From positions 1 to 37,791 of the forward strand of contig NZ_UWPJ01000019.1 of the NCBI RefSeq assembly GCF_900606115.1: DNA of 37,791 nucleotides, in the 5' to 3' direction. How positions within the stretch are numbered: position 1 is the stretch's first letter; every line of letters starts with the position of its first letter. The stretch is from Pigmentiphaga humi. Its GTDB lineage: Bacteria; Pseudomonadota; Gammaproteobacteria; Burkholderiales; Burkholderiaceae_B. The notes below the pieces were generated by a model. That model was not told where the DNA came from. It ran no database searches and saw only the letters and a list, made by a program, of their open reading frames with translations. Position numbers and translations under genes: made by a program. This document shows, in pieces, positions 1 to 37,791 of the stretch.

Positions 1-272
1 CGCCGCCGGGCGGCCGCGCTCATGCCCACCCGCGCCCGGGCCCCGCCCCCGGCGGTGACTTCGGTGGTTTCGGCGACGGTGATGGACGCCTCGAAGGCAT
101 GTTCGCAGCCGCTGGCGCCTTGCGGCAGGTATTGGCAGGCCGTTTCGGCACAGGAACCGCAGCACGTGGCGACGCCGAGGTCGAACTGAAGATCGGCCAA
201 GGTGACGGAACCGGACTCCACGCTGCTGCGCACCTGGCGTTCGGTGATGGCGTTGCAGACACAAACGTACAT
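1..272 (-). CDS. bfd: Bacterioferritin-associated ferredoxin (Bfd), 3' end cut by window
   Basis: Read from ATG at 272 toward the left edge with no stop, so at least 90 codons are present and the C-terminus is missing. The protein begins MYVCVCNAITERQV and has cysteines at 4, 6, 38 and 41 (CxC followed by CxxC, plus C37 and C46). This is the [2Fe-2S] ligand pattern of the BFD-like fold. Family knowledge: Bfd docks on bacterioferritin and delivers electrons that release stored iron. The seen part is already longer than the usual 60-80 residues; the region after about residue 60 is Ala/Gly-rich and may be a lineage-specific tail. A promoter overlapped by a Fur-box-like sequence lies upstream, which fits iron-starvation induction. 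The ferredoxin identity is secure. Confidence 0.9.
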   Translation of the reverse strand, partial: MYVCVCNAITERQVRSSVESGSVTLADLQFDLGVATCCGSCAETACQYLPQGASGCEHAFEASITVAETTEVTAGGGARARVGMSAAARR

Positions 273-313
273 GGCAGGACTCGGTTGCGGCGGGGACCCC
301 GTCGCATAGTCGT

Positions 314-355
314 CGTAATGAGACTAATTATCGATAGTATTCAGGAAATGCGCAA
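314..355 (-). promoter_or_regulatory. bfd promoter with overlapping Fur-box-like operator
   Basis: On the minus strand a -35-like TTGCGC (350-355) lies exactly 17 bases from a -10 GATAAT (327-332). A 19-base stretch at 314-332 on the same strand, beginning GATAATTAGTCTCATTA, matches the classical Fur box at 13 of 19 positions and covers the -10. Repression by Fe-Fur would therefore block RNA polymerase directly. Promoter and operator are inferred from sequence only. Confidence 0.6.
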
Positions 356-534
356 GCCCCGTGGCTTTCCCGTCCTGCCGCGGCAGAGCCTGCCTCCGGA
401 GCGCCTCGAGATCCGCTGATTTCCCCCGCGCCTTCCTCGCCGCACCTCCCGCCACGCTGCGGGAAAGTCCCTACGCCGGTCTTCTCCCATCTTCTTGTCC
501 GTGCCTCGTTCGGACAGGTATCATGCGTTCAAAA

Positions 535-567
535 TCCATTAATCAGAATTTAATTCTGTTTAATGGA
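535..567. promoter_or_regulatory. 33-bp near-perfect palindrome, candidate IclR-family operator
   Basis: The outer arms are TCCATTA (535-541) and TAATGGA (561-567). The inner arms are CAGAAT (544-549) and ATTCTG (553-558). All are centred on base 551, and 15 of the 16 base pairs around the centre are complementary; only 543/559 fails. It stands out as an AT island 104 bases before the ThDP enzyme start. Its core GAATTTAATTC (546-556) matches 10 of 11 bases at 4375-4385 in the promoter region of the nearby IclR gene. Binding by that regulator is an inference. Confidence 0.6.
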
Positions 568-670
568 ATATAAGCGATGCCATGGACGGCGTGTCGCGAG
601 GATGCGGGAGCTACCGGGTACCGCCCCCATCCTCGTAGCGGCGCAGCGTCCCCCAACACGAGGTATCTAT

Positions 671-2392
671 ATGAGCGCACCCACGACCCGCACCGCCGCG
701 GACATCTTTCTCGAGGGCCTGGACGAGCTCGGCATTTCCCATCTGTTCTGCAACCTGGGAACCGATCACGCGCCGTTGATCGAGGAACTGGCGGGACAGG
801 AGGCCCGCGGCGAGGCGCGCCTGCAAACCGTCCTGTGTCCGCACGAGAACACCGCCGTGCACATGGCCGCCGGCTATGCCGCCATTTCCGGCCGCGGGCA
901 GGCTGTACTGGTGCACGTGGACGCGGGCACGGCCAATGCCGCCATGGGCCTGCACAACGCCTTCCGTTCGCGCTGGCCCGTGCTGCTCATCGCTGGGCGC
1001 GCGCCCTTCACTAGCCGGGGCGAGATGGCGGGCGGCCGCGACAACTACGTGCATTTCATCCAGGAGCCCTACGACCAGGCCAGCCTGGTAAGGCCTTATG
1101 TGAAATGGGAGGGAGACTTGCCGGCCGGGATCGTGGGCAAGGAAGTGCTGCATCGCGCCTATTCGATCATGATGAGCGATCCGCCCGGACCGGCCTACCT
1201 GACCTTGCGCAGGGAAATCCTGGCCGGGTCGTGCGATGCGGGTGCTGTAGACGGCGCCTCGGTCGCCGGCCGCCTGCGGCTGGGGGGCGCGGATCCGGAG
1301 GTGGTCGCCGAACTGGCCGGCAAGCTGATGCGGGCCGAGCGTCCGCTGCTGATCACCACCTATGCGGGGCGCAACCCCGCGTGCGTGGACAGCCTGGCGC
1401 GCCTGGCCGAAGTCGCGGGCATGCGCGTGATCGAGGCCAATCCCACCTACTTGAACATATCCCACGATCATCCGTGCTACGGCGGCTCGAGCGCCAATCG
1501 CTATCTGCCCGATGCCGACCTGGGCCTGCTGGTGGACGTGGATGTGCCCTGGATACCCAACGACGCGCAGCCTCGTCCGGATTCGCACTGGCTGCAGGTC
1601 GACCTGGATCCGATCAAGCAGGATCTGCCCTTGTGGCCGTATCGGGTCGACCAGCGCGTGGCGGGCGACAGCTGCCGGATACTGGAGCAGGTGGCGGACC
1701 GGATCGCCGCCTGCGCCGATGCCGGCTTTATCGACAGGGCCGCCGCGCGCGTGCGGCAGTACGAGGCCGAGGCCCGGAGCCGCCGCGCCGCGGCTGAAGC
1801 CGAGGCCGCCAGGCCCGGCGTCCGCGGCGCCGTGTCCGCCGCCTATCTATGCGCTGCTGTCGCCCGCCAGCTGGATGATCGCGCCATCGTGCTCAACGAG
1901 GCCGTACGCTCGGCGGCCGTCGTCGCCGCGCAGATGCCGCGCAGGCAGGGCGGCACCTTCCTGGGCAACGGCGGCGGCGGGCTGGGCTGGTCGGCCGGAG
2001 CGGCGTTGGGCGCCAAGCTGGCCGCGCCCGATCGAGAGGTGGTGAGGGTGGTGGGCGACGGCGCCTTCTACTTCGGCAATCCGACCTCGTTCCTGGCGAC
2101 CGCCCGCCAGTATGGCCTGCCGACCTTGACCGTGGTGCTCGACAACTCGGGCTGGGCCGCGGTCAAGACGGCCACCGTGCGTGTCTATCCCGACGGCGAG
2201 GCGGTACGCACAGGCAGCTTTCAGTCCCGGCTGGCGCCCGACATGGATTTTGCGCGGATGGCGCGGGCAGCCGGGGCGTTCGGAATGCGGGTGGATGATC
2301 CGGCCGAGGCGGAGGCCGCCGTGGCCGACGCCCTGGCTGCCGTCCGCGGCGGTACGCCGGCGGTGCTGCACGTGCGCATCCCGGTGCTTTAA
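671..2392 (+). CDS. ThDP-dependent enzyme, acetolactate synthase/benzoylformate decarboxylase-like
   Basis: 573 residues with the three-domain thiamine diphosphate architecture. The N-terminal Pyr domain carries the cofactor-activating glutamate in CPHEN (E59). A central Rossmann-like domain covers about 190-350. The C-terminal PP domain has GDG at 462-464 and DN at 491-492, the Mg/ThDP motif. Family knowledge: such enzymes decarboxylate or ligate 2-oxo acids. The substrate cannot be read from sequence, and no regulatory small subunit is adjacent, which argues against a biosynthetic acetolactate synthase. An upstream in-frame ATG at 563 exists, but the start at 671 is preceded by GAGG and begins where homology should begin. 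The Bug receptor gene follows after 43 bases, so uptake and processing of a 2-oxo or hydroxy acid is the likely theme. Confidence 0.85.
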   Translation: MSAPTTRTAADIFLEGLDELGISHLFCNLGTDHAPLIEELAGQEARGEARLQTVLCPHENTAVHMAAGYAAISGRGQAVLVHVDAGTANAAMGLHNAFRSRWPVLLIAGRAPFTSRGEMAGGRDNYVHFIQEPYDQASLVRPYVKWEGDLPAGIVGKEVLHRAYSIMMSDPPGPAYLTLRREILAGSCDAGAVDGASVAGRLRLGGADPEVVAELAGKLMRAERPLLITTYAGRNPACVDSLARLAEVAGMRVIEANPTYLNISHDHPCYGGSSANRYLPDADLGLLVDVDVPWIPNDAQPRPDSHWLQVDLDPIKQDLPLWPYRVDQRVAGDSCRILEQVADRIAACADAGFIDRAAARVRQYEAEARSRRAAAEAEAARPGVRGAVSAAYLCAAVARQLDDRAIVLNEAVRSAAVVAAQMPRRQGGTFLGNGGGGLGWSAGAALGAKLAAPDREVVRVVGDGAFYFGNPTSFLATARQYGLPTLTVVLDNSGWAAVKTATVRVYPDGEAVRTGSFQSRLAPDMDFARMARAAGAFGMRVDDPAEAEAAVADALAAVRGGTPAVLHVRIPVL

Positions 2393-2435
2393 CCGGGCGC
2401 CGCCGGTGCCCTCGATAAGAAAACAGGAGACATTC

Positions 2436-3413
2436 ATGCACATACCGCTTCGCCCACTGGCGCTGGCCGGCTTGCTGCTGGGCCTGTGCCCCGCCGTACA
2501 TGCCCAGGGCGCCGACGCTTATCCCACGCGCCCGGTGCGCATCCTGGTGGCCTTTCCGCCGGGAGGGCCGATCGACCTGACCGCACGCATCATGGGCGAG
2601 AAGCTGTCCGAATACTGGAAGCATCCCGTCGTGGTGGAAAACCGGCCCGGCGCCAGCGGCGTCATTGCCGCCGAAGCCGCCATGCAGGCGCCGGCCGACG
2701 GTTATACCCTGCTGTTCTCGGTCATCCACCACACGGTATTGCCCAGCCTGAAGTCCAAGCTGCCCTACGATATAGAGAAGGACTTCACCCACATCAGCCT
2801 GGCTGCAACCTACCCCATCATCCTGGTGGTCGGGCTGTCCCGGCCCTACCGGTCGGTCAAGGACCTGATCGATGCCGCCGCCCGGCAGCCCGGCGAGCTT
2901 GCCTATGGGCATTCGGGCTATGGCGGCGGCGCGCATCTGGCCGGCGAGCTGTTCGGCATGCAGGCCGGCGTCGACCTGCGCAACGTCCCCTACAAGGGCA
3001 ACGGACCGGCCCTCGCGGACGTCATAGGCGGGCATATTCCGCTGATGTTCAGCGACGCGCCGACCGCGTTGCCGCAAGTGACCGCCGGCAAGGTGCGGGC
3101 ACTGGCCATTTCCACGCCGCGCCGGTCCGAACTGCTGCCCGACGTGCCTACCTTCGTCGAGGCCGGCCTGCCGGACTACAAGCCCGACAGCTGGGGCGGC
3201 GTTTCCGTGCGCGCCGGCACGCCGCAGCCTGTCGTGGACAAGCTCAATGCCGACGTGGTCCGAGCCTTGAAGGATTCCGGCGTGCGCGCCCGGCTGCTGA
3301 AGATAGGCGCCGAGCCGCAGCCCATGAGCGCGATCCGGTACACCGAGATGATCCACACCGAGATCGCCAAATGGGGAGAGGTGGTCAGAAAGGCCAACAT
3401 CCAGATCGAATAG
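2436..3413 (+). CDS. Bug/TctC-family periplasmic substrate-binding receptor
   Basis: 325 residues with a Sec signal peptide: hydrophobic stretch 8-20 and probable cleavage after VHA at 21-23. The mature part opens with YPTRPVRILVAFPPGG, the family's N-terminal strand and first binding loop, and contains NRPGASG and DGYTLL, all Bug hallmarks. Family knowledge: Bug proteins are periplasmic receptors of tripartite tricarboxylate transporters, and many are orphans that bind carboxylates, amino acids or nicotinate-like ligands. No TctA/TctB membrane genes are present, so partner and ligand are unknown. The start has AGGAGA five bases upstream. It is probably co-transcribed with the ThDP enzyme and converges on the IclR gene. 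Confidence 0.9.
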   Translation: MHIPLRPLALAGLLLGLCPAVHAQGADAYPTRPVRILVAFPPGGPIDLTARIMGEKLSEYWKHPVVVENRPGASGVIAAEAAMQAPADGYTLLFSVIHHTVLPSLKSKLPYDIEKDFTHISLAATYPIILVVGLSRPYRSVKDLIDAAARQPGELAYGHSGYGGGAHLAGELFGMQAGVDLRNVPYKGNGPALADVIGGHIPLMFSDAPTALPQVTAGKVRALAISTPRRSELLPDVPTFVEAGLPDYKPDSWGGVSVRAGTPQPVVDKLNADVVRALKDSGVRARLLKIGAEPQPMSAIRYTEMIHTEIAKWGEVVRKANIQIE

Positions 3414-3482
3414 GCGGCTCGATCCTGCCACGGGTATCGGGCGAGGCGCGCGCCGCCGGCCGGATGGCCGCGGCGCAGCCGC

Positions 3483-4289
3483 TCATGGAAGTTTCGCGCC
3501 CAGCGTGCGCGACAGCGCCAGGCTGCGGGCGGCGATGTCCTGGCCGATGGCTTCGATGCTGGCATGCGGCATGCGGGACTTGGGCGACGTCAGGCAGACG
3601 CAGCCGACGATGCCGCCCGGGCCGAACACGGGCGCAGCGATGCCTCGCGCGTCGAGCAGCTTTTCGCTTTCGCTGACCGCATAGCCGCGGCAGCGGATGG
3701 CCGCCAGTTCCGCGGACAGGACCTCCCAGGCCGGCGGCCGTAGGCCGGAGGCGGGCGACGGGCCTTCGCGGGCCAGGATCTCGCGCGCCTGTCCTTCGGG
3801 CAGGAAGGCCAGCACGGCCTTGCCCGAGGCGCCCCAGACCAGGGACAGCGGGCGGTGCATGTCGATCTGGTACTTGAGTTTTTGCTGGCCGTCGGCGCGC
3901 GCGGCGAAACTCAAAGAGCGCTCGGTGGGCAGGTAGAGGCCGAACACCACGGTTTCGTCGAAGGCGTTCGCGATGGCTTCCAGCGTCGGCTGCGCGATGG
4001 TGGGCGGCGATACCGTGCCCGCCACGCGCGCGGCGACCCGGTAGAACTCGGCGCCGATGGTGTACTGCCTGCTTTCGGCCGCGGTGTCGACGAAGCCTTC
4101 CTTTTTCAGCAATTGCAGCAAGCGGTGCGCGGTGGAGGGGGCCAGCCGCATTTGGTCGGCCACGTGCTTGACCGTTACGCTGCCACCGGCGTCGGCCAGC
4201 ACGGTCAGCAGGTGCAGGGCACGGCTGACCGTGCCCGAGCCGGCGTCGGCCGAGGGCGGTGGACTGTCTTTATCTTGCTTGGGAATCAT
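3483..4289 (-). CDS. IclR-family transcriptional regulator
   Basis: 268 residues. The N-terminal winged helix-turn-helix covers about 22-85, with recognition region RLAPSTAHRLLQLLKKEGF. The C-terminal IclR effector domain covers about 95-262 and includes GKAVLAFLPEGQ and the conserved GIAAPVFGPGGIVGCV segment. Family knowledge: IclR proteins bind small carboxylates or aromatics and repress or activate catabolic operons and usually their own gene. It converges with the ThDP-Bug unit and diverges from the amidohydrolase. An IclR-box-like sequence sits at 4373-4387, about 85 bases upstream of its start, which supports autoregulation. Confidence 0.9.
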   Translation of the reverse strand: MIPKQDKDSPPPSADAGSGTVSRALHLLTVLADAGGSVTVKHVADQMRLAPSTAHRLLQLLKKEGFVDTAAESRQYTIGAEFYRVAARVAGTVSPPTIAQPTLEAIANAFDETVVFGLYLPTERSLSFAARADGQQKLKYQIDMHRPLSLVWGASGKAVLAFLPEGQAREILAREGPSPASGLRPPAWEVLSAELAAIRCRGYAVSESEKLLDARGIAAPVFGPGGIVGCVCLTSPKSRMPHASIEAIGQDIAARSLALSRTLGAKLP

Positions 4290-4372
4290 GGTTGTGCCGT
4301 GTCGTGGAAATGTGCGGTGCAGGCGCGGCGGTTTGCCGAGATTCGCTGCGGCCAGCCATTATTCTAATGAAC

Positions 4373-4387
4373 GGAATTTATTTCCTC
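4373..4387. promoter_or_regulatory. IclR-box-like operator between iclR-type gene and amidohydrolase
   Basis: GGAATTTATTTCC (4374-4386) differs at one position from the inner 13 bases of the E. coli IclR box as I recall it (TGGAAATnATTTCCA). It shares GAATTTAwTTC with the palindrome at 535-567. A second similarity, CCATTATTC at 4357-4365 against CCATTAATC at 536-544, lies just beside it. The site lies between divergent genes starting at 4289 and 4548, so one regulator could govern both. Confidence 0.5.
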
Positions 4388-4547
4388 TGGATAATGCGAA
4401 TAGACTCGGTTTTCCGTAGCCATGGGAACCGCCATGCAGCCGCGCCGCGAAGTTTTCTTCTGGCGAAAAGTTTGAGAATAGCGGATGCGAGCGGTTGGTC
4501 ATGGCGATAAAGTCCGCCCTGTTCTGCTGTTATTTCGAAGAGTTGAC

Positions 4548-5513
4548 ATGAGCCAAGCAAACCAAGACCCGACGGCCTCCGGCTCCTCCAGCCGTCCGCT
4601 GCTGTTCGATTCGCACGCCCACCTGGTGGCGGACGACCAGACCCGGTATCCGCGCAATCCCATGAAGCGCGCGGCCGATGCGCCGCCGCGCATGCCAGGC
4701 GTGATCGGCACGCCGGGCGGCCAGCACGGTCCCAATCCCATCAACGAAGTGCCGGACGTGGCGCGCATGCTGGTGTGGATGAAGGAAGAGAATGTCGATG
4801 GCGCCGTGGCCGTGCAAAAGCGCATGATCTACCGCTTCGACAACAGCTACATCCTCGACTCTTCGGATGCGCACCCGGACATCTTTTCGGCGGTGGTGAT
4901 CCTGGACGCCGAGGATGAAACCACGCCCGGGCTGGTCCGCAGCTATATCGAGAAGAACGGCCTGGCCGGCGTGCGCCTGTTCGGCAGCCGCCAGCCCGAC
5001 GGCAGCATGCCCTGGCTGAACTCGCCCCAGGCGCTCAAGACCTGGGAAGTGGCCGAGGAGTTCGGTCTGATCATCGATCTGGAAGTGCTGGCGGTCGGCG
5101 GCGGCGGCCCGTCGGTGCCGACCATCATCGAGCTGGCGCGCCGCTATCCCAACGTGCGGATCGTGCTGGACCACCTGCTGGAGCCGGAAGCGACCGAAGA
5201 GCAATTCGGCCTGGACGAGCGCTTCGAGAAGCTGGCCCACGAGAAGAACATCTTCTTCAAGTTCACGTCGATCAACCTGGACGAATACCGCGAAGCCGGC
5301 GTCCCGGCCGAGCAGGTCCTGCGCCGCGCGGTCGATCTGTTCAGTGCCGACCACGTCATGTGGGGGTCGGACATCGGCACCTCGTCGGGCACCTACAAGG
5401 AAATGGTCCAGCGCATGATCGACGCCTCGGTGCTGCTGACCGAGGAAGAGAAGCGCAAGGTATGGCACGACACGGGCAAGCGCGTGTTCGTGAAGGGCGG
5501 CCACCGCCGCTGA
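4548..5513 (+). CDS. Amidohydrolase, 2-pyrone-4,6-dicarboxylate lactonase-like
   Basis: 321 residues of the amidohydrolase-2 (PF04909-type) superfamily. A metal-binding HxH occurs in DSHAHL (H23, H25). A beta-strand histidine is in VRIVLDHLLEP, and the C-terminal metal aspartate is in WGSDIG (D275). The long HxH-to-next-strand insertion and length recall LigI-type lactonases and related hydratases of protocatechuate/gallate meta-cleavage; that substrate assignment is inference. The start at 4548 was chosen over 4485 because homology begins there and GAAGAG lies upstream. The gene diverges from the first IclR regulator across an IclR-box-like site and is followed by a second IclR gene in the same direction. 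Confidence 0.8.
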   Translation: MSQANQDPTASGSSSRPLLFDSHAHLVADDQTRYPRNPMKRAADAPPRMPGVIGTPGGQHGPNPINEVPDVARMLVWMKEENVDGAVAVQKRMIYRFDNSYILDSSDAHPDIFSAVVILDAEDETTPGLVRSYIEKNGLAGVRLFGSRQPDGSMPWLNSPQALKTWEVAEEFGLIIDLEVLAVGGGGPSVPTIIELARRYPNVRIVLDHLLEPEATEEQFGLDERFEKLAHEKNIFFKFTSINLDEYREAGVPAEQVLRRAVDLFSADHVMWGSDIGTSSGTYKEMVQRMIDASVLLTEEEKRKVWHDTGKRVFVKGGHRR

Positions 5514-5519
5514 AAACGC

Positions 5520-5538
5520 GGGCGGCCGTGCGCCGCCC
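5520..5538. terminator. Hairpin after the amidohydrolase gene
   Basis: Perfect 7-bp arms GGGCGGC (5520-5526) and GCCGCCC (5532-5538) with a 5-base loop lie 7 bases after the stop. There is no T-run, so this may be a Rho-assisted or 3'-stabilising hairpin rather than a classical intrinsic terminator. Confidence 0.35.
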
Positions 5539-5613
5539 GGCTGCGCGGCCCGGCCGGCCCCTTTCGCGGGCGGGCGGTGCGGCGCGCACGCGAGGCGCCG
5601 GTTGCGGGGCAGG

Positions 5614-5625
5614 TGCGATAATCGC
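5614..5625 (+). promoter_or_regulatory. Extended -10 promoter within a palindrome, upstream of second IclR gene
   Basis: TGCGATAAT (5614-5622) fits an extended -10 (TGn followed by GATAAT, 5/6). The same bases form the perfect 11-bp palindrome GCGATAATCGC (5615-5625). It lies 30 bases before the GTG start, a layout expected for autorepression. Inferred from sequence only. Confidence 0.4.
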
Positions 5626-5654
5626 CTGCCAGCGTTCTTGCCACGGAGGCATGC

Positions 5655-6422
5655 GTGCCCTCATTTCCGCCCGTCCAGGCCGTGGTGCGTGCCATCGAAC
5701 TGCTGCAGGCCCTGAACCGCCAGCCTGTTTCCACGCTGGACGTCCTGCACAAGCAGACCGGCATCCCCAAGCCTTCATTGATCCGCCTGCTCGAAACGCT
5801 GGCTTCCAAGGGGCTGGTGCGCCATGCGCCGCAGTACGGCGCCTACTACCTGACCTCGCTGGTCAATACGCTTTCATCCGGCTATCACAGCGAACCGCGC
5901 ATCGTCGAGGCGGCCCGCCCGCGGCTCGATGCGCTGACCGAAGACATCAAGTGGCCGGTGGCGATCGCGGTGCCCGACGCGAATGCGATGGTGGTGCGCT
6001 ACAGCACCATCCCGAACTCGCCGCTGTCGCTGCTGCATTCCACGATCAACATGCGCCTGAGCCTGGTGAGCCGGGCCATCGGCCGGGCCTATCTGTCGTT
6101 CTGCGAGGACGACGAACGCGAGACCATTCTCGCGCTGCTGCGCGAGTCGAAGAGCCCGGAGGACGGGCCGGCGCGGGATGCCGAGGCCGTCAGGAAGATG
6201 ATCGCGCAGACGCGCGCCCAGGGCTATGCGCTGCGCGACCCGGCGGTGCGGCCGGTATCGGGCACGCTGGCGGTGCCGGTGTATGACGGCAAGCACGTGG
6301 TCGCGTCCTTCGGCATGACCTGGTTCGCGTCCACGCTGTCCAACGAGCAGGTGGTCGGACGCTACCTGGCCAAGCTGCTCGCGGTATCCGCCGCCATTAC
6401 GCAGGACCTGGCCGCGCTGTAG
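5655..6422 (+). CDS. IclR-family transcriptional regulator (second copy type)
   Basis: 255 residues from a GTG start with CGGAGG six bases upstream; the nearby ATG at 5651 is out of frame. The winged helix-turn-helix covers about 8-66, with recognition helix GIPKPSLIRLLETLASKGLV. An IclR effector domain follows to the C-terminus. It resembles the MhpR/PcaR-like branch that controls aromatic-acid catabolism, a weak inference. It is not a close duplicate of the regulator at 3483-4289. It reads in the same direction as the amidohydrolase and converges on the long carboxylate array ending at 6455, so either could be its target. Confidence 0.88.
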   Translation: MPSFPPVQAVVRAIELLQALNRQPVSTLDVLHKQTGIPKPSLIRLLETLASKGLVRHAPQYGAYYLTSLVNTLSSGYHSEPRIVEAARPRLDALTEDIKWPVAIAVPDANAMVVRYSTIPNSPLSLLHSTINMRLSLVSRAIGRAYLSFCEDDERETILALLRESKSPEDGPARDAEAVRKMIAQTRAQGYALRDPAVRPVSGTLAVPVYDGKHVVASFGMTWFASTLSNEQVVGRYLAKLLAVSAAITQDLAAL

Positions 6423-6454
6423 AAGCGGCCAAGGCCCTGCGGGCGGCAGCGCCG

Positions 6455-7306
6455 TCAGGCCGCGGCCGGCGGTAGCGGGTATTCGTCCTCGTTGCTGACC
6501 ATGCCCGGCTTGCTGGAAAAGTCCATGCGCGGCGGGCTGAAAATGTCGATCAGCCAGCAGTCGCCTTCGCTGACGTTGCGGCTGGTGTGCAGGACCTTGG
6601 CCGGGATGACCGTGACCGACGGGCTGCCGACTTCGACGTGCTCGTCTTCTTTCCACATGTCCATGTCCGGCGTCCAGGGCCAGCGCAGATGGTGCACGTA
6701 GGTGCCCTGCACCGCCAGCGACGCCTGTTCGAAGTCCGCGTGGGTGTGCGGGCTGAGCTTGTGCACGTCGCGCGGGACCACGCGCTTGGCCAGCGGGTTG
6801 ATCATCAGGTTGGTGCTGCGGAAGATCCGCATATTGCTGTCGGCGCGAACGTAGTCGGCCAGCACGTAGTGGCGCAGCTTGAAGCCCGCCGGGGGATCGG
6901 GCCACGGCACCAGCGGCGCGACTTCGGGGGCGCCGTCGGCGTAGACCGCGTTGTTCACCGACGCGGCCACCAGGTCGGCGGCAAGCTTGGAGAACACCCG
7001 CACGACGGTGCCCGCCGCGGTCGCCTCGATCCGGCTCGCGCCGGGCGGGACGATGGTCACCGTTTCGGCGCCGGCATCGACGGATTCGCCGCCGGCCTGG
7101 ATGCGCGCGCCGCCCGCCGGAATGAAGACGAAGTACTCGTCGGGATTGTTCTCGCGCGCCAGCACGGCGCCCGCTTCGACCTGGGAAACCGACACCACGA
7201 AATTGGCGCCGCGCGTCAGCCAGGTGCGCGCGCCAGCGGTTTCCTGCTGGGGAGGCGTGTCATAGTGGGCGGCATAGGTCGCCGACCGGGGGCCTTGAGT
7301 CGTCAT
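6455..7306 (-). CDS. Bicupin-fold protein
   Basis: 283 residues; start chosen at ATG 7306 with AGGTGA upstream rather than 7363. Two cupin halves are visible. The first (about 30-115) contains DEYFVFIPAGG and a degenerate metal site. The second (about 165-265) contains HTHADFEQASLAVQG, a canonical HxHx(3-4)E...G metal motif, followed by a later histidine in PAKVLHTSRN. Family knowledge: bicupins include dioxygenases, isomerases and decarboxylases as well as non-enzymatic binders, so no reaction is assigned. It is the last gene of the minus-strand array, 25 bases after the aldolase stop, and probably acts on an intermediate of that pathway. Confidence 0.75.
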   Translation of the reverse strand: MTTQGPRSATYAAHYDTPPQQETAGARTWLTRGANFVVSVSQVEAGAVLARENNPDEYFVFIPAGGARIQAGGESVDAGAETVTIVPPGASRIEATAAGTVVRVFSKLAADLVAASVNNAVYADGAPEVAPLVPWPDPPAGFKLRHYVLADYVRADSNMRIFRSTNLMINPLAKRVVPRDVHKLSPHTHADFEQASLAVQGTYVHHLRWPWTPDMDMWKEDEHVEVGSPSVTVIPAKVLHTSRNVSEGDCWLIDIFSPPRMDFSSKPGMVSNEDEYPLPPAAA

Positions 7307-7331
7307 TGCTTCACCTTTGTCTGGATGGTCT

Positions 7332-8087
7332 TCAGCCGCGTTGCCGGTTGCCCGCGACGGCAACCGCTTGCGCGCCCTGGCGCAGCAGGGATTGGTCGGA
7401 GCCGATCACGAACCAGCTCACGCCCTGGGCGGCGAATTCGTCGCGTTCGGCCTTGTTGGCCACGAACATGGCGGCGGTCTTGCCGGCCGCCAGCGCCGCG
7501 CGCACGATGCGCGCCGTCGCCTCGAGCACGGCCGGGCTGCGCGAACCTTCCTCGCCCATGGACAGGGCCAGGTCGGCGCGTCCCACGAACAGGCCGCCCA
7601 CGCCGGGCACGGCGGCGATGCGCTCGACGTCGGCCAGGCCCTCCACGCTCTCGATCTGGCACATCACCAGCGTCGCGTCGCCGGCCGCCTGGGCCTGCTG
7701 GTAGCTCATCGTCCCGTAGCCCGCCGCGCGCGGCGAGCTCGAGAAGCCGCGCACGCCGCCGTGATAGCGGGCGCGCGCGACGATCTGAGCCGCCTGCTCG
7801 GCGGAATCCACGTGCGGCACGACGACGCCGGCGGCGCCCAGGTCGAGCGTGGACAGGATCGTGCTCGCCTCCCAGTCGGCCACCCGCACGTACAGGGGCA
7901 GGCGCGCCGCGCGGCCGGCCAGCATCATCAGGTCCAGGGCGGCGCGGTCGAACGGCGCATGTTCGGCGTCCAGGACGCCGAAATCCATGTCGGTCGTTCC
8001 GAGTATCTCCACCACGTGGGGCGATACCGTCTTGATGAAGGTTCCGACCTGTACGGCCGGCGCTGCTTTGTCAGATGCGTTGCTCAT
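7332..8087 (-). CDS. HpcH/HpaI-family class II aldolase
   Basis: 251 residues, the normal length for the family. Catalytic features align well: the AEH triad with base H43 in LDAEHAPFD, R68 in YVRVAD, metal ligands E146 (QIESVEG) and D172 (VGRADLALSMG). Family knowledge: these divalent-metal enzymes reversibly cleave 4-hydroxy-2-oxo acids to pyruvate or oxaloacetate plus an aldehyde, as in homoprotocatechuate catabolism or 2-dehydro-3-deoxyglucarate cleavage. Here the neighbours are a fumarase-like hydro-lyase and a Bug receptor, so the substrate is likely a hydroxy-oxo-dicarboxylate. It lies 25 bases from the cupin and 19 from the flavin reductase, with AGGAAA as ribosome site. Confidence 0.87.
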   Translation of the reverse strand: MSNASDKAAPAVQVGTFIKTVSPHVVEILGTTDMDFGVLDAEHAPFDRAALDLMMLAGRAARLPLYVRVADWEASTILSTLDLGAAGVVVPHVDSAEQAAQIVARARYHGGVRGFSSSPRAAGYGTMSYQQAQAAGDATLVMCQIESVEGLADVERIAAVPGVGGLFVGRADLALSMGEEGSRSPAVLEATARIVRAALAAGKTAAMFVANKAERDEFAAQGVSWFVIGSDQSLLRQGAQAVAVAGNRQRG

Positions 8088-8106
8088 CGGAATGTTTCCT
8101 GAAAAG

Positions 8107-8727
8107 TCAGACCGGCGGTGCCTGCAGCATGGGCCGGTGGAAGATTTCCCCGAGGCCGGCGTAGTAGGGGCCGCCCAGGCGCGAGATCGGACGCATGGCG
8201 ATCACGTCCACGTGGCGGCCGTTGTAGAAATCGGTCGACAGGTGGAAGGCCACCACTTCGCCGATGTAGAGCGTGTTCAGTCCGCGGCCGAGCGGCAGCA
8301 CGTGTTCGAGCCGGCATTCCATCTGGATGGGCGTGGCCGGGATGCGCGGCGGCCGCACGATCGTGCTGGGCGCCAGCTCGATGCCCAGTTTCTCGGGCTC
8401 GCCGATCTCCGGCGGATAGTCGGCGCCGGATGCGTGCAGCAACTCCAGCGTCGCTTCCGTGGCCACGTTCACCACGAACTCGCCGGTCTGCACGATGTTG
8501 CGCGCCGTATCCTTCAGCTCGCCCTTGCGCGACCCGATATTGACCGCCAGCATCGGCGGGCTGTGCGCCACGTAGTTGTACGAACTGAACGGCGCGGCAT
8601 TCACCCGCCCCGTCTCGTCCTGCGTCGTAATCCACGCCACCGGCCGCGGCGCCACGCAGCCCACGATCAGCCGGTAGGCTTCCTCGGTGCTCATGCCCTC
8701 GGTCTTCAGCGTCACGAATTCCGCCAT
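8107..8727 (-). CDS. Flavin reductase-like (FMN-binding split-barrel) protein
   Basis: 206 residues with the flavin-reductase-like domain: APRPVAWITTQDETGRVNAAPFSSYNYVAHSPPML near the N-terminus is the FMN-phosphate and isoalloxazine-binding segment, and GEFVVNVA follows. Family knowledge: members reduce FMN for two-component monooxygenases or act as FMN-binding proteins of unknown function. No monooxygenase partner is encoded in this array, so the role is open. The upstream sequence (minus strand) contains a copy of the three-hairpin intergenic repeat ending 23 bases before the start, separating this gene from the Bug receptor gene. Confidence 0.83.
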   Translation of the reverse strand: MAEFVTLKTEGMSTEEAYRLIVGCVAPRPVAWITTQDETGRVNAAPFSSYNYVAHSPPMLAVNIGSRKGELKDTARNIVQTGEFVVNVATEATLELLHASGADYPPEIGEPEKLGIELAPSTIVRPPRIPATPIQMECRLEHVLPLGRGLNTLYIGEVVAFHLSTDFYNGRHVDVIAMRPISRLGGPYYAGLGEIFHRPMLQAPPV

Positions 8728-8749
8728 AAGGGGACTCCCAAATTTAGCT

Positions 8750-8824
8750 CCCCCCTACGCGCTGACGCGCGCCCCCCAGGGGGCGGCACTGGCGGACCGG
8801 CAAAGCCGGATCCGCGGTGCCCGG
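8750..8824 (-). repeat. Three-hairpin intergenic repeat, copy A
   Basis: On the plus strand it reads CCCCCCTACGCGC onward and contains three hairpins: CGCGC/GCGCG; CGCCCCC against GGGGGCG; and a compound stem GGCAC, GCGGA, CCGGC pairing with GCCGG, TCCGC, GTGCC around loop AAA. It lies just 5' of the flavin reductase gene on that gene's strand and faces copy B across a roughly 110-bp spacer. It shows no terminal duplication or ORF. Confidence 0.85.
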
Positions 8825-8934
8825 GGTATTGAAAAATTACTGTTGATCGATGTCTCCAGGTACTGCCATCCAGAGACGCCATACTAAAAACACTATCGCC
8901 GACCCTCTTGCCCCACGAAGCGCGTTGGGTCAGA

Positions 8935-9012
8935 CCCAGGAAACCGCGGATCTGGCTTTGCCAGTCCGCCGGTTTCGCCCCCTTGAGGGGGCCCGCGTAA
9001 GCGGGTAGGGGG
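8935..9012 (+). repeat. Three-hairpin intergenic repeat, copy B (inverted relative to A)
   Basis: Same element as copy A in the opposite orientation, directly after the 3' end of the Bug receptor gene ending at 9024. Read on the minus strand, the hairpins are CCCGC/GCGGG, CCCCCT/AGGGGG, and GAAAC, GCGGA, CTGGC with GCCAG, TCCGC, GTTTC. Most differences from copy A are paired substitutions that keep the stems. Confidence 0.85.
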
Positions 9013-9023
9013 TGGGCTTCCCT

Positions 9024-10004
9024 CTAATCCAATTTGATGTTGGCCTGCTCGATGATGCGCTTCCACTTCTCGCTTTCGCCCTTCATCAGCGTATCGAGCT
9101 GTTCGGGCGAGCCGCCGCCCACGAGGGCGCCGAATTGCTCGAGCTTGGAGCGGCCTTCGGGGGAGTCCAGCACCAGGTTGATTTCGCGGTTGAGCTTGTC
9201 CACGATGGGGCGCGGCAGGCCGGCGGGGCCGGCCACGGCGAACCACACCGCGGCTTCGACGTCGAAGCCTTGCTCGATGGCGGTGGGCAGGTCGGGCAGC
9301 TGCGGGAAGCGCTTCTTCGACGTGACGGCCAGCCCGGTCATCTTGCCGGCCTGGATCTGCGGGATGAAGGCGGTGATGGGCGCGCTGATGGCCTGGATCG
9401 AGCCGCCCATCAGGTCGGCCATGGCCGGCACGTCGCCCTTGTAGGGAACGCCCAGGAACTGGGTGCCGGTGTTGTGGCGCAGCAGTTCGTAGGCCAAGTG
9501 GCCGATGGTGCCGTTGCCCGGGTTGCCGATGGAATACTTGCCCGGCGCGGCCTTGGCCAGCGCGATGAATTCCTTGAGGTTCTTGGCCGGGACCTTGTCG
9601 GTGGACACGATCACCAGCGGGATCTCGCCGACCAGGACGATGGGGGTCAGGTCCTTGGCCGGGTCGAACGGCATGGACTTGTACAGATACTTGTTGTTGA
9701 CCAGCGGACCCGAGGTGGTCAGCGTCAGCGTGTAGCCGTCGGGCGCGGCCTTGGCGACCTGGTCGGTGCCGATGTTGCCGGCAGCGCCGGGACGGTTGTC
9801 GACGACGAACTGCTGGCCCAGCTTCTGGCCGAGCCGTTCGGCGATCAGGCGCGCCACGACGTCGGTGCTGCCACCGGCCGGGAACGGCACGATCAGGCGC
9901 ACTGGCTTGGTCGGCCACGAAGCCTCGTCGTTCTTGGTGCACGCTGCCGTGGCGGCCAATGCCAGGACGGCTATGGAGCCGGCGAGCAGGCGGGATGTGA
10001 TCAT
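9024..10004 (-). CDS. Bug/TctC-family periplasmic receptor, possible lipoprotein
   Basis: 326 residues. The N-terminal signal (hydrophobic 6-18) ends in AATAAC with C22. This resembles a lipobox, but threonine at -3 is non-canonical, so either lipidation or ordinary signal peptidase I cleavage is possible. Bug hallmarks are clear: WPTKPVRLIVPFPAGGSTDVVAR, NRPGAAGNIG and DGYTLTL. It belongs to the hydro-lyase/aldolase array and probably supplies its substrate by capturing a carboxylate in the periplasm. No TctA/TctB genes are present nearby. It begins 35 bases after the hydro-lyase beta-subunit stop. Confidence 0.9.
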   Translation of the reverse strand: MITSRLLAGSIAVLALAATAACTKNDEASWPTKPVRLIVPFPAGGSTDVVARLIAERLGQKLGQQFVVDNRPGAAGNIGTDQVAKAAPDGYTLTLTTSGPLVNNKYLYKSMPFDPAKDLTPIVLVGEIPLVIVSTDKVPAKNLKEFIALAKAAPGKYSIGNPGNGTIGHLAYELLRHNTGTQFLGVPYKGDVPAMADLMGGSIQAISAPITAFIPQIQAGKMTGLAVTSKKRFPQLPDLPTAIEQGFDVEAAVWFAVAGPAGLPRPIVDKLNREINLVLDSPEGRSKLEQFGALVGGGSPEQLDTLMKGESEKWKRIIEQANIKLD

Positions 10005-10039
10005 GGGATCTCCTTATTCGTTCTGGAAAAAAATGCCGT

Positions 10040-10669
10040 TCAGCGCGCGGCCTGGGCGCGCTGCCGGTCGAGTTCGTCGAGGATGCCTGGCAGCCGTTGC
10101 TGCGCATCCTCGCGCAAGGTGCGGTACAGGCTGTTGCCGTGGGCGTCTATGCCCACCGTGGCCGGGCCGAGATCTTCGACGCGCAGCGTGACCAGCCGGA
10201 ATTGCGAAATGTAGTCTTCCCAATGCACCGCCACCACTTCGCGGATGGCGTGGGCCAGCAGCGTGCAGCCGCCGCCCAGGAAGGACAGGTAGATGCAGCC
10301 GGTCTCGCGCATGGCCTCTACGCTTTCCTCGCCCAGGCCGCCCTTGCCCCCCACGATGCGCAGTCCGTAGGAACGGATCAGCGTGGGCATGTAGGCGTCA
10401 TAGCGCGTGCTGGTGGTGGGGTTCATGTACAGCGCCTCGTACCCCGAGGGCGCGTCGCTTTCGCGGTTGTACGAACTCAGGTGCAGGAAGGCGCCGCCCT
10501 GCAGGTCCACCGGCAGCGGCGTGCCCTCGCGCGCGTAATCGACCATGCGCTGGTGCGTGGGCAGGCCGATGGTGATGACGATGTCTCCGCTCAGGTAGAC
10601 CAGGTCGCCGGCCTGGATGGCGGCGATCCGGGCCGCGTCCACGGGCAGGTTCAAGCGATGGGTGTTCAT
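10040..10669 (-). CDS. Class I fumarase/L-tartrate dehydratase-like hydro-lyase, beta subunit
   Basis: 209 residues corresponding to the C-terminal (swivelling) domain of Fe-S hydro-lyases (PF05683-type). Visible family features include GDLVYLSGDIVITIG, a conserved catalytic-loop HQRM, the PTTSTRYDAYMP segment and GGKGGL. Start placed at ATG 10669 with GGAGCAAG upstream; the longer frame to 10795 overlaps the alpha gene and lacks homology. Partner is the alpha subunit 22 bases upstream. Family knowledge: the two-subunit enzymes interconvert fumarate/malate, tartrate/oxaloacetate or mesaconate/citramalate. Sequence alone does not separate these, and the adjacent aldolase suggests a longer-chain substrate. 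Confidence 0.87.
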   Translation of the reverse strand: MNTHRLNLPVDAARIAAIQAGDLVYLSGDIVITIGLPTHQRMVDYAREGTPLPVDLQGGAFLHLSSYNRESDAPSGYEALYMNPTTSTRYDAYMPTLIRSYGLRIVGGKGGLGEESVEAMRETGCIYLSFLGGGCTLLAHAIREVVAVHWEDYISQFRLVTLRVEDLGPATVGIDAHGNSLYRTLREDAQQRLPGILDELDRQRAQAAR

Positions 10670-10691
10670 GGTTCTTGCTCCTGCGTCCGGG

Positions 10692-11561
10692 TCACTCCAG
10701 CCGCTCGACCGTGCCGTCCTGGTAGATGCGCGCACAGGTGCGGCGGTTGATCCAGCAGTTGAAGGCCACGGCCACCGGCGTGAAGCCGTGGCCATAGGAA
10801 TAGTCGATGTGCACGGCCATGGCGGTGGTGGCGCCGCCCGTGCCCATGGGGCCGAAGCCGGTGTCGTTGATGGCCTTGAGCAGGCGCTGCTCCATCGCCG
10901 CCAGCGTCGGTTCCGGATTGGTCCGGCCGAAGGGGCGCAGCACGCCTTCCTTGGCCATCTTGGCGGCGTAGTCGAAGGTGCCGCCTATGCCCACGCCGAC
11001 GACGATGGGCGGACAGGGCTGCGAACCGGCCTTGAGCACGGTGTCCAGCACGTAGCGCTCGATGGTTTCCAGCGAGGGGTAGACGAAGGTCTCGATGGCT
11101 TCCCAGCGGCCCGTGCCCAGCGCCTTGGGCGCACAGACGATCTCTACGTAGTCGGCGCCGTCGATCATGTCGAAGGTGACGATGGGCATGTTCTTGCCCG
11201 CGTAGCTGCGCGCCAGCGTCAGCGGATTGGTGACCATCTTCAGGATGGGCGGGTCGGCGCGCTCGACCAGGTCGGCGAAGCCGTCCACGATGGCCTGGCG
11301 CACGTTGCCCGAGAAGCTGACGCCGGTGCCGACGCGGATCATGTAGGTGGGCACGCCCACGTCGGTGCAGACCAGGTGATCTTCGCGCTCGGCGGCCTGG
11401 GCGCTTTCGAGCATGATGCGCAGCGTCTGGCGGCCCAGCTGCACCGTTTCGCGCTGCTGCGCCTGGGCAAGCGCCCGCTGGGTGTCGTCGGGGACTTTCT
11501 TGAGCGACCACTCGTACAGCGACGAGGTGACGCTCCGGATGACTTCGCTGGATATGGACAT
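10692..11561 (-). CDS. Class I fumarase/L-tartrate dehydratase-like hydro-lyase, alpha subunit
   Basis: 289 residues, matching the catalytic Fe-S alpha subunit (PF05681-type). Candidate [4Fe-4S] ligands are C65 (HLVCTDVG), C183 (QPCPPIVVGVGIGG) and C269 (FNCWINRR), with C276 as an alternative. Spacing agrees with TtdA and class I fumarases. The TNPL and GPMGTGGATTAMAVHID segments are also family hallmarks. Start placed at ATG 11561; an in-frame TTG at 11582 with AGGA upstream is a possible alternative. An inverted repeat lies immediately upstream. Split subunits are typical of tartrate dehydratase and of archaeal and bacterial two-component fumarases. Confidence 0.88.
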   Translation of the reverse strand: MSISSEVIRSVTSSLYEWSLKKVPDDTQRALAQAQQRETVQLGRQTLRIMLESAQAAEREDHLVCTDVGVPTYMIRVGTGVSFSGNVRQAIVDGFADLVERADPPILKMVTNPLTLARSYAGKNMPIVTFDMIDGADYVEIVCAPKALGTGRWEAIETFVYPSLETIERYVLDTVLKAGSQPCPPIVVGVGIGGTFDYAAKMAKEGVLRPFGRTNPEPTLAAMEQRLLKAINDTGFGPMGTGGATTAMAVHIDYSYGHGFTPVAVAFNCWINRRTCARIYQDGTVERLE

Positions 11562-11571
11562 GGCCTGCCGC

Positions 11572-11604
11572 GCCTTGCACAAGCGCGTCCTACTCTTGCA
11601 AGGC
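11572..11604. promoter_or_regulatory. 8-bp-arm inverted repeat before hydro-lyase alpha subunit gene
   Basis: GCCTTGCA (11572-11579) and TGCAAGGC (11597-11604) are exact inverted repeats separated by 17 bases and centred 27 bases before the ATG at 11561. The spacing suits an operator for a dimeric regulator or an mRNA hairpin around the start region. No matching regulator is assigned. Confidence 0.4.
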
Positions 11605-11683
11605 TCGCAGGATGCGGCGCGCGGCCGCGCGGTTCAAGCGAAGTTTTGGCATTTTTCGCTCTTAGAAAAGTTCTTTCCGCTCG

Positions 11684-12676
11684 CTAGCGCGGGTACAGGC
11701 CGAGCGTATCGGCGCGCATGCGCGCCATGGCATAGACGCCATCCAGCGTGGGCGTGGCGGCGCCGGCGGCGGCCGAGGCTTCGACCAGCGCGCCCAGGAT
11801 GCTGTCGATCTCGACCGGCCGGCCGGCTTCGAGATCCTGCAGCATCGAGGTCTTGATGTGGCCCAGGCGCCGGCTCATGGCGATGCGGTCGCGCGAGTCC
11901 ATCTGCGCGGGCAGGCCCAGCCGGGCCCCCAGCGCCAGCGCTTCGTCCATCATAGCGACGAACAAGGCATGGACGCGCGGATCGTCGATCATGTCGTCGG
12001 TATGGGCGCCGGTCAGCAGGCTGACGGGATTGAAGCAGGCATTGCCCAGCAGCTTGACCCAGATGTCGTTGCGCACGTCGGCGCTGGCGGCAGCATCGAA
12101 GCCGGCGTCGCGGAACAGCGCGGCTACCCGGTCGCTGCGCGCGCCCTGCCCTCCGCCCGGCTCGCCGAACACGACGCGCTGGCCGGAGGCGTGCGAGACC
12201 AGCCCGGGTTCGGGCGTGGACGCGGAGGCGAACACCACCGCGCCCAGCACTTGCGCCATCGGCAGATGGGCTTCGATCTGGCCGGCCGGATCCACGCTGC
12301 GCAGGCGCGTTCCCGCCAAGGGCACGCCTTCGCCGAGGAAGAACCACCAGGGGATGCCGTTGAGCGCGGGGATGACGATGCTGTCCGGGCCGATCAGCGG
12401 CGCGATGTTCTGCGCGACTTCCGGCAGCGCCGGCGCCTTGACGGTAATGATGATGATGTCCTGCCGGCCCAGCGCGGCGGCATCGTCGCTGGCCCGGACC
12501 GCCGGAGCGATGCGGGCGCCGCCCGAATCCAGCCGCATGCCGTGGGCGCGCAGCGCCGCCAGCGTGCGGCCTCGCGCCAGAACGGAAACCGGGTTGCCGG
12601 CCTGGGCCAGCCGCGCGGCGAAGAAGCCGCCGATGGCGCCTGCGCCGACGATGCAGATACGGGGAGCTGTGGACAT
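11684..12676 (-). CDS. 2-dehydropantoate 2-reductase (PanE/ApbA) family protein
   Basis: 330 residues; start at ATG 12676 with AAGGAA upstream. The N-terminal Rossmann domain carries GAGAIGG at 11-17. The C-terminal helical domain has the family's catalytic lysine in NDIWVKLLGNACFNP (K208) and a downstream acidic segment EAGRPVEID. Family knowledge: PanE reduces ketopantoate to pantoate with NADPH, but this family has many paralogues that act in carboxylate catabolism. It lies 122 bases upstream of the hydro-lyase alpha gene on the same strand and may head that array; dedicated pantothenate synthesis is less likely given the neighbours. Confidence 0.83.
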   Translation of the reverse strand: MSTAPRICIVGAGAIGGFFAARLAQAGNPVSVLARGRTLAALRAHGMRLDSGGARIAPAVRASDDAAALGRQDIIIITVKAPALPEVAQNIAPLIGPDSIVIPALNGIPWWFFLGEGVPLAGTRLRSVDPAGQIEAHLPMAQVLGAVVFASASTPEPGLVSHASGQRVVFGEPGGGQGARSDRVAALFRDAGFDAAASADVRNDIWVKLLGNACFNPVSLLTGAHTDDMIDDPRVHALFVAMMDEALALGARLGLPAQMDSRDRIAMSRRLGHIKTSMLQDLEAGRPVEIDSILGALVEASAAAGAATPTLDGVYAMARMRADTLGLYPR

Positions 12677-12778
12677 GGCGGACGTTCCTTGGTGGCTGGC
12701 TGAGCGGGACGGGCGCATCTTACTATCGCCGGGCCGCCGCGCGTTTATTGCGATGCAGCAAAAAAGTGCCGAAAGCGC

Positions 12779-12807
12779 TTGGCACGGCCGTTTACCTTCG
12801 CTAACCT
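12779..12807 (+). promoter_or_regulatory. Candidate promoter of the Nudix gene
   Basis: TTGGCA (12779-12784, 5/6 to the -35 consensus) is followed after exactly 17 bases by TAACCT (12802-12807), a weak -10 (3/6). It lies 33 bases before the ATG at 12841 between divergent genes. Confidence 0.3.
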
Positions 12808-12840
12808 GCCGCTCTGCGGCCTGCCGGGAGTTCCGGCACA

Positions 12841-13725
12841 ATGGAATGTCGCATTTGTATTCATGATATCTGGATGAACGTATTCGATTCGATCTTGGCC
12901 CGTTCGCACGTGGCCCCGCCCGCCGATTCGCTGCGGTTGCGCATCGCGGGGCGCGAATGCGGCTGGGTGGCGCGCGATGTCCTGCAGTGGCTGGAGCCGT
13001 TCGGTTCGGAAATCGCCATGGCGTCCGGACTGGTGCACCTATTGCCCGGATGGGCCGCCAGCCCGGCGTCGGAGGCGCGCACCCAGGCGGTCAACGGCCT
13101 GCTGGCGCGGGTGGCGCTCGCGCTGCGCGACGCCGGCCGGCTCAATGGCTGGCGCGATGAGCTGCTGGACGTCGCCGCCGACGACGGCACGCTCATGGGC
13201 GTGATCGAGCGGGCCGCGGTGCGGCCCCTGGGCATCGCCACGCACGCGGTGCACTTGAACGCCTGGACCGACAGCGGCCAATTGTGGATCGCCCGGCGCT
13301 CCCTGACCAAAACGACCGATCCCGGCATGTGGGACACCCTGGTGGGCGGCCTGATCAGCGCCTCCGAAACGCCCGAGAGCGCCCTGCTGCGCGAAAGCTG
13401 GGAGGAAGCGGGCCTGTTGCCGCATCATCTGCAGGACGGCCGCCGCAGCGGCGAATTCGTGGTGCGCCGGGTGCTGCCCGAGGGCTACCAAGTCGAGCAC
13501 GTGACCGTCGTGGACATCGTGCTGGGGCCGGAAGTCGTGCCGGAAAACCAGGACGGCGAGGTGGTGGCGCTGCGCACGGCCACGCCGCAGGAAGTCCTGG
13601 CCATGGTCGGCGATGGGGTCTTCACGCTGGAAGCGGCGCTCTCGATGCGCGCCAGCCTGGGCGCCTATGCCATGCCTGTGCCCGCCATGCTTGCCGGCGG
13701 CGTGTCGGCGCAACTGGAAGTTTGA
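12841..13725 (+). CDS. Nudix hydrolase with N-terminal DUF4743-type domain
   Basis: 294 residues. Residues 1-125 form a DUF4743-like region (LRLRIAGRECGWVARDVLQWL). A Nudix domain follows with a complete box: G170, E176, R184-E185, E188-E189, G191, and L192. Family knowledge: such two-domain Nudix proteins hydrolyse nucleoside-diphosphate-linked compounds; thiamine-pyrophosphate-like substrates are known for DUF4743 relatives in eukaryotes, but the substrate here is not readable. Two starts are plausible: ATG 12841 (GGGAG nine bases upstream) and ATG 12874 (no ribosome site, but nearer the usual family N-terminus). The gene is monocistronic, divergent from the PanE-like gene and convergent with DUF3717. 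Confidence 0.87.
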   Translation: MECRICIHDIWMNVFDSILARSHVAPPADSLRLRIAGRECGWVARDVLQWLEPFGSEIAMASGLVHLLPGWAASPASEARTQAVNGLLARVALALRDAGRLNGWRDELLDVAADDGTLMGVIERAAVRPLGIATHAVHLNAWTDSGQLWIARRSLTKTTDPGMWDTLVGGLISASETPESALLRESWEEAGLLPHHLQDGRRSGEFVVRRVLPEGYQVEHVTVVDIVLGPEVVPENQDGEVVALRTATPQEVLAMVGDGVFTLEAALSMRASLGAYAMPVPAMLAGGVSAQLEV

Positions 13726-13744
13726 AAGACCCCCGCTCCGCCCG

Positions 13745-13960
13745 CTAAGCGCGGGCCTGTCGCCACGCGTTCAGCGCGGCCTGGGCGGCCGGGTCGAGGC
13801 TGGATTCCGCCAAGGCCGACGCGTGGCACATGATCATGGCCGCATAAGGGCCGGCCAGGGCCGCCGCTTCGGCGCACAGCGTGCATTCGTCGCCGGTGGC
13901 CGGCTTGCGGACACGCCAGAAATTGATGGCGTCCTCGAGTTCCATGAGCGTGATGTCCAT
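13745..13960 (-). CDS. DUF3717 domain-containing protein
   Basis: 71 residues starting MDITLMELEDAINFWR and continuing with GDECTLCAEAAALAGPYAAMI, the characteristic DUF3717 pattern of betaproteobacteria. A CxxC-like pair is not formed; single cysteines occur at about 27, 30 and 46. Function is unknown. The start at 13960 is favoured over the longer frame to 14053 because the family begins at this methionine. It converges on the Nudix gene with only 19 bases between stops. Confidence 0.8.
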   Translation of the reverse strand: MDITLMELEDAINFWRVRKPATGDECTLCAEAAALAGPYAAMIMCHASALAESSLDPAAQAALNAWRQARA

Positions 13961-14066
13961 GCCTGTATTTTGGCAGACTCCGTGGCCTTGTTTCGGAAAC
14001 ATTCGGTCAATCCCGATACACAAAGTTCGAGCACTGGCCGGCGCGCGAAACAACCTGGAAGGCGGC

Positions 14067-14095
14067 TTGGCAGTACCTTACTCGAATCTTACAGT
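14067..14095 (+). promoter_or_regulatory. Sigma-70-type promoter of the glycine-zipper gene
   Basis: TTGGCA (14067-14072, 5/6) is followed by a 17-base spacer and TACAGT (14090-14095, 4/6). A start of transcription near 14102 would leave a roughly 23-base leader containing AAGGAG before ATG 14125. Confidence 0.5.
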
Positions 14096-14124
14096 GACTC
14101 TCGCAGAGAGTAAGGAGCCGCATC

Positions 14125-14847
14125 ATGACCACCGGTTCTAGTTCCCGTTCCGCTTTTCCGCTGCGCGCCCGGCTGGCGCGCGGCTACCCGGCCATGCGCG
14201 GCGCAGCCGCGCTGCACCCGCTCGTTGCCGCGGCGGCGGTGAGCGTCATCGTGCTGTCCGCTGCCGGCATCGGCGTATTGACCGGGCTGCTGCCGTCGCC
14301 GCTGGCGCGCACCGCGCCCGAACCGGCGGCCGCCCAGGCGGCGCCGCAGGGCGGCCGGTACTTCGGCAGGGCCGACACGCATCCCGAGGCGCTGGCTTCG
14401 CGCCCGGGCGACGCGCCCGCGCAGCCGGTCCGCAACGCCTCGTCCTACCAGCCGGCGCGCCGTGTGGCCGCTTCCTGCTCCGATTGCGGCACCGTGCAAA
14501 GCGTGCGCGCGGTGCAGGTAAAAGGTTCCGGATCGGGCGTCGGGGCGGTAGGAGGCGGCGTGGTGGGCGGGCTGGTGGGCAACCAGTTCGGCGGCGGCAG
14601 CGGCCGTACCGCGCTGACCGTGCTGGGCGCCGTCGGCGGCGCGTTCGCCGGCAACGAGATCGAAAAGCACGTGCGCACCACCATGCAATACCAGATGACC
14701 GTGCGCATGGACGACGGCAGCATCCGCAGCTTCCACAGCAGTTCGCCTTACGCGTGGCGCAGCGGCGATGCCGTGCGCGTGGTCGACGGATCGGTCGTGT
14801 CGCGCGGCGATCATTCCTCGTCGCGCGCGGTCCGGGTCAGCGGCTGA
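14125..14847 (+). CDS. Glycine-zipper 2TM-domain envelope protein
   Basis: 240 residues. One hydrophobic segment at about 31-57 acts as signal anchor. A Pro/Ala-rich linker follows, and then a glycine-zipper 2TM block at about 131-172 (GSGSGVGAVGGGVVGGLVG, then VLGAVGGAFAGNEIEK), as in SlyB and the rickettsial 17-kDa antigen family. The C-terminal part (MTVRMDDGSIRSF...) is a small beta domain common in these proteins. There is no lipobox, so it is anchored by its N-terminal helix rather than lipidated. Expected location is the cell envelope, with outer-membrane stress or integrity roles known for SlyB-like relatives. Confidence 0.83.
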   Translation: MTTGSSSRSAFPLRARLARGYPAMRGAAALHPLVAAAAVSVIVLSAAGIGVLTGLLPSPLARTAPEPAAAQAAPQGGRYFGRADTHPEALASRPGDAPAQPVRNASSYQPARRVAASCSDCGTVQSVRAVQVKGSGSGVGAVGGGVVGGLVGNQFGGGSGRTALTVLGAVGGAFAGNEIEKHVRTTMQYQMTVRMDDGSIRSFHSSSPYAWRSGDAVRVVDGSVVSRGDHSSSRAVRVSG

Positions 14848-14871
14848 GTCTTTCCTCCTCCCTTCCTTCCC

Positions 14872-14892
14872 GGCCGCCGGCCATCGTTTTTT
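14872..14892 (+). terminator. Rho-independent terminator after the glycine-zipper gene
   Basis: GC hairpin GGCCG/CGGCC (14872-14882) followed by ATCG and a run of six T (14887-14892), 25 bases after the stop. The loop is very small, so the hairpin may open to GGCC/GGCC with a 3-base loop. Confidence 0.5.
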
Positions 14893-14978
14893 CCTTCGGG
14901 CACGCTCCTTGCGGATGAGCTGTGCCGCGCCCTCGCCGGGCTGCGGCATCGACAAGAACATTGCCCGGAGGACATCCC

Positions 14979-15050
14979 ATGCCTGCCATCCTGCTTTGGC
15001 TTTTAGGCGTTCCCATTCCCATCATCATTCTGCTCGCCATTCTTTTCTGA
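14979..15050 (+). CDS. 23-residue hydrophobic membrane peptide
   Basis: ATG at 14979 to TGA at 15050 encodes MPAILLWLLGVPIPIIILLA followed by ILF. It is almost entirely hydrophobic with a central Gly-Val-Pro and would form a single membrane helix. A strong ribosome site GGAGGA (14967-14972) sits seven bases upstream, much better than expected by chance. It lies between a terminated envelope gene and a polytopic membrane gene whose start is 55 bases downstream, so the two may be co-transcribed. It resembles the small hydrophobic proteins often left unannotated; no function is assigned. Confidence 0.6.
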   Translation: MPAILLWLLGVPIPIIILLAILF

Positions 15051-15105
15051 GCCGACAAGGCATTCGCTCTTGCCCATTCCACTACGCAAAAAGAAAGGCA
15101 ACGTC

Positions 15106-16011
15106 ATGGAAAGCACACGCACCGTTGGTAATCCGTATCCCGCCGCTCCTGCGCCCTACGTCGAGTCGCCACGCTCCGGCGTGTCGTGGGCGGCCATTTT
15201 CGCCGGCGCGGTCGTCGCGGCGGCCATGTTCCTCATGCTGCTGGCCGGCGGATCCGGCCTGGGTTTCGTCTCGATGTCGCCGTGGCGCGGCGAAGGCGCC
15301 TCGGCCATGGCGCTGGGGATAGGCGCCATCATCTGGATGATCGCGACGCACATCGTCTCTTTCGGCCTGGGCGGCTACATCGCCGGCCGGCTGCGGACCA
15401 AGTGGGTGGGAATCCATACCGACGAGGTCTTTTTCCGCGATACGGCGCACGGCCTGCTGGTCTGGGCGCTGAGCGCCGTCGTCAGCGCAGTCGTGCTCGG
15501 CTCTGCGGTCACCTCCGTGGCGAGCGGTACGGCCAAGGCCGGCGCCACGGTGGCTGCGGGTGCCGGGGCGGCAGCGGCGGGCGCGGTGGCAGGCAGTGCC
15601 TCGCCCGACACCATGCGCGCCTCGAGCCAGTACTTCGTGGATACGCTGCTGCGATCCGAACAGCCCGCGCCGTCGGACCGCAACGCCGCGCGCATGGAGC
15701 TGGGCCGCATCATGGCGGTCAGCCTGGCCCGCGGCGAACTCAGCCAGGAAGACCGGACCTATGCCGCGCGTGTCGTGTCGGCGCAGGCCGGCATCGACGA
15801 AGCGACGGCGCAGCAGCGCATCGACGCCACTGTCGCGCGTGCCAAGCAGGCCGCCGAGCAGGCCGAGCAGAAGGCGCGCGAAGCCGCCGATGCGGCCCGC
15901 AAGGCCGCCGCGGGCTTCGCGTTGTGGGCGTTCGCGTCCATGCTGATCGGTGCCTTCGTGGCTAGCTGGATGGCAACCGTGGGCGGCCGCGGCCGCGACG
16001 CGGTGGTCTGA
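15106..16011 (+). CDS. Four-helix integral membrane protein of unknown function
   Basis: 301 residues; start at ATG 15106 (AAAGG upstream) rather than 15070. Membrane segments are visible at about 26-53, 67-92, 112-138 and 268-292. Between the third and fourth lies a soluble stretch ending in an Ala/Lys/Glu-rich heptad region (about 230-267) likely to be a coiled coil. The arrangement SWAAIFAGAVVAAAM...GGYIAGRL resembles bacterial membrane proteins loosely labelled PhnA-like or YrzE-like. Function is unknown; the neighbourhood suggests an envelope or stress group with the glycine-zipper protein and the 23-residue peptide. Confidence 0.75.
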   Translation: MESTRTVGNPYPAAPAPYVESPRSGVSWAAIFAGAVVAAAMFLMLLAGGSGLGFVSMSPWRGEGASAMALGIGAIIWMIATHIVSFGLGGYIAGRLRTKWVGIHTDEVFFRDTAHGLLVWALSAVVSAVVLGSAVTSVASGTAKAGATVAAGAGAAAAGAVAGSASPDTMRASSQYFVDTLLRSEQPAPSDRNAARMELGRIMAVSLARGELSQEDRTYAARVVSAQAGIDEATAQQRIDATVARAKQAAEQAEQKAREAADAARKAAAGFALWAFASMLIGAFVASWMATVGGRGRDAVV

Positions 16012-16027
16012 AGCGCAGCGCCATCGA

Positions 16028-16053
16028 GCCCGCGGCCGGTTGGCGGCGCGGGC
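16028..16053. terminator. Bidirectional hairpin between convergent genes
   Basis: GCCCGCG (16028-16034) pairs with CGCGGGC (16047-16053) between the stops at 16011 (plus) and 16075 (minus). There is no T-run on either strand, so its role as terminator is tentative. Confidence 0.3.
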
Positions 16054-16074
16054 CCGGTGGCCGGCCTGCGCCGT

Positions 16075-16644
16075 TCAAGCTGCCGGCTTGCGCCGGCGCT
16101 TGAGCGCCAGCATGGTGCCGCGGCAGGAGGGCTTGCCGCACAGGCACTGGTAGTTCTTCTTGAGCGTGGGGGTCAGGCGCTCGTCGATGATCAGGCCGTA
16201 GTCGTAGTTCAGTTCCTCGCCGCGCTCGATGGGCTGCAGCGTGGCGATGAAGACGCGGCCGTCGTCGGTTTCCTCGGCTTCGCAATTGGGTTCGCAGCAG
16301 TGGTTGATCCAGCGCGCGTCGTTGCCGTGGCTGCCGCCGTCGATGACCTTGCCGCCGTCCAGCGCGAAGAAAAAGGTGTGGTACGGGTCGTCCGGGTTTA
16401 CCGGATGGCGCCGGTCCGCCTCCTTGGCGCTGATGATCTCGCCGGTGTACTCCATGATGCGCGTCCCGGCGGGAATCTTGCGCGCGGCGAATACTCCCGT
16501 TCCGTGCACCCGCGAACGCCGCACGATGTGCCAGGCCTTGCCGTTGGGAGCGGGATCGGCCTCGACGCGCATCGCTTGGGCGGGCGGCTCGGCAATGGAG
16601 GACTTGCGCGCCCGGCTGGGCGCCTTCTTGGATTCGGCGGTCAT
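16075..16644 (-). CDS. SET-domain protein lysine methyltransferase
   Basis: 189 residues with a complete SET domain. The SAM-binding HGTGVFAARKIPAGTRIMEYTGEII covers 47-71, NHCCEPN 114-120 is the NHSxxPN motif, and ELNYDYG 144-150 holds the catalytic tyrosine. A post-SET-like cysteine cluster follows (CLCGKPSCRG: C167, C169, C174), which with a cysteine of the NHCCEPNC segment could bind zinc. The N-terminal 20 residues are Lys/Arg/Ser-rich. Family knowledge: SET enzymes methylate lysines; the chlamydial member acts on histone-like Hc1. The ATG lies 8 bases after the topB stop and lacks a clear ribosome site, so translation is probably coupled to topB. Confidence 0.9.
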   Translation of the reverse strand: MTAESKKAPSRARKSSIAEPPAQAMRVEADPAPNGKAWHIVRRSRVHGTGVFAARKIPAGTRIMEYTGEIISAKEADRRHPVNPDDPYHTFFFALDGGKVIDGGSHGNDARWINHCCEPNCEAEETDDGRVFIATLQPIERGEELNYDYGLIIDERLTPTLKKNYQCLCGKPSCRGTMLALKRRRKPAA

Positions 16645-16652
16645 GGGGCGGC

Positions 16653-19313
16653 TCAGGTCGTGGTCTTGGCTGCGGCCTTTCTGGCCGTTTTTTTAGCCGG
16701 GGCTTTCTTGGCCGCAGTCTTGGCCGGGGCTTTTTTGGCTGCGGCTTTCTTGGCGGGCGCCTTCTTGGCTGCAGCCTTTTTGGCCGCGGCCTTCTTCGGC
16801 GCCGGCGCCTCGGCCTCGCCTGCATCCGCCGCCTTGCGCTCGGCCGCGCTGCCGGCCGCCTTGCCGCTCTTGGCGGGGCGCGGCTCGAACTCGAAGCCGA
16901 TCTTGCCGTCCGCCTGCCTGACCAGGAAGGCCTTGAACTTGCGGTTGGTGCGGCTGGAGACGAAGTTCTGCAGCAAGTCGGTGCGGCCTTCCGACAGCAG
17001 CTTGCCCATCTGCTCGGCGGTGATCTCCTGCTGCAGGATTACCTTGCCCGAACGGAAATCGCAGCTGCGCTGCGGTCCGACCGATTTCTCGCAGACATAG
17101 CTCATGCCATGCTCGAAGACGCGCGCATGACACTTGGGGCAGGCGCCGACCGGCGTCTGGCCGGAGAAATCCACCGGTTCGCTGGATTCCTCGTCGTCCT
17201 GGCCGAAATCGAACTCGAGCTTGTATTCGTCGGTGATGCGCAGGATGGCCGAGAAGGGGCGGCCCATCTTGCTGATGAAGCCGTTGAGCGGGCCGATCTC
17301 GCGCTTGGCCAGCAGTTCCTCGACTTCCGGCAACTCGAACGTGCGGCCGCCCGGATGCTTGCTGATGGAGAAGTCGCAGGCCGTGCAGGCGTAGCGGCGG
17401 TAGTTCTCCTTCACCACGCCGCCGCATTTCGGGCAGGGCGTGGCCAGCGTGGCGTAGTCGCCCGGCACGGTGTCGCGGTCGTATTCCTTGGCGCGCTTGA
17501 CGATGACCTGGGTCATTTGCGCTATCTCGCGCATGAAGGCCTCGCGCGCCAATTGGCCGCGCTCGATCTGCGACAGCTTGTGCTCCCACTCGCCGGTCAG
17601 CTCGGGGGAAGTGAGCTCGTCCACGTCCAGGCCCCCGAGCAGCGTCATCAACTGGCGCGCCTTGGCGGTCGGCACCAGGTCGCGGCCTTCGCGGCGCAGA
17701 TAGACTTCGTTGATCAGGCCTTCGATGATGCCCGCGCGCGTGGCCGGCGTGCCCAGGCCGCGCGCCGACATGGCCTCGCGCAATTCCTCGTCGTCCACCA
17801 GCTTGCCGGCGCCTTCCATGGCCGACAGCAGCGTGGCTTCGGAATAGCGCGCCGGCGGCTTGGTGACCAGGCCCACGGCCTCGATTTCCTCGGTGCGCAC
17901 CTGCTCGCCCGCGGCGACGGGAACGAGGTTGGCGTCCTCGCCCTGGCTCTCGCGGCCGTAGATGGCCATCCAGCCCGGGTTGACCAGGACCTTGCCTTCA
18001 GTCTTGAAATGATGGCCGGCGACCTCGGTGATGCGGGTCGTGACCAGGAATTCCGCGGCGGGGAAGAACACCGCCAGGAAGCGCTTGACCACCATGTCGT
18101 ACAGCTTGGCCTCGGCTTCGCTCATCTCGCGCGGCGCCTGCAGCGTCGGGATGATGGCGAAGTGGTCCGACACCTTCTTGTTGTCGAACACGCGGCGGTT
18201 GGGCTTGACCCAGCCCTTGTCCAGGATCTGGCTGGCGAACGGCGCATAGCCGGGCCGGCCGGCCGCCAGCGTCTGCATGGTCTGGCGCACGGTGACGACG
18301 TAGTCTTCCGGCAGGTAGCGCGAATCGGTACGCGGGTAGGTCAGCGCCTTGTGGCGCTCGTACAGCGACTGCGCCAGCGCCAGCGTGGTCTTGGCCGAGT
18401 AGCCGAAGCGCGAGTTGGCCTCGCGCTGCAGCGTGGTCAGGTCGTAGAGCAGCCCGGACAACTGGGTCGAGGGTTTGGATTCCTCGGTGACGGTGCCGGT
18501 GCGGTCGCGGCAGGCCGCCACCACCGACTCGGCCGCGGCCTTGCTCCACAGGCGCGAATCGCGTTTCTCGGCGTCTTGTGGATCCTTGACGTGCTTGGGG
18601 TCGAACCAGCGGCCTTCGTACAGGCCCGCAGCGGCGACGAACTGCGCGCGCACTTCCCAGAAGTCGCGCGGCACGAACCGGCGGATGCGTTCCTCGCGCT
18701 CGGCCACGATGGCCAGCGTCGGCGTCTGCACGCGGCCCACCGGCGTCTTGAAGAAGCCGCCGTCCTTGCTGTTGAAGGCGGTCATGGCGCGCGTGCCGTT
18801 GATGCCCACCAGCCAGTCGGCCTCGGCGCGCGAGCGCGCCGCCGATTCGAGCGGCTGCAGCGCGGAGTCGCTGCGCAGGTCGGCGAACGCGTCGCGGATC
18901 GCCTGCTGCGTCATCGACTGCAGCCACAGCCGGCGGATCGGCTTGTTGGTTTTGGCGTACTGGACGATGTAGCGGAAGATCAGCTCGCCCTCGCGCCCTG
19001 CGTCGCAGGCGTTGATCAGCGCGTCGACGTCCTTGCGCTTGATCAGCCGCACCAGCAGCCGCAGCCGCTCTTCCGAGCGCTTGTCGGCCGGCCCCAGCTC
19101 GAACTCGGGCGGAATCACCGGAAGGTGCGTGAAGCTCCATTTGCCCTTGACCGGATCATTGGGGGCGACGAGCGTGAGCAGGTGCCCGATGCTCGAAGCA
19201 AGCACGTAGTCGTCGCTTTCGAAGTAATCGCCTTCGCGCTTGAATCCTCCCAGCGCGCGGGAAATATCCAGCGCGACCGACGGTTTCTCGGCGATGATCA
19301 GAGTTTTGCCCAT
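16653..19313 (-). CDS. topB: DNA topoisomerase III with histone-H1-like C-terminal tail
   Basis: 886 residues. The N-terminal Toprim domain begins MGKTLIIAEKPSVALDIS, with the acidic DAGREGELIFR motif near 105-115. The catalytic tyrosine is Y326 in ALTYPRTDSRY, close to Y328 of E. coli TopB. Two C-terminal zinc-ribbon-like units follow: CPKCGG...CTAC from 627, and CPKCHA...C from 725. The last 47 residues are repeats of KKAAAKKAPAK, a histone-H1-like DNA-binding tail that adds positive charge. Type IA topoisomerase III decatenates DNA by single-strand passage. Ribosome site GGAAG precedes the start. The SET-domain gene is directly downstream. Confidence 0.95.
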   Translation of the reverse strand: MGKTLIIAEKPSVALDISRALGGFKREGDYFESDDYVLASSIGHLLTLVAPNDPVKGKWSFTHLPVIPPEFELGPADKRSEERLRLLVRLIKRKDVDALINACDAGREGELIFRYIVQYAKTNKPIRRLWLQSMTQQAIRDAFADLRSDSALQPLESAARSRAEADWLVGINGTRAMTAFNSKDGGFFKTPVGRVQTPTLAIVAEREERIRRFVPRDFWEVRAQFVAAAGLYEGRWFDPKHVKDPQDAEKRDSRLWSKAAAESVVAACRDRTGTVTEESKPSTQLSGLLYDLTTLQREANSRFGYSAKTTLALAQSLYERHKALTYPRTDSRYLPEDYVVTVRQTMQTLAAGRPGYAPFASQILDKGWVKPNRRVFDNKKVSDHFAIIPTLQAPREMSEAEAKLYDMVVKRFLAVFFPAAEFLVTTRITEVAGHHFKTEGKVLVNPGWMAIYGRESQGEDANLVPVAAGEQVRTEEIEAVGLVTKPPARYSEATLLSAMEGAGKLVDDEELREAMSARGLGTPATRAGIIEGLINEVYLRREGRDLVPTAKARQLMTLLGGLDVDELTSPELTGEWEHKLSQIERGQLAREAFMREIAQMTQVIVKRAKEYDRDTVPGDYATLATPCPKCGGVVKENYRRYACTACDFSISKHPGGRTFELPEVEELLAKREIGPLNGFISKMGRPFSAILRITDEYKLEFDFGQDDEESSEPVDFSGQTPVGACPKCHARVFEHGMSYVCEKSVGPQRSCDFRSGKVILQQEITAEQMGKLLSEGRTDLLQNFVSSRTNRKFKAFLVRQADGKIGFEFEPRPAKSGKAAGSAAERKAADAGEAEAPAPKKAAAKKAAAKKAPAKKAAAKKAPAKTAAKKAPAKKTARKAAAKTTT

Positions 19314-19381
19314 TGACTTCCAGTAGAACGGAGCCGACGCCCGCTAATAATAAGTGCGTCAAAGCGCCGGATGATACGGGT

Positions 19382-19416
19382 GGACCTTTGTCCAGTAAAG
19401 GGGACCCATCCCCTTT
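19382..19416 (-). other. Tandem hairpins in the smg-topB spacer
   Basis: AAAGGGGA (19397-19404) pairs perfectly with TCCCCTTT (19409-19416) around a 4-base loop. A smaller hairpin GGAC/GTCC lies at 19382-19393. On the minus strand these sit between the smg stop and topB start. No T-run follows, so they may be an attenuator-like or processing structure rather than a terminator. Confidence 0.35.
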
Positions 19417-19449
19417 GCCCGCTGGTGTAGGGCCCCCGGAGGGCCGCCT

Positions 19450-19908
19450 CTAATGGAGTTGTCGTGCGGTGCCGTCTTCCAGGAGCTCTTCCAGGATCAG
19501 GTTGTCGATCTCCGTTTCCTGGCTCCACAGGACCATCAGCACGATGATCTTGAGCTTTTCGAGGGGGACGGGAGCTTCGCCGAGGGCGAAGGCGCGGTCG
19601 ATGACGATTTCGCGCAGGGGGGACGACAACACGCCTGCCGACTCGAGGAAGGCAATGAAACCCACGGCTTCCGAACCGAGCTGGCGATACTCGGCATCGG
19701 CGTAGATACGACAGCCGCTGCTGGGGACGAGGGCGAGATCAACGCAACGATGAGTGGATTCGGCAAGCCCGGACAGCCAGGTCAGGGCGTCGTCGATTTC
19801 ATCGTCTTCGAAGCCGGCGGCGGCAAGTTTGCGCGCCAGCGTGTCCGGATCCGGGCACGCTTCCGGCGTGTAGTAGTTCTCGAAGAGGTAGACGAGAATG
19901 TCAAACAT
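19450..19908 (-). CDS. smg: Smg family protein (DUF494)
   Basis: 152 residues starting MFDILVYLFENYY, the invariant Smg N-terminus, with the acidic DEIDDALTWL segment and C-terminal VLWSQETEIDNLILEELL typical of the family. Smg is an acidic, mainly helical protein of unknown function that is almost always encoded beside dprA, as it is here. Seventy-two bases separate it from dprA. No clear ribosome-binding site precedes the ATG. Confidence 0.93.
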   Translation of the reverse strand: MFDILVYLFENYYTPEACPDPDTLARKLAAAGFEDDEIDDALTWLSGLAESTHRCVDLALVPSSGCRIYADAEYRQLGSEAVGFIAFLESAGVLSSPLREIVIDRAFALGEAPVPLEKLKIIVLMVLWSQETEIDNLILEELLEDGTARQLH

Positions 19909-19980
19909 AAGTCAGCGTGTAAGGCCTGGACCACTCTACGCTCAATTGCCCGCCCAGGCAAATGAGCGGCCGCTTCCTGC

Positions 19981-21108
19981 TCATGCGTTGTGCGCGCGGC
20001 ACACTTGGTAGCGTCCTCCGTCCAGGCGCGCGACCCGGCCCTGCAGCTCCAGCGCGAGCAGGCGCGCCTGCAGAACGGGAACGGCCAGTCCGCTGCGCGC
20101 GGCCAGGGCGTCCAGGTGGATCGGGCCGTAGCCCATCGCCGCGAGCAGTCCGTCCGCGGGAACCGGCGCGGATCCCGGCTCTTCTCCGGAGCGGCCGAAG
20201 AGCCGCCGCGCGCCGTGCAGCTCGTCCAGGATGTCCTCCGCCGACTCGACCAGTGTGGCGCCCTGGCGGATCAGCGCATGGCAGCCGCGCGCCAGCGGCG
20301 AGTGGATGGAGCCGGGGATCGCGAACACCTCGCGGCCGGTCTCTGCCGCCAGCCGGGCGGTGATCAGCGAACCGCTGCGCAGGGCGGCCTCGGCCACCAG
20401 CGTGCCGCGCGCCAGGCCCGCCACCAGCCGGTTGCGGCGGGGAAACTGATGCGCCAGCGCCGGCGTGCCGAGCGGGAATTCGGACACGATGGCCCCCATG
20501 GCTTCGATCTCCTGCGCCAGGCGGCGATGGCGCGCGGGGTAGACCACGTCGGCGCCCGTCCCCACCACCGCTATCGTGCCGCCGCCGGCCGCGCCCGCCT
20601 CCAGCGCGCCTCGATGGGCGGCCGCGTCGATGCCGAGTGCCATGCCGCTGACGATGCACCAACCCTGGCGCGCCAGGTGGCGGGCGAAGGCGTGAGCGCT
20701 CGCCAGGCCGTCGGGCGTGGCGTTGCGGGCGCCGACCACGGCGATGGCCGGCCGGCTCAGCCATGCCGGGTCGCCGCACACGTAGAGCACCGGCGGCGGG
20801 TCGTGCAGGTCGCGCAGCGCCTGCGGATAGGCGCCATCGCCCAGCGTCAGCACGTGGCGGCCGGGCGCCTGCACCCATTCCAGCGCGCGTTCGACGGCTT
20901 CCCGCATCGGGGCGGACGGAGGGTCGCGCAACTGGCCGGCCAGAGGGGCGGGCAAGCGCTCGGCCAGCGCCTGCCGGGACAGGCCATAGAGCGTCGGCGG
21001 CGGGCCGATCTCGCGCAGCAGCTCGCCGGCGGTGGCGGGCCCGATGCCGGGTTCGAGCGAGAGCCGGAGCCAGGCGGACAATTCTTCCTGAGAGTGGACA
21101 AGAGGCAT
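19981..21108 (-). CDS. dprA: DNA-processing protein DprA
   Basis: 375 residues; start at ATG 21108 ([16 protein letters not shown]) preferred to 21150. An N-terminal SAM-like region (about 8-70) precedes the extended Rossmann fold with [42 protein letters not shown] and the signature [13 protein letters not shown]-terminal winged-helix (DML1-type) domain covers about 310-370. Family knowledge: DprA protects incoming single-stranded DNA and loads RecA during transformation, though it is conserved in species not known to be competent. Divergent from def. Confidence 0.95.
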
Positions 21109-21276
21109 GGCGCGCGAAGAGCAGTATCTGCGGGCCGCCATGTTAAGCATGCCGGGCGGTCGGCCGGCGCCGCCTCAGGATCGTCTTGTCCCACGGGAAA
21201 ACCGAGGGGCGGCCGCCGCTCCGCCGTGCGTCGCCGCGCAGGCGGAACCGGCTGGCAAGCTGTGTTATCTTGCCTC

Positions 21277-21306
21277 TTGGAATCCGGGGCTTGCGCCCCA
21301 TCTAAT
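21277..21306 (+). promoter_or_regulatory. Candidate def promoter with hairpin in its spacer
   Basis: TTGGAA (21277-21282) and TCTAAT (21301-21306, 5/6 to -10) are 18 bases apart. The spacer contains the perfect hairpin GGGGC/GCCCC (21286-21290, 21295-21299). An inverted repeat GGCAAG/CTTGCC (21254-21259, 21269-21274) lies just upstream. It would give a roughly 57-base leader for def. Confidence 0.4.
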
Positions 21307-21369
21307 TCCCATCAAAACAACGATTTAGCGCAACCGCCGCCCGCGCTCCCGGGCAGCGGCGATACGACC

Positions 21370-21870
21370 ATGGCATTGCTACCGATACTCCACTATCCCG
21401 ACGCGCGGCTGCACAAGAAAGCCAAGCCGGTCGCCGTCGTGGACGACCGCATCCGCGGCATCGTGCGCGACATGGCCGAGACCATGTACGCCGCCCCGGG
21501 TGTCGGCTTGGCCGCCACGCAAGTCGATATCCATGAGCGCATCGTGGTGATCGACGTCTCCGAGCAGAGCGACGACCTGCTGGTGCTGATCAATCCGGTC
21601 ATCACCTGGAAAAGCGAAGAAACCCAGGTCTACGAGGAAGGCTGCCTCTCCGTGCCCGGCGTCTACGACGAAGTCAAGCGCGCCGCCCGCATCAAGGCCG
21701 AAGCCACCAACGAACAAGGCGAGCGCTACGAATTCGACGCCGAAGGCCTCCTCGCCGTCTGCGTCCAGCACGAACTCGACCACCTCGACGGCAAAGTCTT
21801 CGTCGAATACCTCTCCCAGCTCAAGCAAAGCCGCATCAAGACCAAGCTGAAAAAGCTCGCCGCGGCGTAG
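21370..21870 (+). CDS. def: Peptide deformylase
   Basis: 166 residues with all three deformylase motifs: GVGLAATQ (44-51), EGCLS (90-94, metal ligand C92) and QHELDHLDG (133-141, ligands H134 and H138, catalytic E135). It removes the N-formyl group from nascent proteins at the ribosome, using Fe or Zn. Only one def is seen, followed by fmt, the enzyme that adds the formyl group. This def-fmt pairing is common, but here a 205-base gap with one intergenic repeat copy separates them, so fmt may have its own promoter. The methionine at 21370 matches the family N-terminus. Confidence 0.97.
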
Positions 21871-21991
21871 AGCCTCTCCGCCCACCCCGCCGCCCATAGA
21901 GAGGGAACCCGCAAAGCGGGGACGCAACCCCCCCTTGCTATCATTCCATTCTCACCAACACTAGCCACCCCCCAATTCCCGCCGCCGCCCA

Positions 21992-22067
21992 CCCAGGGTG
22001 CCGCGGATCCGGCTCAGCCGGTCCGCCAGCACCGCCCCCTGGGGGGCGCGCGAAGCGCGTAGGGGGG
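21992..22067 (+). repeat. Three-hairpin intergenic repeat, copy C
   Basis: Oriented like copies B and E on the plus strand, ending GCGCGTAGGGGGG nine bases before the fmt ATG, so its terminal G-run can serve as part of the Shine-Dalgarno region. The compound stem reads (minus strand) GGTGC, GCGGA, CCGGC with GCCGG, TCCGC, GCACC. A smaller hairpin CCCGC/GCGGG at 21908-21920 downstream of def may be a decayed partner. Confidence 0.85.
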
Positions 22068-22075
22068 ATCATCAG

Positions 22076-23023
22076 ATGAAGCTGGTTTTCGCCGGTACGC
22101 CGGAATTCGCCAAGATTGCGCTGCAGGCCTTGATGGCTGCGGGGCATGAGATCGTGCTCGTCCTGACCCAGCCGGATCGCCCGGCGGGGCGGGGGCTCAA
22201 GCTGACGCCCAGCCCCGTGAAGACCGCCGCCCTGGAGGCGGGGGTGCCGGTGCTGCAGCCGCGCAGCCTGCGGCTGGACGGCAAGTTTCCCCAGGAGGCG
22301 GCGCAGGCGCACGAGGCGCTGCACGCGGCGCGGGCCGATGCGATGATCGTGGCCGCCTATGGCCTGATCCTGCCGCAGGCGGTGCTGGGCATTCCACGCC
22401 TGGGCTGCCTGAACATCCATGCCAGCCTGCTGCCGCGCTGGCGCGGCGCGGCGCCGATCCAGCGGGCGATCGAGGCGGGCGATGCCGAGACCGGCATCAC
22501 CATCATGCAGATGGATGCGGGGCTGGATACGGGCGACATGCTGCTCGAGGGCGTGCTGCCCATCGAACCCGGCCAGTCGGCTGCCGAGCTGCACGACCGG
22601 CTGGCCGCGATGGGCGGCGAATTGATCGTGCAGGCGCTGGAGCGCCTCGGGCAGGGCGGCCTGCCCGCCACGCCGCAGCCGGCCGAGGGCGTGACCTATG
22701 CGGCCAAGCTGGACAAGGCCGAGGCGGCGCTCGATCTCGCCCGTCCCGCCGCCGAACTGGCGCGCCGGGTGGCGGCGTTCAACCCGGTGCCGGGAGCGAC
22801 GGTGCGGCTGCCCGGCCTGGCCGATCCGGTCAAGGTCTGGCGCGCCCGCGCGCTGGACGAATCGACGCAAGCCGCGCCCGGCACCGTGCTGCGCGCGGGC
22901 GCCGAGGGCGTGGACCTGGCGGCAGGCGGCGGCGTCCTGCGCCTGATCGAATTGCAAAAGGCAGGCGGCAAGCGCCAGCCCGTGGATGTATTCGTGCGGG
23001 GCTGGACCCCTGGGGCAGCCTGA
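22076..23023 (+). CDS. fmt: Methionyl-tRNA formyltransferase
   Basis: 315 residues. The N-terminal formyltransferase domain has catalytic N113 and H115 in [19 protein letters not shown] and D151 in [12 protein letters not shown]. The C-terminal OB-like tRNA-binding domain covers about 205-310. It transfers formyl from 10-formyl-tetrahydrofolate to initiator Met-tRNA. Start at ATG 22076 is the family start, and intergenic repeat copy C provides the upstream purine run. The stop overlaps the rsmB start by one base (TGATG), so the two are translationally coupled. Confidence 0.97.
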
Positions 23024-24390
23024 TGCCGCCCCCCGCTTCCGGCGTGAAAGCGCCGCCGCTGGCCGACGTCCTGCTGGCCGCCGCCCGCGCGGTGCAAGCC
23101 GTGCTCGCAGGCGAATCCCTGACCGATGCGCTGGCGCGCATACCGGACCGTTCCAAGATGAAGAGCGGTCCAGCGAGGGAAGATGCAGCCGACGGCGTAT
23201 CATCGCCCTCCCTCCGTCCAGCGGCCCAGGCGATCTCCTTCCATGTCATGCGCCAGCTCGGACTGGCCCGTACGGTCAAGCAGGCGCTGATCCCGCGCCA
23301 GCCCGCCGATCCGCTGCTGGACGCCTTGCTGCTGACCGCCTTCGCGCTGCTGGCGGCCGAGCCGGCAGCGGGTGTCGACTATGCCCCGCATACGGTAGTG
23401 GACCAGGCGGTGCGCGCGGCTTCCAGCCAGCGCAGCCTGGCGCCCTTCAAGGGATTGGTGAACGGCAGCCTGCGGCGTTTCCTGCGCGAACGCGAGAGTG
23501 TGCTCGCCGCGGCGGCGCGCAAGCCCGAAGCGGCCTGGAACCACCCGGACTGGTGGGTGCGCCGCCTGCGTATCGATTACCCCGACCAATGGCAGGACCT
23601 GCTGCGCGCGGCCAACCAGCCGCCGGCCATGGTGCTGCGCGTGAACCGGCGCCGCTGCACGCGCGAGGCCTTGCTGGCCGCGCTGGACCAGGCCGGCATC
23701 GCGGCGCTGCCGGTGGGCGCGGCGGGCGTGGTGCTCGCGCAGGCTCGCCCGGTGCAGCAACTGCCCGGTTTCGCCGAGGGCTGGTGGTCGGTGCAGGACG
23801 CCGCCGCGCAACTGGCGGCGCCCTTGCTGGACGTGCGCGACGGCATGCGGGTGCTCGACGCCTGCGCGGCGCCGGGCGGCAAGACCGCCCATCTGCTGGA
23901 GCTGGCCGACCTCGACCTGCTGGCGCTGGACGTGGATGCCGACCGCCTGGCGCGGGTGGACGCCAATCTCGCGCGCTTGGGCCTGGCGGCGCGCACCCGG
24001 GCCGCCGACGTGGCGGACCTGGATTCCTGGTGGGACGGCCGGCCCTTCGACGCGGTGCTGGCCGACGTGCCTTGCACTGCGTCCGGCATCGTGCGCCGGC
24101 ATCCCGACATCCGCTGGCTGCGCCGCGAAGGCGACATCGCCAAGACCGCCGCGCTGCAGGCGCGGATCGCCGATGCGCTGTGGCAGGTGGTGGCGCCCGG
24201 TGGTAAATTGCTCTACGCAACCTGCTCGATCTTCCCCGCCGAAGGGCTCAGGCAGGCGCAGGCATTCCAGTCTCGCCACAAGGATGCGGCGCCCTTGCCC
24301 GCGCCGGGGCAGTTGCTTGTGCAGGCGCAACCCGATCGGCCGGCCGAGCAGCACGATGGTTTCTTCTACGCGTTGTTTGCCAAGGTTTGA
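23023..24390 (+). CDS. rsmB: 16S rRNA (cytosine-967-C5)-methyltransferase
   Basis: 455 residues. The N-terminal NusB-like RNA-binding domain (about 12-165) has a Lys/Ser/Pro-rich insertion near 46-68. The C-terminal SAM-dependent methyltransferase has motif I VLDACAAPGGKT, catalytic-release cysteine C351 (DVPCTASG) and nucleophile C401 (YATCSIF). It methylates C967 of 16S rRNA. Gene order fmt-rsmB is conserved in proteobacteria. The last codons overlap the next gene by four bases. Confidence 0.95.
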   Translation: MPPPASGVKAPPLADVLLAAARAVQAVLAGESLTDALARIPDRSKMKSGPAREDAADGVSSPSLRPAAQAISFHVMRQLGLARTVKQALIPRQPADPLLDALLLTAFALLAAEPAAGVDYAPHTVVDQAVRAASSQRSLAPFKGLVNGSLRRFLRERESVLAAAARKPEAAWNHPDWWVRRLRIDYPDQWQDLLRAANQPPAMVLRVNRRRCTREALLAALDQAGIAALPVGAAGVVLAQARPVQQLPGFAEGWWSVQDAAAQLAAPLLDVRDGMRVLDACAAPGGKTAHLLELADLDLLALDVDADRLARVDANLARLGLAARTRAADVADLDSWWDGRPFDAVLADVPCTASGIVRRHPDIRWLRREGDIAKTAALQARIADALWQVVAPGGKLLYATCSIFPAEGLRQAQAFQSRHKDAAPLPAPGQLLVQAQPDRPAEQHDGFFYALFAKV

Positions 24391-25178
24391 TCATTCGACT
24401 CCATCGCGTCCTCATCCTGCCCATCCTGGTCCTGGCGCTGACCTGGGGCGGCGTGGCCACGGCGGCCGAGCCGGCGGTCCAGTCCGTGTCGCTGGCCGAG
24501 CGCGGCCGCGACCTGCTGCTCAGCGCCGACGTCTCGCTGGATCTGAACAATCAGCTCGAAGACGCCGTCTCGCGCGGGCTGCCGCTGTATTTCTCGGTCG
24601 AAGTCGAGATCCGCAAGCCTCGCTGGTACTGGTTCGACGAGGTCGTGCTGGCCTCCAACCAGACCTGGCGCATCGTCTACAACCCGCTCACGCGGCAGTG
24701 GCGCGTCCATTCCGGCAACCTGGCCCTGCCGGTCGGATCGCTGGCCGAAGCCCTGTCGGTGGTGCGCCACGTGCGCAGCTGGCGCATCGGCGAGCGCGAC
24801 GCGCTTCAAGCCGACACGGCCTACCAGGGGCGGCTGCGGGTGCGGTTCGACGTGTCCCAGCTTTCCAAGCCGTTCCAGGTCAATGCGCTCAATAGCAGCG
24901 ACTGGTCGCTGGCCACGCCCTGGACCGATTTCGACGTCCGTCTCGGCAGCGCGCCCAGCCCGGCCGCGCCCGCGCCCGTGCCTGCGCCCGCCGCGGTACC
25001 GGCCGGCCCGCCGCTGGCGGTCCAGCCCGGCCTGCCGGCGGTGCCGGCCATTCCTCCCTCGCTGTCCGGCAGCGCTGCCAACGGCGGCGCCGCTATCGGA
25101 CAGGGACTGACGATGCCGGGCGGCCAGCCGTCCAGTCCCGGCGGAGTGGGCCTTACGCCGCCGTCGGAGGGCCGATGA
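24387..25178 (+). CDS. DUF4390 domain-containing exported protein
   Basis: 263 residues from a TTG start that overlaps the rsmB stop (TTGA), with AAGG upstream. A signal peptide covers about 1-26 (hydrophobic 6-22, cleavage after ATA). The DUF4390 core (about 35-190) contains DVSLDLNNQLEDAVSRGLPLYF and WRIVYNPLTRQWRV. The tail from 190 is Pro/Ala/Gly-rich and low in complexity. The stop overlaps the ntrY start (ATGA), so rsmB, this gene and ntrY form a tight operon. Function is unknown, but proximity to ntrY in betaproteobacteria suggests an envelope role linked to that kinase; this is inference. Confidence 0.88.
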   Translation: MIIRLHRVLILPILVLALTWGGVATAAEPAVQSVSLAERGRDLLLSADVSLDLNNQLEDAVSRGLPLYFSVEVEIRKPRWYWFDEVVLASNQTWRIVYNPLTRQWRVHSGNLALPVGSLAEALSVVRHVRSWRIGERDALQADTAYQGRLRVRFDVSQLSKPFQVNALNSSDWSLATPWTDFDVRLGSAPSPAAPAPVPAPAAVPAGPPLAVQPGLPAVPAIPPSLSGSAANGGAAIGQGLTMPGGQPSSPGGVGLTPPSEGR

Positions 25179-27652
25179 TCAAGCCTCATCGCGTCCGCCT
25201 GTTGAACCGCTTCCTGCGGGTGCTGCTCGGCCTGGGCGGCGTCAGCGCGCTGTTGCTGCTGCTGCTGCTGGCCTGGTCCACCGGCAATTCGTCGCGGCTG
25301 GAAGAACAGTATGGCGTCTTGCTGGGCTTGAATGCCATCATCGCGCTGGCGCTGTTCGTCTGGGTCATCGTACTGACCGTGCGGCTGCGCGCGCAGTTGC
25401 GGCGCGGGCAGTTCGGCGCCAAGCTGACTGCGCGTTTCGCGCTGGCCTTCGCGCTGGTGGGCGTGGTGCCCGGCGTGCTGGTCTACATGCTGTCGGTGCA
25501 GTTCCTGTCGCGCTCGATCGAGTCGTGGTTCAACATCCGGGTCGACACCGCGCTCGAATCGGGGCTGAACCTGGGCCGCGCCGCGCTCGACTCGCAGCTG
25601 CAGGAAATGGGCGCCAAGGCGCGCACCATGTCCATCGAGCTGGGCGACGCCCAGGAGTCGAGCGTGGGCCTGTCGCTGACGCGGCTGCGCGAGCAGGTCG
25701 GGGTGCAGGACGCCATGGTGTTCACCGCCAGCGGCCGGGTCATCGCATGGTCCACCAATACCTACGGTCCGCTGGTGCCGGAGGCGCCGCCGCCGCAGAT
25801 CCTGCGCCAATTGAAGATCTCGCGCGGCTATTCGGCGGCGGAAGCCAACAGCACGGCCAGTCCGACGACCGTGGACGGCATCCAGGGACCGCTGGGCACG
25901 ACCCGCGATACCACCGCCGCGGGCGGCGGACTGCGGCTGCGGGTGATCGTGCCGATCGCGCCCATGGGCGGCTTCGAGCTGCCCGGCGTGATTCCGATGG
26001 AGCCGCGCTACCTCCAATTGCTGCAGCCGGTGCCCGAGCAGATCGCCATCAACGCCGACGAGGTCCAGAGCGGCTACCGCGACTACCAGGAGCTGTCGCT
26101 GTCGCGCACGGGCCTGCGCAAGCTGTACGGCATCACCTTGACGCTGGCGCTGCTGCTCGCCGTGTTCGCGGCGATCGCGGCGGCTTTTTCGCTGTCGTCG
26201 CGCATGGTGCGGCCGCTGCTGCGGCTGGCCGAAGGCACCCAGGCCGTGGGCGTGGGCGATTACCGGCCGATTCCCGAGCCGCCGCAGCGCGACGAACTGG
26301 GCCACCTGACGCGTTCGTTCAATGCCATGACGCGCCAGCTGGACGAGGCGCGTCGGATGGTCGAGAGCAATCGGCGCCAGCTCGAACGCAGCAATGTCTA
26401 TCTCGAGAGCATCCTGTCCAACCTGTCGTCCGGGGTGCTGGTGTTCGACGAGGCCTTCCGCGTGGCGACCGTCAACCGCGGGGCCCAGCAGATCCTGCGC
26501 GTGGACCTGCGCGCCGTGGCGGGTCGTCCGCTGGAAACCGTGGACGGCCTGGGCGATTTCGCCCATACCTTGCGCACGGCGTTCGCCGAGCATGCCGCCG
26601 CCGGCACGGGCCGCCAGTACTGGCAGCACCAGTTCGAGATCGTCCGACCCCAATCGGCGGCCGAGCCGGACAGGGCCGGCGAACGTAACATTTCCGGTCC
26701 CACGGGCGACGACAATACCATTACGCTGCTGGCACGCGGATCGCATCTGCCGGTGGCAGGCGCCAGTGGGGGCTACGTGGTGGTATTCGACGATATTACC
26801 GAGGTCATTTCGGCCAACCGCGCGGTTGCCTGGGGCGAGGTGGCACGCCGGCTGGCGCACGAGATCAAGAATCCGCTGACGCCCATCCAGCTTTCCGCCG
26901 AGCGCATCGCCATGAAGCTGGCGGACAAGCTCGCGCCGCCCGATGCCGACATGCTCAAGCGCTCGACCACCACCATCATCAACCAGGTCAGTTCCATGCA
27001 GCACATGGTGGACGACTTCCGCGAATACGCGCGCACGCCGCCGGCGCAGCCGCAACTGCTGGACCTGAACGAACTGGTGGCCGAGGTGCTGACGCTCTAT
27101 GGCTGGGATCCGGCCGGCGGGATGCTCAAGGCGGGTTCTGGCCAGATCGCGCTGGCGGTCGACCTCGACCGCAGCCTGCCGCGGGTGCGCGGCGATGCCA
27201 CCCAGCTGCGCCAGGTCATCCACAACCTGATCGCCAATGCCCGCGATGCCATCGAGGAAAAGGCCAAGGAGGCCGCCCGCCAGTCCGGCGCCGCCGCCGC
27301 GGCCACGCCGGCCGACCGCATCGCCGTCAGCACCCGGCTGATCAACACCAGCCTGCCCGACGGCCGCGACCATGCCTCGGTCAAATTCGTGGTGGCCGAC
27401 AGCGGGGCCGGTTTCGCCGCGCGCATCCTGCAGCGCGCCTTCGAGCCCTACATCACGACCAAGGCGCGCGGGACCGGCCTGGGGTTGGCCATCGTCAAGA
27501 AGATCGTCGAAGAGCACGGCGGCCGCATCGACCTGTCGAACAGGCCCGAAGGCGGCGCAATGGTCTCTATACTATTCACTCGGCTCGCCGGGGGGGACGC
27601 GGCACGCGATGCCGCGCATATGTCCGAAGCTGCGGGGACGCAGTCTGCGTAA
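25175..27652 (+). CDS. ntrY: NtrY-family membrane sensor histidine kinase
   Basis: 825 residues. Transmembrane segments lie near 12-32, 47-67, 88-110 and 316-340. A long periplasmic loop at 111-315 includes a Gly/Thr-rich insertion. HAMP follows (about 340-395), then PAS (about 400-550). HisKA has phospho-acceptor H562 in RLAHEIKNPLTPIQLS. HATPase_c has the N box NLIANARDAIEEK and the G boxes DSGAGF and GTGLGLAIVKKIVEEHGG. Family knowledge: NtrY senses nitrogen or redox state and phosphorylates NtrX. The cognate regulator starts 17 bases downstream. Confidence 0.93.
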   Translation: MIKPHRVRLLNRFLRVLLGLGGVSALLLLLLLAWSTGNSSRLEEQYGVLLGLNAIIALALFVWVIVLTVRLRAQLRRGQFGAKLTARFALAFALVGVVPGVLVYMLSVQFLSRSIESWFNIRVDTALESGLNLGRAALDSQLQEMGAKARTMSIELGDAQESSVGLSLTRLREQVGVQDAMVFTASGRVIAWSTNTYGPLVPEAPPPQILRQLKISRGYSAAEANSTASPTTVDGIQGPLGTTRDTTAAGGGLRLRVIVPIAPMGGFELPGVIPMEPRYLQLLQPVPEQIAINADEVQSGYRDYQELSLSRTGLRKLYGITLTLALLLAVFAAIAAAFSLSSRMVRPLLRLAEGTQAVGVGDYRPIPEPPQRDELGHLTRSFNAMTRQLDEARRMVESNRRQLERSNVYLESILSNLSSGVLVFDEAFRVATVNRGAQQILRVDLRAVAGRPLETVDGLGDFAHTLRTAFAEHAAAGTGRQYWQHQFEIVRPQSAAEPDRAGERNISGPTGDDNTITLLARGSHLPVAGASGGYVVVFDDITEVISANRAVAWGEVARRLAHEIKNPLTPIQLSAERIAMKLADKLAPPDADMLKRSTTTIINQVSSMQHMVDDFREYARTPPAQPQLLDLNELVAEVLTLYGWDPAGGMLKAGSGQIALAVDLDRSLPRVRGDATQLRQVIHNLIANARDAIEEKAKEAARQSGAAAAATPADRIAVSTRLINTSLPDGRDHASVKFVVADSGAGFAARILQRAFEPYITTKARGTGLGLAIVKKIVEEHGGRIDLSNRPEGGAMVSILFTRLAGGDAARDAAHMSEAAGTQSA

Positions 27653-27669
27653 CAGAGGTTTCTAAAGAT

Positions 27670-28422
27670 ATGGCCAGAATTTTGGTGGTTGACGACGAGG
27701 TCGGCATCCGCGAACTCCTGTCGGAAATTCTTTACGACGAAGGGCATACGGTCGATCTGGCCGAGAATGCCGCGGCGGCTCGCGCGCTGCGCGCCGCCCA
27801 TCGTCCCGACGTGGTGCTGCTGGATATCTGGATGCCCGACACCGACGGCGTGACGCTGCTCAAGGAATGGGCCTCGCAGGAGCTGCTGGACATGCCGGTG
27901 ATCATGATGAGCGGGCACGCCACCATCGATACGGCCGTGGAAGCGACGCGCATAGGCGCGATCGACTTCCTCGAGAAGCCCATCACCATGACGCGGCTTC
28001 TCAAGACCATCGCCGGCGCGCTGGAGCGCAGCCGCGCCGGCGCCAAGCCCGCGCCCGTACCGGCGCCCGCGTCGGCGGCCATCGCCCGCTCCGCGGTGGT
28101 GTCGGCTTTTGCCCACCCGCCGCTGGCGGTCGGCGAACCCGTCCGTGCGGCCGCGCCCGGCCTGGCTCCCGCCGTCGAGCGTCCGGCACCCGGCCTGGCC
28201 GTGCACGACGGCCAGCCACGCTCGCCGCTGGCCGGCCTGTCGCTCGACCAGCCGCTGCGCGAGGCGCGCGACGCCTTCGAGCGCATCTATTTCGAGCACC
28301 ACCTGGCTCGCGAAGGCGGCAGCATGACCCGCGTCGCCGACAAGACCGGACTCGAGCGCACCCACCTGTACCGCAAGCTCAAGCAACTGGGCATCGAGCT
28401 TTCCCGCAAAAAGAGCATATGA
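27670..28422 (+). CDS. NtrX-like response regulator lacking the AAA+ domain
   Basis: 250 residues. The receiver domain (1-120) has acidic pocket D8-D9, phospho-acceptor D52 (LLDIWMPD), S81 and K103. A low-complexity Pro/Ala linker covers about 125-200. A Fis-type helix-turn-helix lies near the C-terminus (SMTRVADKTGLERTHLYRKLKQLGI). Canonical NtrX proteins of about 450 residues place a sigma-54-interacting AAA+ ATPase between these two; it is absent with no frameshift visible. The protein is therefore probably a classical DNA-binding activator or repressor and not a sigma-54 enhancer-binding protein. Directly downstream of ntrY and presumably its partner. Confidence 0.88.
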   Translation: MARILVVDDEVGIRELLSEILYDEGHTVDLAENAAAARALRAAHRPDVVLLDIWMPDTDGVTLLKEWASQELLDMPVIMMSGHATIDTAVEATRIGAIDFLEKPITMTRLLKTIAGALERSRAGAKPAPVPAPASAAIARSAVVSAFAHPPLAVGEPVRAAAPGLAPAVERPAPGLAVHDGQPRSPLAGLSLDQPLREARDAFERIYFEHHLAREGGSMTRVADKTGLERTHLYRKLKQLGIELSRKKSI

Positions 28423-28425
28423 AGG

Positions 28426-28504
28426 CCCCCCCCTACGCGCTTACGCGCGCCCCCCAGGGGGCGAAGCGGGTGGACCGGCGGAGCCGGATCCACCGCTTCC
28501 TGGG
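28426..28504 (-). repeat. Three-hairpin intergenic repeat, copy D
   Basis: Begins four bases after the ntrX-like stop. Stems: CGCGC/GCGCG, CGCCCCC/GGGGGCG and compound GAAGC, GTGGA, CCGGC with GCCGG, TCCAC, GCTTC. The GTGGA/TCCAC pair replaces GCGGA/TCCGC of other copies by a compensated C-to-T and G-to-A change. It faces copy E across about 70 bases. Confidence 0.85.
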
Positions 28505-28575
28505 TTTGGCTACTCTGTCTTGGATAGATGGCTGGGGTAGGCGTGGTGCGTCGTGGCCGGATGCCGGCCCTCGAG

Positions 28576-28649
28576 CCAGGGCGCCTCGGATCTGGCTTCG
28601 CCAGTCCGCCAGCGCCGCCCCCTTGGGGGCGCGCGTCAGCGCGTAGGGG
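28576..28649 (+). repeat. Three-hairpin intergenic repeat, copy E
   Basis: Inverted relative to copy D. On the minus strand its compound stem is GGCGC, GCGGA, CTGGC with GCCAG, TCCGA, GCGCC; one pair is broken. It ends GCGTAGGGG two bases before the trkA ATG, so the repeat itself supplies the ribosome-binding purines (AGGGGA) of trkA. Confidence 0.85.
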
Positions 28650-28651
28650 AC

Positions 28652-30028
28652 ATGAAAATCCTCATACTCGGCGCGGGGCAGGTGGGGACCAGCGTGGCCG
28701 AGAATCTGGTGTCCGAGCACAACGACATTACCGTCATCGATACGGACGGAACGCGTCTGGCGATGCTGCAGGAGCGGCTGGACCTGCGCGGGCTGATGGG
28801 CAACGGGACGTATGTGTCGACGCTGCAGGAAGCGGGGGCGGCGGATGCGGACCTGTTCATTTCCTGCGCCACCGCGGATGAAAGCAATCTAGTGGCCTGC
28901 AAGATCGCCAAGCAGGTGTTCAACGTGCCGCGCTGCATCGCGCGCGTGCGGTCGTCCGAGTTCCTCGACCACGAGGAGTTGATGGCCGAGGACGGCTTCG
29001 ACGTCGATCACCTGATCTGCCCCGAGCGCAGCGTCACGAACACCATCGAAAAGCTGATCGAGATCCCGGAAGCCCTGCAGGTAGTGGAATTCGCGGGCGG
29101 CAAGGCCTGTGCGGTGACGGTGCGCGCCGCCACCGGCAGTCCGCTTGCCGACCAGCCCATCCAGAGCCTGCGCGAGCGCCTGCCGGGCGCGGATGTCCGC
29201 ATCATCGCGATCTTCCGCGACAACCGATTGATCAATCCCGAAGGCGACACCCGCATCGAGGCCGGCGACGAAGTGCTGTTCCTGGCCAATACCCGGCACG
29301 TGCGCAACATCATCCGCGAGCTGCGCGAGAGCGACAAGCGCGTCAGGCGCGTGATGATCGCCGGCGGCGGCAACATCGGCTTCCGGCTGGCGCGGCGCAT
29401 CGGCGAGCAGTACGACGTCAAGGTCATCGAGCAGAATCGCCGCCGCTGCGAGTTCCTGGCCACCCAGCTGCCCAGCAGGACGCTGGTGCTGAACGCCGAC
29501 GCCACCGACGAGAACCTGCTCGAGGACGAGAACGTCGCCGAGATGGACTTGTTCCTGGCGCTGACCAGCGACGACGAGGACAACATCATGTCGTCGCTGC
29601 TGGCCAAGCGCATGGGCGCGCGCCGGGTGATCGCGCTGATCGGCCGCAAGAGCTACGGCGAACTGATGGAAGGCGGGCGTATCGACATCGCCATCTCGCC
29701 GTCCGAGGCGACCATAGGCGAGACCCTGCGCTACGTGCGGCGCGGCGATATCGTCTCGGTCCACCGGCTGCGCCACGGCGTGACCGAGGCGCTGGAAGCC
29801 ATCGCCCACGGCGACGCCAAGTCTTCCAAGGTGGTCGGCCGGCGCATCGAGGACATCGACATGCCCCAGGGCGCCACCATAGGCGCCGTGGTGCGCGAGG
29901 ACGAGGTGCTGATGGCCCACCACGATACGGTCATCGAGTCCGACGACCACGTCATCGTGTTCGTGGCGCACCAGCGGCTGATCGCCCAGGTGGAAAAACT
30001 GTTCCAGGTCTCGGCCACCTTCTTCTGA
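28652..30028 (+). CDS. trkA: Trk potassium uptake system peripheral protein TrkA
   Basis: 458 residues built of two RCK units. Each has a Rossmann NAD-binding fold: MKILILGAGQVG at the N-terminus, with the acidic strand end VIDTD, and VMIAGGGNIGFRLARRI near 234-250. Each is followed by a TrkA-C domain (about 140-225 and 370-455). Cytoplasmic gating subunit that binds NAD(H) and nucleotides and controls TrkH. Start at ATG 28652 matches the family. trkH follows after seven bases. Confidence 0.96.
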   Translation: MKILILGAGQVGTSVAENLVSEHNDITVIDTDGTRLAMLQERLDLRGLMGNGTYVSTLQEAGAADADLFISCATADESNLVACKIAKQVFNVPRCIARVRSSEFLDHEELMAEDGFDVDHLICPERSVTNTIEKLIEIPEALQVVEFAGGKACAVTVRAATGSPLADQPIQSLRERLPGADVRIIAIFRDNRLINPEGDTRIEAGDEVLFLANTRHVRNIIRELRESDKRVRRVMIAGGGNIGFRLARRIGEQYDVKVIEQNRRRCEFLATQLPSRTLVLNADATDENLLEDENVAEMDLFLALTSDDEDNIMSSLLAKRMGARRVIALIGRKSYGELMEGGRIDIAISPSEATIGETLRYVRRGDIVSVHRLRHGVTEALEAIAHGDAKSSKVVGRRIEDIDMPQGATIGAVVREDEVLMAHHDTVIESDDHVIVFVAHQRLIAQVEKLFQVSATFF

Positions 30029-30035
30029 CCGGTCC

Positions 30036-31505
30036 ATGCGCAAACTGCTTCCGGTCCTGAACGTACTCGGACTCATCATCGTGCTGTTCGCCGCCACGAT
30101 GGCGATTCCGCTGGGCGTTTCCGTGCATTTCGGCGACGGCGCCCGGCACGCCTTCACCGAGGCGATGGCCGTTTCGGCGGCGATCGGGCTGGCGATGCAC
30201 CTCCTTACCCGGCGCAGCCGGCGCGAGCTGACGCCGCGCGACGGCTTCCTGCTGGTGTCGCTGGTCTGGAGCACGCTGGCGGCGATCGCGGCGCTGCCGC
30301 TATTGCTCTACTACCACCAGGCCGGCATGGCGCTGTCGGTCACCGACGCCTACTTCGAGGCCATGTCCGGCCTCACCACCACCGGCGCGACGGTGTTGTC
30401 GGGGCTGGACGGCCTGCCGCATTCGATCAACGTCTGGCGCTGCACGCTGATCTGGATAGGCGGCATGGGCATTCTGGTGCTGGCGGTGGCCATCCTGCCC
30501 ATGCTGGGAGCGGGGGGCAGCCAGATCTTCCGGGCCGAGCTGCCCGGGCCGATGAAGGACGAGAAGCTCACGCCCCGCATCACCGGAACGGCCAAGGGGC
30601 TCTATGCCATCTACATGCTGTTCTCGCTGCTGTGCGCGCTGGCCTACCGCGCCGCCGGCATGAGCTGGTACGACGCCTATTGCCACATGGCCTCGACCAT
30701 CGGGCTGGGCGGGTTCTCCAACCGCGACGCCGGCTTCGCGGCATTCAACTCGCCCGCCGTCGAGTTCGTGTCGCTGGTGTTCATGATCATCGCGGGCATC
30801 AGTTTCACGGTGCATTTCCAGGCCTTCCGCCGCCACAGCCTGGGGCCGTATGGCCGCAGCACCGAGGCCAAGGCCTATCTCGCCGCCCTGGCGATAGGGG
30901 TGGCGCTGATCACCGTGCTGCTCTATACGCGCGGCGTCTACGATTCGGCCTGGACGGCGTTCCGCTATGCGCTGTTCAACACGGTTTCGGTCGCCACCAC
31001 CACCGGCTTCGCCAACACGGATTACTCGTCCTGGCCCATTTTCGCGCCGGTGCTGATGCTGGTCCTGTCCTGCTTCGCCACCTCGGCCGGATCGACCGGC
31101 GGCGGCATCAAGATGATCCGGCTGATCATCCTGATCAAGCAGGCGCGCCGCGAATTCATCCACATCCTGCACCCGCGCGCCATCAACCCCATCCGGGTGG
31201 GCGGGCTGCCCGTGTCCAACCAGGTGGTGTATTCGGTGCTGGCCTACATCCTGCTGTACTGGGCCTCGCTGATGACGCTCACCATGGCCATGCTGTTCAC
31301 CGATCTGGAGCCGGTCACCGCCTTCACCGCCGTGCTGGCCAGCCTGAACAATACCGGGCCGGGACTGGGGATGGTAGGACCGATGGGCAGCTTCGCCGAA
31401 CTGTCCGACGTGCAGACCTGGATATGTACCTTCGCCATGCTGATCGGGCGTTTGGAGTTGTTTGCTGTACTGGTACTTTTTACGCGCGCATTCTGGCGTA
31501 AATGA
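30036..31505 (+). CDS. trkH: Trk potassium uptake protein TrkH
   Basis: 489 residues, polytopic, with four selectivity-filter loops of the Trk/Ktr/HKT fold: GLTTTGATV, TIGLGGFSN, ATTTGFANTDY and NNTGPGLGMVG. It forms the K+-translocating inner-membrane channel gated by TrkA. The upstream ribosome site is weak, so coupling to trkA is likely. The stop overlaps the start of the next small gene (ATGA). Confidence 0.96.
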   Translation: MRKLLPVLNVLGLIIVLFAATMAIPLGVSVHFGDGARHAFTEAMAVSAAIGLAMHLLTRRSRRELTPRDGFLLVSLVWSTLAAIAALPLLLYYHQAGMALSVTDAYFEAMSGLTTTGATVLSGLDGLPHSINVWRCTLIWIGGMGILVLAVAILPMLGAGGSQIFRAELPGPMKDEKLTPRITGTAKGLYAIYMLFSLLCALAYRAAGMSWYDAYCHMASTIGLGGFSNRDAGFAAFNSPAVEFVSLVFMIIAGISFTVHFQAFRRHSLGPYGRSTEAKAYLAALAIGVALITVLLYTRGVYDSAWTAFRYALFNTVSVATTTGFANTDYSSWPIFAPVLMLVLSCFATSAGSTGGGIKMIRLIILIKQARREFIHILHPRAINPIRVGGLPVSNQVVYSVLAYILLYWASLMTLTMAMLFTDLEPVTAFTAVLASLNNTGPGLGMVGPMGSFAELSDVQTWICTFAMLIGRLELFAVLVLFTRAFWRK

Positions 31506-31861
31506 TGAAACCCGTGCCCGTCATGCTCCTGGTCGGCACGCAGCTCCGGGCGGGGCGCAGCCTCGCGCTGGAAGGTGCCCGGGCGCGCCTGGGCGAGGGC
31601 CCGCAGGCCGTGGTGGTCGAAGGCGGGCCGGGAACCTTCCAGGCCCCTGCGGGGGTCGAACTGGTGCAGCTGGCGGCCGGGTGCGTTTGTTGCGTGGGGC
31701 AATTGCCACTGCGGGTTACCGTGGCGCGCCTGCTCAGGCTCGCGAAACCGGCCAGGCTGTGGATAGAAGTGAGCACGGACGGCCATTTGGCCGAATTGCG
31801 CAGGCAGCTGGACGGGCCGGGTTTCGCGGGAGCGGTAACGCTGGTGGAGGGCGGCGGATAG
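31502..31861 (+). CDS. Small CobW/COG0523-like protein with degenerate P-loop
   Basis: 119 residues overlapping the trkH stop by four bases. The start VMLLVGTQLRAGRSLAL occupies the place of the GxxGxGKT/S Walker A loop but lacks the critical Gly-Lys-Thr. GCVCC at 60-64 matches the GCxCC metal motif of G3E GTPases. WIEVSTDGHLAELRRQL at 87-103 resembles the switch region that normally reads ETSGLADP. The rest of a CobW protein (NKxD region and C-terminal domain, about 200 residues) is absent. It could be a metal-binding remnant, a truncated pseudogene retained by coupling, or a new small protein. CobW relationship is by eye only. Confidence 0.6.
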   Translation: MMKPVPVMLLVGTQLRAGRSLALEGARARLGEGPQAVVVEGGPGTFQAPAGVELVQLAAGCVCCVGQLPLRVTVARLLRLAKPARLWIEVSTDGHLAELRRQLDGPGFAGAVTLVEGGG

Positions 31862-31931
31862 CCGGGCGCTCGCGATAGCCGGGATCGATCCAGCCAGCCA
31901 TCTTGATTTCCAAGCACGGGCACCCATCTAC

Positions 31932-31949
31932 TGACCAGGCGGTCGGTCA
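31932..31949. promoter_or_regulatory. TetR-type 18-bp palindrome before the DUF3567 gene
   Basis: TGACC (31932-31936) and GGTCA (31945-31949) are exact inverted arms; the right half GGTCGGTCA is a common TetR-family half-site in betaproteobacteria. It lies 25 bases before the ATG at 31975, where binding would block initiation or early transcription. No TetR gene is in the window. Confidence 0.35.
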
Positions 31950-31974
31950 GACCCCTGTCTCCAGGAGCCAGACC

Positions 31975-32229
31975 ATGGAAATGATCTATAACAGTCCCAA
32001 CTACGTGGTGGTCGAGTTCGCCCAGCTCGAGGGCGCGGCCAGTACCGGCGGCGGTTTCGAGATCGTCGACAAGCAGTCGCGCCGCGAAGTCTATATCGCG
32101 GGCGAATCTGCGGAGCAATTCCGCAACCAGGTGCGCGAACTGATCGCCACGGAACCTTCCATGGAAGACGTCGACGAATTCCTCAGCCAGTTCGACGACT
32201 ACATGCTGCACCCGCTGACCCTGCATTAA
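31975..32229 (+). CDS. DUF3567 domain-containing protein
   Basis: 84 residues starting MEMIYNSPNYVVVEF and containing GGFEIVDKQSRREVYI and EPSMEDVDEFLSQFD, the DUF3567 pattern found across Burkholderiales. AGGAG lies eight bases upstream. The start at 31975 is preferred to the longer frame at 31903 because the family begins MxMIYNSPNY. Function is unknown; the small acidic protein is likely cytosolic. A TetR-like palindrome and a divergent hairpin repeat flank it. Confidence 0.85.
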   Translation: MEMIYNSPNYVVVEFAQLEGAASTGGGFEIVDKQSRREVYIAGESAEQFRNQVRELIATEPSMEDVDEFLSQFDDYMLHPLTLH

Positions 32230-32706
32230 GGAAGCCAGGGACATCCCACCCTCTACCCGCTTGCGCGAACCCGGCACGGCGGGCCCCCAACCGCTACGCG
32301 GCAGCCCCCGAGGGGGCTCGGCCCGCCCCTGGGGCGGCCCGGCGCCTTTGTTTCCGTTGGTCTTTGGCGCGCCACCGAGCGGTCATCTTCGGCTGGCATG
32401 CTGTCCCAGTTTGTTCCGGTTGCTCTCAGCTTGGCGCGGTGACGGCTGTTACATTTTCGACTTCTTGGCCCTGCGCCGGCTGCGCATAGTGAGTAAACGC
32501 TTACCCAGCGCTTCCCTGAAATCGGGGGGCTTGCGAGGCGACACACTAAAATCCGGCAATTATTGGGAATCTGCTCGAAACTTGCGGCTAAACTCGTTCA
32601 ACGACACAAAATAAAACGCGTGATGCCGATGCCCGGCGCAGTGAGGGCGTCCGGCGTCCCCCCGGGTAGATGAACTCGCCTGGCCACCTTCTCCAAGGAG
32701 ACCCCG
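32230..32706. other. 477-bp intergenic region upstream of ybdK-type gene
   Basis: Apart from repeat F, the stretch from about 32350 to 32690 is less GC-rich, with AT-rich patches near 32545-32570 and 32600-32620 that probably contain the promoter of the downstream ligase; no convincing -35/-10 pair with correct spacing was found. The open frame across 32261-32614 lacks a ribosome site and coding-like composition. Confidence 0.5.
32253..32345 (-). repeat. Divergent hairpin repeat (copy F) after the DUF3567 gene
   Basis: Begins CCCTCTACCCGCTTGCGCG, resembling the 5' end of copies A and D. The rest is different: GCCCCCGAGGGGGC and CGCCCCTGGGGCG hairpins in a CG-rich block. It lies 23 bases after the stop. 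Possibly a second subfamily of the same intergenic element, or a terminator-like region; the T-poor 3' flank makes intrinsic termination unlikely. Confidence 0.5.
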
Positions 32707-33939
32707 ATGCAGTCCATCGCATTCACCGAATCCAAGCCGAACACCCTGGGCATCGAACTCGAACTGCAGATCGTCGATCCGCATACCTTCGACCTCAAGG
32801 GCGCAGCCGAAGATCTGCTCGCCCAGATCGTCAACCATCCCTACGCCGACCGGGTCAAACCCGAGATCACCCGGTCCATGATCGAACTCAATTCGTCGGT
32901 GCATACCGACGCCAACCGCCTGCTGGCGGAGATGCGCGACATGCGCAAGCTGCTGGTCGAGGCCGCCGACGCCGTCGGCGTGCGGGTAGCCGGCGGCGGC
33001 ACCCATGCCTTCATGCGCTGGAACGAGCGCGCGATCTACGACGCGCCGCGCTTCCAATATCTGTCGGAGATGTACGGCTACCTGGCCCAGCAGTTCACGG
33101 TGTTCGGCCAGCACATCCACCTGGGCGTGCCGAGCGGCGATGACGCCATTGCGTTGACGCACAAGCTGTCGTGCTATGTGCCGCACTTCATCGTACTGGC
33201 CGCTTCCTCGCCGTATTTCGAAGGGGTGGACACGTTGTTCGCCTGCAGCCGCCTGAATGCCTTGAACGCCTTCCCGCTGTGCGGCCACCTGCCGCCCGAG
33301 GTGGGCGACTGGCAGGGCTTCGAGCGCTATTTCTCGCAGATGCAGTCCTCTGGCCTGATCGAGAGCATCAAGGACCTGTACTGGGACGTTCGCCCCAAGC
33401 CCGAATTCGGCACGGTCGAAGTGCGTGTCTGCGACACCCCGCTGACCGTCGAAAGGGCTTGCCAGATCGCCGCCTTCGCCCAGGCTCTCGGCGCCGTGCT
33501 GGCCGACGAGCCCGTGCCGGACGCACAGGCCTGGCAGGCCTACCGCACCAATCGCTTCCAGGCATCGCGCTTCGGCATACACGGCAGCTACGTCGATGCC
33601 GCCGAAGGCCGCATGCGCCTGAGCGACCACCTGCGCGCCACCTTCGAGCGCCTGCTGCCGGTGGCGCGCGAACAGGGCACGGCCGACATGCTCGAGGCGC
33701 TGTTCGACGACACTTTCAAGGGCGGCGACAGCCAGTGGCTGCGCGAGCAGTTCGACCGCAGCCAGGACGTGACGCAGGCCGTGGCGGCGGCCGTGGATCT
33801 CTGGCGCGGCGAAACGCCGGCCGAGGTCGTGCCGGACCTGCCGGCGCGCCGCCGGGTGCGTGCCAGTTCCGAGCCCATTTTCAACATGGACACCCTGCAG
33901 CCGTTCGATTTCAAGCGGCTGGGCAGCCGCCTGCACTGA
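32707..33939 (+). CDS. ybdK: YbdK-type glutamate-cysteine ligase (GCS2) family protein
   Basis: 410 residues with GCS2 family features: [13 protein letters not shown] at the N-terminus (ATP/Mg-binding acidic strand), [21 protein letters not shown], and QHIHLGVPS. Carboxylate-amine ligase of this family makes gamma-glutamyl amide bonds with weak gamma-glutamylcysteine synthetase activity in E. coli YbdK. Betaproteobacteria usually have another GshA, so this is unlikely to be the sole glutathione enzyme. AAGGAG precedes the ATG at 32707. It is monocistronic and converges on a Bug receptor gene. Confidence 0.9.
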
Positions 33940-33953
33940 GCGGGCGCGGCTCG

Positions 33954-33973
33954 CCGCGGCCGGGCGGCCGCGG
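33954..33973. terminator. 8-bp-arm hairpin between convergent genes
   Basis: CCGCGGCC (33954-33961) and GGCCGCGG (33966-33973) are perfect complements around a 4-base loop, midway between stops at 33939 (plus) and 33985 (minus). Likely a bidirectional transcript-end hairpin, though without a T-run. Confidence 0.4.
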
Positions 33974-33984
33974 TTGCGGGCCGC

Positions 33985-35025
33985 TCAGCTTGGCGCGATG
34001 CCCGCTTCCTTGACGGTGCGCACCAGCGCCTCGCGCTCTTCGGCGACGAAGCGCGCGAGTTCCTTTCCCTGGACAGAGCCGTTCAGCCCGAGCTGCTCCA
34101 GCCGGCCCGAAGCCTGCACGTCGCGCTCGAGTCCCTTCTGGCACGCGGCGCCGATCGCGTCGCGTATGTCCTGGGGGACGCCTGCCGACGAGAACAGCGT
34201 GAAGATCGACGGCGTGGGCAGCCAGTCGCTGACGCCCGTTTCCTTGAGCGTGGGCACGCCGGAAATGATGTTCACGCGATCCGGCCGCAGCACGGCCAGG
34301 CCCCGGACACGCCCATCGGCGATCAGCGGCGCGGCCGAGGAAATCGAGGCCAGCAGGCAGTCGATCTGGCCGCCCAGCATATCGGTGATGACGGCGCTGG
34401 AGCTGCGGTAGGGCACGTGCATCAGCTGGATGCCGGTCGCGCGCATGAACATTTCCGTATTGATGTGCGGGGTCGAACCGACGCCCGCGGTGCCGTAGGT
34501 CAACTGGCCGGGCCGCGCGCGGGCGGCGGCCATGAACTCTTTCATGGTCTTGTAGGGCGATTGGGCGCTGACGATGACGACCGTTCCCATCGTGCTGAGG
34601 CCCCAGAGCGGAACGAAATCGCGTGCCGGGTCGTACTTGGCGGACGGGTTCAGCAACTGGCCGGTGGCCAGCGAGGCCGACAGCTGGATCAGCAGGGTGT
34701 AGCCGTCGTCCGGAGCCCGCAGGACGTTGGCAGGGCCGACGGTGCCGCCGCCGCCGGCGACGTTTTCGACATAGGCGGCCGAGCCCGCAAAACCGCCCTG
34801 CATGCATGCGACGATGTAGCGGCCCACGACATCGACCGGGCTGCCGGCTCCGTATGGGCAGACGACCTTGATGGCCTTGGCCGGAAAGGCGGCTGTTGCG
34901 TTGGCCGCAGCCGTGCCGCCGGCCGCCGCGGCCAACGGCAGTGCTCCCAGTGCCTGCAGCAGGCGGCGGCGCGACGGCGCGTCGGGGTGGAATGTTTCGC
35001 TGCCAGGCGAATGATGGTGGTGCAT
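33985..35025 (-). CDS. Bug/TctC-family receptor with Tat-type signal peptide
   Basis: 346 residues; start at ATG 35025 with AGGGAGA upstream, in preference to 35115. The N-terminus MHHHHSPGS is His-rich. SRRRLLQALG (18-27) is a twin-arginine motif before the hydrophobic ALPLAAAAGGTAAA. The mature domain shows Bug features AIKVVCPYGAGSPVDVVGR, NVAGGGGTVG and DGYTLLI. Export by Tat implies folding in the cytoplasm, which is unusual within this family. Third gene of a minus-strand lyase-LysR-Bug cluster. Ligand unknown; no TctAB genes nearby. Confidence 0.88.
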   Translation of the reverse strand: MHHHHSPGSETFHPDAPSRRRLLQALGALPLAAAAGGTAAANATAAFPAKAIKVVCPYGAGSPVDVVGRYIVACMQGGFAGSAAYVENVAGGGGTVGPANVLRAPDDGYTLLIQLSASLATGQLLNPSAKYDPARDFVPLWGLSTMGTVVIVSAQSPYKTMKEFMAAARARPGQLTYGTAGVGSTPHINTEMFMRATGIQLMHVPYRSSSAVITDMLGGQIDCLLASISSAAPLIADGRVRGLAVLRPDRVNIISGVPTLKETGVSDWLPTPSIFTLFSSAGVPQDIRDAIGAACQKGLERDVQASGRLEQLGLNGSVQGKELARFVAEEREALVRTVKEAGIAPS

Positions 35026-35111
35026 GGTGTTCTCCCTGTCGTCATGAGCCGCCGGAGGCGGCGTGTTGGAGCGGTTTCGGGCCCGCGCGCGTTGCCGCGC
35101 GGGCGTCGGAG

Positions 35112-36011
35112 TCACGGCCAGTTGTCCCGCACGTAGGCGTAGAACGTGCGTACGAACGGACCGATGCGCCGGCGTGGCGTCAAGGCCTGCCTGACGGCGA
35201 GCGCCAGCGGCGGGCTGGCGACCGGCAACTTCTTGATGGGACGTTCGCGCAGGTCGGCGGCGACGCTCTTTTCCATCGCGAAATAGATGGACAGGCCGGC
35301 TTCGACGAACTGGCGGATCACGTGGTCGTCGGTAGAGCGCGCATTGACGTCCAGCTCGGCGAGGCCGACGTTTGCCAGCAGGCCGTCGATCTCGCGAGTG
35401 AGCTGCGAGCCGGTCGCGCCGCGGATGAACGGATGCGCCGCCAGTTCGGCCGGCCGTATCCGCTTGCGCCGGGCCAGCGGATGCGAAGCCGATGCGACGA
35501 AGATGAAAGGCTCGGACGCGATCACGGTCGATTCCACGTCGGCCACCCGCTGGTTGCCGAGGAAGTAGCCGACGTCCGCGGTGCCGTCGAGCAGCATCTC
35601 GCGCACGTTTTCGTAGCTGCCGTTGCGGACTTCGAAATTGACCTCGGGGTGCGCGCCGGCGAACTGCGCCAGCAGGCTGGGCAGGATGGTCGTCCCCAGC
35701 TTGCGCTGCGCGGCGACCACTACCCGCCTGCTGTGCCGCCGTGCATAGTTGTCGAACTGGTTGACCAGCGCGTCGGCCTGTTCGAGCACGGCGCGGGCCC
35801 GTTCGATGAATAGGCGGCCTGCCGCGGTGGGCTGCACCGGCCGGCCGCGCCGCCGTTCCAGCAGGACCTCGCCCACGCTGTTCTCGAGCGCGCGCACCTG
35901 CTCGCTGACCGAGGGCTGGGCGATGCCGAGCCGGGCGGCCGCGCCCGAGAAGCTGCCGGCGTCGGCGACGGCCAGCAGCACTTCGATGCGACGTATGGAC
36001 AAATGCAGCAT
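35112..36011 (-). CDS. LysR-family transcriptional regulator
   Basis: 299 residues. The helix-turn-helix covers about 17-48 (GSFSGAAARLGIAQPSVSEQVRAL). A LysR substrate-binding domain covers about 92-295. The start at 36011 (MLHLSIRRIEVLLAV) is the usual family N-terminus; the longer frame to 36197 overlaps the lyase gene. It lies between the lyase and the Bug receptor on the same strand, an arrangement in which the regulator is co-transcribed with its targets. The triple CCTAT half-site near 37464-37491 upstream of the lyase could be its binding region. Confidence 0.92.
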   Translation of the reverse strand: MLHLSIRRIEVLLAVADAGSFSGAAARLGIAQPSVSEQVRALENSVGEVLLERRRGRPVQPTAAGRLFIERARAVLEQADALVNQFDNYARRHSRRVVVAAQRKLGTTILPSLLAQFAGAHPEVNFEVRNGSYENVREMLLDGTADVGYFLGNQRVADVESTVIASEPFIFVASASHPLARRKRIRPAELAAHPFIRGATGSQLTREIDGLLANVGLAELDVNARSTDDHVIRQFVEAGLSIYFAMEKSVAADLRERPIKKLPVASPPLALAVRQALTPRRRIGPFVRTFYAYVRDNWP

Positions 36012-36042
36012 TGCGCGGATCGCTCCTGAAAAAACCCCTCCG

Positions 36043-37383
36043 CTACGCCTCCGGCTGCGCTGACTCCGCCGCCCGCGCCGCTTCGATGGCCGCCACGGCG
36101 CGGTCCACGACCGCGACGGATTGGCCGATGTAGCGCGTGGGGTCGGCGAGGCTGTCGAGGTCCGGCGGCTGCGCCAGCGCGCGCACTTCGGGGGCATCCC
36201 GCAACTCGTCCACCAGCGAGCGGCCGCTGTGCCGGGCCTGCGCCGCCACGCGCCTGACCAGGCCGTGGGCGTTCTGCTTGCCGATTTGCGTACCCAGCAG
36301 GAACATGGCCGGCTCGGCCATGATCAGGCCCTGGGTGCGGCCGATATTGCTGCGCATGTTGTCGGGCAGGACGACGAGGTTCTCCACCATCCTCACGGCG
36401 ATCGCCATCATCCGGCCGAGGTCGGTGGCGACGGCACCGAGCGAATCGGCATTGCTGATCTGGTCGCGCTCGTGGATGCTGACCATCCAGTCGAGCAGCA
36501 CGCCGGCCTCGCGTCCGATGCGCCGGGCGATGGCCACGACGTGGCGGGCATTGTCGGGATTGGCCTTGTGCGGCATCGTCGACGAGCCCACGAAGCCGCT
36601 CGGGTCCTCCACTTCGCGCAGGTCGTCGCCTTGCAGCAGGAATATTTCCTGCGCGATCCGCCGCCAGGTGCCGGCCGCGATGGATGCGAGCGCGCCGAAC
36701 TCGGCGTGGATGTCGCGGCTGCCCTTCCAGTCTGTCGCCAGCGGCGCGCCCACGCCGAACTCGCGCAGCACTTCAGCTTCCAGCGACAGCGCATCGTCGC
36801 CCAGCGCGGCATAGGTGCCGACCGCGCCCGAGAGCATGCCGGTGTCGCTGCGCCGGCGCCAGGAGTCGAGGCGTTCGATGGAGCGGCGGTTCTCCGTCAT
36901 CCACGAGGCGACCTTCAGGCCGAAGGTGATGGGCAGCGCGTGCCGGCCGACGGTCCGGCCGATCATCGGCGTGGCTCGGTGCTCGGCTGCGAGCCGCAGC
37001 AGCGCCGACTCGGCCTGGCGCATCTGCGCGGCCACGCAGCGCGTGGCCATGCGCAGCTGGAGCAACTGCACCGTATCCATGGCGTCCTGGGTGGTGGCGC
37101 CGTAGTGCAGCCATTGCGCCGCATCGCCCTGGAGCACGGTGCTCCAGGCGCGTATCAGCGAAACCATGGGATGGCCGGCTTCCTTGCGTACTTCGGCCAC
37201 CGTTTCGGGGCTGACGAAGTCGGGGGAGGCGGTGCGCTCGATCTCCCTGGCGGCCTGCTCGGGGATGATGCCGCGCCTGGCCTGGACGCGGGCCAGCGCC
37301 GCCTCGTAGCGCATCAACAGCCGCTGCGTGCCGTGCGGGGTGTAGATTTCCTGGGGGTCCTGCGGCGTGTCGTTGGCGGGCAT
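36043..37383 (-). CDS. Fumarase/aspartase-superfamily lyase (PurB/PcaB-like)
   Basis: 446 residues with the superfamily's three conserved regions: WLHYGATTQDAMDT (91-104), GRTVGRHALPITFG (142-155, acid H148) and the signature loop GSSTMPHKANP (266-276). Family knowledge: members eliminate fumarate from adenylosuccinate, argininosuccinate or amino acids, or cycloisomerise 3-carboxy-muconate. GSSTMPHK with this length is shared by PurB and PcaB, but purine-biosynthetic neighbours are lacking and a Bug receptor and LysR regulator follow. A catabolic lyase for a substituted dicarboxylate is more likely; the substrate is unknown. Weak ribosome site. Confidence 0.85.
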   Translation of the reverse strand: MPANDTPQDPQEIYTPHGTQRLLMRYEAALARVQARRGIIPEQAAREIERTASPDFVSPETVAEVRKEAGHPMVSLIRAWSTVLQGDAAQWLHYGATTQDAMDTVQLLQLRMATRCVAAQMRQAESALLRLAAEHRATPMIGRTVGRHALPITFGLKVASWMTENRRSIERLDSWRRRSDTGMLSGAVGTYAALGDDALSLEAEVLREFGVGAPLATDWKGSRDIHAEFGALASIAAGTWRRIAQEIFLLQGDDLREVEDPSGFVGSSTMPHKANPDNARHVVAIARRIGREAGVLLDWMVSIHERDQISNADSLGAVATDLGRMMAIAVRMVENLVVLPDNMRSNIGRTQGLIMAEPAMFLLGTQIGKQNAHGLVRRVAAQARHSGRSLVDELRDAPEVRALAQPPDLDSLADPTRYIGQSVAVVDRAVAAIEAARAAESAQPEA

Positions 37384-37463
37384 GGGGAATCGGGTCCATC
37401 GCGGTGTCTGTCGTCGCGACCGACTCTACTGGTTGCGCGCCGGCCCAAGCAACGGGGGATACG

Positions 37464-37491
37464 CCTATGGGATCATAGGTAAATGCCTATA
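37464..37491. promoter_or_regulatory. Three alternating CCTAT half-sites, candidate LysR operator
   Basis: CCTATG (37464-37469), inverted CATAGG (37474-37479) and CCTATA (37486-37491) form two overlapping inverted repeats 81-108 bases upstream of the lyase start, inside the divergent lyase/metH spacer. Multiple half-sites are typical of LysR activation regions. An inverted pair ACTGGGG/CCCCAGT (37554-37560, 37586-37592) flanking a -10-like TAAAAT (37568-37573) lies nearer metH. Confidence 0.4.
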
Positions 37492-37663
37492 TTGGAACCG
37501 AACCTGCGGCACTCCGGGTAAAACCGGCCGTCGTGGCGGGGGTGGGCGCCGGTACTGGGGATGACGATAAAATGGCGGATTCGCCCCCCAGTCCGCACGT
37601 CGGCCCGAGCCCCAGCGCTACGGGTCCGGTTCGCTGCAAGCTGTTTTCCTAGGCCGCTGCTCC

Positions 37664-37791
37664 ATGTCGTTTCCCGCCCTTCCCCTGCCCCCTTACGCCT
37701 ACACCCGAGGCGCCGAGTTAGTGGGCCGGCTGGCCGCGCGCATACGGATCCGGGATGGCGCCCTGGGCACGATTGTCCAGCAGTACAAGCG
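37664..37791 (+). CDS. metH: Methionine synthase N-terminal (homocysteine S-methyltransferase) domain, truncated by window
   Basis: The 42 codons seen begin MSFPALPLPPYAY and reach RIRIRDGALGTIVQQYK, which aligns with the conserved start of the MetH Hcy-binding barrel (I-x-DGAMGTMIQ-x-YKL). There is no upstream cobalamin or SAH riboswitch that I can recognise. The rest lies beyond the window, so it may be full-length MetH or a separate N-terminal half protein, as in some betaproteobacteria with a split gene. Confidence 0.75.
   Translation, partial: MSFPALPLPPYAYTRGAELVGRLAARIRIRDGALGTIVQQYK

Follow-up and report, generated by a model that had tools for sequence, protein, structure and literature searches.

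In the 37,791-nucleotide stretch of Pigmentiphaga humi DNA analyzed here (contig NZ_UWPJ01000019.1, positions 1 to 37,791; the window), topB, the gene for a DNA topoisomerase III (TopB) ending in an H1-like, lysine-rich tail, adjoins a gene for a predicted SET-domain protein-lysine methyltransferase. Our analysis establishes the gene pair, the intact SET motifs, the predicted fold of the product, the repeated linkage of the two genes in relatives, and the covariation of tail and SET within the window's family. We infer, at a probability of roughly 0.45, that the SET protein is an active housekeeping lysine methyltransferase whose targets are lysine-rich proteins of the bacterial cell itself that serve DNA topology and the nucleoid, with the H1-like TopB tail as the best candidate substrate in the family. 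Unmethylated, the tail would tether TopB to DNA by charge, in the way that lysine repeats tether actinobacterial TopA; methylation would alter this tethering or create a docking mark, with a putative effect on TopB.

The sequence-only reading had described a minus-strand topB ending in about 47 residues of lysine repeats, followed 8 bases later by a complete SET methyltransferase gene lacking a clear ribosome site. The topB boundaries and tail (codons 16656 to 16796) proved exact, and the spacing and completeness of the SET gene were likewise borne out (Table 1). Between the topB stop codon (TGA) and the SET ATG lie the 8 bases GCCGCCCC, which contain no purine-rich ribosome site; this suggests translational coupling of the two genes. 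In seven further genomes of the genus, the distance from the topB stop to the SET start is 10 to 13 bp, so the adjacency exceeds chance; topB and SET are directly adjacent in 8 of 11 genomes of the genus, and the remaining three have their nearest candidate SET start 146 bp (G010) or ∼1.6 to 1.8 kb (G006, G001) downstream. The gene order dprA-smg-topB-SET recurs in five related loci (L160-L164). A search of positions 15900 to 19950 for sigma-70-like promoters returned one match (0.1 expected), upstream of topB; this lone match fits cotranscription of topB and SET but falls short of proving it. Across the window's family, the TopB tail and SET are probably encoded by one transcript.

Table 1. 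Features of the topB-SET locus, in window coordinates
Feature	Positions	Strand	Remarks
topB, DNA topoisomerase III, 886 aa	16653..19313	-	Toprim, type IA topoisomerase core, two Toprim_Crpt stretches
TopB C-terminal tail, Lys/Ala/Pro (H1-like), 47 residues plus stop codon	16653..16796	-	Candidate methylation target
Spacer GCCGCCCC, 8 bases, topB stop to SET start	16645..16652	-	Without clear ribosome site
SET-domain protein-lysine methyltransferase (predicted), 189 aa	16075..16644	-	Pfam SET
Basic SET N-terminus MTAESKKAPSRARKSS	16597..16644	-	Low model confidence
HGTG, SET residues H47-G50	16495..16506	-	H47, G48, G50 invariant in 44 sequences; presumably the AdoMet-binding GxG motif
NHCC, SET residues N114-C117	16294..16305	-	N114, H115, C117 invariant in 44 sequences; presumably the pseudoknot motif
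ELNYDY, SET residues E144-Y149	16198..16215	-	E144, Y149 invariant, Y147 nearly so, in 44 sequences; presumably the catalytic tyrosine region
Post-SET cysteines C167, C169, C174	16123..16146	-	Nearly invariant in 44 sequences; expected to coordinate zinc together with C121
Sigma-70-like promoter match 5' of topB	19371..19399	-	Consensus match only
smg-type DUF494 gene, upstream neighbor	19450..19908	-	
dprA, upstream neighbor	19981..21150	-	

TopB passed the NCBIfam model for DNA topoisomerase III (NF006032; 1549 bits, cut-off 1058). Its last 47 residues (KKAAAKKAAAKKAPAKK...KTTT) contain 17 lysines and scored 24.2 bits against the H1-like model NF038053, short of the cut-off of 80; the tail is H1-like in composition only. 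The underlying DNA is an imperfect tandem repeat with 15- and 30-base periods (71 to 75% matches). Nevertheless, the tail is more than a recent DNA repeat, since both lysine codons are used (9 AAG and 7 AAA for the 16 lysines of the last 46 residues) and since 12 to 34 tail lysines are found across 59 family loci with a readable TopB end. A domain search found no SWIB domain in the window's TopB. When the genome was searched with the tail, TopB alone was matched, a result of little weight because low-complexity matches score poorly. Like this TopB, actinobacterial TopA (Streptomyces, Mycobacterium) is a type IA topoisomerase with H1-like lysine repeats at its C terminus; according to PMC7398561, the repeats increase TopA processivity, and their modification has been proposed as a control. 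That paper discusses acetylation, and its text does not contain the word methylation, whereas in the window a lysine methyltransferase gene adjoins. Lysine-rich short repeats are also shared with BpH1/Hc2-type H1 proteins, but the TopB tail extends an enzyme and falls below the H1-like family cut-off.

The SET open reading frame scored 84.5 bits against PF00856 (cut-off 22.4) in a profile search and is the only match to this model in the whole genome. An alignment of 44 SET sequences contained 13 invariant residues, including H115, C117, E144, and Y149, and the window's protein has the conserved GxG and NHxC motifs along with the catalytic tyrosine and the cysteines of the post-SET segment. 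An AlphaFold2 model built from the 44 sequences reached a mean pLDDT of 84.1 (an earlier model from 10 sequences was poor, at 40.4), and its best Foldseek matches in the PDB were the SET domains of MLL3, MLL4, and MLL1 (target TM 0.63 to 0.79 in the first five rows). By domain, motifs, and predicted fold, the product thus classes as a putative MLL-like, SET-fold protein-lysine methyltransferase. Its basic N terminus, MTAESKKAPSRARKSS, is possibly a self-methylation or DNA-binding segment. A phage origin found no support, as the protein (P0001) matched nothing in phages or PHROGs. Separately, 49 plasmid records matched it, 29 from Paraburkholderia and 12 from Caballeronia.

A predicted MLL-like fold would also fit a host-directed effector (nucleomodulin), and reviews assign such proteins to relatives: SET proteins of Bordetella bronchiseptica and Burkholderia thailandensis are named in PMC3980110, and host H3K4 methylation is ascribed to BtSET (PMC3980110, PMC7819608). 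The Burkholderia BtSET/LegAS4-like proteins come from the same order and share with the window's SET a weak match to the LegAS4 model, which all 44 aligned SET members matched. However, P0001 scored 40.3 bits, over the SET region only, against a cut-off of 550 for the LegAS4/AnkI equivalog NF043024, and unlike those effectors it is encoded with topB. Related loci bear the titles Jezberella, Zwartia, Sheuella, and Pollutimonas, genera of environmental habit, and the SET neighbors seen in relatives include topB, gyrB, panB, and metabolic genes. Since 196 of the 229 family genomes carry SET, we regard effector function as very improbable as the main role; a dual role, host directed and within the cell itself, is possible. 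We take Bordetella to belong to the window's family, and, given the single match in each listed family genome, the B. bronchiseptica SET named in PMC3980110 is possibly orthologous to the window's SET.

Linkage was quantified across the order in 59 genomes with strong SET and topB matches, whose lineages are not independent. SET and topB lay within 600 bp of each other in 13/59 (8 divergent, 4 convergent, and 1 codirectional) and within 13 kb in 23/59, compared to a chance expectation for 600-bp linkage of ∼0.03% per 4.5-Mb genome. The two genes were on different contigs in 27/59; in 8/59 they shared a contig but were separated by 32 kb to 3.2 Mb. A topB match was present in 59/63 SET-positive genomes (absent in 4/63) versus 91/237 others, a difference confounded by descent. 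In clade f5, SET lies 3 bp (L242) or 98 bp (L243) from topB, and in two genomes of the clade it is placed between gyrB and topB. Because SET comes 3' of gyrB in two f5 genomes and in one genome of genus g39, topB is not its sole adjacent partner.

Tail and SET also covary, though weakly outside the window's family. SET-positive genomes exceeded SET-negative members of the same family by a mean of 3.6 tail lysines (9 families; permutation P = 0.011), and in the window's family all six independent pairs had more tail lysines in the SET-positive member (P = 0.031), although three of the six differed by just 2 to 5 lysines. In genus g167, four SET-positive genomes carry tails of 21 to 44 aa, and three SET-negative genomes have tails of 0, 0, and 5 aa. 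Because SET-negative family genomes are often small, genome reduction may have removed both features together; 12 of the 21 examined still have 5 to 15 tail lysines. Outside the window's family, lysine counts were higher in the SET-positive member in 10 pairs and lower in 6, ties aside (P = 0.45; not significant), and a tail motif, chosen after the tails had been viewed, gave a suggestive 9:2 (P = 0.065). Tail length alone did not differ (14:9 in independent pairs, P = 0.40; contrasts, P = 0.30). Among tails with at least 5 lysines, KKPA occurred in 1/125 SET-positive and 9/54 SET-negative cases; a lysine-proline signature of SET-negative tails was rejected, as KP counts in independent pairs were higher in the SET-positive member in 4 and lower in 10 (P = 0.18).

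The sequence-only reading had proposed a survey of whether SET-topB adjacency tracks the tail and had named genomes with a conserved SET gene but a tail-less topB as refuting its idea. Such genomes exist: in clade f5, TopB has no lysine past core residue 822 in 4/4 genomes, although SET adjoins topB. Two further lineages break a universal rule that SET tracks the tail, f9 (9 to 19 tail lysines in seven SET-negative genomes and 3 in the lone SET-positive genome) and f22 (11 to 29 in four SET-negative genomes). The proposal is thus supported in part: a simple rule finds no support, and what stands is the repeated linkage in three orientations and the covariation in the window's family.

A rival explanation is that there is no functional link, SET being an old origin-proximal gene kept near topB or gyrB by descent and the tail an ordinary basic DNA-binding extension favored in GC-rich genomes. 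In L242 and L050, SET comes after the gyrB of a dnaA-dnaN-gyrB cluster, and in L243 it likewise comes after gyrB. Where topB can be seen in Achromobacter-titled loci, SET is ∼4 to 7 kb downstream of it, and topB is visible in only 2/16 Bordetella-titled loci (flanks examined up to 8 kb). TopB tail length follows base composition, and with the GC content of the fetched locus as a covariate the lysine-SET association had a P value of 0.06. A basic C terminus is present on E. coli Top3 as well, according to PMC9369019. Yet passive descent alone hardly explains three orientations at less than 600 bp, and lysine counts favor the SET-positive member in all six pairs of the window's family; we consider this explanation unlikely.

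Alternatively, SET could act mainly on a different lysine-rich DNA-binding protein, the foremost candidate being the H1-like (BpH1/Hc2-type) protein encoded elsewhere in the genome, with the topB adjacency secondary. The genome encodes such a protein (G000:C11:113438-114001; 121.5 bits, cut-off 80). In genus g144, H1-like matches occur in 5/5 SET-positive genomes (one weak) versus 1/3 SET-negative genomes (weak), and among 30 family genomes examined they occur in 5/9 SET-positive versus 5/21 SET-negative genomes. However, co-occurrence is looser than for topB: 42/63 SET-positive genomes versus 90/237 others, counts whose weaker matches include some TopB tails, and 17/63 versus 30/237 for strong matches. 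In g167, moreover, SET and the TopB tail persist in 4/4 SET-positive genomes without an H1-like match. The chlamydial precedent invoked by the sequence-only reading, a SET enzyme methylating a histone-like protein, holds insofar as methylation of the H1-like Hc1 is reported (PMC3980110), but published tests of Hc1 conflict (PMC2904774, PMC6426960), and Hc1 was not methylated by NUE in PMC2904774. We judge a main substrate of this kind to be rather unlikely.

A close parallel is found in Chlamydia, where a SET enzyme (cpnSET/NUE) likewise occurs in a bacterium with H1-like Hc1, SWIB proteins, and a TopA-SWIB fusion. In f49, the TopB adjoining SET bears a SWIB domain in 7/8 genomes, paralleling that fusion. 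The system described here differs in involving TopB rather than TopA, in direct gene linkage, and in carrying the candidate substrate tail on the topoisomerase. H1-like tails are carried by TopB in the window's family, by the TopB-SWIB fusion in f49, and, among the members of f12, f46, f19, and f38 that were sampled, by the SET enzyme. In the open-access literature searched, no paper linking a SET enzyme with topoisomerase (topB) or SWIB appeared, by title and start of abstract, among the matches listed, and none was found on the lysine-rich C terminus of topoisomerase III in Burkholderia.

More broadly, and tentatively, SET may belong to a bacterial chromatin-like module that puts methyl marks on H1-like tails of the DNA-topology machinery, often partnered by SWIB proteins; marking such tails would then be the native role of enzymes that are known mostly through work on host histones. 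Bacterial SET enzymes are discussed chiefly in terms of injection into host cells and modification of the histones there. Most genomes of the window's family nevertheless retain one, and the topoisomerase linkage, together with the partial coevolution with an H1-like tail, makes a role of SET in its own cell concretely and cheaply testable. Were TopB methylated, bacterial DNA topology would be under the control of lysine methylation as well as acetylation, and the effector labels given to orthologues in pathogens would need review.

The sequence-only reading had described a lysine-tailed topB with a SET gene 8 bases on, and this arrangement was confirmed: the final 47 residues of the 886-aa TopB are Lys/Ala/Pro-rich, 17 of them lysines, and 8 bases (GCCGCCCC) lie between the topB TGA and the start of a gene passing Pfam SET. 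Upstream neighbours of topB are smg (DUF494) and dprA, and the window's SET is the sole SET match in its own genome. An AlphaFold2 model of the SET protein built from 44 aligned sequences reached a mean pLDDT of 84.1, with low confidence in the basic N terminus (an earlier model from 10 sequences only was poor; pLDDT 40.4). The top Foldseek matches of the model were the SET domains of MLL3, MLL4, and MLL1, the best phmmer match was KMT2A (E 9.3e-26), and 13 residues were invariant in the 44 sequences (H47, G48, G50, Y66, H89, T90, F93, N114, H115, C117, C121, E144, and Y149). Given this fold, the MLL-type matches, and the invariant residues, the enzyme appears intact by sequence and predicted fold.

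Coordinates of the genes discussed (L242, L243, and L050 are loci of relatives; G000 is the window's own genome)
Feature	Location	Strand	Remarks
topB, DNA topoisomerase III, 886 aa	window, 16653-19313	minus	passes NCBIfam DNA topoisomerase III model
SET gene, 189 aa	window, 16075-16644	minus	passes Pfam SET
H1-like protein	G000:C11:113438-114001		
Small SWIB protein, own genome	G000:C11:184911-185129		same contig as H1-like protein, about 71 kb away
SET immediately after gyrB	L242:3846-6785		
SET immediately after gyrB	L243:3806-6848		
SET immediately after gyrB	L050:10728-13724		

Searching 300 genomes of the order with the window's SET protein (P0001) gave matches in 70 at E 1e-10; the 63 at E 1e-20 or better were scored SET+, and 7 with weak matches (G034, G077, G082, G104, G164, G182, and G262) were scored as without SET. 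topB was found in 150/300 genomes (E 1e-80; 6 of these distant, E about 1e-83 to 1e-90). Both topB (59/63 SET+ versus 91/237 remaining genomes) and SWIB matches (52/63 versus 60/237) were enriched alongside SET, figures that are confounded by descent. Within the window's family (f1), SET occurred in 196/229 genomes, with a single match each among the matches listed, and in 11/11 genomes of the window's genus. SET genes were also present in 49 PLSDB plasmid records, mostly from Paraburkholderia and Caballeronia (48.5-55.0% identity among the 20 matches listed). Four genus genomes (G002, G003, G008, and G009) carry extra divergent TopB copies (32-34% identity), perhaps on mobile elements.

According to excerpts of the review PMC3980110, Bordetella bronchiseptica and Burkholderia thailandensis have nucleolar effectors of the LegAS4-like kind, and parts of PMC7819608 and PMC10117894 also describe BtSET. 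The LegAS4 model was matched by 44/44 relatives (best E 4.8e-15), and the window's SET scored far under its cut-off (40.3 bits versus 550). Because the family SET gene is common and single-copy among the matches listed, the B. bronchiseptica protein may, by distribution and copy number, be its orthologue.

To compare tails across the order, we took TopB C termini from 59/59 SET+ and 72/91 SET- genomes with topB, dropping 1 of the 72 because its contig ends there (leaving 71) and keeping out ten genus genomes. The median tail was 54 aa with 10 lysines in SET+ genomes versus 22 aa with 5 lysines in SET- genomes (Mann-Whitney P = 1.4e-4 for lysine count, kinship ignored). Across the 9 families with both states, SET+ tails had on average 3.6 more lysines within a family (permutation P = 0.011); tail lysine density did not differ between the states within these families. 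Exceptions were family f5, with SET+ tails without lysine, and families f9 and f22, with lysine-rich SET- tails. At loci L105, L136, L146, L110, L121, and L140 (f22 and f43, without strong SET), TopB has an additional C-terminal repeat bearing GRYGPYV.

Within the window's family we sampled 30 genomes, 21/33 SET- plus 9 SET+ from g144 and g167, the genera holding both states. Tails contained 6-21 lysines in 9/9 SET+ genomes; among SET- genomes, 9/21 had ≤2 and 12/21 had 5-15. The g167 tails spanned 21-44 aa in 4 SET+ genomes versus 0, 0, and 5 aa in 3 SET- genomes. SET- tails in g144 remain long (72-78 aa, 12-14 lysines, 0-2 KK pairs); those of its 5 SET+ genomes had 46-80 aa, 14-21 lysines, and 3-9 KK pairs. 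One SET- draft genome in 550 contigs (G394) retains a classic tail, and a missing contig may account for the absence of SET.

As a control for descent, 23 non-overlapping SET+/SET- pairs were drawn from a tree of 220 TopB cores, which is coarse at ~135 residues. Lysines were higher in the SET+ member in 16 pairs, lower in 6, and tied in 1 (sign P = 0.052; Wilcoxon P = 0.017). Counts of a motif chosen from the same data (KKA, KKT, KTA, TKT) were higher in 15, lower in 1, and tied in 7 (P = 0.0005). In f1, the SET+ member had more lysines in 6/6 pairs (by 5, 2, 2, 12, 12, and 12; P = 0.031); outside f1, the split was 9:2 for the motif (P = 0.065) and 10:6 for lysines (P = 0.45). When the GC content of each fetched locus was added as a covariate, contrasts gave P = 0.06 both for lysines and for the motif, and P = 0.011 for lysines without a following proline. 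We take the covariation of SET and TopB tail to be real in the window's family, and evidence for it beyond that family is weak. The idea that SET would track the tail over the order was supported within the family (6/6 pairs) and failed as a general rule (f5, f9, and f22).

A rival candidate substrate for SET is an H1-like protein encoded in the window's own genome (121.5 bits; cut-off 80). H1-like matches occurred in 42/63 SET+ versus 90/237 remaining genomes, a comparison confounded by descent and in which some weaker matches are TopB tails or SET N termini; counting strong ones alone (threshold E about 2e-15) gives 17/63 versus 30/237. In g144 H1-like matches track SET (5/5 SET+ versus 1/3 SET-), whereas 4 SET+ genomes of g167 have no H1-like match and keep the TopB tail. 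SET itself bears a Lys-rich, H1-like N terminus at L247 and L248 (f12), L249 (f46), L036 (f19), and L259 (f38), a candidate self-methylation or DNA-binding segment (N termini were taken from the first methionine in range; L248 has none in range). In f49, the TopB adjoining SET ends in a SWIB domain in 7/8 cases; at L038, L039, L040, L041, L042, L043, and L044, the C-terminal part of TopB consists of a lysine-rich linker and this SWIB domain, and the SET gene runs divergently from topB (Pfam support for L038 and L044; own-frame SWIB matches in G061, G105, G145, G183, G216, G246, and G306).

SET and topB shared a contig in 32 of the 59 genomes with strong matches to both, at distances (to the TopB core match) of <600 bp in 13, <13 kb in 23, and 32 kb to 3.2 Mb in 8. 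The 13 close pairs represent three lineages that differ in orientation: co-directional in the window, divergent in f49 (8 genomes), and convergent in f5 (4). topB directly adjoins SET in 8/11 genus genomes (gaps 8-13 bp). A panB-type gene lies between them at L188, L219, L222, and L232 (Pfam support for L188 only), the distance is about 4-7 kb at Achromobacter loci with topB in view, and topB fell within the examined flank at 2/16 Bordetella loci. SET sits beside other genes in sampled loci of f12, f46, f3, and f18 and in large f31 genomes. The order dnaA-dnaN-gyrB-SET was found at L050 (genus g39) and at L242 (f5), the latter with topB and dprA on the opposite strand. L243 (f5) is similar to L242, an antisense frame having been picked as the ORF at the expected dnaN place. 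Pfam supported GyrB in L242 and L050, DnaN in L242, and DnaA in L050. At L242 and L243, topB converges on SET from the side opposite gyrB. Since gyrB precedes SET at all three loci, the topoisomerase genes found beside SET are not limited to topB.

Parts of PMC7398561 report that lysine repeats raise the processivity of actinobacterial TopA and propose repeat modification as control. By analogy, the tail would be expected to retain TopB on DNA, and the co-encoded SET enzyme, by methylating the tail, would tune this hold or mark the tail for a partner. The TopB tail as SET substrate is plausible and best supported in the window's family (6/6 pairs), a narrower reading than the circuit first proposed, which does not stand as a general rule given SET+ genomes of f5 without tail lysines. 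The SET-TopB pair may represent one aspect of a broader connection of SET enzymes with DNA topology.
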